A stretch of 64,000 nt of DNA from Theocolax elegans (lineage: Eukaryota > Arthropoda > Insecta > Hymenoptera > Cerocephalidae). The stretch lies in contig CM047428.1 of assembly GCA_026168455.1 (NCBI GenBank), positions 37,228,121-37,292,120 on the forward strand, written 5' to 3'. The translations under genes were made by a program, and so were the position numbers. Below the pieces are notes generated by a model. The model saw nothing but the letters and a program-made list of their open reading frames with translations, made no database searches and had not been told where the DNA came from. This document shows positions 1 through 64,000 of the stretch, in pieces (the first letter of the stretch is position 1; every line of letters begins with the position of its first letter).

Positions 1-316
1 TTTACTTTTTGCAGTGTGTATTCTGAAAAACATTTGCATTGTGTACCCAAAATTTGGTGCATTCTATAATTATGATCAGACCACTTCACGAGGAATACCC
101 CATGTATATTCATCATTATTTTTTGCTCAATTAAATTTTTGTAAAAGAATAAATATCTAAAAATGATTAGAACAGTCTAACATATAGAAAAGTACGCTTT
201 TAAAAATCAATATTTGCTAGACGAAAACTTGAGCTGGACTCAATAATCAAGAAATTTTCTTCTGCATTATAGTTTCATCCACCAGGTTTTTTCGAAAGCC
301 TTTACTCGTATTCAAA
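1..316. other. Unassigned AT-rich sequence
   Basis: I see no reading frame, terminal repeat or recognisable motif here. It ends where similarity to the block at about 32.4 kb begins. Confidence 0.5.
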
Positions 317-717
317 AATTAGTATTGAAAGCAGCGAATGACGAAACTATTGTTATCCAGAATGCTGAGAAGAAAAGAAAACAAGTATTATGACTGAAAG
401 ATGAAAGAGCTTTCCCAAATACATTTTAAAAAGGGAATCCACAAAATAAATTCACCACAGTGCCAAATTTTAAAACATAGTTCTCGAAGATGCATAATAA
501 GATTTTTTGGAAATAATCTTATATCGCATATACATCACCTTTTGCTATTGACGAGTGACATAAATAAACCGCATACAATACATTATAGATAAAAAAATTT
601 AAAATAATATGCACACACTACAGTAATAATATACTAAAATTTAAACATATTTGAACCCTTGATTCAAATAATTAAAAATTAATTTAAATAGTGTAATATA
701 GAAGATAGTGTTGAGTT
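317..717 (-). repeat. 3' flank shared with second ATAD3 pseudogene copy
   Basis: This block is recognisably similar, with many substitutions, to 32379-33029. Landmarks shared by both are the stretch beginning ATTAGTRTTGAAAGCAGC and a later patch around TGATTCAAATAATTAAAAAT. It lies just downstream of the ATAD3-like coding remnant on the minus strand in both places, so it could be its 3' untranslated or genomic flank, duplicated together with it. An alternative is that it belongs to an unknown mobile element that picked up the ATAD3 piece. Confidence 0.55.
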
Positions 718-1216
718 ATATATTCTCTGTCTGGCTTTCTTAACAGCGTGGGCGCACTTTTCGATAATTATTTGTTTAGTGAAAACTTTGTCAGTTGAAG
801 CGTAAGCAGCAGCTAACCAGCCAACACCAATCTTTGCAAGCTCTCTACCAGACATACCTTCAGTCCAAATAGCACCATGGTCAAATTGTGTGATTTTGAA
901 TCTGTGTTTACCTTTATTTTGGCGACAGAATCTAATAGAAATTTTTCAAAGTAAAGCCTATAAGTCCTTACGTTCCTGTCGTCCAGGTAGCGAGAACTCG
1001 ACCATTTCGTCGGGTCGATCGTTCACTACCTAGTCAAATAATTCTGACGTATTGAAGATTACCACCAATGTGAAATTATTGCTCTATTCCCCGGTACGGT
1101 ACAGAAATACGTTTCACGTTTTCATGGGACGCAAATATTTGCTTATGTGTCTACTCGATTGTATTTGTAAGAATGCGTCAGTCTCGTAAATAAATAATAG
1201 TAGACCTCGTCGTGAC
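718..1216 (-). pseudogene. ATAD3-like AAA ATPase pseudogene fragment, copy A
   Basis: Minus-strand translation gives an almost collinear match to the C-terminal half of the AAA module of ATAD3 (belphegor in flies), a mitochondrial inner-membrane ATPase. Visible pieces in order are SRRGL followed by a decayed Walker B (LLFIYETDAFL where the family has DE), HISKYLR, FLYRTGE, a patch like ASNTPEQFDW (here IFNTSELFD), VNDRPDEMVEFSLPG, FDHGAIWTEGMSGREL and GWLAAAYAS, ending near KKARQR. Stops interrupt it at several points, for example after FLYRTGE and after RQERKDL. No intron is visible across the roughly 160 codons, so a processed copy or a single captured exon both fit. The P-loop half is absent. 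A second copy with different lesions lies at about 33.0-33.5 kb. Confidence 0.8.
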
Positions 1217-1822
1217 TACGAGGTCTAGTCGAAAACTTTATAAGTCCAGGCTAATTAGACTCAAAAAGTACTGTTTAAAAAAAAAAACATTAAGAGGCAG
1301 TTTTTCAGTTTTGAGAATGTGGCCACGGATTCGGTCTCGGTCATTGGTTAAATAATGAATGAATGTACAGAAAAATAACTACGTGTAATGAACGTCAATC
1401 TGCTTATCTGGATACTATTACCCTGTAAAAGTAATCACTCATTCATGTGGAAATCTCCAAATCACCAATTTCAGAAATTAAAAGAATATTAGGCGTATAC
1501 ATTAGGCTCTTGACAGCTAATACCACAGTTGCAAATTAGGTAATTGTGTAAATGGCAACAAATTCTAATTAGTATTAACAAACTTTTTTCTTTTTAATAT
1601 ATAATACAAAAAATCAACCCATTTTGAGATATTTAAGTTCAAAGTTGGTCATAAAAAGAAAAAAGGAAAAATAAAGTAATTTTTTCAACTGCTATAACTT
1701 TAGTACATATTCATTGATTGATCCAAAATCTTTTTTACATATTCTGGAACATATTCCCAGACTATATCTAACTTTTTCAACATTTTAAAATTTTGATCTG
1801 CTTACTTGACGTGAAATCATCC

Positions 1823-1868
<46 letters not shown>

Positions 1869-1899
1869 TTATTTATGTATTTATAATTTAGTAAAATTA
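1217..1899. other. Unassigned sequence with TA microsatellite
   Basis: No gene seen. A (TA)n run occupies about 1825-1865. The rest is AT-rich with no clear repeat partner in the window. Confidence 0.5.
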
Positions 1900-3490
1900 G
1901 CTACAATTTTTGTCTAGGATTCGTCTTCTACGTAATGAACTGATGATTTTAACGATGAATGGTGTACAGATGATGCTACTTCACAAAGTCGATTTTGTGA
2001 TTAGAATAGCAGTGATGCAAGTAGTTCTTCTGATGAAGGTGTACATTTTAAAAAATTGAAAGAAGTTATCCGCAGCGATGATTATATTAACATAAGAATT
2101 TCTTTTAAAAAATCTGATTTATTACATGCTGCTCTGAAATATAGTGATACCTAAACATTAAGTCAGTCAGGAACAGCTGATCTTTTTTAATTGATCAAAT
2201 GCATTTTGCAATAGAAAATATTACCAGAATTGCGTTATGAATGTGATGAAGTTACTTTATTGAAAAGTCCTTTATATCGTGATTTTTTACAATTATAAAT
2301 ATTGAAAATGATGTATTTTATTTACTTCAGCAAAATATAAAGTATTTAAAGGAGGTATTTCAAGGTAGGATAAGAGATATAAATATATTTGGTGATTTTA
2401 CTGACGGTTTGTTATATAAACAATTTTTAAGGTCATTACCTCAGGATGAAAGGATAAATTTTGCAACAGCTACATTTAATACTGATGGCAGATCTGTTTT
2501 TGAAAGTTCAGGGATTGATACAATTTAATGGTTACTATGGATGCAACTGGTGTTTACATCCTGGCGAATACATTGAAACAATGCGAGGAGGTAGTGTAAA
2601 ACATACCTTACAAAATAATTTGTCAAGAAAAAGAACGCAAAATGAAACATTACAACATATGGAACAAAGCTTAACCTGTCGACTTCCCGTTTAAGGAGTG
2701 AAAAGTCCTTCACGTTTAATACTTCTTAACAATTTTAATATTATTGATGGATTTGTACACGATGACATGCATTGCCTTTCTCTTGGCGTAGACTAACAAT
2801 TCTTATCATATTGGATTTAAAATAAAAACATGTCATATTCGTTGTGTGAGGAAGAAATTAATTCTATTAATAATATAATTATAAACCTAAAAGTTTCAAA
2901 TCAATTAACTCGATTATCCCGAGGAGTATAGAGAGAAATTGGTGGAAAGCATGTGAATGGGAAAATTGGATTTTATTCTACAGCATTCCAGTTATGTTAA
3001 GCTTTCCTCGTCTATTAATTTATATCCAACATTGGTCTTTATTAGTAGAAGCATTTTATTTATTAAATAAAAAATCATTAATCGTGCTTTCGTAGAAACT
3101 GCTCATGAACTATTAAAAAAATTTGTATTTTGTGCAGAAGTATATTATATTAAAAATGCCATGACGTATAACATTCACCAATTATTGCACTTATCGCAGA
3201 GTGTTCTTAATTGAGGATCGTTATGGGCACATACTGGTTATACTTTTGAAAGAGGCAATGGTCGACTGTTCCAAAAAATACATGCTGCAAAAGGAATAAT
3301 TCACCAAATATGCAGATCAATCAATGTAGTTCAAAGCGAAAGTTTATTGCGTCAACATATGACTTCTAAATTATATTCATCAATTCATTCCTATATTAAT
3401 CATCTAGAAAATAGAAAATTTCAGAATTCATTACAAATTGTAGGTATAAGGTATTCCGGCCAATGTAAGTCTACCGATTAAAGTTAAATT
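1900..3490 (+). pseudogene. CACTA/EnSpm-like transposase remnant, N-terminal and middle part
   Basis: Decayed plus-strand reading with many frameshifts and stops. Recognisable pieces in order: an acidic serine-rich stretch, then SDLLHAALKY, FNTDG followed by VFESSG, IQFNGYYGCNWCLHPGEY with a partial Cys pattern, GVKSPSRLILLNNF followed by IIDGFVHDDMHCLSLGV, IQHWSLLVEAFYLLN, and MTYNIHQLLHLSQSVLNWGSLW then TFERGNGRLFQKIHAAKG. These are typical of the large animal proteins with a Transposase_21-type domain found in CACTA/EnSpm-like DNA transposons. The longest open piece is only 2461-2694. The remnant stops where the Penelope-like element begins, and its expected C-terminal part reappears at about 6.64-7.0 kb on the same strand. 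Confidence 0.7.
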
Positions 3491-3630
3491 AATAAGTTAC
3501 AATTATCGAGAGAAAGTGTGACATAAAAAAAAATTTTTATATGAATAATAAGTCGATCTGATGGAGGCGAGGGAAGGAGGAAGAAAACACATTCACAACA
3601 CATTCACAACAACTCTATTCTTTATTTTTT

Positions 3631-3673
3631 GCACAACGTTTCGTTGGCTTGGTCTGCCAACATCTTCAGGTGC
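3631..3673 (-). ncRNA. Hammerhead-ribozyme-like motif in Penelope-like element tail
   Basis: On the minus strand the order is GCAC, CTGAAGA, one extra T, a stem GTTGGC-loop-GCCAAC, GAA, ACGTT, GTGC. This fits a hammerhead core (CUGANGA, stem II, GAA) with a 4-bp stem I (GCAC/GTGC) and a very short stem III; ACGT is self-complementary, so stem III could form between two tandem copies, as in dimeric hammerheads. Penelope-like elements are known to carry hammerheads. The T between CUGAAGA and stem II is atypical, so activity is uncertain. The mirror copy at 6521-6563 has CGGAAGA in place of CUGAAGA and should be inactive. Confidence 0.5.
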
Positions 3674-3886
3674 CTTTATTCAAACACAACAATTATTTAA
3701 AAAATTTTCAAAAAATAAATACATTAATTACAAACAAGACATACACTATATTAAGTATACCTTTTAAATTCGAATTAACGGTGAGTTAAAGAATCGAATG
3801 AACAGTGTCAAACATTAAAAGATGTAACGTGTATATATATAAACACGAGTACTACCACAGACATACATAATAATACGTCAGATGTA

Positions 3887-4215
3887 TCAGCACTTTAAAT
3901 CTCTAAGAATAGGAAAGTAAGTACTATTCAAAAACTTTATGTCATCTTTTGCATTAATATTATTACTGTCACATTTTCTATGAATCATTTCAGAAATTAG
4001 TCTTTTATTGTAATTCATTAATACATCTAAAATTTTTGTATTATCCCAATTAAATTCATGGTTAGAGTTTTTTACATGTTGATTTACAACCGAATCTGGA
4101 TTATTGTTTTTCACATGTTCATTGTTTCTGGTTTTTAAAGAACGTTTGGTTTCACGGACATATGGAAGCTGAACAATTTTTACATGAGCATTTATAAACA
4201 ACGTTTGTTGAACCC
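3887..4215 (-). pseudogene. Penelope-like element GIY-YIG endonuclease C-terminal part
   Basis: Open for 104 codons. The segment YVRETKRSLKTRNNEHVKN, then VVNQHVKNSNHEFNWDNTKIL and RLISEMIH, matches the region after the GIY-YIG catalytic core of Penelope-type nucleases: the Y-V-x-E/Q-T-x-R-x-L-x-x-R-x-x-E-H segment with its conserved Arg and the His-rich downstream helix. This domain nicks the target DNA for retrotransposition. The preceding core is degraded, with stops near 4215-4400. Confidence 0.75.
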
Positions 4216-4415
4216 ATTTGTCGGTAGCAAATTTAGTTTAGTTTACCTAATTTTATTACCAAATTTAAATGTTTTCTAACTAACGGCAACACTTGAATAT
4301 TGTAAGATAATAAAATGTTTGCTAATTTATCAAAATTATCTAAATAAGTTAGAGAAACATAGGTTAAACGATTTACTTTTCTATTATTTTTTTGAAAATC
4401 CGATTTTTTCCTTTG

Positions 4416-4890
4416 TTATAAATAATTTAATCTACTTTGTATGTTTTGACTAATAAATGTAATAGGGTAATTATTACTAATCAGTAATTTATTTATAATT
4501 TTTAAATTTTTTGTGTAAAATTTTGTATCTGCCAACAAAGAAGCTCTATCAACAAGATTAAAAACAATGTTTCTTTTTTGCTGCATTGGATGGTTGGAAA
4601 AATAATTAGTAAGTCTACCGGAATCAGCAAATAACTGTGATATTGGTGAACCCATTGGTGTTCCATGAATTTGCTTGTAATAACAATTGCTGATCACAAA
4701 AAACGTGTTATCAAAAAGAAACATAGTACATTTTATAATTACCTCGAACGGCATTTTGCACTTATTTAAAAGAGAAACTATTATTTCTAAACTTTTCAAA
4801 CTAAATCGCATGACACATTTGTTAAATAAGAATTAACATCTAGGGATAATAAAACATATTCATCATTTAATTTAATATTTTTTAATTTTT
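4416..4890 (-). pseudogene. Penelope-like element reverse transcriptase, core fragment
   Basis: Minus-strand reading from the SINE border gives DEYVLLSLDVNS followed by YLTNV (RT motif A region with the catalytic Asp), then a 131-codon open stretch with YYKQIHGTPMGSPIS (motif B). After PMGSPIS the expected palm motif with the second catalytic Asp pair is not present in normal form and the sequence jumps to a fragment with FSNHPMQQKR and TFISQNIQSRL, suggesting an internal deletion. It is continuous with the N-terminal part at 5150-5590, from which it is separated by the inserted SINE. Confidence 0.75.
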
Positions 4891-4898
4891 ATTAAGGA

Positions 4899-5107
4899 GG
4901 CCTGCGATGGCTCGGTCGGTAGGGCGTCGGGCTCGTAATCTGGAGGTCCCAGGTTCGATTCCCGTCCCCGCCGATTGATACAAGCACCACTGGCGAATGT
5001 ATTTTCACCAAGGGCTTTCTTCACCAAGACATCGTATGACCTCCGTCGCTGATTAGCACCGGTTTGGGAGCATAAAAAAAGCAACGTTAAAATAAAAAAA
5101 AAAAAAA
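4899..5107 (+). mobile_element. tRNA-derived SINE, full copy
   Basis: The head resembles a tRNA gene, with box A TGGCTCGGTCGGTAGG and box B GGTTCGATTCC spaced as in a tRNA, ending in CCGCCG. A unique body of about 110 bp follows, with the phrase TCACCAAGACATCGTATGAC, then an A-rich tail. It is flanked by AATTTTTATTAAG and AATTTTATTAAG, a plausible target-site duplication. It interrupts the Penelope-like RT. Other copies are at 5645-5720 (internally deleted) and 42415-42577 (minus strand). Confidence 0.85.
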
Positions 5108-5149
5108 TTTTATTAAGTTCAAAACTATTGTTGATGTGAGAATTTGGAT

Positions 5150-5590
5150 TTTTTAATAATGGTTTTATTTCAGAATATACTATTTTATAATAGGTTATTA
5201 TATAGAGAAATAATAGGTCTTAACAGTGCATCTATTTTATGTATTTTGGGTAAACCATACGCTTTAGCAAGATTAGTATTCGAACAAGTAAGAGCGTTAG
5301 TATGGTATTTTTTATTATGGAACTCATTATCATATAAATATCTTAGAATTTTCGCACTATCATTTTGAAAAGTTTTTAATTGTTTTTTTCTTAACAACTA
5401 GATAAGTTGAAGTGTCAGTAAATAATAAATCCATTTTTAAATTATAGTCAAATTTGAACATGCAAACTGTTTTATTGCCTTTATCAGAAATTGTAAAAAT
5501 ATATCTGGATTATCCTTAAGAAAAGGTTTTGTTAATTTAAAATTATTATTAGTAGTGAATTACAATAAAAGACTAATTTCTGAAATGATT
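5150..5590 (-). pseudogene. Penelope-like element RT N-terminal part, copy 1
   Basis: The minus-strand reading contains a patch like NPDIFFTISDKGNKTVCM, then MDLLFTDTSTYLVVKKKQ and KAYGLPKIHKIDALLRPIIS, the conserved start of Penelope-type reverse transcriptases (the DKGN and GLPKIHK signatures). It is 70 codons open from 5397 to 5185 with a frame break upstream. A stop and the SINE insertion separate it from the core at 4416-4890. Confidence 0.75.
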
Positions 5591-5644
5591 CATATAAAAT
5601 GGGATAATAAAACATATTCATCATTTAATTTAATATTTTTTAAT

Positions 5645-5720
5645 TTTTATTAAGGAGGCCTGCGATGGCTCGGTCGGTAGGGCGTCGGGCTCGTAATCTG
5701 GAGGTCCAAAAAAAAAAAAA
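5645..5720 (+). mobile_element. tRNA-derived SINE, internally deleted copy
   Basis: It has the same head as the SINE at 4899, from GGAGGCCTGCG through box A to CTGGAGGTCC, then jumps directly to the A tail. Box B and the body are missing. It lies at the equivalent position in the duplicated segment, so the deletion happened after, or during, the tandem duplication. Confidence 0.8.
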
Positions 5721-5797
5721 TTTTATTAAGTTCAAAACTATTGTTGATGTGAGAATTTGGATTTTTTAATAATGGTTTTATTTCAGAATATACTATT

Positions 5798-6172
5798 TTA
5801 TAATAGGTTATTATAATAGGAAGAAATAATAGGTCTTAACAGTGCATCTATTTTATGTATTTTGGGTAAACCATACGCTTTAGCAAGATTAGTATTCGAA
5901 CAAGTAAGAGCGTTAGTATGGTATTTTTTATTATGGAACTCATTATCATATAAATATCTTAGAATTTTCGCACTATCATTTTGAAAAGTTTTTAATTGTT
6001 TTTTTCTTAACAACTAGATAAGTTGAAGTGTCAGTAAATAATAAATCCATTTTTAAATTATAGTCAAATTTGAACATGCAAACTGTTTTATTGCCTTTAT
6101 CAGAAATTGTAAAAAATATATCTGGATTATCCTTAAGAAAAGGTTTTGTTAATTTAAAATTATTATTAGTAG
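5798..6172 (-). pseudogene. Penelope-like element RT N-terminal part, copy 2
   Basis: This is the same protein segment as copy 1 (GLPKIHK, LRPIIS and the DKGNKTVCM region), differing by an insertion near PIISSYYNN. It is produced by the tandem duplication. In this copy the upstream part of the frame (FTISDKGNKTVCMFKFDYN) reads through to MLRKKQ without a break. Confidence 0.75.
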
Positions 6173-6637
6173 TGAATTACAATAAAAGACTAATTTCTGA
6201 AATGATTCATATAAAATGTGATAGTAATAATATTAATGCAAAAGATGACATAAAGTTTTGGAATAGTACTTACTTTCCTATTCTTAGAGATTTAAAGTGC
6301 TGATAGATCTGACGTATTATTGTGTACGTATGTCTGTGGTAATACTCGTGTTTATATATATACACGTTACATCTTTTAATGTTTGACACTGTTCATTCGA
6401 CTCTTTAACTCACCGTTAATTCGAATTTAAAAGGTATATTTAATATAGTGTATGTCTTGTTTGTAATTTATGTATTTATTTTTTGAAAATATTTTAAATA
6501 ATTGTTGTGTTTGAATATAGGTACCGGAAGATGTTGGCAGGCCAAGCCAACGAAACGTTGTGCAAAAAAAAAGGAAAGAATTGTGTTTTCTTCCTCCTTT
6601 CCTCGCCTCCATCAAATCGACTTATTATTCATATACA
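6172..6637 (+). mobile_element. Inverted 3' terminal copy of the Penelope-like element
   Basis: Plus-strand sequence mirrors 3537-4020: the end of the nuclease reading (NYNKRLISEMIH, NINAKDDIKFWNS, LRDLKC followed by a stop), then the tail with the degraded hammerhead-like motif and the terminal CCTCGCCTCCATCAAATCGA. Together with 3537-4020 this makes long terminal inverted repeats of the composite. Confidence 0.8.
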
Positions 6638-6639
6638 TT

Positions 6640-7001
6640 AATAATTGCAGTGCAAATAAATATCACAAAACATACAAAAAAATTATTAAAAATAAATGTT
6701 TATATATACATCTTGCAAACGACGCAGGTTAAGATCTAACAATTCACTTGCTATCTTAGATGATGGTACATATGTTATAATAAGAGATTTTACAATTGAT
6801 CGACCCACATTAACACAATATATATTATGTAAGATTGTAAATGTAGAAAATGTAGTTTATTCTTTTAACATTAAAAAAATTGTCAATATACCATCTCGAA
6901 TTGTATCTCTTTCGACTAGTAAAATACTAAAAATATGCGTCAATGTCAAAACTGGTAATTGCGAGTATTTATGTGCTGTACCAAATTTGTATCATTATTA
7001 A
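6640..7001 (+). pseudogene. CACTA-like transposase remnant, C-terminal part
   Basis: Open reading from about 6700 to 7001 includes SLAILDDGTYVIIRDF and a terminal segment like CVNVKTGNCEYLCAVPN, which resembles the C-terminal tail of the same large transposase-type proteins as 1900-3490. It is on the same strand and begins right after the Penelope-like element, so I read it as the severed C-terminus of one gene. Without database comparison the link rests on resemblance and position. Confidence 0.5.
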
Positions 7002-7227
7002 ATAAATTAAGGTATTTTCTTATACATATTTTTTTTAATTTTAAGTTTATTTCAATCACCCATTTTTGGTCAAACTGATGCGAATGCAAATATTTATAAT
7101 TTCCATATAAGAAAAATGTTTATCTTATTTAAATTAACGATATTAAAAAAAAGACTTTTAAGAAGATACATTTACAGGATAACAACACTCAGGTATGCAG
7201 ATTTACGAACAATTCACTTGGTTACTT

Positions 7228-7396
7228 TTGTGTATTTTCCACGTACTTATTTCACGTGTATTTTTCAAGTATACTTGATACGTGTATATTTCATGTATAT
7301 TTTTCACGTGTATTTTTTACGTGTACTTTTCATGTGCATATTTGGAACCGAATTACACGTAATATTTTACGTGTATTTTTCACGTAAAAATATCAC
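7228..7396. repeat. Degenerate CACGTG-rich minisatellite
   Basis: About ten loose repeats of a 12-17 bp unit like TTTTTCACGTGTAT (variants TACGTGTA, TCATGTAT, CAAGTATA). The cores are palindromic CACGTG or close to it. Confidence 0.7.
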
Positions 7397-7888
7397 ATAT
7401 TTTTTTTTCAACAGGGCGAGCCTACAGCATCATGGAGACTTCTATTGCAGCTCATTTTATTCATAAAAAGTTGCTCTATAATGTACAATGAAGGAAATTT
7501 TGAATATGTAACTTTAAATTATTTAAAAATTACAAAAAAAAATTAAGTAGTTTTAATAATTGATTTTGAGTGGGAAATTTTTTTTAGTTGAATTTATAAA
7601 TAAATTATTTGATCGCTATGATATTTTACAAATTTTAAGCCGAGATGCATTGTTCTGTGATGCTCTGAAGCAAACATAGTTTTTTTTAAGCAACACTGTG
7701 ACTTTATTTATTAATATTATATATTAATATTTAGGGCTAACATTTACATGAACTATAGAATAAGCGTTAAACTTTCGAACTTGACAAAAAACAGCAGTAA
7801 ACTTCAGTATTTCAATCAAGTCATTAACAAAAGCGGTAGTGCGTTCTTTTTTACAACCGACGCTTAAAGCAAAAATGTGGGGAGCGCA
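7397..7888. other. Unassigned AT-rich sequence
   Basis: No gene, repeat partner or motif recognised. Confidence 0.4.
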
Positions 7889-8255
7889 TGCGTTAAAATC
7901 TCAACTGACTTTTCAATCAGAAAGCTGCTTAAACTTCCAAAATAATAAGAAATCTATTTCTGAATGTAGGGAGTCTTTTTGTTAAGTGATATAACACCCC
8001 CCAAATAAGCTCAAAAATCAAGATTGTAAATCATTTCAGACATATTTTTTATTTTTAGAAATATTTTCGATTATTAAAAATTTCTCGCGTAAAAAATTTT
8101 TAAATTACGAAAATATGTTTTGAACGCTTTAGAAGGGATGCCTTAAAAAGTTACTCTTTATATTCAGAAATTGATTTCTTATTATTTGTTTAGTTTAAGC
8201 AGCTTTGTGATTGAAAAGTCAGATGAGATTTGACATAAGATCTCCCGTGAGATTT
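7889..8255. mobile_element. MITE-like inverted-repeat element
   Basis: Arms of about 80 bp at 7889-7972 and 8163-8255 are imperfect reverse complements, sharing for example CTGACTTTTCAATCA and AAGCTGCTTAAAC. The outer part carries AAAATCTCAC, also found at the ends of the short element at 39741-39878, so the two may be related. No reading frame. Confidence 0.6.
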
Positions 8256-8627
8256 TCTAAGAGGGCTGTCATTGTTGACCATTTCGTTACCAGAACAACA
8301 CCAAATATTTATAATAATTTGTTAATTAATTTCCATTGACCTATTTTAATCGTGAAATGAATTTTAATCATGATCAAAAAGAAATTTAATTGTACTGTTT
8401 TCGTTTATATAGATTGAATCAATACTTCGGTACGAGCAGTTTTTTGTAAACAATACCAGTTGACAATTATTGGTTAGAAGAAAAAGCGGGTTACCTGTAA
8501 AAGTTACATAGACGAAATTTTTGTATTTCAGGGGACATGCCAGTGTTAAACATGTAAAAATAATTTGTAGGTTTTTAAGCTACAAAATTTAATTGAAATA
8601 TATGAAATCTTACAGGTCAGGACAGAA
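8256..8627. other. Unassigned sequence
   Basis: No gene seen. Near the right edge there is a short run of AGGACAG/AGAACAG units at about 8618-8637. Confidence 0.4.
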
Positions 8628-10202
8628 CAGGACAGGACAGCGGCGAAATATTTAAATATTTTTATTATTTTACGTTGAATTTGTACCTCTCGACAGTACT
8701 TTTTACAATACATATACAATACGATACAGTACAAGTATTTTTTACGATACCATAGACTGTATTTTAATTAAAATTTATATATTTTGCTTAAACTTCATAA
8801 AAAGTTTCTGCAAAAGAATGTACTGAAATCAAAGCGGAATAATCGACAAGTATTTTTTACCATACCATATTTTGTATTTTTCTGAATTAAACTTTTATAT
8901 ATTTTGCTTAAAGTCTATAAAAAGTTTTTATTAATTTCTACAAAACTGATAAAGAGGAAACTTCTTTTTTTTTATTCTTTTTAAATAAACAATGTCTATC
9001 CTTCCCGTGCTTCACATCAGTAGATAAACAATTTTATAGAATAATAATAATTCATTCATGCAAAATTAAATTCTGCATAACTAATAAAAAGTAATTTTTC
9101 TCTTTTTTATGCTCTTTAAATAAAATAATACTTGCACCACCATTGATTAAGTATTTCAGTCAAGCTATTTTTGACCTACTAATATCCTCTTATATCGATG
9201 GTAATTAGTAGGTTATCGTGCCAAATAATATGGTCAAATAAAGCATTCTAATGTTTTACATCTAAACTAAAATGTATTTTCGATTTGGAATTAGACGTGT
9301 ATATTCTTTTTTTTACCATAAAATTGTTATCAAGTACTAGTGTTTCATTTCACTGCAAAAACAAATCAAAATCAATCAATCGCTGTGTCGACACATAGTC
9401 CAACTTAGAAACATATAATGTCGTTATATAAATTTAATCTTACTTAATAAGAAAACTTAAAATATTGCATATGCAAATACGCTATTTAATTTAAATCAGA
9501 CGTATAATTCAAATGTAAGATGGCAATCCAACGCGCGGTGCAAGTGTTATTTTACTCAACGAGCATAGAAAAGAGAGAAATTACTTTTTATTAGTTATGC
9601 AGAAATTAATTTTGCATGAATGAATTATTATTATTCTATAAAATTGTTTATCTACTGATGTGAAGCACGGGAAGGATAGACATTATTTATTTAAAAAGAA
9701 TAAAAAAAAAGAAGTTTCCTCTTTATCAGTTTTGTGGAAATTAATAAAAACTTTTTATAGACTTTAAGCAAAATATATAAAAATTTAATTCAGAAAAATA
9801 CAAAATATGGTATGGTAAAAAATACTTGTCGATTATTCCGCTTTGATTTCAGTACATTCTTTTGCAGAAACTTTTTATGAAGTTTAAGCAAAATATATAA
9901 ATTTTAATTAAAATACAGTCTATGGTATCGTAAAAAATACTTGTCGATTATTCCGCTTTAATTTCAGTACTTTCTATTGCAGAAACTCTTTATAGAGTTT
10001 AAGCAAAATATAAGTAGAAATAGGATATGAGTAATAATTAAAGATTTTTTTATCAGATAACATTTTTGAAAGTGTGATTGGAAACCATACTTGCGAATGT
10101 TGACATCTTCGTAGAAGGTGTTTTATATAAAGTACTGTCGAGAGGTACAAATTCAACGTAAAGTAATAAAAATATTTAAATATTTCGTCGCCGTCCTGTC
10201 TA
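8628..10202. mobile_element. Foldback element FB1 with long subrepeat-bearing arms
   Basis: The left arm (8628-9145) and right arm (9520-10202) are reverse complements with modest divergence; the loop is about 375 bp. Outer ends read GGACAGCGGCGAAATATTTA and its mirror. Within each arm a segment with ACTTGTCGATTATTCCGC and TTTTTATGAAGTTTAAGC recurs two to three times, and the right arm has one unit more. The same subrepeats and the inner motif TGCACCACC occur in the larger foldback at 41.3-43.4 kb, so both are members of one family. No transposase is visible. Confidence 0.8.
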
Positions 10203-10249
10203 AGATTTCTCATTCATTTCTTGTGTCTTAATTCATAATCCGCAGTTAG

Positions 10250-11137
10250 CTATTGATACTGCGGCTTATTCCGAGTTCTTTGATGCAGCCGCCGAGCCCG
10301 CAGACACTCATTTCGTTTTTCTGCGATAGTCTCGTTCCACCAATAAACTGGTAGACGGCCAAGAGGGTTTATTTTTCTTGCCATTGAGACATCGCAAGCC
10401 ATTGTTATGGCACGTATGAGTTTCTGGGCTTGCTCTTCCGGTGTTCCTTCCACTGTTACCTCTTCAAGAGCGCAGAGAAACATTTCCCGGTCGAACGTAG
10501 ACGGTGCCCACCTCCTATATGTTGGCTTGTTGTCCCGACCTGCTACTCTGTTGATCAGCTGGAGCTGTTACACGAGTGCTTGATGGTCGCTTCCCGTGTA
10601 ACAATCTAGGATCGATGAAGGTCAGATCTATTATGGAGGACTTACCCGCTCTAGAAAAAGTGGGAACCATCCCGGTGTTAGCAATCTCCAACCCCAGTAT
10701 CGCGAAGGCCTCGAGGAGTGCCCGGCCTCTGGCGTTAGTTCTTGAACTGTCCCATTCCGTCGCCCAAGCGTTGAAGTCCCCTCCAATGACTACTGGCAGT
10801 CGAGAGGACCGCGCGTTGGTGACGATGGCATCAAGGGATCCCAGGAACTCCTCGATGTTGTTACTGGGTGGGAGGTAGCAACTGTATAGTCGTATATCTG
10901 CCACCTCCACCCAGGTGAAATTGGGGAGTGAAATGGTCATTTTTCCGGTTACATGGAGGTTTCCACATACCCAGATGGCCGCTCTACCAGTGGCATCACT
11001 CACCCAATTCGGCACACTGAGATCCGTATACTCCTCGCTGACGATGGCACTGTCGGCCTTTTCTTCCCTGACCAACTGTGGCAGCAGGTCCTGAGCCTCT
11101 GCACAGTGGTTTAGGTTGACTTGTAGCACCCTAGCCA
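10250..11137 (-). pseudogene. R1-a ORF2: apurinic-type endonuclease, truncated before RT
   Basis: The reading starts at MARVLQVNLN, the usual start of R1-clade ORF2 endonucleases. Visible motifs are QVNLNHC (N), an active-site patch VVSEEY where the family has SEPY, WVSDATGRAAIWV, RLYSCYLPPSN, VVIGGDFNAW (catalytic D, N) and SIIDLTFIDP. The SDH box is not seen because of a frame break near 10515. A short downstream piece (10483-10250) has YWWNETIAEKRNECLRARR, the linker between endonuclease and reverse transcriptase. Reading ends there; RT and the C-terminal CCHC are absent. Confidence 0.8.
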
Positions 11138-12208
11138 TTTTTGACAGGTGCTTCAACCCCGCGAGTGAGCAATCCACTGCTTTGTGGCCCTCTTGGGTCA
11201 GTTCCGCACCGGAAACCCCGCGATGATCGGTCAACTGCACTTTTGTAGTTCCTCGCGATGTGGTCAGTCTCGTGGCACTGGTAACATCGCGAGACAGCCT
11301 CGCGAAGCCGAACCCTGCAGTTCATCCATCCTATCCGAAGCTTCCCATTTTGCAGCAGCTTTTTTGCTGCAGCCACCGGTAGCAGAACGCTGGTCATTAG
11401 GGTGCCTCCGTAGGACGCTCTGAACTTTATTTCTGCAGAAGGCACCACTTCTGGCCCCATCACCGCGGAGATTGCCTCCGCTACTTCTTCCGTTGTGGTA
11501 GCCTCGTCCATGTGCTTTATTAAAATGGACATCTTATGGGACAGTAGCTGGACCTCCGCTGTACCACCTAGCGTGGACGAGACCGCGGCCTAAAGTTCCG
11601 GAGCTGTGACTCCCGGCTTACCCAGCTCTATCAAGAGCTCCTCCACTTTTGTGCGCCGGATATTCGAAATTCTCTGTCCGAGTGGCTTGAGGTTTGGAGC
11701 CGTTCGAATTTGTCTCAGAATGTCGGCGTAAGACCGCCCAGCCATCGCTTTGATCTTGATGGCATCTGGATGGACTGGCTTTAAGACCGCCTTCGGTCCT
11801 TTAACCACCCCAGCCGGGTCTCCGACATCCTTGGTCTGATCCAGCTGCTTGCGCTTTTGGCCTAGTTTCTTGGCCTTGCGTACAACTGTTGCCCATTCGC
11901 GTAACTTCAGCTGGTCATTGTTGTTTGCGGTACTAGGTTCGACTGCTCCGGTTTCCTTGGCTGGTTGTTTTGCCTGTTTCTTCCTCTTCGGCGGATTCTG
12001 TGGTGGAGGGTCTCTCCCTCTTGTCTGCCTTATTTTAACGCGCCTCTTTGCGAAAGATAGGCGACGTCTGGCACGTTCCATCTCTCTCTCTCTCTCTCTC
12101 GGTGAGTAAAAGCCTCCTTATTTGTGTACTCTTTGTTCTTGCTATCGCAATTTGCTCACATCGCTGCCTGGAGTTTTTTACAGCAGTTGAAAGGACCGAA
12201 GGCTGTCT
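11131..12208 (-). pseudogene. R1-a ORF1 (gag), middle and C-terminal part
   Basis: Basic, proline- and lysine-rich segment (PPPQNPPKRKKQ), then a gag core with SYADILRQI and ISNIRRTKVEELLIEL, an in-frame stop at about 11590, then HMDEATTTEEVAEAI and a zinc knuckle CYQCHETDHIARNY (CX2CX4H, last Cys lost). The second knuckle is shifted to another frame (EGHKAVDC is in the ORF2-side frame), so at least one nonsense and one frameshift are present. ORF1 and ORF2 overlap slightly, as usual in R1. The upstream stretch to 12208 reads as a continuing helical gag segment with low certainty. Confidence 0.75.
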
Positions 12209-12410
12209 GCAGGAGCTATTCAAATAATAGTTGCAAATTTCTGTGGACAGTGGGTCTTGCGATCTTATTTCGAAAATTGAGATATTCTTTGGAGGTTAGC
12301 TGAGCAGTCGGAAGGACTTCGCTTGGGCGGTTAAAATTCAGCAGGTCATCCAACATCTCGTAGTACGTGACACCTGGCTAGGTTGATGAGTTGCGAAAAA
12401 TATCGCGAAA

Positions 12411-13618
12411 ATGGCAACGTCGCGAGGCTGCTTCGTCTGCGGGGGTCGTGTCACTAGGAAGGATTACTCCGAGGTTTGCGCAGTATGTAACAGCCTTGTT
12501 CATACTAATTGTTACGATATAGCGCCGGGCTCATCCGAGCGTCGCTGTTGCGTACTAGCGCGAATCAAAGCGGTGATTCATACCACTACCGAGGCGGGGG
12601 CGCCACCGACTGGGTTGCCGCGGCTGGCTGGAGAGACCGACGTTACCCCGCCGATGGTCACGCCTACTCCCTCTACTTCTTGCGCGAAGCGCGTTGCCTC
12701 GCCTCCGTCGCCATCAACAGCGAAGGTTGCTAAGCAACCACGCGGTGCCGCGCCCACCTTCTCCAATCAGATCGCTCGTGATACCCTCGTGGACTCCGTT
12801 CAAATGGCGGCAGCTCCACCGCCGTGGTTGGAAACATTTGCGCGCGGTCTCAGGGAAGATTTGAGAAAGGATATTAGTTTAATAACGGAAATGGTTGGTC
12901 GAGTAGAGGAGAACGTAGATATGGTCGGGGCCGATCTTAAGGCGCTTCATGAACGCGTTGACACGCTCGAGGAGCAGACGAACCGAAAAATTTGTGATAT
13001 GAATAATAAATTAAACACGGTAAACTCGCAATTACAGGTGTTGGAGACCGACATGTCAGCGTGTTCTGTGGGCATTTCGCGTACCGCTGTTTCAGTCGAC
13101 TCACTTAAAGATACTTGTGAGTTGCTTATACTGGGCCTTCCGATAGCCTCGAGATCCTCGGACGAGTTGTTGGTAGAAAAATTAGTTGGATTAATTAACC
13201 TGCCGCTGCTGGCAAAGCAGGTTGTTGACATTCGTCCTTGGGCTTCGCGAGTGGGTACAGGCTCCGGTGATAATGCTTTACAACCTAAAAGTAAAGGGCT
13301 CGTTGTTAGACTATCCTCGACGTCAGCTAGAGATGCGGTTGTAGACAGGGCGTACTGAAAGGACGAAAGGCGCGTGAAATTTTCGGAGAGGGAGAAAATA
13401 ATGCCATTTTTATTAGGCCATTATGGCCTAAAATCATTTTCAAGCTTTGGTCGTCAGCAAATCGAAGGTGTTCAGAGATGGGTTGTGCAAGGCCCCTAGT
13501 AATTAATTTAAAAGTATATATTCGGGAGACGAGAGATGGGCCATTGACAAGTGTAACCTCTGAAGCCGACTTACTGAACCTGCAGCCGCTTTCCTCAACT
13601 TCCTCGCATGCTAAATGA
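12411..13618 (+). pseudogene. CR1-like ORF1: PHD-like finger, coiled coil, RNA-binding domain
   Basis: Starts at ATG 12411. The first 50 residues have a Cys/His pattern, CFVCGGRV then CAVCNSLVHTNCYD, like the PHD-type finger of CR1-group ORF1 proteins. A proline- and serine-rich linker follows, then a coiled coil around residues 145-220, then an RRM-like fold (LLILGLPIASRSSDELL, KGLVVRLSS). The frame is broken at 13358; the missing C-terminus (REIFGEG, CARPLVINLKVYIRE) continues in another frame to a TGA at 13616. That TGA is in the same frame as ORF2. Role in the family: nucleic-acid-binding, part of the retrotransposition particle. Confidence 0.75.
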
Positions 13619-15786
13619 GACAGGAGTGGTCGGGCCAATAAAAATAAAAATCTCATTTCATCTAACTCATTTTCCATCTCTCATACTAACATAAATCGTC
13701 TTAAAACTCATTTTACAGCCATTGAAGCATCAATCTATCCGAGATCTTTCGATGTCATCGCTTTAACCGAAACCTTCCTTACTGAACACGATTCATCTGA
13801 TATTTTTAATCTACCTGGTTATGTATTGCACAGATTGGATCGTGTAGGTAGGGGAGGCAGCGGAGTGGCGGCGTACATACGTGAGGAGTTTAAGGTTAGC
13901 GTTGTTGCAAACTCGGATCCGGTTTTTTCTAACAAACCGGAATTCTTAATCCTACGTTTGGTGAGCGGCTCATTAATGTTTCTTTTAGCGGTGGTATATC
14001 GTAGACCAACAGCCGCCTACCCTAGCGAGTTTTTTGATGTCCTTTCGGATATTTTACCTGATTGCAACAACGTTATCGTCACGGGTGATTTCAACATCGA
14101 TATGAACTCGAATAGTGCAGCTGCTAACATGATGAAGTCGAATCTGATGACATTGGGCCTTTCGCTCATACCATCGGAGCCGACTCAACATGCAGTGACG
14201 TCGAATGGTTTCTCTCACACTTGGTTAGACCTCTTCCTGATTCGTGAGCCGGTGCCAAACTTCAAATATCTGAAATCAACTGCTCCCTTCGCAGCCGGTC
14301 ACGACTCCATTAGTCTGGAAATAATAGTATCGAGTAATCAAAAAATAGGGGAGAGGAAGTTTTGGAGGAGAAATCTGGAAGAGGTAAACTTACAGACTCT
14401 CGCCACTACATTCACATCCTTCATGAATAACTCATTGGCTCCTGCCTGGCCCGACCAACCCCTTTCTTCATTGTCTAACTCATTCGAAATCATCTCCTCT
14501 TTATTAACAAACATTAATCAATCAATCTTAAATTCATTTAATGCTTTAGCACCATTGAAATTCATCACCATTAAAAATTCACAGAAACCATGGGTCACAC
14601 GTGAAATAAAACAGTCCATTAGAGAAAGAAATAATGCTTTTGTAAGGTTCCGTATTTCAGGAGACCCACTGGATTACAGAAATTATAAGGAGCTTAGAAA
14701 TAGAGTATCGAATTCGTTAAATTCCAGTAAATTTAAGTTTCTTGCAAATAAATTAGATGTAAATAGAGATCCTGCTAGCTCCTGGAAGTCTCTTCGGAAT
14801 ATGGGACTTTGCTCAAGGGCTCATACTTCTCCATTAAAAGCTTTTTCACCTCACCAACTTAATAATCAGTATGCCTCCATCTCAAATCGATCACCCCCTC
14901 TCTCAGTTCAGTCGTTGGCATCTATCATTTCTAACACTTGTTCATCGTCATCCTCATCTCCTTCCTTTTCTTTCTCTTTAGTAACGGCCAAAGGGGTTAG
15001 ACATGCAATACTGAAATCTACCTCTAAATCAGTCGGTATTGATGGTATCTCCTTAAAGATGCTCAGACTCTTAGAGCCACAAATAATCTTTCCGTTTGCC
15101 GAAGTATATAACAATATGTTAAGTGTGGGTTTTTTCCCGACTGCTGGAAGAGGGTGGTTTTATTTCCATTGGCTAAAACTAGTAAAATTGAAACGTGTGC
15201 GGATACCAGGCCAATTGCTAGGTTATGTGAATTATCGAAAGTACTCGAGCGCATTGTTCATCTAGAACTCTCAAATTATTTGGAGACAAATAATTTATTG
15301 ACAGAGAGACAGGCTGGCTTTCGCAAAGGCCACAGCACTCAGACAGCATTGTTGGGGGTCCTGGATGATGTCAGAAGAGCGATAGACTCTCGGAAAATTA
15401 CGATTCTTATGCTGTTTGACTTCTCCAAGGCCTTCGACACTGTCCCTCACGATGTGCTTATTACCAAATTAAGTAATATTGGTTGTTCGGAAAATGTATT
15501 AAATTGGTTCTACAGGTATCTGGTGGGTCGCTCACAGGCGGTGGAGGGTGAGGGTGGTGAACTGTCCGATTGGTTGAATATAAATGCGGGTGTACCTCAG
15601 GGCAGTGTACTTGGTCCGATATTATTCTCCATTTTTATTAATGATTTACCGAATGTCTTGAAGTATAGCAAATGTATGTTGTTCGCGGATGATGCCCAGG
15701 TTTATTCTTCGTTCTATCCGGCGGAATTCGAAATAGGAGTTCAGCAAATCTCGGAAGATGCAAATGCGATTGCCGGTTGGGCGAAC
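13619..15786 (+). pseudogene. CR1-like ORF2, 5' part: endonuclease and RT up to after the FADD box
   Basis: The frame opens right after the ORF1 TGA. Endonuclease motifs: SHTNINRL, VIALTETFL (catalytic Glu), VVYRRP, IVTGDFNIDM (D, N), HTWLDLFLI and AGHDSISLEI, with GHD in place of SDH. The RT begins around KSVGIDGIS. A frameshift near 15150 moves it to the next frame, with DTRPIARLCELSKVLER, RQAGFRKGHSTQTAL, LFDFSKAFDTVPHD (motif A), VPQGSVLGP (motif B) and MLFADDAQVY (motif C). The reading stops at AIAGWAN, where the second R1-clade element is inserted. Without that insertion and the shift it would continue at 23623. Confidence 0.85.
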
Positions 15787-18307
15787 TTGGCGGAATCCTG
15801 TTCTCAGATTTCCTGAGTTGGGAGAGGGTGAGTAACTCGGCCCCCAGTTCCGAGAGTTCGAATTTTACCTCCTGCGACAGTGGAGGAAGAGGATTGCCAC
15901 TAGTGCGCCTCGAAGTTGTGTTGTTTCGCTGAGCCTGTGTTGGCGATCAACTGTCCAACATGCAGTGTTCGATATACTATACGCTTGGTTATTGTTCATA
16001 TGCCGTTGGCGACTATACTATTCATCAGAGCGACCGCGGTCATGGAAGACCTTACCCCAGACCGCAACTGCCGAGATGTCTCACAGAGGTGTGTTATCGA
16101 ATGACGGGAAGCCTTCCAGGCTTTTAAATGTATTTCTCCCGACGTTTCCTTACGTAGGTTCGATGCACCATAACTCGCACGAGAAGGCATTAAGAGCGTC
16201 AAGCTCCGAGCCTGATCATGCCGACTACACTATTGTCGAAAGTGAGTGTAGTCGAAAACCCATTTGGCCGGACTCTCTTTGTATTGTTCCGGCTCGGTGT
16301 ATACCGGGGTGGGAACAGCCTAAAAATGCCTTCGAAAATCATTGTGGAGTTCAACGTACCTTAAGGACTCAACTCAGTCTCTGGCAAGCCAAAGCAGGAG
16401 ATCAACTGAGGGGAAATTCCTTAGGAATACATTCCACACGCCTCGAAAGGGCGAAACCAGCATTGTGCAGAAAGTTGTTTCTTGAAAATGGTCCAGGTAA
16501 CTCGGGTTTACTCGGGTATATAATAAATTTCCGCCTATCGCCTAGCAAGCGATGGGTCCACCACTGTGGGTAAAGGGCCTCGGCCGGAGTCATAGCAGCT
16601 CCCAAAAGCAAGGAACTTCCGAAGCACAATGTAGGGTTGAACAACGTACTTCGTAAAGTATCTTTAAAGCCGAGAATTAGTAGGTTCGCCGAAGTATCTC
16701 GTCGAATTGATCCTTTCGATTTTCAGTTGTGAGTTAGTATACTCGTCGAGAGATCGTCTCGAAGCATTGTCCTCTCCGAACAGGACTTATACCTTCGGGT
16801 ATACAAAGTACCTATTATACCCGGCCGGATGGCTGGGTTTTTCTATTTGTAGAAATTTATTACCCGGCCGGATGGCTGGGTTTATTACCAAATTAAGTAA
16901 TATTGGTTGTTCGGAAAATGTATTAAATTGGTTCTACAGGTATCTGGTGGGTCGCTCACAGGCGGTGGAGGGTGAGGGTGGTGAACTGTCCGATTGGTTG
17001 AATATAAATGCGGGTGTACCTCAGGGCAGTGTACTTGGTCCGATATTATTCTCCATTTTTATTAATGATTTACCGAATGTCTTGAAGTATAGCAAATGTA
17101 TGTTGTTCGCGGATGATGCCCAGGTTTATTCTTCGTTCTATCCGGCGGAATTCGAAATAGGAGTTCAGCAAATCTCGGAAGATGCAAATGCGATTGCCGG
17201 TTGGGCGAACTTGGCGGAATCCTGTTCTCAGATTTCCTGAGTTGGGAGAGGGTGAGTAACTCGGCCCCCAGTTCCGAGAGTTCGAATTTTACCTCCTGCG
17301 ACAGTGGAGGAAGAGGATTGCCACTAGTGCGCCTCGAAGTTGTGTTGTTTCGCTGAGCCTGTGTTGGCGATCAACTGTCCAACATGCAGTGTTCGATATA
17401 CTATACGCTTGGTTATTGTTCATATGCCGTTGGCGACTATACTATTCATCAGAGCGACCGCGGTCATGGAAGACCTTACCCCAGACCGCAACTGCCGAGA
17501 TGTCTCACAGAGGTGTGTTATCGAATGACGGGAAGCCTTCCAGGCTTTTAAATGTATTTCTCCCGACGTTTCCTTACGTAGGTTCGATGCACCATAACTC
17601 GCACGAGAAGGCATTAAGAGCGTCAAGCTCCGAGCCTGATCATGCCGACTACACTATTGTCGAAAGTGAGTGTAGTCGAAAACCCATTTGGCCGGACTCT
17701 CTTTGTATTGTTCCGGCTCGGTGTATACCGGGGTGGGAACAGCCTAAAAATGCCTTCGAAAATCATTGTGGAGTTCAACGTACCTTAAGGACTCAACTCA
17801 GTCTCTGGCAAGCCAAAGCAGGAGATCAACTGAGGGGAAATTCCTTAGGAATACATTCCACACGCCTCGAAAGGGCGAAACCAGCATTGTGCAGAAAGTT
17901 GTTTCTTGAAAATGGTCCAGGTAACTCGGGTTTACTCGGGTATATAATAAATTTCCGCCTATCGCCTAGCAAGCGATGGGTCCACCACTGTGGGTAAAGG
18001 GCCTCGGCCGGAGTCATAGCAGCTCCCAAAAGCAAGGAACTTCCGAAGCACAATGTAGGGTTGAACAACGTACTTCGTAAAGTATCTTTAAAGCCGAGAA
18101 TTAGTAGGTTCGCCGAAGTATCTCGTCGAATTGATCCTTTCGATTTTCAGTTGTGAGTTAGTATACTCGTCGAGAGATCGTCTCGAAGCATTGTCCTCTC
18201 CGAACAGGACTTATACCTTCGGGTATACAAAGTACCTATTATACCCGGCCGGATGGCTGGGTTTTTCTATTTGTAGAAATTTATTACCCGGCCGGATGGC
18301 TGGGTTT
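15460..18307 (+). repeat. Perfect 1424-bp tandem duplication across an insertion junction
   Basis: The segment at about 15460-16883 is followed directly by a second copy, 16884-18307; every shared landmark is offset by 1424 and I found no differences. Each copy holds about 330 bp of the CR1-like RT (from the motif A helix through FADD) plus about 1.1 kb of the 5' end of the inserted R1-b element. The junction carries the short shared string TTATTACC. The duplication must postdate the R1-b insertion. Complete identity means very recent origin or an assembly error. Confidence 0.9.
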
Positions 18308-19354
18308 TTCTATTTGTAGAAATTTTCGAAAGTGGCGGAGAGAATGATGTCGGGAAGACAAATCCAGAGACGAGTAGAAGTCCCGCATACTGACCCAGTT
18401 TAGCTATGTACAAGTAAAGAGTCCTAAAGACACTTGAAGCGTATTAAGGCTTTACCAGGACGGATGCTTAGTAAGTCTTTTCGAACGGCAGACTGAAACG
18501 GACCCGGAAATTCGAATAGCATGGATAGACTAATGAAGGGAGCTCCAATGATACGAGGAACCCAACGAAGGTCTTGATGTGCGATCCAATAGCCTATGCA
18601 GTATGCCTTGGCTCCCCACAACTGACCACGTACCATTTACCGATCATGACGTTAAAAGGCAGGCAACCATACCTAGCCTTAATCTTGTAAATAATAAAAC
18701 TGTCCTCGGACAGATAGACCTAAGAGCACGAAATCTTGTATATACACAGAGCCGGGGCACGGCTAATCAAGCAAGTGCCCCGGGAGCGCAAACAGATCGG
18801 CCAGATGCCATGTACATATTATATCTAGAGCCGGCGTACAACTAATCAAGTTGCTACCCGGATGCGTAGAGAGATTGGCCATATGCCTTGTAAATATACA
18901 AATTATAAAAATCAAATCTAACTATTCCAACTAATCTGTATGAATTCATATGATTCGAAAGTGCACAATTTGAGGCGTGGAGCTCATATCAATCAATCAA
19001 AGGCAAAATAGCCAGAGACCACGCCAATGATATGAACAGCACATACAAGATTAAGATTACAAATTAAATTAATCACATAGATCGCATGGGCATAAGCATG
19101 CGTGTAAATATTGTAAATATTGTACATATTGTAAATAGTAGGAAACGGAAAAGTTAGATAGTAAGAAGTCTTGTCACCTTGTCGTCGTTGCGTCGTATAA
19201 CTCTCTCGTAGGCTCTCTCCAAGCTCCGCATATTTTTACTCAAAACCTCTTCGTCTGTTTTGCGATTTTGCGATTATTTATACTTTTTATATACTACATA
19301 TACACACTCGTTGCTCTAGGTTGAAACTGCCAAAAGCACTTACTAAACAAGAAA
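18308..19354 (+). other. R1-b 5' region downstream of the duplication, with imperfect 100-bp repeats
   Basis: No convincing reading frame. Between about 18725 and 18895 a unit with GAGCCGG, CTAATCAAG and AGATYGGCCAKATGCC occurs twice about 105 bp apart. Just before the ORF the sequence has short TATTGTAAATATTGTACATA runs at about 19110-19140. It could hold the element's promoter and translation leader, but I cannot identify either. Confidence 0.4.
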
Positions 19355-22300
19355 ATGCCCCCTTCCACCAAGGTGAAGAAGGCGAGGGCCATGAGACAAA
19401 TGAGACGAGGCATAGCCGAAGGTTCACGTATCGAACGCGCGAACGCGAAACCGGCCGGCAAGCCCTCTCACGGTAACAAAGGAGTCCAAACCGACAGAAG
19501 CGCCCAAGAGCCACCAAACTCGAAGGCGGGACTGAAGGTGAGGATCCTCCAACTAAACATGGGTAGGTCGAGGGCCGTCACAGACGAAACTCGATGTAGA
19601 ATGGCCAAAACAGGGTTCGACCTCGCTTTAGTCCAAGAACCCTATGCGCCGAAAGGCACATTAACAGGGTTCGGACTTAGCTTTGGTACAATTACAGGTG
19701 CCAGGCCCGACCATACAACAGCGGCAGCTGTGGTTCACAGCTCTGGCACCTTAACGTACACAAGGGTCTCCCAGTTTTGTACTACCCATTGCGTCTGCTC
19801 CATGGTGAGCGGCGCATTTGGACACTTTTACGTGGTCAGTATATACTGCCAATTCAGGGACTCGATAGAGAGATACCTAGCGCAGTTACGACACATTCTA
19901 TCCTCGCTAAAAGATCAAAAGATCTTAATAGCAATGGACGCGAATGCTAAGTCGTCCTGGTGGGGCTCGCCAGTAAATGATGGCAGGGCTCGAGTTCTCG
20001 AGGACTTTGTTCTGGAGCATGACCTGACTGTGATGAATCGAGAGGGGCATCCGGCCACCTGCGTAAGCTCGAGAGGTAAAACCTTTATCGATGTAACGCT
20101 GGCGACCAAGAGCCTCAAACCTTTCGTTACGGGATGGTCAGTAGAAGATTGGTCTACGAGCGATCATAGGCCAATCCATATCGTTGTTGACTTCGGAAGG
20201 CAACCCGTGCGTCTGCAAAGGGTACTAGAACCACGGTTCAATACCCGAAAAGCAGACTGGGAAGCCTTTCAAGAAGCCCTCAAGGCCGAAAAGTCGCGCC
20301 TCTCGGACATGCCGATCAACTCGGAAGACGATGTCGACAAATACGTCGACGCGTTAGAAGAGACGATCATCAAGGCATGTAAGAAGGCGATCCCCATGAA
20401 GAGGAGATTTTCTAAATCGTCCCCATGGTGGAATCCAAGGCTGACACATCTCAGAGGTAAAGTCAAGCGTCTAGAGCGCTTATGGCTAACTCAGAGCACA
20501 GGAAGCGGGACGACTAAGGTCAGGAGGAGACAACGAAGGCTCAGGAACACACTCTCCCTCATGCGGAGAGCTAAGACCGAATACAAGTCCGAGATTACGA
20601 GGTCCAAGAAAGAGAGCTGGAAACAGTTCGTCAGCCGGGAAAGCGAGAAAGACGTATGGAGTCTTCCATACAGGCTCGCTTCAGGCAAAGTACGAACGAT
20701 GAAGGCTCTCAACACTGTAACAGGAGCTAAAGGATCCACAACAACTTGGAAAGAGACCTGTGACGCTTTACTAGACACTCTAGTGCCAGACGATGACGTA
20801 TCGAAGGAGACAGACTTTCACGTTGAAAAACGCAGAGCCTGTCTCGGAGGGCTAGACTCCCAGGAGACACCTCCCTTCACCCGGCTTGAAATATTTCAAG
20901 CAATCTTTGACAACAAGAACGGGAAGAGTCCAGGCACGGACAGAGTGGAAGTAGAAGTGCTCAAGAAGTCATTACCATTGCTAGACGAAATCGACAAATT
21001 GTTCAATGCCTGTTTGAGGTATGGTGTCTTCCCTAAGAGATGGAAGGAAGGAATGCTAATCACTCTTTTGAAATCGCCTGACAGAGATGAGCAGGAAATG
21101 AAGTCTTACAGACCGATTTGCCTGCTCAGCGTCATGGGTAAAACCCTTGAACGCCTCATAATAAAAAGGCTTAAAGAACAGCAACAGGACGAGCCAGGGC
21201 CTACAGGTATCCAGACATCCGGAGATCAATTCGGATTCAAATCCGGATTGTCGACGGAGGATGCCATCATGAGGCTCAGGCAATTAGTCCAAAGTAGCGA
21301 TAGTTCTTATGTGATGGCGTTCCCTCTAGACATCTCAGGGGCGTTCGACAACTTGTGGTGGCCGAGTCTCCTCAGTGAGCTCAAGAGTCGAAAGTGCCCA
21401 GCAAGTCTGTTTAATTTGCTCTCGAATTACCTTCAGGACCGAGAAGTCTGCATCAGAGCGGACTTCGAAGAGGTCCGAAAGAAGGTGAGCAAAGGATGCC
21501 CGCAGGGATCGATTTTCGGCCCAATCGGCTGGAATCTCGATTATGACACCTTACTTAGAGAGCTGCACAGGAACGGGTTTAACGCAATTGCGTACGCCGA
21601 CGACATAATCACCTTAGTCGAAGGCGAAACCCGTACACAGCTCCAAGAACATGGCCAGAGAATGATGGACATTGTCGAAACCTGGTGCGAACAACACAAA
21701 CTGGACATATCGATCCCGAAATCGGGTATGATATTATTGAAAGGACGACTCGATGCTCGTAAACCCCCAAAGGTTCAACTGAAGGGGCAAACGATCAAAA
21801 TGCTAAAAGATATGAAGTACCTTGGTGTAACCTTTCAAGAAAGGTTCGGAGTAACGAAGCACATCCAAATCATCGAATCTAAGTGGTACGACCTACTTGG
21901 TCGCTTATCACAGATCTCTGGCGCGAATTGGGGGATGAAAAATAGATCCCTCAGCCTGGTGTACAAGTGCCTATTTACCCCCATAGTTGCATATGCAGCT
22001 GCTGGGTGGTGGAGCGATGTTGATACAGCTGGAAAGAAGAAGCTTGCATCTTTGCAAAGACGGACTCTTATCTGGCTTTCGAAAGCGTATAACACCGTCT
22101 CCCATGAGGCACTTCAGGTGATCTCTGCTGCTCTGCCCATCGACCTAGTGTTGAAGGAAAGAGCAGCTCATTACCACATCAGGCGGAGCAGATCCGTCCT
22201 CGTGAACGACGTGCGTATCGAAGTGGACCCCGACAGTAGAACATTCGAAAGTGACATCTCTGAAGCCAAAAGAAAAGTCCGTAAGGAACTTTTGAACGAG

Positions 22301-22864
22301 TGGCAGAGGAGATGGGACTCTACAGACAAGGGGTCTACCACACACAAGTTCATCCGCTCTGTACATGACAGGACTAGAAAGAGTTGGTTACGGCCGAACC
22401 ACTACACATCGCAGTTCCTCACGGGACACGGGTCTTTTAAGTCTTATCTGCACCGTTTCGGGAGAAGCGAAGACCCGAGATGTAACTGTGGGCTCGAGCA
22501 AACTTCTGACCATATACTCTTTGACTGTCCCCGTGTAGCCAAGAGCAGACAACCACTCATCGATGCGGTTCACAGGTATGGCCACACGTGGCCATGTGAT
22601 CCTTCGGTGTTGGTTGACCGCATAGAGATCTATCGGGCGTTTACCAAATTCGCCCGAGAATTCGTTCTCCCCTCAGATCGGAACTCCGAGGACGGTGACA
22701 GCGATGATTGCGAAGTTACTCCACCAACACCAAGTTGGAATGAAAGGGAAAGGTCGAATGTTTCTAGAAAGAGGCCACTTCCCTGGCAATCCAGAGTGAA
22801 GCCGTGTACTGTGAAGCTGGTTAGACTGTCTCATCAGGATCTCCAGTCCGTACATCGAGCTTGA
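19355..22864 (+). CDS. R1-b ORF: endonuclease-reverse transcriptase, 1169 aa, intact
   Basis: Start is the first ATG of the open frame, after a short A-rich leader. Residues 1-60 are basic and may bind RNA. The apurinic-type endonuclease spans about 63-275: QLNMG (66-70), VQEPYAP (Glu near 93), DANAKSSWW (Asp195) and SDH (269-271). The RT spans about 525-810: SPGTDRVEVEVLKK, DQFGFKSGLSTEDA, LDISGAFDN (from 658, catalytic Asp), CPQGSIFGP and YADD (747-750). A CCHC module, C-x-C-x7-H-x4-C, occupies 1043-1058 (CNCGLEQTSDHILFDC), as expected for R1-clade ORF2 proteins. All catalytic residues I can check are present and there is no stop or frameshift, so the protein may be functional. Such proteins nick the target and prime reverse transcription of their own RNA. 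The missing partner ORF1 is odd for R1 and would have to come from elsewhere or not be needed. Confidence 0.93.
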   Translation: MPPSTKVKKARAMRQMRRGIAEGSRIERANAKPAGKPSHGNKGVQTDRSAQEPPNSKAGLKVRILQLNMGRSRAVTDETRCRMAKTGFDLALVQEPYAPKGTLTGFGLSFGTITGARPDHTTAAAVVHSSGTLTYTRVSQFCTTHCVCSMVSGAFGHFYVVSIYCQFRDSIERYLAQLRHILSSLKDQKILIAMDANAKSSWWGSPVNDGRARVLEDFVLEHDLTVMNREGHPATCVSSRGKTFIDVTLATKSLKPFVTGWSVEDWSTSDHRPIHIVVDFGRQPVRLQRVLEPRFNTRKADWEAFQEALKAEKSRLSDMPINSEDDVDKYVDALEETIIKACKKAIPMKRRFSKSSPWWNPRLTHLRGKVKRLERLWLTQSTGSGTTKVRRRQRRLRNTLSLMRRAKTEYKSEITRSKKESWKQFVSRESEKDVWSLPYRLASGKVRTMKALNTVTGAKGSTTTWKETCDALLDTLVPDDDVSKETDFHVEKRRACLGGLDSQETPPFTRLEIFQAIFDNKNGKSPGTDRVEVEVLKKSLPLLDEIDKLFNACLRYGVFPKRWKEGMLITLLKSPDRDEQEMKSYRPICLLSVMGKTLERLIIKRLKEQQQDEPGPTGIQTSGDQFGFKSGLSTEDAIMRLRQLVQSSDSSYVMAFPLDISGAFDNLWWPSLLSELKSRKCPASLFNLLSNYLQDREVCIRADFEEVRKKVSKGCPQGSIFGPIGWNLDYDTLLRELHRNGFNAIAYADDIITLVEGETRTQLQEHGQRMMDIVETWCEQHKLDISIPKSGMILLKGRLDARKPPKVQLKGQTIKMLKDMKYLGVTFQERFGVTKHIQIIESKWYDLLGRLSQISGANWGMKNRSLSLVYKCLFTPIVAYAAAGWWSDVDTAGKKKLASLQRRTLIWLSKAYNTVSHEALQVISAALPIDLVLKERAAHYHIRRSRSVLVNDVRIEVDPDSRTFESDISEAKRKVRKELLNEWQRRWDSTDKGSTTHKFIRSVHDRTRKSWLRPNHYTSQFLTGHGSFKSYLHRFGRSEDPRCNCGLEQTSDHILFDCPRVAKSRQPLIDAVHRYGHTWPCDPSVLVDRIEIYRAFTKFAREFVLPSDRNSEDGDSDDCEVTPPTPSWNERERSNVSRKRPLPWQSRVKPCTVKLVRLSHQDLQSVHRA

Positions 22865-23606
22865 AAGGCATCCCCAAAGCCGGGATCGCCTGTTTGAACC
22901 CGATTAAGGGAATCGTCAGAACCCTCGACTTCGAACGGCCTCGTGTGAACGACGAGAACAGAGGGTTCAGACACATCACAGAATGCAGAGGAATTTCTCC
23001 TACAAATTGCATTCTTATCGAACGTTAGGCCACCTACCGCAAAACCTCCCCGGGGATCCGGGGAGTAATAGGGAGGCATGTTTCGGCATGTCGAAAGTTG
23101 GACCAGGATGACTTTACTCTGGTACGCGGGGACTGGGTACGAGCCCCACGTCGACGTACCTCTGTGTCGAAAGTGAAACGTTGGCGTGTCCCAGGTGGGT
23201 TGGACTCTGCGTGGTATGTGGTTGCAAGCAGGCTTGACGGGTAAAGCATGGTTGACCCGGATGCCGCTTATGTTCGAAAGCGGAAGACGGCGGGGTGCTA
23301 AACACCGCCGCATCCCTACCGAGGATTACGGCTCTAGGCTAACCGTTAGGTCGAACGGAAACGGTGGGCTGTAGTAAGGAGCTTCGGTACACTAACTAGT
23401 TAGTGGCCTCTCATCGAGGTTAACCGATGCCATAGGGGCTCTCATGAGAGTCTCACTTTTCGATGGGGAAACTCTAGGCACCATCGCCGACGAATGAAAC
23501 CGACGAGCTGTGGGGCTTGTTGACGAGGGCTCCGGGGCAGGAAATACTGCGGATTGATGCGGTGACACTGCCCTAAGGAAAGACTCTAGTACAGTCATAG
23601 AATACA
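22865..23606 (+). other. R1-b 3' untranslated region
   Basis: GC-richer than the surroundings, with no coding pattern in either strand that I trust. It ends at CATAGAATACA directly at the target duplication, without a poly(A) tail. The conserved 3' end probably serves as template recognition for its RT, as in other R1-type elements. Confidence 0.6.
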
Positions 23607-23622
23607 TGCCGGTTGGGCGAAC

Positions 23623-24450
23623 AAAAATGGTCTCAAATTAAATGTAAATAAAACGAAGGTTATAATCCTGGGCAGTCAGGCGTATATTTCCCGTATAGAT
23701 CTTAACACTGCCCCGAGAGTTAGAATTGAAAATGAATACTTGCAGTATGAAAGTGAGGTCAAGTCTCTGGGATTGTTCATATCGCCCACTTTGGATTGGT
23801 CAAAACAAGTTTTAGCAATTTCCAAACGGGTTCATGGAGTACTACACTCCTTAAGATACTATAGAAAAACTCTATCGCGTAAACTTAGGAAGAATCTGGT
23901 GGAGGCACTCATTTTCCCGCATTTTGATTATGCGTGCGCGGTTTATGATGATATTGACCAAACCAAAAATCTAAAGTTACAGAGATTATTAAATGCGTGC
24001 GTAAGATTTGTGAGGGGCGATTTGTGCAGATATGATCATGTGACGCCTCATAGGCTTGATCTAAAATGGCTGTCGGTCGAGTCCAGACGCTCCTATCTCA
24101 TTGGATCATTAGCTTATAATATAATAATACACAACTCACCACCATACCTCGCTGTTCATTTCTCATTATTAAATAACCCAGTCACCAATCCTCGCACCTC
24201 ATCACGTCATCCGCCTAAAGCACTCACCTACTTACCACCTCGCACAGAAGCCTTAAATAAATCGTTCGTCATTACATCATCCCGCATAATAAATTCCCTG
24301 CCCATCGACAACTTTATGAATTCTTCTCTAAATCATTTCAAACGTTCCCATTTCGATCATCTGTTTGGACTCGACCAGGCAGCTTGGTCCGACCGGGTAA
24401 ATAATGAGCGAATAGTTTTGCGGTCCATCCCTCGTTTCCAAGCGGAGTAG
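23623..24450 (+). pseudogene. CR1-like ORF2, 3' part: RT thumb and C-terminus
   Basis: Continues exactly where 13619-15786 stops: after AIAGWAN comes KNGLKLNVNKTKVIILGS, the normal sequence after the RT catalytic box, then YESEVKSLGLFISPTLDW and the helical C-terminal region with LRYYRKTLSRKLRKNL, IFPHFDYACAVYDD and VTPHRLDLKWLSVESRR, ending at TAG 24448-24450. The reading is open over the whole piece. The C-terminal part is the usual conserved tail of CR1/Jockey-group proteins. Confidence 0.9.
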
Positions 24451-24816
24451 AATAGTTTGTATATTGTAGTTAGCTTAGTTATTATATCAGTATTATTTTT
24501 GCGTTATGTAAATTTAAATTTATATTTTTACACTGCATATAACTTATGTATGGCGATCATTTGTATTTTATTTTATTTTAATTATTATGTTACAAAGCGT
24601 TAAAATTTCTTTTGTTAAACATTAAATTTTAATTTTATTTTAATTTTATTTTGTTTGTACATATATATTTTATTATTTTTGTTGCGTAGTTTTAAGGATT
24701 TTATTCATTGTTACTTTTAATTATTTGTACATATCAACTCAAATGTATTGCTGAAGTGCCTACGGGGTTTCTATCCCAAAAGGCCCAATAAACTAGATTC
24801 ATTCATTCATTCATTC
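24451..24816 (+). other. CR1-like element 3' UTR and ATTC tail
   Basis: AT-rich and ending in a small hairpin-capable segment, CCTACGGGGTTTCTATCCC, then AATAAA and five ATTC units. A short tandem tail instead of poly(A) is typical of CR1-group elements. Confidence 0.7.
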
Positions 24817-25312
24817 TGCGCGTGCCCGCCGAGCTATCTTTGCTTTCTCTCGGGTGCTGCGCGCTTCTTACCCGAGCATACTCACGTAGGGCTCTGCTGG
24901 TAGCCCTCGTCATAGACTTGATTTCCTTGTGGATATTGTTCTTGTTAAGAAAAAACTCCACTAGGGTGTCTATTTTCTCACGCAGACGGAGGAAAGCTCT
25001 GTCAGCGTCACTCGACATCCCAGTCGAGGGCAGGTCACACGTAGCATTTGATGCTACAGAGGCCGAGTGACCAAACTCCTCTGCACTTACCATTTTAACG
25101 GTGTAAGTTTGCCCCCCCCCAATATCCGCGGGACCAGCACTGACCACCGGGGCTTTCACCGGATCGGAATCAGTGGCGGGATTTGACAGGACTGCCATGC
25201 CCGCTTGGGGTTGTGTTGTTTTAACCTCATTATCCATAATTGGTTTAATTTCGGGGTGCCTTCCCCTATCTGGTTTTGGTTTGCCCCGAATATTTGATTT
25301 TTTCGGTACCAT
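24817..25312 (-). pseudogene. R1-a ORF1 (gag), N-terminal part
   Basis: Starts at ATG 25312 (MVPKKSNIRGKPKPDRG) and runs open for about 165 codons. Low-complexity, charged N-terminus, a glycine/valine stretch, then a helical segment, LRLREKIDTLVEFFLNKN, and SRALREYARVRSAQ. This resembles the N-terminal part of R1-type gag proteins. It is cut by the ATTC tail of the CR1-like element; the expected continuation, with the TQTSPIF-like segment and zinc knuckle, is at 12208 and below on the same strand. One poly-C run at about 25110-25118 may be slippage-prone. Confidence 0.6.
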
Positions 25313-25385
25313 CCATATCTGGAAAGCATTGCCCTATCCACAACCTGGGGAGACACCACGATGCGGGACCAGCAAACCCGGCCCG

Positions 25386-25402
25386 GGTGTGTGGGTGCGT
25401 GC

Positions 25403-25433
<31 letters not shown>

Positions 25434-25515
25434 TGTGGATGGGTGTGTGTGGGCTTGCGTGCGCGTGTGTGTGTGCGGCAGAATATTTATTTAATATATA
25501 TATATATATATATTT
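25386..25515. repeat. GT/GC-rich and TA microsatellites
   Basis: An imperfect (GT)n run with GCGC interruptions at about 25386-25478 is followed by (TA)n at about 25494-25513. It directly precedes one copy of the dispersed repeat described at 25516. Confidence 0.9.
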
Positions 25516-25800
25516 CAAAATTGTTTTTTCAAGAATAGATAATATATGTATTTTTTCCGTGCGTAAGAAAAAGTGGTGAATATAACTTAAAAGAATATGC
25601 ATTAGTTTACTCATTCCTGATACAACTCATAAAATTTTTAAATGTGTACTCAATAATAATAACGAATCTAAAATTCAATGTAATGCTTTAAATACAGATG
25701 CAAAATTGTTTGAAGGTAAAATAAATATTAATCAAGTATATCATACACTTTTCCCGATATCCATATGATGATATATACAATGGGTTAAAAATTAAATACA
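25516..25800 (+). repeat. Dispersed repeat DR1, copy 1
   Basis: About 285 bp, similar to 40975-41300 (close) and 35600-35800 (more diverged). Landmarks are AATATATGTATTTTTTCCG, AAATATTAATCAAGTATA and CATACACTTTT. All three copies have the same orientation, and at least two directly follow GT/TA microsatellites. No coding capacity. Confidence 0.8.
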
Positions 25801-26813
25801 TTAGTTCTTGCATTTTTAAGATAATTCTATTATAAACAGTAATGGCAAAAGAAAATTCAAATTTTAACAGTGGCAATATAAAATACGAATTATATTTGAA
25901 AAGTTTTTCAAAAATTATTAATTTAGGAGCATTTTTCAATTAAAATTTCAAAGTTGTATGGATATATAAGTGAGTAATAATTTATATTTATATAAAACAA
26001 TATTTTAAATAAACAAGTATGTATTTATTAGAAACAGAAGGTTATTTAAGGAATGAAATTGTTTATAATAATCAAAATAAATATATGGGCTTTGTAACTA
26101 CAGAGAAAAATAAATTGGATATAATTATGGATTAAAACGCAAATTTTGAAAGAGGGTGCCTAATTACGAATTACGAGAGAAATGGAAGAAACAGGTTTTT
26201 ATTTATATGCCGTTAAAATGTTATAAATTCTTTAAAATTAATACAAAAATTTATTTATTTATGAAGAAAATTTTATTACTCTAAAAGTACAAAATATTAA
26301 TGACATTGAACTTTTGGCGATGACCCTTCGTCATTAAATAAATTAATTTTAGTAGGTAAAGTTCTATTTAGATCCGTTTAAAATAATCCAAAATTTTAAT
26401 AAGTAGTTACTAAATACTACAATTTAATAAGTATATGCACTTTACTATTTTTGGTAAGTTAATTTTTCATTAACATTTATAATTATTAAAATATAAATTT
26501 AAGCTTTATAAGAATTCATATAGTTTAAAATTTGCAGTTAACATTTAATATGTCTCAATTTTTTAATTATTTTTATTCTGATTTCATTACATTAAATTTT
26601 ATTAAAAACTTTTATTTATAAATTATAATCGTATTTAAAAAAAATTACATTTTTGGTATAATACGCAATGCACTATAACAGTACCTCCAAGGTGTTCTAT
26701 GAATCTGTTTAATTTCTAAGGTATCCATGATAGTGAAAAAATAATAGAATTTATAACATTATTTTAAATAAATTTATTACGATAAACCTTTTTCGAAATA
26801 AAAAATAGGGGGT
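25801..26813. other. Unassigned AT-rich sequence
   Basis: No reliable gene. A short plus-strand reading near 26018-26135 (MYLLETEGYLRNEIVYNN, then MGFVTTEKNKLD) looks protein-like and could be a transposase scrap, but it soon meets stops and I cannot name it. Confidence 0.35.
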
Positions 26814-26850
26814 TGGCGCGCGAAGCGCGCAGGGGTACGAAGCCCTCTAA
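26814..26850 (+). mobile_element. Candidate Helitron 3' terminus
   Basis: GC hairpin GCGCGC-GAA-GCGCGC followed after about 16 bases by CTAA, then T. Helitrons end with a short GC hairpin just before CTRR and insert at A/T. The segment AGGGGTACGAAGCCC echoes the one at about 50.27 kb. The 5' end was not found. Confidence 0.45.
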
Positions 26851-26864
26851 TATATATTACGCGC

Positions 26865-27650
26865 TGTAACGGTAAGCGAGTTACCGATCAGGTAAGCAAC
26901 ACGAAAGAGGATACAGCGCGGAGCGCGCACGAACGCGCGAGAATCGTGCACGCCCAGCTGGGAGAGTAAAGAGAGAGAGTTCGCGCGCGATCGGCAACAA
27001 CATCGTGTTGACAACGGCCGAGAGATTTTTATCGGGAAATAAGAGATTAAAGACTGGTGCATTTAGTGTGTGGGTGTGAAATTTTCTCCCCACCAACCTC
27101 CACGTCGGCGTGCAGAGCAGCACGTCTCACGGGCAGTGAAAAAAGCAAGCCAAGAGTCGACCGCCTTCCCGACCGTAGGAGTGAGAGAGAGAGAGAGATA
27201 AGCGCGAGGACAAGCTATCTCTCCTTTACCCAGTCGTTTCCCGCCGAGGCGCGATATTTAGACAAGCGGTAAGTGATGCACCACGTTTAGACCCGCGTGT
27301 CTACTTAAGATTTTGCGTCCCGATTTAACTGGTACGGTCCAGGTGAGGAAGCGTTCCTCCTTTTCCCCCTCTCGTGACAATACCCGCACGGATAGACAGG
27401 TCGGCGGTTCGCGGGAACCACTTCACGAGAGAAGGCGCGCGTGACGTAGGAAGTTAAATAGATTTTAACTAATTCTTTTCGCGCTGACCTCGGGGGTAGT
27501 CATCGGTACGACTCCCCGTAAATTGTTAAAGTTAATTTATAGTTAATTTGTTAATATTTAATTGTTTAGTTAATAAATTGACTCGGCGAGACAATCTTTC
27601 TCGCCGATTAACGTAAAATGTCGATTATTGATAGTGTTTTACCGGTTACT
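26865..27650 (+). mobile_element. Possible solo LTR
   Basis: A GC-rich island of about 785 bp in AT-rich surroundings. It begins TGTAACGGTAA and ends TTACCGGTTACT, so the ends are roughly inverted (TGTAACGGTAA versus AGTAACCGGTAA). Near the 3' side AATAAATTGACTCGGCGAGA is followed by a mirror, TCTCGCCGA, as in a poly(A)/hairpin region. No flanking duplication is obvious and no second LTR exists in the window. An alternative is a host untranslated exon or CpG-rich promoter. Confidence 0.4.
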
Positions 27651-28814
27651 GTCCTATCCTACGAATACCGCCTTACGTTATCTACCTTATAATCTGCAAA
27701 TAACGCCTGAAATGTACGAAAATTTACAATTTGTTACTTTTTTGATACATTTACGATGGCCATATAGATTCCGCTATGTATAAAGTATATGGTAAGACAT
27801 TTATGTTTATCAACAACGCTATAATATATAAGTTATTTTGATGATTCAAGGTCACTTATTCGATAAATTAACAATAATTTGAAAAAACGTGTATTATGTA
27901 AAAAATACTGAGTTAAATAGCAACTATTCTCTTCACCTTTCTTCATATTTTGAGCATACATTATATTTGCAATAACATTCTGAAAAAAATTGGTTTTGTC
28001 ATTTCTCCTGTAAATCTGGCCAATTATTTGACCAGGAATTCTGAAAGAGCATCAGAGTATCACAGAGTACATCAGAGTATGTGGAAGTAAAATTTTTTCA
28101 ATGCCAATAACAAAAACCATCGCATTGTAAAGTCGCTAAAAAATTTGTACGCTTCAGCGCAGAAGTGAGATATTTTTTTCGTATTGTTCTTATAAACTAT
28201 TAAAAATTTTTTTTTACTTTATCTATTGTTTAATGAAATTTATCTATTTTTAATTTATATTTTGCGATTATTAAAACTTAAAATGGTCTTAGCAATGAAT
28301 GTCTTGGTCTGACTGTTTTAGCAACATACCCAAAATTTTCCTGATTTTTAAATTGATTATTTAAAAGTACAATGTTTGCGTTAAAAGTTTATGACTTATT
28401 TACTAATAATTAGCGTCTAATATTTGTTTACTCAAATATTATTAAAAAAATTATTATTTCTTAAAAAATCTAAACTATGCCCTTGTTTTTGTTTTAAGCT
28501 ACCTGTATAAATTTTTTAGATTTTTAATTTAATATATTAATTTTAATATATATGTTAAAATGTGTAGATTCGTGTAATTTTAATCACTCTTAATCACTAA
28601 CTGAACCTTAAATGAGTAATTTGTTGACTTTACTACTCTTTAAACCTCTCTTTAAACTCTTTAACCTTTAAACGATTAAACAACTAAAATTACTCTTCGA
28701 ACAGTGCAAAATATAAAAATTACTCTTTACAATAGGGTAAAAAGTGAAAATTGTCCTTAAAAGAAAGAAGAAAGTGAAACTACTGCTCTATTGAAAAGTA
28801 TAAACTAATATAAT
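27651..28814. other. Unassigned AT-rich sequence
   Basis: No gene or clear repeat. A short stretch at about 28575-28740 contains loosely repeated TTTAAAC/CTCTTTAA phrases. Confidence 0.4.
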
Positions 28815-28960
28815 CTGAATGGACTTCCCAGTTACTCGAATATTGTTTCTTAATATTGTACTATTTCTTTCCAATCACTGGAGCTGTAGTGAATTTTATC
28901 ATGTTTAAACAATTATTACTTTATATCCACTGTACTGGAATCACTGGGAAGTCTATTGAG
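28815..28960 (+). mobile_element. Short inverted-repeat element MITE-A, copy 1
   Basis: Ends CTGAATGGACTTCCCAGT and ACTGGGAAGTCTATTGAG are near-perfect inverted repeats about 146 bp apart. The interior has GTAGTGAATTTTATCATRTT, shared with the second copy 288 bp downstream. Confidence 0.8.
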
Positions 28961-29102
28961 ATTATACGCAAGCTATCTTATATATGTAAAGTTTCTATTT
29001 TACTTCATGAATATTTGCTCTTAAGAGACTTTGTGGGAAATAAATAAAACCAAAACAAATCAATTGATGACAATGCATCACATATGATAGTTTGCGTAAA
29101 AT

Positions 29103-29244
29103 CTGAATGGACTTCTCAGTTACTTGAGTAATATAATAATTGTACTATTCATTTTCAATGACTGGGGTTGTAGTGAATTTTATCATATTTAAACAATTAC
29201 TTATTTATATCCACTATACTGGAGTCACTGGGAAGTCTATTGAG
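29103..29244 (+). mobile_element. Short inverted-repeat element MITE-A, copy 2
   Basis: Same ends and interior as copy 1, with about a dozen differences. The two copies lie in tandem in the same orientation. Confidence 0.8.
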
Positions 29245-29459
29245 AAATAATAAAATGAAATGTTTATCAAGTTATATATAACCAAAAAAAAAAATTGGTT
29301 GACAGTTACAGATAAATATACAGTAGCTCCCTCTCGCTGTCATGTCTGAAATTCTGCGCCTGCCAATCGTTGGGAGCTCTCTACGCGTTCTTTGACCGGC
29401 TGGCACGCAACGCTGTCTTTCTATCTCACACATCTCCCATATCGCTATCGCTTTTCGAT

Positions 29460-29465
29460 TTCTAT

Positions 29466-29504
<39 letters not shown>
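29460..29504. repeat. TA microsatellite
   Basis: Uninterrupted (TA)n of about 20 units inside an otherwise unassigned stretch (29245-29675) that includes a GC-richer patch at about 29320-29450 without recognisable coding. Confidence 0.9.
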
Positions 29505-29508
<4 letters not shown>

Positions 29509-29675
29509 AGGAGACGAAAAAAAGGAAGAAGCAAAAATTGAGAAAAGGAGTTCAGCCAAAACTTGAATGAATTCGGACAATACTTGTTGTACAGTAAAAA
29601 AGAGTAAATAAGGAACGTAATGCGTGATCAATAACGCAAATAAATAATGTAATAATGTAGCGGTTAGAAAAGTAA

Positions 29676-29750
29676 AAAACTGAGGGGCTAGTTAGCTGTA
29701 TATAATGGCTCTCGCGCTATACTTGCGTCAGGCGCTATCGCGCCTTTTGA
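29676..29750 (+). repeat. Left member of a 75-bp inverted pair (partner 34791-34870)
   Basis: The stretch from CTGAGGGGCTAGTTAGCTGT to GGCGCTATCGCGCCTTTTGA is reverse-complementary to 34791-34870 with a few changes. The segment AGGCGCTATCGCGCC is itself palindromic. The pair may be the ends of one 5.2-kb element or two copies of a short GC-hairpin element in opposite orientation. Confidence 0.7.
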
Positions 29751-29754
29751 TATT

Positions 29755-30960
29755 TCTACCATTTTGGGACCTAATAATATTTACAAAAGTCCGCATTTTA
29801 AGCCAGATTAGACATTGAAATTCTCACTTTTCCATAGTTATACGGACTTTACTTTACTACCTATTCTACCTATTGTCGCACTTTATCCGCAAATCAGCGG
29901 ATTGGAATGTATTGGGGCTTATTTTCGAGCTAATTAAATTATTTATCGTCTAACAAGGAGAGGTCACACTCTCTGGAAAAGGGATCCTTACCAAACTCAA
30001 GGATATAATTTCTACTATAAAATCATGCAGAAAGCCGGAGTTTTAGTGTCCAATGCCCATTTTTAATATAGATATAAGCAAATAATGAAAAATCTCGCCG
30101 AAAAAACCGTTGAGTCTGAACGCTTATAACTCAGAAACAATTAAAGATGTACATATAAACTAAATTTTAAAAGAAAGCTGAGGTCGAGTAGATACGTTTT
30201 GAAAAAAGGAAGCTCAAATATTTTAATATGGTCAAATGTTATGGGAGAAATAAGAATTAACCAAAATTTTATCGAAAATTTAAAGTTACAATTTAATGAT
30301 TTTTTTAGTCCAAAATTTCGTCTAATTCTTATTTCTCCCATAACTTTTGACCATATTAAAATATTAGAACTTCCTTTTTTTTTAAAACGTATCTACTCGA
30401 TCTCAGCTTTCTTTCAAAATTTAGTTTATACGTACATCTTTAATTGTTTCTGAGTTATAAGCATTCAAACTCAACGGTTTTTTTAGCGAGATTTTTCATT
30501 ATTTGCTTATATTTATCGTAAAAATGGCCATTGGACACTAAAACTCGGGCTTTCTGCATGATTTTATAGTAGAAATTATATCCTAGAGTTTGGTAAGGAT
30601 CCGTTTTCCAGAGGGTGTGACCTCTCCTTGTAAGTGGAACATAATTTTAAAAATGTCGACACAAAAAAGAAATGGTTTTAAAATAGCTGATTTTTATGAA
30701 AATTTTCAAATTTTTGGAGTCAATTTTTTTGTGTAGACACTTCTGTAATTATGTTCTGCTTAGACGATTAGCTTGAAAATGAGCCCCAACACATCCCAAT
30801 CCGATGATCTGGTCTGGGGATAAAGTGCGACAATGGGTAGAATAGGTAGTATGTAATGTAAACAACTGATAACTACGGTAAAAATGAGAATTTTATTGTC
30901 TAATCAGGCGTAAAATACTGATTTTTGTAAATATTTTTATGTTCCAAAATACTAGCAATA
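29755..30960. mobile_element. Foldback element FB3
   Basis: Nearly symmetrical around position 30293. Arms of about 530-660 bp match from the outer TTTGGGACCTAATAATATTT through ACCTATTCTACCTATTGTCG, AAGGAGAGGTCACAC and GTTATGGGAGAAATAAGAAT to the centre. The right arm is longer because of a small inserted hairpin element. There is no coding sequence; open frames at 30141-30453 are mirror artefacts. It is unrelated in sequence to FB1/FB2 as far as I can see. Confidence 0.85.
30632..30762. mobile_element. Small hairpin element nested in FB3 right arm
   Basis: About 130 bp absent from the left arm. Its ends GGAACATAATTTTAAAAATG and its approximate mirror CATAATTACAGAAGTGT, with inner GTCGACACAAAAAA and TTTTTTGTGTAGAC, form a stem. 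The uninterrupted left arm gives the pre-insertion sequence, TTGTTAGACG. Confidence 0.75.
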
Positions 30961-31591
30961 TATAATTTTTCAATTAAATTTTGTAATCGAAAAACCATAA
31001 AATTCTTTTTAGGTGCTTAACATTGTCTTGTCCCCTTAATTAAAAATTATTTAATTAATTCAATAGTATTTAATAGAATAGTAATTCTGTTATTTTACAT
31101 AAATTAAATTCAAACAAAAAATCTATGTCTTGGAAAATATATTAATTGTAAAAATTACAATAAAAGAAACCATTAACAATACGAACGCGAAGGGCGAGCT
31201 ATATTCGGTCATGCTTTATATATGCGCAACCTCAGAATAGAAATTTACCGCAAAACGCGCGGGCAGTTGGCGTACAGGATGGATCCGCGTGTCTGGTTTA
31301 GCTTATTAACATTGATCAAATTTGAATTTATTTTCGTGCTATTCAATGTCTATTAAAAATGAACCAGTGAAAAATATAATAAAATCGCATTTACCTTCTT
31401 ATAACAGAAATTAAATGTAACAGAAATTTGTTGTAAATCAGGAGAAAATGTTAAAAAGCTACCGAATCTATAGGAATTTTGAAGTTTACTGTACTGGAAA
31501 GCTGTAAACATTATTTGAAAGTTTTGAGCTTATGATTATTGTATTAAGTGCTAGGAAAATGGGTGAAAAAGCGTTTCATCACAAGGAAAAA
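30961..31591. other. Unassigned sequence
   Basis: No gene. A GC-richer patch at about 31185-31310 (with AAAACGCGCGGGCAGTTGGC) has no recognisable function. Confidence 0.4.
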
Positions 31592-32378
31592 AATGTTCCA
31601 TGAATATCTCAAAAAGTTATTATCCTATTTGGCTGAAACTTTGAAGAAGGTGCTGATTCTATTTCCAGTGACATCGGTATAACCATATTATAGTTATAAC
31701 AAAATTTACATTTCTCTAAAAAACTACTTTCTTTCATTCTCCGTACAATATCTCGAAATAGACAACTTCTACAAAAAAATGTAAAGACATAAAATGTTCG
31801 TATTAAAAGAACACAACTTTTTCCTATTTAACATAGTACATGATTACCACTATTTTTGGCGCTAGGAACTCGCAAAGACGCAAATGTCATAAATTTGAAA
31901 ATTAAAAACATCGTTGTTCCACAAATATCTCAAAAAGTTATTAACCGATTTGGCTGAAACTTGCAGGGTAGTTTTCTCTACTCTCGAGAAGGTGCTGGTT
32001 CTATTTCCAGTATCATCGATGAACCCATATTTAGGCTATAACAAAGTTTACATTTCTCTAAAAACGGTTTACATTCATTCTCTGTACAATATCTCAAAAT
32101 ATACAAATCCTAGCGAAAAACTTACTATTGACAAAATGTTTGTATTAAAAAGATACAACTTTTTTCTATGTAACATAGTATATGTTTTCCACTATTTTTG
32201 GCGGTAAAGACTCGCAAAGACGCAGATGTCATAAATTTGAAAATTAAAAACGTCGATGTTTGACAAATATTCCGAAAGGTTTTGAATCCATTTGCCTCAA
32301 ATTTTGAGAATAGTTTTCTTAGCCCTTGGAAAGGTGGTCCTTCTATTTCCAGCCGCTCTGGTGAAGCCGTAATTAAGC
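31592..32378 (+). repeat. Three diverged tandem repeats of 320-345 bp
   Basis: Units start at about 31592, 31912 and 32256 with AAATATCTCAAAAAGTTATT or variants, then AAGGTGCTGRTTCTATTTCCAG, then GTACAATATCTC and AAAAGAWACAACTTTTTYCTA. The third unit is incomplete and runs into the ATAD3 flank block. The wording (a cell-like phrase repeated with substitutions) suggests decayed tandem copies, possibly of a coding repeat, but I cannot identify it. Confidence 0.75.
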
Positions 32379-33029
32379 AATTAGTGTTGAAAGCAGCAAA
32401 TGATGAAACTAGAATTATTCGGAATTCTGTAAAAGAAAAGAAAACGAGCATTATGAATAAAAGATCAAATAATTGCCCGAAATACATTTCAAATCAAGGA
32501 ACCCAAAAAAAACTAACACCGGATTCCTAAATTTTAAAACAGTTTAAAATTTGTATTCAAGTTTTCGAGGATGTTTAATAAGATTTTTGGAAGTAATCTT
32601 ATACAGCATCTACACCACCTTTTGCTTTTGACAAGTATCCACTACCTTATCCAACTGCACCTAGATTGCATGACGAAGTCATTTTATTAATTTAAATAAT
32701 AATGTATTAAAAATTTTAAATTATAAATTTACTCTATATTGGCAACGATAAAGAAATCTAGTTTTTTTTAAATCAAAAAATAAATATAGTTTATTATACA
32801 TTCTATAGTAAAACTTAAGAACTAAATTTTGAAAATTAGTATTCAATTAATGTTATATATAAAAAGAAAGATCAAAATTTAATCAAATCGAAGATAGTAT
32901 ATTACAATAGAATATAAAATAATATGTACACACATTACAAGAATAATAATCTGCCAAAATTTAAACTTAATGACATTCTTGCTTCATATAATTAAAAATA
33001 AATTTTAATAGTTTGATAAAGAATATATT
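32379..33029 (-). repeat. 3' flank of ATAD3 pseudogene copy B
   Basis: Counterpart of 317-717, longer by insertions. See that entry. Confidence 0.55.
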
Positions 33030-33460
33030 ATACAGTTTAATACCTTGTGTCAGGCATTTTAACAGCATGGGTGCACTTTTCGATAACCTTTATATACATT
33101 GTCATTCGAAGCGTAAGCGGCAGCTTGCCAGGCAACATCGATCTTTGCAAGCTCTCTACCAGAGATACCTTCAGTCATATCTGCGATTTTACATAAAGAA
33201 GGACATAGTCAAACTATGCGAGTTTGAACCTGCGTTTTCCTTCATTACTAAAACAGAATGTAATAAGGATTTGTAAAAGTAAAGCTTATAAGTCGTTAAC
33301 GTTCTTCTCGTTCAAGTAACAAGAAATCGACCATTTCGTTGAGTCGATCGTTTACTGACCAATCAAATTATTCGGGCGTTCGTTTATGTGTTCACTTGAT
33401 TGTTTTCGTAAGAATGCTTCATCCTCATAGATGAGTAATAGTAAACCTCGTCGCGATCAA
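33030..33460 (-). pseudogene. ATAD3-like AAA ATPase pseudogene fragment, copy B
   Basis: Minus-strand pieces: SRRGLLLLIYE then a shifted EAFLRKQSSEHINE, a deletion of the segment with FLYRTG, then FDWSVNDRLNEMVDF, later ADMTEGISGREL and AWQAAAYASNDNVYK. It has lesions different from copy A and in places is closer to the family consensus (SEHINE, AWQAAAYAS), so the copies diverged independently after duplication or were made separately from the same source. Confidence 0.8.
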
Positions 33461-34142
33461 GGGGTGCCTCCACCTTTCAGGGTTTCGTAATCCATTCCAG
33501 AAGGTTCGGCAAATTTCTTTACAAACATTGTTTTATCTAAAGATAGAAAAAAATGATTGAAAATTGTGCATAAACAATAAATAAAAATCTCCTTAAAAGT
33601 TAATTAAGCATTTTAAAATTTATATTTTTTCGATTTTTCTACAAAATTTTTTTTGTAAGATGGTGAATATATTAATTTATTATTAATCTTATTTAATTCT
33701 TATTATTTATTCAGTTATTGATTTGATCGATTAGAATATATATGAAAGAAGGCAGATACAAATGTTGCTTAGATAAAAAAAACTTTGGCTTTTGTGAGTA
33801 ATATAATGCAGTGCATAATAATCACAAATTGACTCATTTAAATATACATATCTGGTTTTAATATGTTCATTTACATTAAAAATATAATTAAATTATTATA
33901 ATGGAAAAATTGATAAATATATTTTGTTCTGTTTTATTTTAATAAGTATTGATATTCAATATACTATTTTTCATAAACCACAAATTATGATTCTACAAAT
34001 TTTTAACACACATCAAAAAGAAACATCAAAAATAAACAAATACAAAAATAAATATTATTATAATAAATATAATTTAATAATATAATGTAATATATAATAA
34101 TAATAGGAATATAATATAATATAATATAATATTAACAAATAT
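33461..34142. other. Unassigned AT-rich sequence
   Basis: No gene. An ATAAT/ATATAAT-type simple stretch is present at about 34065-34135. Confidence 0.45.
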
Positions 34143-34193
34143 ACTTACCCATTATTCATCCAATATTGCGGTCCGCCATTTAATTTAAAAATA
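34143..34193 (-). repeat. Conserved 50-bp exon-like block, copy 1
   Basis: Minus-strand NGGPQYWMNNG followed by GGTAAGTA. The same block, with NDGPQYWMNNG, is at 45402-45452. TACTTACCCATTATTCATCC is identical in both, while flanks differ. It looks like a short coding end with a splice donor, or a terminal motif of an unknown element. Confidence 0.5.
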
Positions 34194-34790
34194 CATATGT
34201 AATGAACCGGAAAAATTTTTGTTTCTATTATATATTAAGTTTCTATTATTTCATTAACAAATTCGTCTGGGAAATTGAATTATTTCATTTTTATCAAAAA
34301 GAAAATAGATTCAGAGTATCGATACAAATTTTCTCAGTATTACAAGTTTACTTATAGATAGCCCAAACAAATAATGTCCTCTCTTACTTTGAAAGTTCCT
34401 ACGATAAACTCTAACATGAAAATATTATATAAGCATGTGTTATACAATATTTCAAATTCTAATAAACAACTATTTTATTTTTTATGTATATCTCTATGTT
34501 TGCAAATATTTATACAGTTAAATAATAAATTATACACAAAATTTACACTTTTATTTTAAAAAAATTTCATTGAAATAAATGATTAATTATTTAAAAATCA
34601 ATATTACATTATTAAAAATAAATACTTAAAATCTTCTTAACCTATAAATGTTTGCAAACATATATTATTATGTATATTTTAACAAGCTAAAGATTTGTTT
34701 TTATATCTTTTAAATATATTTATTATAACTACTTATACATGTATATAGTTTCTTGTATGTACATATATACATATATATATATATATATAT
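34194..34790. other. Unassigned AT-rich sequence
   Basis: No gene; short (TA)n at about 34765-34790. Confidence 0.45.
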
Positions 34791-34870
34791 CAAAAGGCGC
34801 GATAGCGCCTGCACGCAAGTATGCAGGCGCGTAAGCCCTTATTATACAGCTAACTAACCCCTCAGATTTT
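34791..34870 (-). repeat. Right member of a 75-bp inverted pair
   Basis: Reverse complement of 29676-29750. It contains a perfect 9-bp hairpin, GCGCCTGCA with TGCAGGCGC, at 34806-34831. Confidence 0.7.
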
Positions 34871-35221
34871 TTATATTTTCGTACATTTAAAATTATACTA
34901 TCTATTTATGCAATTACAAATCCCACATCTATTTTTTATATAAGTTTTCACTTTACAATAAATCCGGTTTGAATTCATAAGTGCATAGTGGAGAAATTCG
35001 ATGTTATTAAAGTTGCTTGCTGAATTCCGATTCTCGAATTTTTGCTATTTCCACTTTCTTTTTCATTCGATGGCAACAAAAAGAGATAGCGTCATAGGAG
35101 ATGCAAAAGATAGAAAGAGACGAAATTTTTTCCATCCCGTGAGAGAACGCCTACAGAGGTAAAAACTGTTAGCAAGTTGTTTGAGAAGTGGCCGCAAAGA
35201 GATATACATATATATATATCT

Positions 35222-35400
35222 CTATAATATATAAATATTTCGCCGCCGCCGCCGCCGTGTCTAAGAATTCAGAATTCAACATATATATATATGTCATATA
35301 TATATGTTATATCTCTTTATAATATATAAATATTTCGCCGCCGCCGCCGCCTCCGCCGTGTCTAAGAATTCAGAATTCAACATATATATATATATGTCAT
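35222..35400 (+). repeat. Direct duplication with GCC trinucleotides
   Basis: A unit of about 105 bp containing ATAAATATTTCGCCGCCGCC, GTGTCTAAGAATTC and a TA-rich part occurs at about 35225 and 35328. The phrase ATATTTCGYCGCCG followed by TGTCTAAGA also ends the foldback FB1 (about 10180-10208), suggesting relation. The segment before it (34871-35221) has nothing I recognise. Confidence 0.7.
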
Positions 35401-35479
35401 ATATATGTTATATATATATGTCATTTATATGTTATATATATGTCATAAATATGATATATATATGTATGTCATATATATA

Positions 35480-35534
35480 TAAGTGTGTGTGTGCGTGTGC
35501 GTGCGTGCGTGTGTGTGTGTGTGCGTGTGTGTGC

Positions 35535-35597
<63 letters not shown>

Positions 35598-35600
35598 CCA
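35480..35600. repeat. GT microsatellite
   Basis: (GT)n with GC interruptions of about 120 bp, preceded by ATATATGTCAT-type repeats from 35385. It directly precedes DR1 copy 2. Confidence 0.9.
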
Positions 35601-35810
35601 AAAAAAGTTGTGAATATAACTTGAAAGAACGTGTATTAGTTTACTTATTCCTCATAAAATTCATAAAATAAAAACGTACCTAAAATTTAATATATTGTTT
35701 TTAAAAATATGCACAATTTATCGAAGATAAAATAAATATTAATCAAGTATAACATACACTTTTTAAATATCTATATGTGAAATATACAATAAATCTATAT
35801 TATATTAAGC
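35600..35810 (+). repeat. Dispersed repeat DR1, copy 2
   Basis: Shorter and more diverged than copies 1 and 3, keeping GTTGTGAATATAACTTGAAA, AAATATTAATCAAGTATAAC and the ACATACACTTTT end. Confidence 0.7.
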
Positions 35811-36002
35811 TGCTTCCATCAAAAACCTTTCTCCCTTTCTGTGACGTCAATCTATTTGTATGACGTAATTGTCGAAGTGACGATATTTTTTGATAAATAG
35901 ATGTATCACATGTTTTTTGACGCACTGTTGGGGGTTAATGTTTTTAGTTGCTTTTTTAAAAGGGGTAAAATTTGAAGGGTGAAGGGGTGGTGGTATGGGG
36001 TG

Positions 36003-37910
36003 TACCCTGACCACCTAGACATCGTCTTCAGGAAGTGACAATTTTTTTTGCATATTCAAGCAGGGTGGCACACTACTTACCAGTAGACGATGTCCAGATG
36101 ACCCGGAGGTCACCCTGACCACCTGGACATCGTCTTCAGGAAGTGACAATTTTTTTGCATATTCAAGCAGGGTGGCATACTACTTACCAGTAGACGATGT
36201 CCAGATGACCCGGAGGTCACCCTGACCACCTGGACATCGTCTTCAGGAAGTGACAATTTTTTTTTGCATATTTAAGCAGGGTGGTACACTACTTACCAGT
36301 AGACGATGTCCAGATGACCCGGAGGTCACCCTGACCACCTGGACATCGTCTTCAGGAAGTGACAATTTTTTTTGCATGTTCAAGCAGGGTGGTACACTAC
36401 TTACCAGTAGACGATGTCCAGATGACCCGGAGGTCACCCTGACCACCTGGACATCGTCTTCAGGAAGTGACAATTTTTTTTGCAAATTCAAGCAGGGTGG
36501 CACACTACATACCAGTAGACGATGTCCAGATGTCACGGAGGTCACCCTGACCACCTGGACATCGTCTTCAGGAAGTGACAATTTTTTTTGCATATTCAAG
36601 CAGGGTGATACACTACTTACCAGTAGACGATGTCCAGATGACCCGGAGGTCACCCTGACCACCTGGACATCGTCTTCAGGAAGTGACAATTTTTTTTGCA
36701 TATTCAAGCAGGGTGGCACACTACATACCAGTAGACGATGTCCAGATGACCCGGAGGTCACCCTGACCACCTGGACATCGTCTTCAGGAAGTGACAATTT
36801 TTTTTGCATATTTAAGCAGGGTGGTACACTACTTACCAGTAGACGATGTCCATATGACCCGGAGGTCACCCTGACCACCTGGACATTGTCTTCAGGAGAG
36901 TGACAATTTTTTTGCATATTCAAGCAGGGTGATACACTACTTACCAGTAGACGATGTCCAGATGACCCGGAGGTCACCCTGACCACCTGGACATCGTCTT
37001 CAGGAAGTGACAATTTTTTTTTGCATATTCAGCAGGGTGGCACACGACATACCAGTAGACGATGTCCAGATGACCGGAGGTCACCCTGACCACCTGGACA
37101 TCGTCTTCAGGAAGTGACAATTTTTTTTTGCATATTTAAGCAGGGTGGCTACACTACTACCAGTAGACGATGTCCATATGCACGGATGCGGAGGTCACCC
37201 TGACCACCTGGACATTGTCTTCAGGAAGTGACAATTTTTTTTGCATATTCAAGCAGGGTGGTACACTACTTACCAGTAGACGATGTCCAGATGACCCGGA
37301 GGTCACCCTGACCACCTGGACATCGTCTTCAGGAAGTGACAATTTTTTTTGCATATTCAAGCAGGGTGGCACACTACATACCAGTAGACGATGTCCAGAT
37401 GACCGGGAGGTCACCCTGACCACCTGGACATCGTCTTCAGGAAGTGACAATTTTTTTTGCATATTCAAGCAGGGTGGCACACTACTTACCAGTAGACGAT
37501 GTCCAGATGACCCGGAGGTCACCCTGACCACCTGGACATCGTCTTCAGGAAGTGACAATTTTTTTTGCATATTCAAGCAGGGTGGCACACTACTTACCAG
37601 TAGACGATGTCCAGATGACCCGGAGGTCACCCTGACCACCTGGACATCGTCTTCAGGAAGTGACAATTTTTTTTGCATATTCAAGCAGGGTGGCATACTA
37701 CTTACCAGTAGACGATGTCCAGATGACCCGGAGGTCACCCTGACCACCTGGACATCGTCTTCAGGAAGTGACAATTTTTTTTTGCATATTTAAGCTGGGT
37801 GGTACACTACTTACCAGTAGACGATGTCCAGATGACCCGGAGGTCACCCTGACCACCTGGACATCGTCTTCAGGAAGTGACAATTTTTTTACATATTCAA
37901 GCAGGTTGGC
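36003..37910. repeat. 108-bp hairpin satellite array (about 17 units)
   Basis: Units start-to-start are 107-109 bp, the variation coming mainly from the T run. Each unit holds GACGATGTCCAG, about 25 bp with CCGGAGGTCACCCTGACCAC, then CTGGACATCGTC, so every unit can form a 12-bp stem. Because 108 is a multiple of three and the unit lacks stops, long open frames (217 and 207 codons on plus, 256 and 205 on minus) appear on both strands; I do not regard them as genes. Units differ by few substitutions, with one more diverged unit at about 37140-37200. Confidence 0.93.
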
Positions 37911-38540
37911 AATTCAGAAACTTTTAAAGGACGATTTCATTTCTAAAATCTCGGTAGTCTAAAGGTTAAAATGTAAAGTTTCCAAACCGAAAATATAAAA
38001 ATGTGATTTGTGTTAATAGTACTTTGAGTAATAAATACCAAATACACTATAATTTTTTTTCCTTGAATGAGAATAGATTACAATCTTGTTTCAAAACTTT
38101 CTTTTCTAAAAAATGCAAGGTTAAGAAAATACTCATTAGGTATAAAGGAATAGATACATTCCGACCCAGACAGCACTTCATATTGCAGCGATATTGTTGG
38201 AATAATGTCATATTGCTACAATATTGTCAACATACATTGTCTGATTTTAGTATTTCATTAATTAATGAACGCATTAATGAAGATAATAATTTAAGCTAAA
38301 GAATTGTTGTATTGTCTTATGTTTTGACGAAAATTCGTACTATATTTCGAATTACCTATAACCAAATTTTTTAATTCTTTTGGATTTGTGGGTGCAAATC
38401 ATCTAACGCGCACAATTGTGTAATAGTGAAATATATCCCATTATATCCTATTATAAAATTGAGTAAGCGCTCGAATCGAAGATCTCGAATCTCGGTCTCA
38501 AACATTAAAAAACTCGAAAATCAATTGAAAAACAAAACAT
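37911..38540. other. Unassigned sequence
   Basis: No gene. CCCAGACAGCAC at 38165, mirrored at about 60580, is a motif often seen at insect MITE ends, but I find no partner end nearby. Confidence 0.4.
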
Positions 38541-38570
38541 CGGCGCGCGTAGCGCGCCCAAATCCACTAG
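38541..38570 (+). mobile_element. Candidate Helitron 3' terminus
   Basis: Perfect 7-bp hairpin GGCGCGC-GTA-GCGCGCC, then 8 bases, then CTAG followed by T. This fits Helitron 3' ends (hairpin about 10 bp before CTRR, insertion 5' of T). The 5' end was not identified. Confidence 0.55.
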
Positions 38571-39345
38571 TCATATATAAAATTACGAATAATATATTCT
38601 AAGTACAATATATGTAATTTAATGTAAGTCAGCCGTGAAACTTGATAAAAGTTGATTTTATTGCCAAGTTTAAGTTGCTTAAAGTTTGAAATATAACGTC
38701 CCCTGGCTGTAAGAAGGCCATAATCGTATATTAACTGGTGCGATTATAGGCGTATTTCTTTATTTCAAAAACGGGTTCAAAACTTAATTGTTCATTTTGA
38801 TAACCACAATTACAATTAAGTTGAAAATCTGAACATTTACTGATTTTTGAAGTGCACTGAACTTGCTGAACTTTGTAACAAACTTGTTATTAATAATAGC
38901 TGTGTTATGATTAATGTCTTTAAAATTAATTGTAAACATAAAACATTTTTCTGACCAGGTGAAATTGTTAACTTTTGGTTTACTTTAGAGGTAAAAATTT
39001 CATTTTTAGTATTTCATGATGTTAAGCAAAAATACGGGCATGTTTTTGTGGTAATTCAGCGGTTACCTTTTTTAATGTAATATCTCTGGTAGAGTATAAT
39101 TGGAAAACTAATAAATTTTTAAAACTAATTCATAGAGTAAATTTCAGATAAAGTAACTACATAAAAACAGTATTATTCCGATGTGGAAATTTTGAATGTT
39201 AACGTAATAAAATTCAAAAAACAATCTATGTAATCTCCCCTGGCATGTAACATCCCCTGTCCAAATTTCTTTTATAACAAATAATCGATGCTGATCATTA
39301 CATGCTTTACTGTTTTGACTAAAAATAAACATTATTTCTTAACAA
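38571..39345. other. Unassigned AT-rich sequence
   Basis: No gene or repeat partner found. Confidence 0.4.
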
Positions 39346-39534
39346 TTGTTTTCTCCATTCAAAGGAACTATGCGAGTCCATCAATGGAAATGGAGTAGAT
39401 GTGAGCCCCAAAAAATTAATTTTAATGAAGTAAGTTGTTACGAATGTAATTTGAATAGACAATGTGAACATTATCAATTAGGGTCGATCTCGTACGAAAA
39501 TAAAACTCAGAAAAAGAGTAAAATTGTTATTTAA
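39346..39534 (+). pseudogene. Unrecognised Cys-containing coding fragment
   Basis: 62-codon frame with MRVHQWKWSRCEPQKINF and SCYECNLNRQCEHYQ. The Cys-rich pattern (CYEC, then CEHY) looks like a decayed zinc-binding part of a transposon protein, but I cannot name the family. Confidence 0.3.
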
Positions 39535-39740
39535 GATAAAAGAAGTCACTACTAAAAGAAATAATAAAAATATATAATTTATATTACAAATATAAAAATT
39601 ATGTTAAATTGATTATATGGAAACATTGCATATATTTTATAAATGGAAGAATTTGTTAATTAATTTTTTTTTGTTATTATCAATTAGGTATAGTTATATT
39701 CAATGTATACTCCATAAAATATGTTTATTAAAATTTTCTA

Positions 39741-39878
39741 TCCCTATTACAAAATCTCACGTGAGAAATTGATTTTTTATTATTTAGCAAATTTAAACAC
39801 CTCTCCAATTGAAATATCACACGAGATTTTGGCATGAAATCTCACTTGAGATTTAACGTGAGATTTTGTATTAGGGAT
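39741..39878. mobile_element. Short inverted-repeat element MITE-B
   Basis: 138 bp with ends TCCCTATTACAAAATCTCAC and its mirror, GTGAGATTTTGTATTAGGGA (one change). The interior holds further CACGTGAG, CACACGAG and CACTTGAG phrases. Its ends resemble the outer arms of the element at 7889-8255. Confidence 0.8.
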
Positions 39879-40090
39879 GTATTCAAGATGTTTATGTTTT
39901 ATATATCAAAATATATGTAATTCCCCTGGAATGTAAAAATTAAAAATCTTCAATACGTTGAGTAAATCAACTGATCCTGTATGCCCACTGTAAACAGGTA
40001 CTCTAGAAACTGTAATTGGTCCAGAGAAACCAAAAATATATAATTTTTTTCATTTTGTGTTCTTGCATATCACAACGATAAATGTTCACG

Positions 40091-40339
40091 TTAGATGATT
40101 TTCACCCATGTAGGATTGTCAGGTAGCATTACTTTACCCATTTGGCAACAACTTGAAAATAATTTATTTTTATTATATTCACATGAAAAATGTTTTGCAT
40201 GGCAATAATTACAAATTTCAGACATTGTACCTAAATAATTTTCAATTATTAAAGATTCATTAAAATAATTATTTGCTATTTTACCATCATACATATTATT
40301 TTTATTTTTTTTGTTTACTCTTAAGTTCTGCAATAACAT
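40091..40339 (-). pseudogene. Helitron Rep/helicase N-terminal fragment
   Basis: The 82-codon frame includes MSEICNYCHAKHFSCE, then LFSSCCQMGKVMLP. The pattern C-x2-C-H-A-x-H-x-E, then CC-x2-G-K-V-x-LP, is the conserved region just upstream of the Rep domain in animal Helitron proteins. No Rep HUH motif or helicase follows on this strand, so it is a truncated remnant. The Helitron-type end at 38541-38570 points the other way and is not obviously part of it. Confidence 0.7.
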
Positions 40340-40461
40340 CTAATTTTTTTTTTTAATGAGGAGTAGCATTTTCATTTATTGACTCATTATCATGAACTTG
40401 AATTTTTTAAAAAGTGTTAAACTAGGGTAAGGTGGGGGAATTAAAGGAGGATGGGTAGTTG

Positions 40462-40525
40462 ACCTAGAGGTCATCCTGACCACCTGGACATCGTCCTCGG
40501 GAAGTGACATAATTTTTTTGTTTTA
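40462..40525 (+). repeat. Solitary relative of the 108-bp satellite unit
   Basis: GAGGTCATCCTGACCACCTG, then GACATCGTC and GGGAAGTGACA, match the satellite unit with small changes (CCTCGGG for TTCAGG). The left stem half is missing. Confidence 0.8.
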
Positions 40526-40629
40526 TAATTTTTTTGTTTAATTTCATTTTCCCTCTGCGATTACAGGCTTGGGACTGACATATATTGTTCATATATTTTG
40601 TTCAGTTCATATATTTTGTTCAATATATA

Positions 40630-40950
40630 TTGTTCATTTATTTTGAAATTTTGAGTGCTACTCTTTAAAGATGTTGCTTATATGTATATTTGTAAATATT
40701 TGAATTAAGTGTGCACTTTAGATATGATTTTTTTTATTAATTAATTTATTTTTAACGCTTTGTTAAAAACTTAGCAATATTAGCGCTACGCTTTAAAGGT
40801 GCTGCTTCAATTTTTGAATTGTTCTATTGATGATTCATTTTAAAATTTTGAGCGCTACTCTTTAAAGGTGCTGCTTATATGTATATTTGTAAATATTTGA
40901 ATTAAGTGTGCACTTTAGATATGATTTTCTTTATTAATTAATTTATATTC
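40630..40950 (+). repeat. Direct repeat pair near DR1 copy 3
   Basis: ATTTTGAGYGCTACTCTTTA, then TGCTTATATGTATATTTGTA and GTGTGCACTTTAGATATGAT, occur at about 40635-40745 and 40850-40945. A third partial unit is near 40780. Confidence 0.8.
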
Positions 40951-40974
40951 AATCCGTACCCCGTTACAATATAC

Positions 40975-41300
40975 ATATTTTTAAATTGTTTTTTCAAGAA
41001 TACATAATATATGTATTTTTTCCGTGCGCAAAAAAAAAGTTGTGAACATAACATGAAAGAATGTGTATTTGTTTACTCATTCTTGATAAAACTCATAAAA
41101 TTTTTAAACGTATACTCAATAGTAATAACGGATCTAAAATTCAATGTAATGCTTTAAATACAGATGTAAAATTGTTTGAAGATGAAATAAATATTAATCA
41201 AGTATAACATACACTTTTCCAAATATCCATATGATATATACAATGGGTTAAAAATTAAATATATTAATTATTGCATTTTTAAGATTATTCTATTATAAAC
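40975..41300 (+). repeat. Dispersed repeat DR1, copy 3
   Basis: Best match to copy 1 (25516-25800); both also share the continuation ACAATGGGTTAAAAATTAAA. Confidence 0.8.
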
Positions 41301-41344
41301 AATTAAATATATTAATTATTGCATTTTTAAGATAATTCTATTTT

Positions 41345-43376
41345 TATACTCATTTATATTTTAATTACACCTTTTTATAAGTAATTTATACTCCATAATA
41401 GTTTTCTGCAATTGAAAGTACTCAAATCAAAAACACCTTTCAAAAAGGTGTCAAAACCCGCAAGTATATGTGTTATTCTAATCAAACTTTGAAAATTGTT
41501 ATCTGATAAATAAAATTGTTATCTGTCTGATAAATTTTAAAGTATAAGATAAAAATATCTTTGATTCTAATTCCCATATTTTCTCTACTTATTTATATTT
41601 TTATTACACCTTTTCTATATGTAACTTATATTCCATAATATTTTTCTGCAATTGAAAGTATTCAATTCGAAAACACCTTCCAAGAAGGTGTCAAAACCCG
41701 CAAGTATTGTGCTATTCTAATCAAACTTTGAAAATTGTTATCTGATAAATAAATAATTTTAATTTCTAACTACCTTATTTTATCTATTTCTTTGAATTTT
41801 AATGAAACATTTTTATAAATATTACGAAAATTTCGTATAAAAAATTTCTGCAATTGAAAGAATTGAAATCAAACTGAAATCGACAAGTATTTTGAATCGT
41901 ACCATAAATTTATATTTTATATAAACATTTTTATACATATTACTTAAACTTCGTAAAAAGTTTCTGCAATTGAAAGCACTGAAATCAAACTGTAATCGAC
42001 AAGTATTTTGAACCATGCAAAAATTTCTACCAATCTGAATACAGATTTTTTTATATGAAAAGTATCTTACACTATTATTTTTCATTTCTGGACCTCACAT
42101 GTTTTACAGTAATAAATAAATAATATTCTAATGATATTAATTTGTGCAAAATTAATTTCTGCAATACTAATAAAATGGACATTTCTTTTTTATTCTTTTA
42201 AATAATAAAATAATACTTGCACCACCGTTGGTTAAACGCTTCATATATGTGTTAATTCCGACTATATTAACTGATGTTACATTTTATAAATAATTACATA
42301 CATCTTAGCTTTTATCTTATTAATTAATTAATTAATTGGTAAAATCATGTAGATTGTATATCCTTAGTTAAGTGAAATAATAATTATTTTACATAACTAC
42401 TAAGAAAAACTTGCTAATCAGCGACGGAGGTCATACGATGTCTTGGTGAAGAAAGCACTTGTTGAAAATACAGTCGCTAGTGGTGCTTGTATCAATCGGG
42501 CGGGACCGGGAATCAAACCTGGGACCTCCAGATTACGAGTCCGTCGCCCTACCGACCAAGCCATCGCAGGCCTCTTTTAGGAACTTTATTAGATAAAAAT
42601 AATGATGTCTATTTTATCATTGGTGATGTAGGATATTAAAATTGCCAGATAGTATTGCAATATTTATATATTATTACTCATTGCAGTTTCTTCACGGTAT
42701 TATATACTTTCATAAATGTAAAGGAATACATTAGTAAGTCGGAATTAACACATATATGAAGCGTTTAACCAACGGTGGTGCAAGTATTATTTTATTATTT
42801 AAAAGAATAAAAAAGAAATGTCCATTTTATTAGTATTGCAGAAATTAATTTTGCACAAATTAATATCATTAGAATATTATTTATTTATTACTGTAAAACA
42901 TGTGAGGTCCAGAAATGAAAAATAATAGTGTAAGATACTTTTCATATAAAAAAATCTGTATTCAGATTGGTAGAAATTTTTGCATGGTTCAAAATACTTG
43001 TCGATTACAGTTTGATTTCAGTGCTTTCAATTGCAGAAACTTTTTACGAAGTTTAAGTAATATGTATAAAAATGTTTATATAAAATATAAATTTATGGTA
43101 CGATTCAAAATACTTGTCGATTTCAGTTTGATTTCAATTCTTTCAATTGCAGAAATTTTTTATACGAAATTTTCGTAATATTTATAAAAATGTTTCATTA
43201 AAATTCAAAGAAATAGATAAAATAAGGTAGTTAGAAATTAAAATTATTTATTTATCAGATAACAATTTTCAAAGTTTGATTAGAATAGCACAATACTTGC
43301 GGGTTTTGACACCTTCTTGGAAGGTGTTTTCGAATTGAATACTTTCAATTGCAGAAAAATATTATGGAATATAATA
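41345..43376. mobile_element. Foldback element FB2 with mirror-perfect 639-bp arms
   Basis: Arms 41624-42262 and 42738-43376 are symmetric around position 42500 without any indel, and I saw no mismatch in the parts compared; mirrored 87-codon frames (41822-42085 minus, 42915-43178 plus) are by-products. Subrepeats with ACTTGTCGATTWCAGTTTGA and CTTTCAATTGCAGAAAYTTT occur in tandem in each arm. To the left one more subrepeat block (41345-41623) lies outside the mirror. The spacer of 475 bp contains a SINE. It belongs to the same family as FB1. Confidence 0.9.
42415..42577 (-). mobile_element. tRNA-derived SINE in the FB2 loop
   Basis: Minus-strand copy of the SINE at 4899, with box B (GGTTTGATTCC, one change) and box A intact enough to recognise. 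The tail side is degraded to AAGAAAAACTTG. It differs by about ten bases from the 4899 copy. Confidence 0.85.
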
Positions 43377-43697
43377 TAAGTATTCATTAATACCTTACAA
43401 CACCTAACCTTTATTATTAATTCGAATTTTTATTGATTTTTTTTTTCAAAACCTTTTGTAAGATAGAAATTTCTTTTCTATCTTACTATTTTATACATTT
43501 TTGATTATTAATTGTGTTAAGTACTATTGTTTAATTGTAATCGTAAAAAAAAAAAAATAAAAAAAAATAAAGTGTAAAAGAATTGTGAGCTGTATTTGGA
43601 CAATTGTAAGTTACAATTAATACAACAATTTTAAAACTAACATTTCAGTATTTTTGTATATTTCCATTTTTTTTTCATATATCAATCCTGTAGTAAG
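43377..43697. other. Unassigned sequence with A-rich run
   Basis: Mostly AT; an A-rich run at about 43545-43570. Nothing else seen. Confidence 0.4.
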
Positions 43698-43921
43698 AAT
43701 AACTTGCTGTAGATATGCGAATTATTTCTATCCTTTGTTTTAAGCACCGTCAACAATAGAAAACGCTGTAGATCTGCATTTTCTATTCGCCGCTGCTTAT
43801 ACGTGTCAAACACGCTTTGGCTCTGCGCATTTGACACTTCATTTTTTTTCTCTCTCTCTCCCATTACTTTATGTTGCAGCTTTTTCCTCGTGTTCGTAAG
43901 CATCACCTGTAAAGCAGAGAA

Positions 43922-44335
43922 GACGCCCCTCCTGGCGTCCCCTCTCTCTCTAGACGCGTGCCTACTGCTTGCATTGGGGAAAATCCATACGCTGAGTACG
44001 AGCCCTTCCTGGCATCGACTCTCTCTCTCTTTCTCTCTCTCTCATCTCTTTCTCTCTCTCTCTCTCTCCCTCTCTCTCGGTCCACAACGCTCGGCTCCGT
44101 AGAACCGATCCGCCGCTCGTAGCTCAGAAGCGGCCATATTGGGCCCGCTTCCCCCGCCAGCTCGGCGCACGCGCATCCTAGTGTCCACGCGTCGAGTTGA
44201 ACAGTAGCCCCTCCCGGCATACTGTCTCTCTCTCTCTCTCTCTTTCTAGCGCGTTGCTTGCCGACGCATAGCTCGCATAGAGAGAAAAGCCCTTCCTGGC
44301 ACCTCCCAAGTTAGTTCTTTATTTCTCTCACTTCA
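43922..44335. repeat. CT-rich microsatellites inside a duplicated block
   Basis: Several (CT)n runs (about 43948-43955, 44020-44085, 44224-44250). A block with CCCCTCCYGGC, then CT run, then GCGYGT/GCGCGTT and AGCCCTTCCTGGCA, occurs at about 43926 and 44208. It interrupts the spacing of the hairpin array. Confidence 0.75.
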
Positions 44336-44801
44336 ATAATGCACTTACGCTGTGGATCTGCGTGTATGTTTTGGTAGCAAGTAGAAAACTTTGTACCCTT
44401 GTAATCGTGTACATCCCATACCGATATATACATATACATGTCATTCCCTATCTTTATGGTAAATAGAAGAAGCTTTATTAGATCTGCTTCAACTATTTAG
44501 TATAACTCCTAAAAAATTAATTTAGCTTTAGTTCTGCGAAATTAATCATTATATTAAACTCTCCATCCTTTATTTCCATTGTCTCACCGTCAATAATAAA
44601 GAACGCTGTAGATCTGCATTTTCTATTATTCGTCGGCTAAGACGCATTAAACACGCTTTAGATCTGCGTGTTTACCCTTCCCTTTTTCTTGACACTAGTA
44701 GAAGATGCCGTAGATCTGCATTTTCTGCTAGCTGTCAAAATCCCACGTCTCGAACACGCTTTAGCTCTGCGTTTTCGAGCGTTGCGAGCCTCTTCATATA
44801 C

Positions 44802-44805
<4 letters not shown>

Positions 44806-44852
<47 letters not shown>
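44806..44852. repeat. CATA/TA microsatellite
   Basis: ATACATACATACATA followed by (TA)n, between two groups of hairpins. Confidence 0.9.
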
Positions 44853-44854
<2 letters not shown>

Positions 44855-45401
44855 ATATTTGCATGCTTAATATATTATATATCTATACTCGCATCTACGC
44901 GCATATAGACATATAATAAATATATACATATAATTTTATGATTATTAATGTATAAATTTAACTGGGTTGTCGTGGCCCGTACGTTTTTTCCTGAAAGTTT
45001 TCAAATCTCCCTTCTCTACGACGATTTACGCTGTTGACCTGCGAAAATCGGAGTATCCGAGTGGATGTGCTTTAGTTCTGCACCCCCATCCAAGACAACC
45101 TTAATTCACTGATTGTTTCTCTCATGAAATTTGGAGCTGTCGATCTGCTCGATTTTAAGGTAGAAACAATTTGAAGTGAAAACTTAAATTATTCAACAAG
45201 TTGCTTTTGATCTGCAATTGGGAAAAATAATTTAAGTTATTCCGTTTTAGTTACCTTACAATTCGCTTTAGATCTGCGAATCTTTAATTCCCGTCCCACG
45301 ACTTAGTTAAATTCTCGGTTACGTCCCTCCTTCCCAGTACAATTAATTATACATTATATTATTATACATTATAAAATAATACGTTTTTAAATGCAAATAT
45401 T

Positions 45402-45452
45402 ACTTACCCATTATTCATCCAATATTGCGGTCCATCGTTTAATTTAAAATTA
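45402..45452 (-). repeat. Conserved 50-bp exon-like block, copy 2
   Basis: Second copy of the block at 34143-34193. See that entry. Confidence 0.5.
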
Positions 45453-45884
45453 CACAGAAGAAATAAATTTTGAAGTGTAACCACGACATTTGAAGGGCCA
45501 AAACCCTTTAAAATAAAAGTTTAAAATATTTAAATAATTATATTGTTATAAAATTGTATATAAATAATATATGTACAGGTAATTCCATACTAAATCAGCA
45601 AATGAAAATTTAAAAATTATTGATATTCTGCTAAACAACTTCTTTTTAAACCTAGAATATGTAAAAAAATTTTAGATGCTTTACTTAGATATGACAAAAG
45701 TTATTAATACCAAAAAACACGTATTTTGCTGTTTTGCACTTATATGACTAATTTTCATGACTTTATAACTCAAAATACAAGCACCCTACAAAAGAAATGA
45801 TACATACCTATAAGATTGGAAATTATATCAAGATTTGAATGAAATTTTAATTATAAACATTAATTGAATATTTTTGCACTATTA
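45453..45884. other. Unassigned AT-rich sequence
   Basis: No gene or motif recognised. Confidence 0.4.
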
Positions 45885-46400
45885 CTGACCTTCAGTCACT
45901 AAAAAATCAGATATTTTGATTTTTATCAGTGTTCGACTCAATTGATATTACTGAAAATATCACAGATGTTTCTAATTACATGTGCTTTGTGTGCACTGAA
46001 CCGCTTAGTGGCATAATTAATAGGGCAAAAGTTATACACTTTTTTCTGCAAAGCTAATTGAAAAAATAAAAGTTCAGAATGGCTGACAGTAGCCGATGAA
46101 CATGAACATATTCAACTCGAGATAATTAACAATTTTAAAAATACTGATAGATTCCACTTCCCATTTGCAACAAAAAATATTTATAACAATTTTCTCCTGA
46201 GATAAATAGTTTTAGAGAAAAAAAATTCATATTATAATATGATACGAATAATACCTTTATGAATTTTTCTCTAAAAAGTACGTGTATTTAGAAGTATCTG
46301 TGATTTTTTCAGTAATATCAAATGAGCCAAACAATGTCAAAAATCAAAATATTTGATGTTTTACTGACTTAAGAGGACGCCGTACCGACATGCATACCGA
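45885..46400. mobile_element. Inverted-repeat element with about 105-bp arms
   Basis: TGATATTACTGAAAA, then ATCACAGAT, in the left arm (to about 45990) mirrors TTTTTCAGTAATATCA in the right (46290-46395), together with the phrase AAATATTTTGATTTTT. A smaller hairpin, AGAGAAAAAAAATTCATA with its mirror, sits in the centre (about 46213-46278). Confidence 0.65.
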
Positions 46401-46783
46401 CGTTTACAAATTCAAACTTTACAAAACCAATAATCACTTTTTTCATAATGTATTAGTTATCCCCCCTAGGTTTTGATAAAAGCTAGCGGGGAAAACTCAT
46501 AAAATTTTTAAAATTTATAAATTCTCTTATTAAGGGGGTGACATACTCAACATTTAGCCTCCCTACCATATCAACCGAGAAAATCTAAATATACAAAAGA
46601 TGCATCTCTGTGCAAAGTTTCAAACTGAAATTCCATTCCTTTTTCGAAAAAAGTCTTACCAAAAATGTGAAGTGAACGTCAGCTATTCAATATTTTTTGG
46701 TCGGGGTTTTCGTGATAATATTTTTGACTGAAATTTTGTATTACAATAGTCTACAGCAATCCCTAGGCGCCCGTCCTCTCTAA
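46371..46783. mobile_element. MITE-like element with AGAGGACG ends
   Basis: TTAAGAGGACGCCG at 46369 and GGCGCCCGTCCTCTCTAA at about 46768 are approximate inverted ends about 410 bp apart. No coding sequence. The flanks TTAA and CTAA might include a target duplication. Confidence 0.5.
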
Positions 46784-47084
46784 ATTAAATTAATTTACAA
46801 TAATTATTGTAGATTATATTACCATAAGCAACATTAAAAGAATAATTACGATATTCTACTTCAAATAGTTACGTCAGGTGGCGCTAGGTACGGCGTACCT
46901 CAACGAATACATTGTTGATAATTTTAATTTGATATCATTAAAATTTATTGTTCAAAACACAATATCAATATTCATATTTTAAAAGAAAGCGTTGATAAAT
47001 TATTATTGACTGCGAAGGGAGCATCGTAACGACTCAGAAAACATAAATTAGAAAATGTGTAAGAATTTTAAAAACGTCATAGCG

Positions 47085-47945
47085 CGTTGACATCGTGGTA
47101 CGTTAAAACGCAGCTTCGATAGTTTGGACGTACCATCATGTGCAAGTAGTAACCTAACCTCAATAAGGTGGAAATAATAGATATTTATGGTAAAACCCTA
47201 TAGTTTTACCTACAGCTTTATTTATTTACTAATTAATTATCGTATATTGCGTATCGGAGCCACTGCTCGTTGACATTGCGGTACATTCACGCACACCGCC
47301 GATGTTTCGGACTTACCACCATGTATAAGTGGTAACCTAACCTCAACGAGGTGGAAATTTTGCATGTTTTTGGTAAGACATTGCTCGAAAACGCAATAAG
47401 ATTTTAATCTATAAATCAGCACATAATTAGGTTATTAATAAACAATGGCGCTCCTTCTCTTATTTTTGTGCATACAGGTTTATTTTTGTATTGATTAATT
47501 ATCAAATATTACGTATAGGATGCACTACGTGTTGACATCGTGGTACGTTCGCGCACACCTTCGATATTTTATACGCACCTCTATGTGCATATGGAATGTG
47601 AAATTATTTAATAAGTATATTTTATGTAACTAACTAATCGCGAGTATGCAACTTTCAAATGCAGCTCCGATTTAAATGACAAACAAATTTTTATTAATAC
47701 AAAGAGAAGAATAAAAATTATAGTCAAACATAAATTATTGTATTTCGTATGTTATTATTTAAAGTTGTAAATTATTTATAATTAGCTGCGAAGGTAGCGA
47801 TGTAGCGATTTCCGAAATATCAGTTTAAAAATCGATAAAAAGTTTAGAAACGTCGAAGCGTGCTGACATTGTGCAGGTGCGTTCACGCGCACCTTCGATG
47901 TTTCGGATGTACCACAATGTGCAGTCGGTGTGATATTATCTTTTT
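47085..47945. repeat. Diverged tandem repeats of 180-330 bp
   Basis: GTTGACATYGYGGTACRTTC followed by CGCACACC, CGATGTTTCGGA and TACCAYCATGT recurs at about 47087, 47269, 47530 and 47858; AACCTAACCTCAAYRAGGTG follows in the first two. Units also share TAATTAATTATC before the start. A likely older satellite. The segment 46784-47084 upstream holds nothing recognised. Confidence 0.7.
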
Positions 47946-49300
47946 ATCGAATTATTTTAACTGTGCATTTCAGTCGTATTTTAAACGATTGTTGTTTATT
48001 GTGAATAAGTAAATAATTAAATATTAATATTGCACAAAAGTTTTTTTTAGTATTTTCATATCAGTATTGTTGGTCACAGCATTTAATTTGTCAGTTGCTA
48101 TCTGTTTACGCTGCAACGGTCTCGGCGAACCGAGCACGCCACGATCGCGCGCCTCTGTATGGCTTAGCTGGTATCCTGCTGCATGCTGATATCCTCTTCG
48201 CCTGGACATCGCTGCTGGCTAATACCATTCATGTATTAATCGTGTGCATAATCTTTGCCCGCCAACTAATGAGTACGGCGCTTAATAAGTTTCAGGCGCT
48301 ACGTCGACCGCGCTGCGCCGTCAACATTATTACCTGGAACCGCCTCAATCCTGCTTCTTTTAATAACGTCGACCACCAAGGTTGCCATGGCTATCCCATG
48401 TATTGCATTAGGTAATTATTGACATCTTGGGCTAGCGCTAGTATGCGTCTTCATAAATATATTATTTGCATATCTGCTGTACATAAAGTTCGTGAACACT
48501 AATATAACCTCACTTCAGCCTTGTCTCTTCTACTATGCAGCTATAATATTAAGATACGGAAGTAGTGTTAAGATACATCTGTATGTGCTTCTTTTATCCT
48601 TGTCCTCACATACCACTAGCATATACTAAAATAGATGGTATTATTTCTACAGTGAAATGGCCATTTGTATGCTGACTCCGGATATCCTGGATCGAGGGTA
48701 GCTGCCTTCGCTCTGGGTGTGAACTGCTGACAGCTTCCAGATCAACCTCTTCGTGCTTGTCTGGCTATTGGAACCCCTGTGTTTACTGCTTCATCAACCT
48801 TCCTCAACAGGTGCCTAGACGGACCTGAAGATAAGCTGAGTTATGCTAGGTTCATTCCACCTTCCGCATTACGTGTATTGGCCAGTGCCAGGGTGTGTTA
48901 GTGCGACTTGGGATGGGTTATTAGAATTGTAAGGGTAGGCAGGATTTAGATACAGTGCGGGTAGGCAGATATAAGGAAGGGCTTTAGTTATTCGGGTAGG
49001 TAGGTATTCGCTGTAGCTTCAGTATGTTTTAATTTTGTTGATGTGTGCAGAGCACATTATCACAAATTTTACATACAAGATTACATTACAAAAATTGTCA
49101 AACATGTCATGGTTAGATATTTTTTAAATATTTTAAACAAACGTTTTAGCGTAAGTTTTAAATTCATTACCTTTACAAACCTATGCAATTAATTTGATAC
49201 GAATGGGAACGATTAACTTGTTTAAATACATTACATACGCGTTCCTCTGATTCCAGATTGAAAAATAAGTTATTCAAATAACACGAATAATTTCATAATT
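47946..49300. other. Unassigned region including a GC-balanced patch
   Basis: A stretch at about 48090-48415 is clearly less AT-rich than its surroundings and is open for 106 codons on plus, but the translation shows no family I know and codon-like periodicity is not evident. The region 48640-49020 is likewise mixed in composition, with GGGTAGGCAG phrases. A non-coding exon or an unknown element are both possible. Confidence 0.35.
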
Positions 49301-49309
49301 TTTAATTAA

Positions 49310-49800
49310 AAAAATACAATTATCTGCAGAATCGTTAGCAGATTTCGTATAAATAAATAATTTTTATTTATAATAAATAAAAACACGAATCTATTTTTTA
49401 CGCAATTATTGGTACCTTTTAGGGTAGCGCATAAAACGGAATTTTGTAATTAAAAAAATTGCTTTAACTGCGGAATCGTTAGCAGATTTTGTGAAAAGCA
49501 AAAATTTCTATTTTCAATAAGTAACAAAAAAAACATTTTTTGTGCAGATGCTTCCTCCAGTTTGGCAAATAAAATAGAACTTTGTGATTTAAAAAATTGC
49601 TTTAACTGCGAAATCATGATTTTTGCCACAATAGCAATTACCACAGCACATCTTAGGAACTTTTTCATCGAATAACTATATTAATCAATTCATGGTTCCC
49701 CGTACCATGATTTTTTACCACAATTGCACCTACCGCAGCATATCTCAGGAACATTTTCATCGAATAGGCTAAAATTTTAGCAGTAACTATTAATGTATAA
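49310..49800. repeat. Imperfect tandem repeats
   Basis: GCTTTAACTGCGRAATCRTKA recurs at about 49461 and 49602, with a related CTGCAGAATCGTTAGCAGAT at 49326. CACAATWGCAMYTACCRCAGCA then TCATCGAATA recurs at about 49628 and 49719. Confidence 0.65.
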
Positions 49801-50250
49801 CTATATTAATGAATTTTAATATAATGTTCATTACCATAAGTCAAACTGTTTATTGAACTTTTTATTTTCAAGAGTTTTACAGTTGAAACAGTGGCTGACC
49901 CCCTTCATAGTACTTAATAATTTGTTTTTTTTCAATCTTATCATTACATAAAAATAAAGGATATTTTGAAACGTAATACACATGCTCTATTTTTTAACTT
50001 CTCTTTATTATACATTGAGAATAATATATTTTAAAATACTCTTAATTTATAATATTTAATAAATATACACATGCATAATCGAACAGATTCTAGCAATATT
50101 TTAGAAACACAATCCCACTGTTTAACTGTAATTAATAGCATCCTTACGTTTGTGTTAAAATTACATTTTAATAATGAACTACTACCATTAGTAACGATTT
50201 TGAAGAAAGTTATTAAATAATCTTCGTACGTATAGTTGATATTAAATGCG
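49801..50250. other. Unassigned AT-rich sequence
   Basis: No gene or repeat seen. Confidence 0.4.
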
Positions 50251-50254
50251 TAAT

Positions 50255-50289
50255 TGGCAGAATAGCGCGCAGGGGACCCGACCCCCTAG
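50255..50289 (+). mobile_element. Candidate Helitron 3' terminus
   Basis: AGCGCGCAGGGGACCCGACC then CCCTAG before T. It shares GCGCGCAGGGG, CGA and CCC with the terminus at 26814-26850. The main hairpin is decayed on its left side, so confidence is lower than for 38541-38570. Confidence 0.4.
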
Positions 50290-50756
50290 TTAATTCTTAG
50301 TTTTTTGATTCAAATTCCTACTAGGAAAGAACAAATAAAGTATCAACGTGTGTAGAAATGAAAAATGTGGGAAAGTGTTGTAGCAATATGTATATATCAT
50401 CGTAATATGAGTTACGTAATGCGCAAAATTAATAAGTAGTAATGGATAATCGCGGCGTTCCTCCCACCCAAAAATCAAAGGAGTACGGATGCGCCGGCTA
50501 TCGAAACAGCGAGCCTCAATAGCTCTCTCGCGTTTCGACTAACACCAGGACGATACCAAGGAGGACCTTAGACGTCGCAACCGTGACGACTCCGCTGCTC
50601 ATAAGAACACCTCGGCCGAAGCGTATACTTGTGCGTGGAAATGTAAATTGTACGCAGGCTCCTGTTGCAATCGGTGTTTGCATCTTCCAACTTTCTCTCT
50701 GAAGTCACGGGTGATCGAGCGAAAGCAAAAACTATCGCGAGAATAACCAAATTAGT
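50290..50756. other. Unassigned, partly GC-rich flank of the large transposon
   Basis: 50450-50740 is less AT-rich (TCGCGGCGTTCC, ACCTCGGCCGAAGC). No coding frame longer than 62 codons and no family recognised. Could be unique host DNA. Confidence 0.35.
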
Positions 50757-51468
50757 TAAGTATTATTAATTGCCGTAAATTGGCCGCTAATATGCCGTGA
50801 ACGAAAAAAAGTTGCCGCATTTTTCATTTCTGAAAAAACCAAGTTTTCGCTAACTTGATTGTCAAGTTAGCGGACCACCGTTGGAAATTATACTTCTATG
50901 CATAAAAAAAAGTTCTAATAATGCTTAATAATTGCCGCTTAATATGCCGTGAACAAGAACTTATAACAAAATTCAAAACAATAATTTAATTTTTTTATAT
51001 GGGTGGTCCGCCAACTTGACACCACCGCCATTCTCAAACGCCTTACCCAAACTAACTTTAAATGGACTCGGAAATTGCCGCTTATCCTCTACTATTTAGC
51101 CGTGAATGTAGATACTGTCAAAAATTATTATTAACCATTATTATTAACATATAGATGGTTCGCCAACTTGATACTTTAGTTACTTGGAAATGGATTCTCG
51201 AAATTAATCAAAAATTGTCTCTAAATTTGCCGCTTACCCTCCACCATTTAGCCGTGAATGTAGATATTGTCAAAAATTATTATTAACCACTTTTATTAAC
51301 AAATAGGTGGTTCGCCAATTCGATACTTTAGTTACTTGGGAAATGGATTATCGAAATTAAACAAATATTGTCTCTGAATTTATCGCTTTCCCTCCACTAT
51401 TTAGCCGTGAATGTAAATATCGTCAAAAATTATAATTTAACCACTTTTATCAATTAACTATTGTTTAT
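50757..51468 (+). repeat. Left terminal inverted repeat with subrepeats
   Basis: Outer part carries a perfect hairpin, CGCTAACTTGA mirrored by TCAAGTTAGCG (50848-50872). Inner part has about three units of 120-150 bp with GGTTCGCCAACTTGATACTT, TTGCCGCTTACCCTCC and TTTAGCCGTGAATGTAGATA. Confidence 0.9.
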
Positions 51469-51905
51469 TAATTATTAAGTAATGATGTATTGGGTATTAT
51501 GAGGATCAAGTCACTTTCACGCATTTGTATCGAACTTTATTTTTCAATAAAGTGTGAATGAAGCGAGATGAATACAATCGATCGCGTCTCTGCGCACGGC
51601 ATGTCGAAAAAGCAAGAGGACTTGAAATGACGAAATGACTTTAGATGTGTTCTTTTCTTGTTTGAAAGTCAATGCCTACTTTTTTGGCGTATTCCAAGCC
51701 TTATATCGATGCAATCGGTGTCATGAATTGTTTGTTTTGATGTTTTGACACTACATGTTTTCGGTCGTTTTGATTTGCAGTATTTCGTGGAAGGCTAGTA
51801 CGACACCTCTTCGCAGGTTTAGTTTTCTGTTGTTTTTACTCGAGAGCAGTCAGTATCGAAGTATTCGTGCATGAAGACATAGCTTCCTTCATTTAGAAAA
51901 GTAAT

Positions 51906-52340
51906 ATGAGTTTACCGCGCCGTCGCGGTAAACAGCCGCTAGTGGATCACTTATTATTAAAATCAAAATTGTGTGAGTGTAAAAGTGAAATTGTAATTGA
52001 TGGAAAAATTGTTACTGTTACGAATCATGTGTGGACAGATTTAGCGGAGGAACTGAATTTGCAGGCGACTACAATTCATTCGTATTGCCTATCAACTCGT
52101 TACAACTTTAGAACATTGTTGCTAAAGAACAATGCAGATTTTAACAGCAGTGCAGATACAACGATGTCATCTACAACAGAACAAGACAGAAATAAGTCTG
52201 TAGGATCCGAACGTAACAAAATAGTAGATTTCAATTTTTCTGTCGCAAAAAGTGGATTTAACAATATGGTTACGTACAGAAATGTGCTTAACGGTAAAAA
52301 GCGGGTACGAACTCGCACAACTCTAAAAGAAAATGAATGA
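51906..52340 (+). CDS. Probable first exon: N-terminal domain of the transposon protein
   Basis: 144 codons from ATG 51906: MSLPRRRGKQPLVDHLLLK, then VWTDLAEELNLQ and IHSYCLSTRYNFRTLL, a helical stretch like the N-terminal DNA-binding part of such proteins. The serine-rich tail is followed by GVIVTYR-like NMVTYRNVLNGKKRVRTRTT. A splice donor to the next coding exon (54228) is not clear, so it could also be a separate small gene. The interval 52341-54227 between them holds no other coding pattern. Confidence 0.5.
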   Translation: MSLPRRRGKQPLVDHLLLKSKLCECKSEIVIDGKIVTVTNHVWTDLAEELNLQATTIHSYCLSTRYNFRTLLLKNNADFNSSADTTMSSTTEQDRNKSVGSERNKIVDFNFSVAKSGFNNMVTYRNVLNGKKRVRTRTTLKENE

Positions 52341-54227
52341 GAAGAAGTAATACAAATGCATTTGTCGAATAATTTAAATTAAATTGAAGCATTGATTTAG
52401 TTTTAGAGAGCATTATTTAAATAAGGAGGCGACCAGCGGAACTTTAACAGGTAAATTTAAAGCATTACACTGTTAAATTTAAATACTAAACTTTTTTTAT
52501 GAATCTTGTAAAATTTTGAAAAATTTCCAATATATCGACGTTAAAATAATAATTAAGATTTAAATATTGAAATAAAAATAAAAATTAGTTCATTACTGAA
52601 AACTGTATCTTTTGTACAAATTAAATATTTGTTTGGGCCATGCGAATAATACTGCAATGAAAACGGAATAATAAATTAAATTAATATAATTTCTACTAAT
52701 TATTGTCAAATTAAACGCAAGAATAAAATATTATCTATTTAGAACTCTTTTCGATTTGAAAAATTAATTTTTTCTATATGGAGGCAATTTTATGTATAAC
52801 CCTCCGCTTAATTTATTTAATATTGTTCTATAAGTTTTATAAGTCATCTTTAATATAGGTGATTATTGCTGATTTTTCCAAGTGGCGCTTCAAAGATTAT
52901 ATTGAACAAAAACTTGACCAATATAACGATTGAAATAGAGATTCAAATTTATCAAAACTTGTAAATATTGAACTCGCATTAATAAAAATATGATGATTAA
53001 CCCAATACTCTATTTTTTAAATAATTAATCAATAAATTTAAATTTATTCGAGCAGTGATTACATGTTTGATATGACTTTCATGTTAAAAATGACATAAAA
53101 TCATAAACATTAATAGTTGCAATATTTAAAAAATATTGTTAATTACTCCATCAAATTTTAAATATATTTTTATATTTATCATAAAAACCGTTTTTTTAAT
53201 TAAAAAATACGATTGAAAATTAAAGAAAATGGTAAAAACACTTTGACACAGCATTCGGAAAAAACCAGCGAAAATTATTTCACAAATTGTAATGTTTTAT
53301 TCAATTTATATATCCCTGCTGAAACTGAATATGAAATAGGTAATAAATAGCTTGTTTATTTAGAATTGGGTGAAAAAGGGCCACTACTTTTTTTGTTGTT
53401 TTTTCTAACAATATATTTTTTATTAAAGAGATAAAAAAATGTATTAAGTAGTCAAAAACTAAATAAATAGTTCAATTCTTGTGTAAGACTTTTATCCTTT
53501 GTGCAAAAGGAAATTTCATTGGAAACGAAAGTTGAGGAAGCGAATATGAAATCGGTGTAATCGTTGGTTTGCTGATCACATGCTGATATCGTTTTAATGA
53601 ATCGTAACATTAAACAGTAGATTCATTCATTTTTAAACAATTTTTATTTAAATTTGGTAAATTTTTGACTCATCGAAAATTCATTATTCAAAATCTTTTC
53701 TATTTCGCTGTTTTTTATTAGTTTTTATTTATGGATGTTTTATAGTACAAATTATTTTTAATTTTAAGTTAATATTTTATTATTTATCAAAACTTTTTTA
53801 TGAAACACTTTTTCTAAGTTTTTATCCACATCTTAAATTGTATGTAAATATTTAAGACTGTAAATAGATATTTTCACAAAAATATTAAACGCATATTTTT
53901 CAAGGCCACCTATAAGTAAATAATACATTAACGAAAATTTTAATATTATCTTTGCAATTAGGGATTTCTGTTAAAAAATGCGTAAAACTGAATACTGGAT
54001 GAAACTGATTTGATTTCACAAAATAGATAGAGTTTACTTTTTATATTTTAAGTAATGCTCATTCTGATTAATACCGGAAAAATGTAAAAGGAAGCGTTTC
54101 ATCAGTGGTTAAAAAGTGCGACATTTAAAATATCCACTTTTTGCCTATGCCACCCATTTTTCTTATTTTCAATTTCTAGTTACGGATATTTTATTCATTT
54201 TTTATATACTGAACATTTATTCTTTAG
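52341..54227. other. AT-rich interval, probable intron of the transposon gene
   Basis: No open frame of note. It ends in TTCTTTAG, a good splice acceptor, directly before the next coding exon. The right end contains a spurious frame start at 54116. Confidence 0.45.
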
Positions 54228-56515
54228 GTTACTGTAATTGTCAAAGTACGATAAAAATAATTATAGATAATGAGTCAAACGATCTCGTTACTTTTTTTAA
54301 ATGTAAAGTCGATAAAGCCAACGATAATGGTCACTGCAAAAAAAGATGCTTGAAAGGAAAAAGAAGGTTAGAGATTGTTTCCGAAATAAATGATGATTCT
54401 ATTGAAGTTTACAACACAGAAAGAAGGAGAAAATTGCAGAATCACGGCGATCCTGAGCCTCCTATTTTGTACAAAAATGAAGTTCTCAGACAAGCTAAGT
54501 ACGAGGTTTCCAAGGCACAATATCTAGATGAAGATCCAATACAAGCTTCAAAAGTATTAAAGAGAACAGCGTTGGGAAAAAATATTGTACAGCAAATAGG
54601 ATGCGACCCATTTTTCGTTAATATTTTTTCTAGCCATCAAATACGACTGTGGAACTTGTACAGAGAAATATGCCCTTTAATGATTGATTCAACCTCCGGA
54701 ATTGCAAGAAAATTAAATATCATGTCAAATGAAAAGTCCCATTCATTGTTTTTACATTTGGGTGTTATAAATTGTGAATTGAGACAATTAGGTGTATTTG
54801 AAGCAAGCACTGAAAGGCAAGACACTGTTCCAATAGAACATTTATTAAAACGATTTTTGCAAAGTGGAGCAAATTATTCAAAACAAGTGGTATGTTGAAA
54901 ATGTAATATAAGAATTTATATATAAATTTATATATAAATAATTAAGAAACCTCGTGCGGGTTGGTTGAAGGCACGGAAACAAAGTTTGTAAAACTTTATT
55001 TTTGTAAATAATTGGTCTTGTACAGTGCTTTCCGAAAATAATCCAGCCGTCGTAAACGACATTAAAAAAGTTTAATGGATGCATAACACTAAATAAAAAA
55101 ATTATAATATAATCAAATAAATTAATTTTATATTTAAGTAGTTTACATTCAGAATATATGTTCCGGGTATCTAACAAACATTTAAAACAAAAATTTAAAA
55201 GTTGCCTAAAGAGTGCATGACAAGAGTTTATATAATTAAAAAGATTGAATCTTGTTATGTACATTTCTCTAAAATAGCTCTTTTAAAAAAATCAAGGGCA
55301 TTTTGAAGTTAACTTGTACAATAAAAATCGCGGAGTAAAATATTCTATTTTTTACTATATAAAAACGCTATAAATTAAAATTTAGGTCTCATAATTTTTA
55401 AACAAGTTTTTATTGATAATTATAAATAAAACATCTTGAAATAATAAATTATATAATTATGGAGGGTTCTGTACTCGACGTTTTGATTAAAAATTAATGT
55501 GACATTAAAATAATGAAATATCTATGTTTCCGAGCCGTATTCGTTCGCATAGTAAAAATGACTTTGAACGATCCCTTAAAAAATAGAATATATGAAATTT
55601 TAGATTTATAATTTATATTTCCAGATATCTGATTCATCCAGAGCACTGCTGACAGCTAGCACATCAGCGTTTACAAACTTTTTAACTGTAGAGGATTATT
55701 GTGATAGCTTTTACGACAGTCCTTCATCAGTGTTCAATGTGACACTTATATCGATCGACGTTAATCATTATTTGAAATATTGGGCCATTTTTTAATCAAA
55801 AATCGGTGTCCACAAGTTGGTCAAAGTCTTTTATATGGCTTCTATTGGGGAACTAATTTTATGCAAAAATTTAGAAGAAGCCAGATTTTTATTTAAAGTT
55901 ATACTGACAGTTGCCTGCTCTGAAACAGACGGTAATATTCTGAATACCACAGAGCCAACAATCTGTGAAAAAAATCGAGAATATCTCATGACGCTCATTA
56001 CTGGAAAAATTGATAATTTCAATAGTATAATTGATGAAAACGACCAAGAAACTTGTCAAAATATTGATAAGAATTATGTCAGTAGTGATTTTGATACCGA
56101 TTTGACAAACACACAAAATAAGACAAATTTAAAAGTTACAAAATGGGAATGATGGGCCTTAGAAATAAAAGAAGAAGTAGACAGAAGTATTAGAAATCAA
56201 AAAGGCAACCATTTAAATGCCCATGCTAATAATGATATTACTAAACGATTATTAAAAGAAGCGCGACATTTACCAATATGGTCAAACGTTTTTAATAAAA
56301 AATTTCTATGCAATCGATATTCGTCAAGTGCATCTATTGAATGCGAAATGAGAAAAATAAAGCATGGAATATTGAAGAGCAGGGGCAAATATTTAAGAGT
56401 CGATGAAACTGTTACAAAAATAATAAAATATGAGGGTAAATTAAAAATTATTAATGATTCGAGCGACTGGCAAATAAACAAATCGTCAGAAATGAAGGAT
56501 GACTCTGAAGATTAA
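54228..56515 (+). pseudogene. DDE-type transposase, two exons, with two in-frame stops
   Basis: Exon 54228-54889: CNCQSTIKI, CK and HCKKRCLKGKRR (Cys/His-rich, possibly zinc-binding), GDPEPPILYKNEVLRQAK, DPFFVNIFSSHQIRLW and LMIDSTSGIARKL (first catalytic Asp). A phase-0 intron (54890-55624, GTATGT...TTCCAG) joins KQV to ISDSSRALLTAS (second Asp). After VEDYCDSFYDS and ISIDVNHYLKYWAIF comes TAA; the same frame continues with LVKVFYMASIGELILCKNLEEA, a TGA, then LPIWSNVFNKKF and SSASIECEMRKIK (candidate catalytic Glu). The D, D, E spacing with a long insertion before Glu is typical of eukaryotic transposases of the MULE/Kolobok sort. Both stops look like single-base lesions. Confidence 0.75.
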
Positions 56516-57457
56516 AAGATTTGCCTTCAGCAAGCTCGCTTAAAGCAATCGAAAACATAGATGGTTCATATGAATTATGTTGTTCAAAAGGCGAGCCGGA
56601 TGGTTTCCACCGGTGCAGAACCTGCCAAAAAAAATACATACTTCTATGAAATGCTCCATTTTGGTAGGCGATATTAATGGGCAAGGCAGAGTTTGCAAAA
56701 GCTGCGTATTAATCATGAACATTTTAATTCAAAATTGGTTCTCAACGAGATAGAGAATCACAAAGGCCTAGCTCTCAAAGATATTTCTGCACAAAATAAA
56801 TATATGAAAAAAAATAGTTCGTCAAAAAAAAGGAATTTATACTTAGGAGATAGTAAAGATACTATTCGCGATAAGCTCTTGTACACCAAATTAGATGACA
56901 TTGAAAATTCAAAAAATATTAATGATATACAAATATTAAAGAATGGAAATACGTTTGGATTAATGTTTTTGAAAATTGCAAATAGAAAGGTTTAATTGAC
57001 AAATACGTGTGCATTTGACAGTCTGTTTCAAATATTTATTGGGTTAACATATAATTATTCCATTTTCAAAAATTATTTATTTAAATTTGGTGAACAGCAT
57101 ATCGACGAAGCATTTGTGCAGATGTTAATAAAAACACACGAAAATGGAATAACCGCACTAACCTATTCAAAAAGAGCAGATATAATGAAGAATTTTCTAA
57201 ATATAAAATTTGATTCATCAATGAGCAATGTAACAAAAATGGATTGCCAAACAAATGTATCGGATTTGCTAAATTACCTCCAGCGAAATCGTCCAAGTTT
57301 GGATCAAACTGGACGATGTGAATCGGGATGTACGTTGATCAACAATCAAATAACTGTACCATTGCTTCAAATTGAATCATTAAAAAATAAGCGCACATTC
57401 CAAAATATTGTCAACAGTAATTTTGTTAAAAGAAAGCTATGTAAGGACTGCAGTTAA
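56516..57457 (+). pseudogene. Zinc-binding module and Cys-box half of a USP-like (C19-type) protease
   Basis: After a frameshift near 56515 the reading has YELCCSKGEPDGFHRCRTCQ (Cys/His zinc ligands), then a linker and GNTFGLMFLKIANRKV, one stop at 56993, and TNTCAFDSLFQIF. The NTCAFDSLFQ motif matches the Cys box of ubiquitin-specific proteases (consensus NTC-x-x-[ND]-[SA]), with the likely nucleophile Cys at about residue 4 of the 153-codon frame starting 56996. Further down come CESGCTLI and KLCKDCS, which could be the zinc ribbon often found in the fingers region. The His box is at 58526-58762, beyond an insertion. The combination suggests the transposase carries a deubiquitinase-like domain at its C-terminus. 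Confidence 0.65.
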
Positions 57458-57474
57458 TCTTTTTTTATAAATGC

Positions 57475-57889
57475 ATCTTGCAGTAAGTATTTTATTTTTT
57501 TTATTCTTGATTTTGTGCCCTTTTTTTTCCTGGCACTTCCTACCGTTTATCCCCTGGAGGACTTTAACGGTGTCCACCTGCCACCTATGTGTGGGTGCTT
57601 TATCCCTCTCTTAAAAACCCCACCATCTCGCATTCGCCCGGGGTTATGCCCGTGGATGAGGGAAACCTGTGAAGCAGGGAAAACCTCACCCGAGATGGCC
57701 GGTGTATTCGAAACATTCTTTTTGGGTGTCGAAGTGTGAAAAAACACTTAACCCGCCACGAAAGCCAAGCGACCGAGAACGTTACCCATCCACTTGGGTA
57801 CCGCGCTCAATACTGCTTAACTTCCGTGACCGGCCGAGGTGCGTCTCCGCCACTCCGCCACCGCGTCGGTTATCTTGCAGTAAGTATTT
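57475..57889 (-). mobile_element. 5S rRNA-derived SINE (SINE3 class)
   Basis: Flanked by an 18-bp duplication, ATCTTGCAGTAAGTATTT (57475-57492 and 57872-57889). On the minus strand 57840-57762 matches a 5S rRNA promoter region: GTTAAGCAGTATTGAGCGCG (box A part), then CCAAGTGGATGGGTAAC (box C part) and CGGTCGCTTGG. The body is about 380 bp and ends in an A-rich tail (on the plus strand the T-rich run at about 57493-57530). It sits between the Cys- and His-box halves of the protease. Confidence 0.85.
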
Positions 57890-58009
57890 ATTTTTTATTA
57901 AAAAGAAGTACAATTAATAAATGTTTTAATATATTTAATATAATTTTTATTATTGAATGGTCATTCTATTTTCAGATAAACTAAAGTTATTATATAATAA
58001 TATATATAA

Positions 58010-58110
58010 ATATTTATGACGTGTGTATGTATGTATGCTCGACATGGAATATCCAGTGGACATTCCAGTAGACGATGTGTCCGTCGTCCTGGACATCATC
58101 TACAGGATTT
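58010..58110 (+). repeat. Solitary hairpin related to the 108-bp satellite
   Basis: CAGTAGACGATGTGTCC, a short loop, then CCTGGACATCATCTACAGG form a stem of about 13 bp equivalent to the satellite core. Preceded by GTATGTATGTATG. The rest of 57890-58460 is AT-rich without features. Confidence 0.7.
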
Positions 58111-58459
58111 GTATTTTTTAATATTACATTTGGTATTACATTAAAAATTAAAATTAAAATTCCTTACTCCAGTGTAAGTTTTATCATGTCGATTATTTTT
58201 AATTTTTTTTAATTGTTTCAGTATTATGTAGAAATATGTTCAGTATCTATAAACTTTTGTGTAATTGACTAAGATTAAATAAGTATATACAATGTTGCAA
58301 ATATAATACACTGTTATTTTTATTTTATTGACTAAAAAAATTGATTGTAACTGAATACTAGGTTAATTAATTACACATTATTTTATATTTTACATTTTTA
58401 TTCAATTAAATTGTACAATTATAAATTTAAAAAAATAAAAAAAATAAGTATATATGTAG

Positions 58460-58762
58460 TGTAATTTCGACCGAGGGAGCGTTAATGGATTAAACGCGGC
58501 AAATTTAAGTATAAAACTAAATGATTTGCCAAAGCAATTTACGAGTGCAGACAGTACCGATACTTATTTATTAACGGGATTAATACAATTCTATGGAAAT
58601 GAAATTCCAATTGATAAAAATGACATAGGTCATTATACTGCCATGCTTTATAGAAACCGTATTTGGTACGAGTATGATGGGTTTGAGAATAAATCGAAAA
58701 TTCAGAAAACTACATTTAATGCAAAACCGAAAATTGTATTTTATTTGAAACAAAAAGACTAG
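58460..58762 (+). pseudogene. His-box half of the USP-like protease
   Basis: Reading NLSIKLNDLPKQF then TYLLTGLIQFYGNE, followed by DIGHYTAMLYRNRIWYEYDGF and ending at TAG 58760-58762. GHYTA-x(n)-W-x-x-YD matches the His box of C19-type proteases (GHY, then W and D/N). It lies about 1 kb after the Cys box; with the 5S SINE and extra sequence removed the spacing would be short but plausible. Confidence 0.65.
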
Positions 58763-59129
58763 AAAATTATTCCTTTTTTGTAGCAAATATATAACATAAA
58801 AAATGAATAAAATCATTTTAATAGAATTAATTATTGTCTTTTTTTTCGAAGTAGCATTTTCATTTTCACTGTAACATTTCTTATCATTATAGAATCGAGA
58901 GGCGGTTATCAAATTTACGGCGATTTCTAAAAAGTTCGTCATAAATTAACAATAAAATTAACAAATCAATTAACGAATTAAACCCGAGACTTTATTATAA
59001 ATTAACGAAACTTTAGGATAATTAAGAAAAACTTGTGGTAAATTACCAAACTGCAGGGAAGGTCCATGTGTAATTTTGGCTTTTTATAATTTAATAAACC
59101 TGAAATTGTTTGATATAAAATATTGTTTT
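58763..59129. other. Unassigned 3' flank inside the transposon
   Basis: AT-rich, no frame. Probably 3' untranslated sequence of the transposon gene. Confidence 0.5.
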
Positions 59130-60012
59130 ATTAATAATTTCTAAGTAACTAAAGTGTGAAGTTGGCGAACCACCTATTTGTTAATAAAAATGGTTAATAA
59201 TAATTTTGACGATATCTACATTCACGGCTAAATGGTGGAGGGTAAGCGGCAAACTCAGAGACAATTTTTGATTAATTTCGATAATCCATTTCCAAGTAAC
59301 TAAAGTATCAAGTTGGCGAACCACCTATTTGTTAATAAAAGTGGTTAATAATATTTTTTGACAGTATCTACATTCACGGCTAAATAGTAGAGGGTAAGCG
59401 GCAAATTCAGAGACAATTTTTGATTAATTTCAATAATCAATTTCCAAGTAACTAAGGTATCAAGTGGCGAACCACCTATTTGTTAATAAAAGTGGTTAAT
59501 AATATTTTTTGACAGTATCTACATTCACGGCTAAATGGTGGAGGGTAAGCGGCAAATTCAGAGACAATTTTTGATTAATTTCGATAATCGATTTCCAAGT
59601 AACTAAAGTATCAAGTTGGCGAACCACCTATTTGTTAATAAAAGTGGTTAATAATAATTTTTGACAATAAGTAAGGGTAAGCGGCAATTTCCGAGTCCAT
59701 TTATAGTTAGTTTGGGTAAGGCGTTTGAGAATGGCGGTGGTGTCAATTTGGCGGACCACCCATATAAAAAAATTAAATTATTGTTTTGAATTTTGTTATA
59801 AGTTCTTGTTCACGGCATATTAAGCGGCAATTATTAAGCATTATTAGAACTTTTTTTTATGCATAGAAGTATAATTTCCAACGGTGGTCCGCTAACTTGA
59901 CAATCAAGTTAGCGAAAACTTGGTTTTTTCAGAAATGAAAAATGCGGCAACTTTTTTTCTTTCACGGCATATTAGCGGCCAATTTACGGCAATTAATACT
60001 TAAGTTTTTATA
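59130..60012 (-). repeat. Right terminal inverted repeat with subrepeats
   Basis: Mirrors the left repeat and contains about four units (GGCGAACCACCTATTTG, then ACATTCACGGCTAAATGGTG), one or more than the left arm. Beyond 60012 another partial phrase, GGTCCGCTAACTTGAT, at about 60030 suggests the right end once extended further. Confidence 0.9.
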
Positions 60013-61419
60013 AGAATTCGCTAAAAATGGTCCGCTAACTTGATAGATCTGATTGTAAAGCGTTGTACGGAAGCGTGATATTCGCGCGAATAAGTTATTT
60101 GTTGACACCGCATGAGGTCATTCCAAGTTTATAATAAGTCGCGAATACGAATGTACCAATAGTGTATTTTTTGCGGTCTCAAACTAGTATTTTTTAATCC
60201 ATACAAATTCTCAAATTATATAATCCTTATTTCTAAATTTGTAGGATATAAAGATATTTATGACAGTGTAAATAATAGCCCGAAAATGTAAATAAATGTA
60301 AAAAAGTGTACGAAATCATAAACATTTGTATAATTTTGTTTCACATATTTTGGACAGTTTTAATAGTATCATACAGATTTTTACATTTTTGTATGTTTAA
60401 TTTCTACAATTTAGTATAAACCATAATTTATTTGTAAAATGTATTTATAACTTGTACTAAATCGTACAACAACATAAATATGGAAACCCAGGTAACACTG
60501 TCCGTCTCCGAGATGTTTTTAAAACGTTATTAAGCGTTTTAAGCGTTTTAAACACGTCTAGAAACGTCTTTAAGACGTTTTGTGCTGACTGGGAAACTAC
60601 GTACTTTTACATTTTTCTATATTTTTGTACGTGTTCGTACAGTTTGTAAATTATTTTTACATGGAGAAAAATGCACTAGTATAAATTATCATACTTCATT
60701 TAAGAGGAGCCCCATCAAGCATATACTTGTGTAAAAAAATGATAAATATGTATTCATAATAATTATTATTCAATGTAGCAAACATTTTAACCCATTAAAG
60801 CCCAAATATTTTCAACGAATTTTTATGCAATAATTTTTCATATTATCTGCACCAAAAAAATGTCCGACCTATCATATCCGACGTAAAATTTTATGCTCTT
60901 TCAGAATATGGCCTTAGAATTAGTTTAAAATCATTGCTAAAAAAGTTATAAACAAATAGTAGTTAGGGGGGCACTATGGCGCACCCAAACAAACGTGACT
61001 CATGAGGTCAGTCGCTACGACTCGTACGTTTTTGATGACCCAGCAGATGATCCGTCTGTGTCTAACCTGCTGATGGTGCATAGTATCCAATGTTACCTAT
61101 GACACGTGTCCCTCATCGACATTAACGTTACCAATATAAATATGTGATTTTTTCTATCACTATTTTTATATATTTTATGCCTTATTGCAATTGACCTGCT
61201 GATGGTGTGTAGTACCCGATAATTCCTATACATCTCAGCGGTATGACTTTTTTCAGTAGATTGATGATACAACATCGTATTAAAATGATTATCTTTTAAG
61301 AGTTTGCAGTAGGTATTGAAATAAATAGATAAAATATAACCATCAAATATTGTAATTTATTTTATCATTAACTTTATACAAATGTACTTTATTTTTTAAT
61401 TGTTATATTTTTTTGTAGG
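60013..61419. other. Unassigned sequence
   Basis: No gene. At about 60520-60592 AACGTNTTAAG-like phrases repeat (AAACGTTATTAAGCGTTTTA, then GTCTTTAAGACGTTTTG) next to CTGACTGGG, as in some insect MITEs. CCTGCTGATGGTGYRTAGTA recurs at 61067 and 61195. Confidence 0.4.
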
Positions 61420-61572
61420 TGTACTTTTTAGATAGAATGTAAGTATTTGGAGAGATTTTCTCCGTAAACTGCTTCCACTTGTGCTTGGTTTTGATACTGA
61501 TTTTCTTATCATCTTTTTCTTTACTTATTAAAGGAGTGCATAGATGGTTGCTCTTAATTTGGCCCATGGTTG
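61420..61572 (-). pseudogene. Short coding fragment, unrecognised
   Basis: Minus-strand MGQIKSNHLCTPLISKEKDD and KHKWKQFTEKISPNT, about 45 codons to a stop. Position next to Maverick-type genes suggests it belongs to them, but the family is unknown to me. Confidence 0.3.
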
Positions 61573-61789
61573 TAGACTTACCAGATCGGACTGAATGAAT
61601 TCGCTGTCGATAAATAGTATTTAATCCCTCCCGCCCCTTCCAACTATTTGTGTTAGATGTTTATTGTTTATCACGTGATATATTATACTAATTAAAAATG
61701 TTAATTATATAAATAAATAATGAAACAATAACTATTGATTTTATCGAAAATCATATTTTTTTAAGAAACAATGTAAATTAAGTTTAGAG

Positions 61790-62045
61790 TAAGAGTAATT
61801 TTACAATATTATCAGTATACAGAGTCATTATTTCATACATTATATAACGTATTTCATTCAAACTTAACGCGTTTTTTACAGTAACAGATTCATCTGAATT
61901 AATTTTTGCATAAATAGAATCGAGTATTTCATCGTTAATGTCAGATGTGACATCTATAATATTTTTTTCGGTAAATTCAGTTACTTGAGCATCATGCAGA
62001 CTAACATTCTTATCATATATAAAGTTAACAGTTTCTCGAGTTCAA
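61790..62045 (-). pseudogene. Acidic coding fragment, unrecognised
   Basis: About 85 codons open without ATG start: ETVNFIYDKNVSLHDAQ, DINDEILDSIYAKI and LSLNEIRYIMYEIMTLYTD. Protein-like composition, but not recognised. Confidence 0.4.
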
Positions 62046-62111
62046 ACAGATACAAGCGATGATATATTATTTAAATATTTTAATCTTTCGTTAATACATA
62101 TACTCACATTT

Positions 62112-62345
62112 AACAATTTATCGAATGTAATTTTTTTTAACTACACTACGACGAAAACGTTTTACAGGTGGTCCATGTATTGGTCTATGATCTTCTTCAA
62201 TCTCAATCACCTTATCATTGTGTGCATATGTGTATCTTAATATCCAACCATGACCGTAAACCTTTTGGTCGTAGAGCTCATCCTTATGACCCCGAAAATA
62301 TCCGTCAATTTTTTCCAGAATTAGACAAAACTCTGATCAGCCTTC
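62112..62345 (-). pseudogene. Coding fragment with basic C-terminus, unrecognised
   Basis: LEKIDGYFRGHKDELYDQ, VYGHGWILRYTYAHND, IEIEEDHRPIHGPPVKRFRR; about 70 codons, then a stop. The proline/arginine tail and its location hint at a structural protein of a Maverick-type element. I cannot assign it. Confidence 0.4.
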
Positions 62346-62369
62346 CTTTGAAAATGGTATACCGATGAA

Positions 62370-62752
62370 ATCTGTAGCTAACAGTCGTACCATAGGAAAA
62401 ACTTGATATTCTCCTAAATCAGTATATTCGAGACCGATAAGGATTTTTTTAGTATACGACTTATTTAAAGAGATTATATTACAATTTAAAATTAATTAGA
62501 AGATTATATACAATTATAACCGACTTAGTAGCTGATCCGATGATTGATAGGATGACTTAGGATGGCCATTTTTTGATTGATTTTTATTCATTGTCACACG
62601 ACAACTTAATAATAATTCTTAGCTTCAAGAGATCGACGAAGCTCTCGTCGTGACATTCACTTTTATACTGACGAGAAAATTATTACTGAGGAAAGTGATA
62701 GTGACTAATCCAGTCAACCACGTGAAACTCGTGACTGTTACTCATACACATT
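62370..62752. other. Unassigned intergenic sequence of the Maverick-type region
   Basis: No frame seen. Confidence 0.4.
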
Positions 62753-63277
62753 TTACAGTAAAGACATCTTGGAATTTGATTTTTGTAAATATCTGACAAT
62801 GCAACCGTCATTACCCCTACCCACAAATCTTGTGTCAGCGTTCTTATGTTGTACGAGTCTTCTTACAATGGCATCGTTCTTTGAAAGATCAGCGGAAAAA
62901 AGCTTAAAGAATTTCTGTAACCCAACACCCCTACTCATATAATCAAGAAATAAAATACAATATTGACCGCACACGTCAGATGAGTCATTTTGCAGCTGTC
63001 GTGAATTCCAACGATAATGCTTACAATTTTTGTTTATTCTATTAATATGAGATGATACAAACGGAGGGTTTCCATAACTATCAAAGTAATATCCAATTCC
63101 ATTTTTACCAACGTATACAGGAACCCAATGCATACCGGGTTTCGTATGATCATCAGTATTGAAGACAAAAGCCGTCGGTTTCATCCACACCCGTGGTATC
63201 CGATCTGCTGGAAATACGCCCACTGTGTGAGTCCGAATACTGGACAAATGTTTCAGAACCTCCAAACTGTTCATCAC
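62753..63277 (-). CDS. Adenain/Ulp1-fold cysteine protease of Maverick/Polinton type
   Basis: 174 codons. Catalytic pattern H50-W51 (MHWVPVYVG), D66 in YYFDSYGNPP, Gln around 94-96, and C103 in DVCGQYCILFLDYMSRG, the arrangement of adenovirus-type maturation proteases encoded by Maverick/Polinton elements, where it is thought to process capsid proteins. Start is taken at the double ATG; the N-terminus (THTVGVFPADRIP) matches the family's normal beginning. No stop or frameshift inside. It overlaps the end of the upstream frame by about 125 bases. Only this gene and its neighbour are in the window; polymerase, integrase and capsid genes, if present, lie beyond 64000 or are lost. Confidence 0.85.
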   Translation of the reverse strand: MMNSLEVLKHLSSIRTHTVGVFPADRIPRVWMKPTAFVFNTDDHTKPGMHWVPVYVGKNGIGYYFDSYGNPPFVSSHINRINKNCKHYRWNSRQLQNDSSDVCGQYCILFLDYMSRGVGLQKFFKLFSADLSKNDAIVRRLVQHKNADTRFVGRGNDGCIVRYLQKSNSKMSLL

Positions 63278-63806
63278 AAAGCGTTATTGGTGTACTAAAG
63301 TTTAATTCAACGGGTGTATTTCTTTTTTTCGAGTTTAGCCACTCTTTTAAACGATAAACATTATTTAATGCACAACTATATTTCAAATATGTTCTCTTTA
63401 ATCTGTGATGGATGCAATATTTATCATTCCATGGTAATTGTTGAAATGACGGACAATCGTTGTCGTACTCCAAATTAATAACCTCGTGCGCTGTCAGTTT
63501 ATGAATAAATAACCATTTTTCTTTACCACGCGTATAGATCGTACGTGCGTTCTTTGTAATTTCTTTCAAACTTTTTATTAACATCTTCTTTGACACTTCA
63601 CCTTCAAAATAATCTATACCGTGATGATGGTTTGTTAACCAGTTATTTTGTTTTCTTATATCTTCAGTTAATCGTTCGATACCTATTGATGGTGCAACGA
63701 TCCAACGTCCACTAAAATCATCGTTCACTGAAACGACTGCCACTTCCTTAGGCGTTACTGTATCTTCTTTTTCTTTGAAACACTGAATGTCAATGATTAT
63801 ATCCAT
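63153..63806 (-). CDS. Exonuclease-like (RNase H-fold?) protein next to the protease
   Basis: 217 codons from ATG 63806. MDIIIDIQCF and later KEVAVVSV, RWIVAPS, NNWLTNHHHGIDYFEGEV, NARTIYTRGKEKWLFIHKL, VINLEYDNDCPSFQQLP and CALNNVYRLKEWL resemble a protein family often seen near Maverick-type genes in insect genomes, with an N-terminal acidic strand (D-I-x-C/E-F) and a region like the core of DEDD nucleases. The last 40 or so codons (after about 63280) read in the frame opposite to the protease start and are probably not real, so the frame may be shifted near the end. Function is inferred only loosely. Confidence 0.5.
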   Translation of the reverse strand: MDIIIDIQCFKEKEDTVTPKEVAVVSVNDDFSGRWIVAPSIGIERLTEDIRKQNNWLTNHHHGIDYFEGEVSKKMLIKSLKEITKNARTIYTRGKEKWLFIHKLTAHEVINLEYDNDCPSFQQLPWNDKYCIHHRLKRTYLKYSCALNNVYRLKEWLNSKKRNTPVELNFSTPITLCDEQFGGSETFVQYSDSHSGRISSRSDTTGVDETDGFCLQY

Positions 63807-64000
63807 GGTGACAGTTTAAAGAGTTAAAACGTACTAATCCGTTTAATGTTGGATTTTTACATTATTCGTCAAACAGCTCCATCTATGAAATATTTATCCG
63901 CTAAAATCGACCATTACTTGTCTTGACGCATCAATTTCTAATATGTTTTCGAATTCAGCATAAATTATACAATTCACGGTAGTATACAATGGTTCATCGA
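63807..64000. other. Unassigned window end
   Basis: No feature seen. Confidence 0.4.

Follow-up and report, generated by a model that had tools for sequence, protein, structure and literature searches.

Organization of the locus

The window (the whole 64,000-nucleotide stretch of the Theocolax elegans genome that was analysed) contains, judging from its similarity to younger copies of the same element elsewhere in the genome, a decayed and interrupted solo LTR of an endogenous-retrovirus-like family, and it is this LTR copy that bears the hairpin array described below. The leader part of the LTR, downstream of the transcription start site, spans 43397..45365 (+ strand; delimited by blastn to related loci) and includes the array; a preliminary description of this DNA had bounded the array at 43698-45313, where it is indeed present, but as only part of this larger repeat, the U3 (5') part of which lies at 34198..34790 (+ strand, beginning TGTAATGAACCGG, 85% identical to L018 6900-7462). 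The 5' end of the U3 part at 34198 was read by eye, and local alignment matches 34218-34790 to positions 55-650 of the L017 LTR. The leader part matches L001, L003, L005, L006, L010, L011, L017 and other loci, mostly at 79-95% identity (blastn), and stops at LTR position 3267 of 3547, the final ~280 bases being absent. The two parts are separated by 8.6 kb of other sequence, and tblastn with seven segments of the element's proteins as queries gave no match in the window.

At 41.3-43.4 kb there is a palindromic repeat with inverted arms (the same frame occurring at 41822-42094 on the - strand and at 42906-43178 on the + strand), copies of which are found in L002 and L003; it is probably a mobile element that contributed to the interruption of the LTR. 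A similar stretch of ~50 bases (ttacccattattcatccaatattgcggtcc) flanks the LTR remnant outside both ends (34140-34190 and 45404-45452), and is not a normal target duplication because ~50 bases is too long. Other features of the window are non-LTR retrotransposon pieces at 10-24 kb, with a 1179-codon frame (19325-22864) that has RVT_1 and endonuclease domains; a GC-rich tandem repeat (36226-37793, unit SDNFFCIFKQGG...) in which both strands are open for more than 200 codons in two blocks; and two overlapping frames without a Pfam match (62753-63815, - strand), the downstream one of which, on visual inspection, resembles a cysteine protease from mobile or viral elements.

The hairpin array

With up to three mismatches allowed, the motif GCTKTAGATCTGC is found at 15 places within 43706-45277, all on the + strand, and when 69-nt pieces were folded the hairpin was the minimum-free-energy structure at 14 of the 15, an alternative pairing being preferred at 43706; this confirms the preliminary description of an array of about fifteen hairpins that share one loop on differing stems. 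Hairpin 1 (43706..43718, loop GC-TGTAGATAT-GC) has three orthologues with TGTAGATCT. Both motif and fold identify hairpin 2 (43765..43777, GC-TGTAGATCT-GC), hairpin 3 (43814..43826, GC-TTTGGCTCT-GC), hairpin 4 (44349..44361, GC-TGTGGATCT-GC), hairpin 6 (44525..44537, GC-TTTAGTTCT-GC), hairpin 7 (44605..44617, GC-TGTAGATCT-GC), hairpin 8 (44655..44667, GC-TTTAGATCT-GC), hairpin 9 (44707..44719, GC-CGTAGATCT-GC) and hairpin 10 (44758..44770, GC-TTTAGCTCT-GC). Hairpin 5 (44475..44487, TTATTAGATCTGC) has a loop of 12 nt because its 5' GC is shifted, and seven copies of it elsewhere read GC-TTTAGATCT-GC. The last five align with hairpins of subfamilies B and C of the element: hairpin 11 (45030..45042, GC-TGTTGACCT-GC), hairpin 12 (45069..45081, GC-TTTAGTTCT-GC), hairpin 13 (45136..45148, GC-TGTCGATCT-GC), hairpin 14 (45203..45215, GC-TTTTGATCT-GC) and hairpin 15 (45265..45277, GC-TTTAGATCT-GC).

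By a strict ungapped criterion (GC-N9-GC with 8 or more of the 12 flanking positions paired), 10 hairpins were counted in 43690-45320, versus a mean of 0.094 and a maximum of 2 in 500 dinucleotide shuffles; when the loop was also limited to at most two mismatches from that of the array, the count was 10 in the real sequence and 0 in the 500 shuffles, so that the comparison with shuffled sequence named in the preliminary description as a possible refutation came out in favour of the array. The loop, which had been called conserved, does recur in the array, but it is less fixed than was claimed, as at least positions 2, 4, 6 and 7 vary among the hairpins of the window. By eye, hairpins 2 and 3, 7 and 8, and 9 and 10 are mutually alike, as if they were duplicated neighbours. 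A scan of the window against Rfam 15 gave no match above the gathering score, and a literature search of limited coverage found no published description of such a hairpin array.

The element family

The exact 13-mer motif is present in 176 copies in the 658-Mb genome (70 forward, 106 reverse), versus 6 for a reversed control pattern. Twenty loci of 10 kb were taken around motif matches, among the matches listed; 15 of these have at least three motif places that pass the filter, and the others are L009 (one motif place), L020 (two), L014 and L015 (two each, with just 2-3 of 12 stem pairs) and L016 (one on each strand, with 8/12 and 5/12 stem pairs). A host lncRNA or host gene was considered and rejected, given this copy number and the LTR sequence that the loci share.

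Near-identical LTR pairs (L017/L018, 99.55% identity over 3558 columns, 13 kb apart; L012/L013, 99.62% identity over 2396 columns, 12 kb apart) locate the array within the LTR, with a TATA box upstream of it. The LTRs start with TG and end with CACA; the target duplication CATA is found on both sides of L012/L013, and that of L018/L017 is not decisive because both flanks are T-runs. A PBS-like sequence (TTTGGTGACAGCGGTGGGAT) follows both 5' LTRs, and a PPT-like purine stretch (AATTAGGAGGGTCA) precedes the 3' LTR. Directly before the polypurine stretch there is a near-invariant hairpin-like sequence (GGAAGAGTTACCRTACGGCAACTTTCC) in 8 of the 14 loci searched, which represent each of the four subfamilies that were distinguished, A to D (L122 120-146, L125 129-155; also L123, L126, L127, L013, L017 and L019).

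The protein domains of the element were read from the stretches near the LTRs, that is, outside the middle 2-3 kb of each element. Reverse transcriptase (RT) and RNase H domains (PF00078, PF17917, PF17919) adjoin the LTRs, a gag domain (PF03732) scores 24.1 bits, exactly at the cut-off, and the element is evidently an endogenous-retrovirus-like LTR retroelement of Ty3/gypsy type, a class to which it was assigned on visual inspection of the RT. L019:7672-9621 (- strand) encodes a fusion glycoprotein of Monjiviricetes type (PF24664, E 2e-230, 766.7 bits), and less than 1 kb separates the end of this frame from the 3' LTR, the order being glycoprotein, then a basic ORF, then the 3' LTR. Relatives of this env product are named from ants and a sawfly among the 120 of 446 matches listed, the best being 50% identical, and searches of viral contigs and of prokaryote genome contigs found none. 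The hairpin motif gave 91 pattern stretches in viral contigs, with the 5' GC in five copies and the stem in none (2-3 of 8 pairs); three viral-contig records with several pattern matches are unrelated tandem repeats.

Similar to glycoprotein-bearing insect Ty3/gypsy elements, this family has LTRs, gag, RT/RNase H and a PF24664 glycoprotein together. Anakin of mosquitoes (PMC7642597) is reported to carry a chuvirus-type glycoprotein from the same source as that of the present element, but Anakin belongs to BEL/Pao and the present element to Ty3/gypsy. Parts of a second report (PMC10084718) describe Gypsy fragments that adjoin Jingchuvirales glycoproteins in Hymenoptera, capture by Gypsy not being clear, and its main text does not contain the word hairpin. 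The family described here combines LTRs, a target duplication and a Monjiviricetes glycoprotein in one gypsy-type element, where those parts of PMC10084718 saw no clear capture of this kind.

The basic ORF between env and the 3' LTR is an orphan, rich in Arg and Lys and ~230 residues long (L017:7592-8287 and L019:6787-7452, both on the - strand). It has 48 matches in the genome, of which 20 are stop-free over at least 220 of 231 residues. Its N-terminal basic block is well conserved, with fixed R, G, T, E, F, M and A and an invariant RGG-x-x-TR-x-R-x-E in six aligned copies, and identity to the first copy is 46-48%, or 72% in one case. A protein search found no relative of the product, and the two forms scanned had no Pfam match above the curated cut-off. 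Array-type hairpins are carried by 8 of 11 stretches downstream of accessory-ORF matches (L122, L123 and L125-L130, the last with just 2, their loop centres being A and C instead of G), and are absent from L124 (foreign DNA right after the ORF), L131 (LTR cut by foreign DNA) and L133.

Placement of the array in the RNA leader

Subfamilies A, B and C have a TATA box upstream of the array. The start site of subfamily D was set by eye from a TATA-like site in L122, because the script put the TATA box of D beyond the array; all start sites are predictions. From the 200 bases before the assumed start site to the 200 bases after it, ATG falls from 13.8 to 3.8 per kb and CAT rises from 12.5 to 21.2 per kb, and 200-base bins have 7.5-17.5 ATG per kb upstream of the assumed start and 0-8.8 per kb downstream. 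The leaders of A (L018, 2473 bases), B (L012, 1482 bases) and C (L125, 1320 bases) and a part of the leader of D (L122, 1810 bases) contain 8, 4, 14 and 1 ATG and 42, 16, 27 and 26 CAT, respectively, on the sense strand, and in each case 0 of 300 shuffles were as ATG-poor. The U3 parts of A, B, C and D contain 9, 10, 18 and 18 ATG and 17, 16, 17 and 21 CAT, and 184, 108, 74 and 270 of 300 shuffles had no more ATG than the real sequence. The copy in the window, decayed as it is, keeps the bias (12 ATG, 42 CAT).

Because ATG is depleted on the sense strand from about the TATA box or start site onward and not in U3, the array apparently lies in the RNA leader of the element, in R or U5, between which the positions of AATAAA do not discriminate. 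The depletion is strand-specific, which suggests that the loop-bearing strand is the one transcribed and scanned by ribosomes, and this sign is independent of the hairpins.

Two other recurrent sites were observed in the leader. A CC-RTA-GG site recurs at the transcription start and before the last hairpins, for which an ungapped test revealed no clear sign of pairing, and a GCCATNTTGGGC-like site, which we take by eye to resemble a YY1/Pho site, is repeated (L018 ~5690, L122 ~2065, window ~44130).

Pairing of the stems

Complementarity of the stems was assessed by an arm-swap energy test, in which hairpins were chosen by loop pattern alone and their arms were exchanged within an element. The 12 hairpins of the window average -9.7 kcal/mol with their own arms and -4.2 kcal/mol with swapped arms, and 7.6% of 132 swaps reach the own mean. 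The corresponding energies are -12.1 and -3.9 kcal/mol in L017 (subfamily A, 16 hairpins, 2.5% of swaps reaching the own mean), -10.3 and -2.2 kcal/mol in L012 (B, 9 hairpins, 0%), -10.8 and -3.0 kcal/mol in L125 (C, 9 hairpins, 0%), and -10.2 and -3.6 kcal/mol in L122 (D, 13 hairpins, one of them unfolded, 7.7%). In 112 motif-only matches drawn from 14 loci, each of the eight inner positions of the stem is paired in 67-90%; when the same matches are slid by 1-3 bases, pairing is 2-70%, apart from a single position that reaches 80%.

Alignment of subfamilies A, B and C brings together five orthologous hairpins. With their own arms these orthologues average -10.18 kcal/mol, versus -6.20 kcal/mol for hybrids of the 5' arm of one subfamily with the 3' arm of another, and 6 of 20,000 permutations were as good. 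For the same five, an ungapped arm-swap count did not reach significance (84/120 own, 154/240 hybrid, 643 of 5000 permutations), perhaps because of bulges in the stems. A strand test of G.U versus A.C gave 75 versus 82, which does not tell the strands apart.

Hairpins of the GC-N9-GC type number 12, 5, 5 and 6 on the sense strand of leaders A to D and 0 in all four U3 parts; counts on the other strand of the leaders are similar (12, 6, 6 and 4) because the reverse complement of such a hairpin is again a hairpin of this type. Four internal stretches have 0-2, and the remaining 62 kb of the window has 3 (antisense 7). Arrays of 9-16 hairpins, with differing loops, are kept in all four subfamilies. 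Pairing of the stems is, on the evidence of these comparisons, kept while their sequence changes, and the earlier suggestion of selection on structure is upheld, in that three subfamilies have changed both arms together (by the energy test, the ungapped count not being significant) and arrays are found in four.

A possible second class of hairpins, with the loop CC-CYTCCT-GG on differing stems, occurs where the arrays of A and D have pyrimidine-rich gaps. Its own arms average -10.9 kcal/mol and swapped arms -7.2 kcal/mol (12 sites), which is suggestive only, because 18% of swaps reach the own mean, and the pairing signal in a chosen ungapped register is weak. The window has candidates on the + strand at 43926..43935 (CC-CCTCCT-GG, stem GACG/CGTC, -16.0 kcal/mol, 16-nt arms), 44003..44012 (CC-CTTCCT-GG, -11.7 kcal/mol), 44208..44217 (CC-CCTCCC-GG, -14.6 kcal/mol) and 44290..44299 (weak here, -4.6 kcal/mol).

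Loop letters

Because the loop patterns used to choose hairpins required G at position 5 and C at position 8, pattern-based counts of these two letters were replaced by those from a set picked with no condition on the loop sequence. This set comprises 48 GC-N9-GC hairpins from eight stretches of leader, all with a loop of the array kind; 46 have the central G5 and 47 have C8. Other positions differ by subfamily. Position 7 is T or C in A, and A or G in 8/9 loops of B and 9/9 of C; positions 3 and 7 are able to pair in 9/9 loops of C; and positions 1 and 9 of the 13 hairpins of D are TA in eight, AT in three, CG in one and CT in one, and so pair in 12/13. One way to view the top of the hairpin is as a small G-centred loop on a stem that contains a pyrimidine mismatch, the height of this mismatch varying by subfamily.

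Possible function of the array

The array is filed here with the leader RNA signals of LTR retroelements, as a variant not known before. Retroviral dimer initiation hairpins and packaging signals also consist of short hairpins, and they too are located in the leader RNA of LTR elements, but there are one or few of them in a retroviral leader and 9-16 here. The Rev, Rex and Rem systems pair an arginine-rich protein with a structured RNA, and the present element has an Arg/Lys-rich ORF downstream of env together with a repeated structure; this is a likeness of layout, and the putative response RNA here, located before the PBS, would be an array of small hairpins that are separate from one another. 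Smaug/Vts1 hairpins have a key loop G and free stem sequence, as in the array, but their CNGG loop is not found here, the second G being absent from the array loop letters in all subfamilies viewed.

Binding of a protein is the most likely reading of the hairpins. The array may be a cis-acting region of the leader RNA in which each hairpin serves as one docking site for an RNA-binding protein encoded by the element itself; the many copies would give avidity, and multivalent binding would pick out the full-length RNA and mark it for nuclear export and/or packaging. We give this proposal, drawn from sequence comparison, a probability of about 0.45. The orphan Arg/Lys-rich protein is the candidate partner and Gag a second candidate, and the feature recognised would be the central loop G together with C at loop position 8, on the stem top with its pyrimidine mismatch. 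That the partner travels with the element is suggested by sites that are repeated, stems that are free to change, and loops that are alike within an element and different between co-resident subfamilies, although part of the uniformity within an element could be due to duplication of hairpin pairs (2/3, 7/8 and 9/10). The parallel between ORF and loop is not independent evidence, because both follow the same element tree.

The docked protein may instead be a translation, localisation or export factor of the host, and the pyrimidine tracts and possible second hairpin class would then dock further host factors. Many host proteins read hairpin loops, the leaders of A and D have long CT tracts along with that second constant-loop class, and the avoidance of ATG in the leader suggests that translation by scanning matters; loops that differ between subfamilies within one genome are not easily explained by a single host protein, however, and we regard a host partner as less likely than one encoded by the element. 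Control of translation by small hairpins, through a scanned leader or internal ribosome entry and without any specific reader of the loop, would agree with the depletion of ATG and with L012, where a 2.2-kb leader with 7 ATGs lies ahead of the first ORF; it is improbable, since the constant loop is left unexplained and the avoidance of ATG favours scanning over an entry that bypasses the leader.

The preliminary description had proposed that the loops kiss through self-complementary AGATCT, as in retroviral RNA, and pairing of two genomes by such palindromic loops would suit an array in a retroelement leader. The comparison with retroviruses holds as to place, the leader of an LTR retroelement, but fails as to mechanism. 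The 9-base loop with a 6-base palindrome that marks the retroviral dimer site is matched in one subfamily and not kept between subfamilies: a self-complementary stretch of 6 nt is present in 4/12 loops of the window and in 8/16 nine-base loops of the young copy L017, but in 1/9 of L012 (B), 0/9 of L125 (C) and 0/13 of L122 (D), and none of the 13 D loops has any 6-base partner among the loops of its own element. AGATCT is common in subfamily A alone, and its absence from two subfamilies and from 8/9 loops of a third means that kissing is not the shared principle, so that dimerisation is quite improbable. Little credence is given to sites that act as DNA, in the manner of repeats of enhancer or insulator type that follow the promoter, with stems that are incidental or cruciform-prone; the gypsy insulator is an array of short sites in a retroelement leader, but DNA-level sites have no need of flanks that are complementary, vary between hairpins and change in concert. 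Least probable of all is a by-product without present function, in which a hairpin-pair unit was duplicated in the LTR and then drifted: three similar hairpin pairs and the decay of the window copy would fit it, but the arrays are present in near-identical LTR pairs and kept in four subfamilies, both arms have changed between three of these, and G5 and C8 are all but constant.

Docking of a protein of the element can be taken a step further, to a more doubtful proposal: that each element has a private hairpin array whose loop is a lineage-specific address label, by which co-resident elements sort their own RNAs via their own arginine-rich proteins. If this were true, loop and protein would have diverged together in a multivalent system, for which the antiterminator N proteins of phages and their boxB hairpins provide an analogue. 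To our knowledge, the choice of RNA for export or packaging by insect retrovirus-like elements has been little studied. The constant-loop, free-stem design is easily searched for in other sequences, and the combination of subfamily-specific loops with an orphan basic ORF in one element makes the question of RNA selection directly testable.
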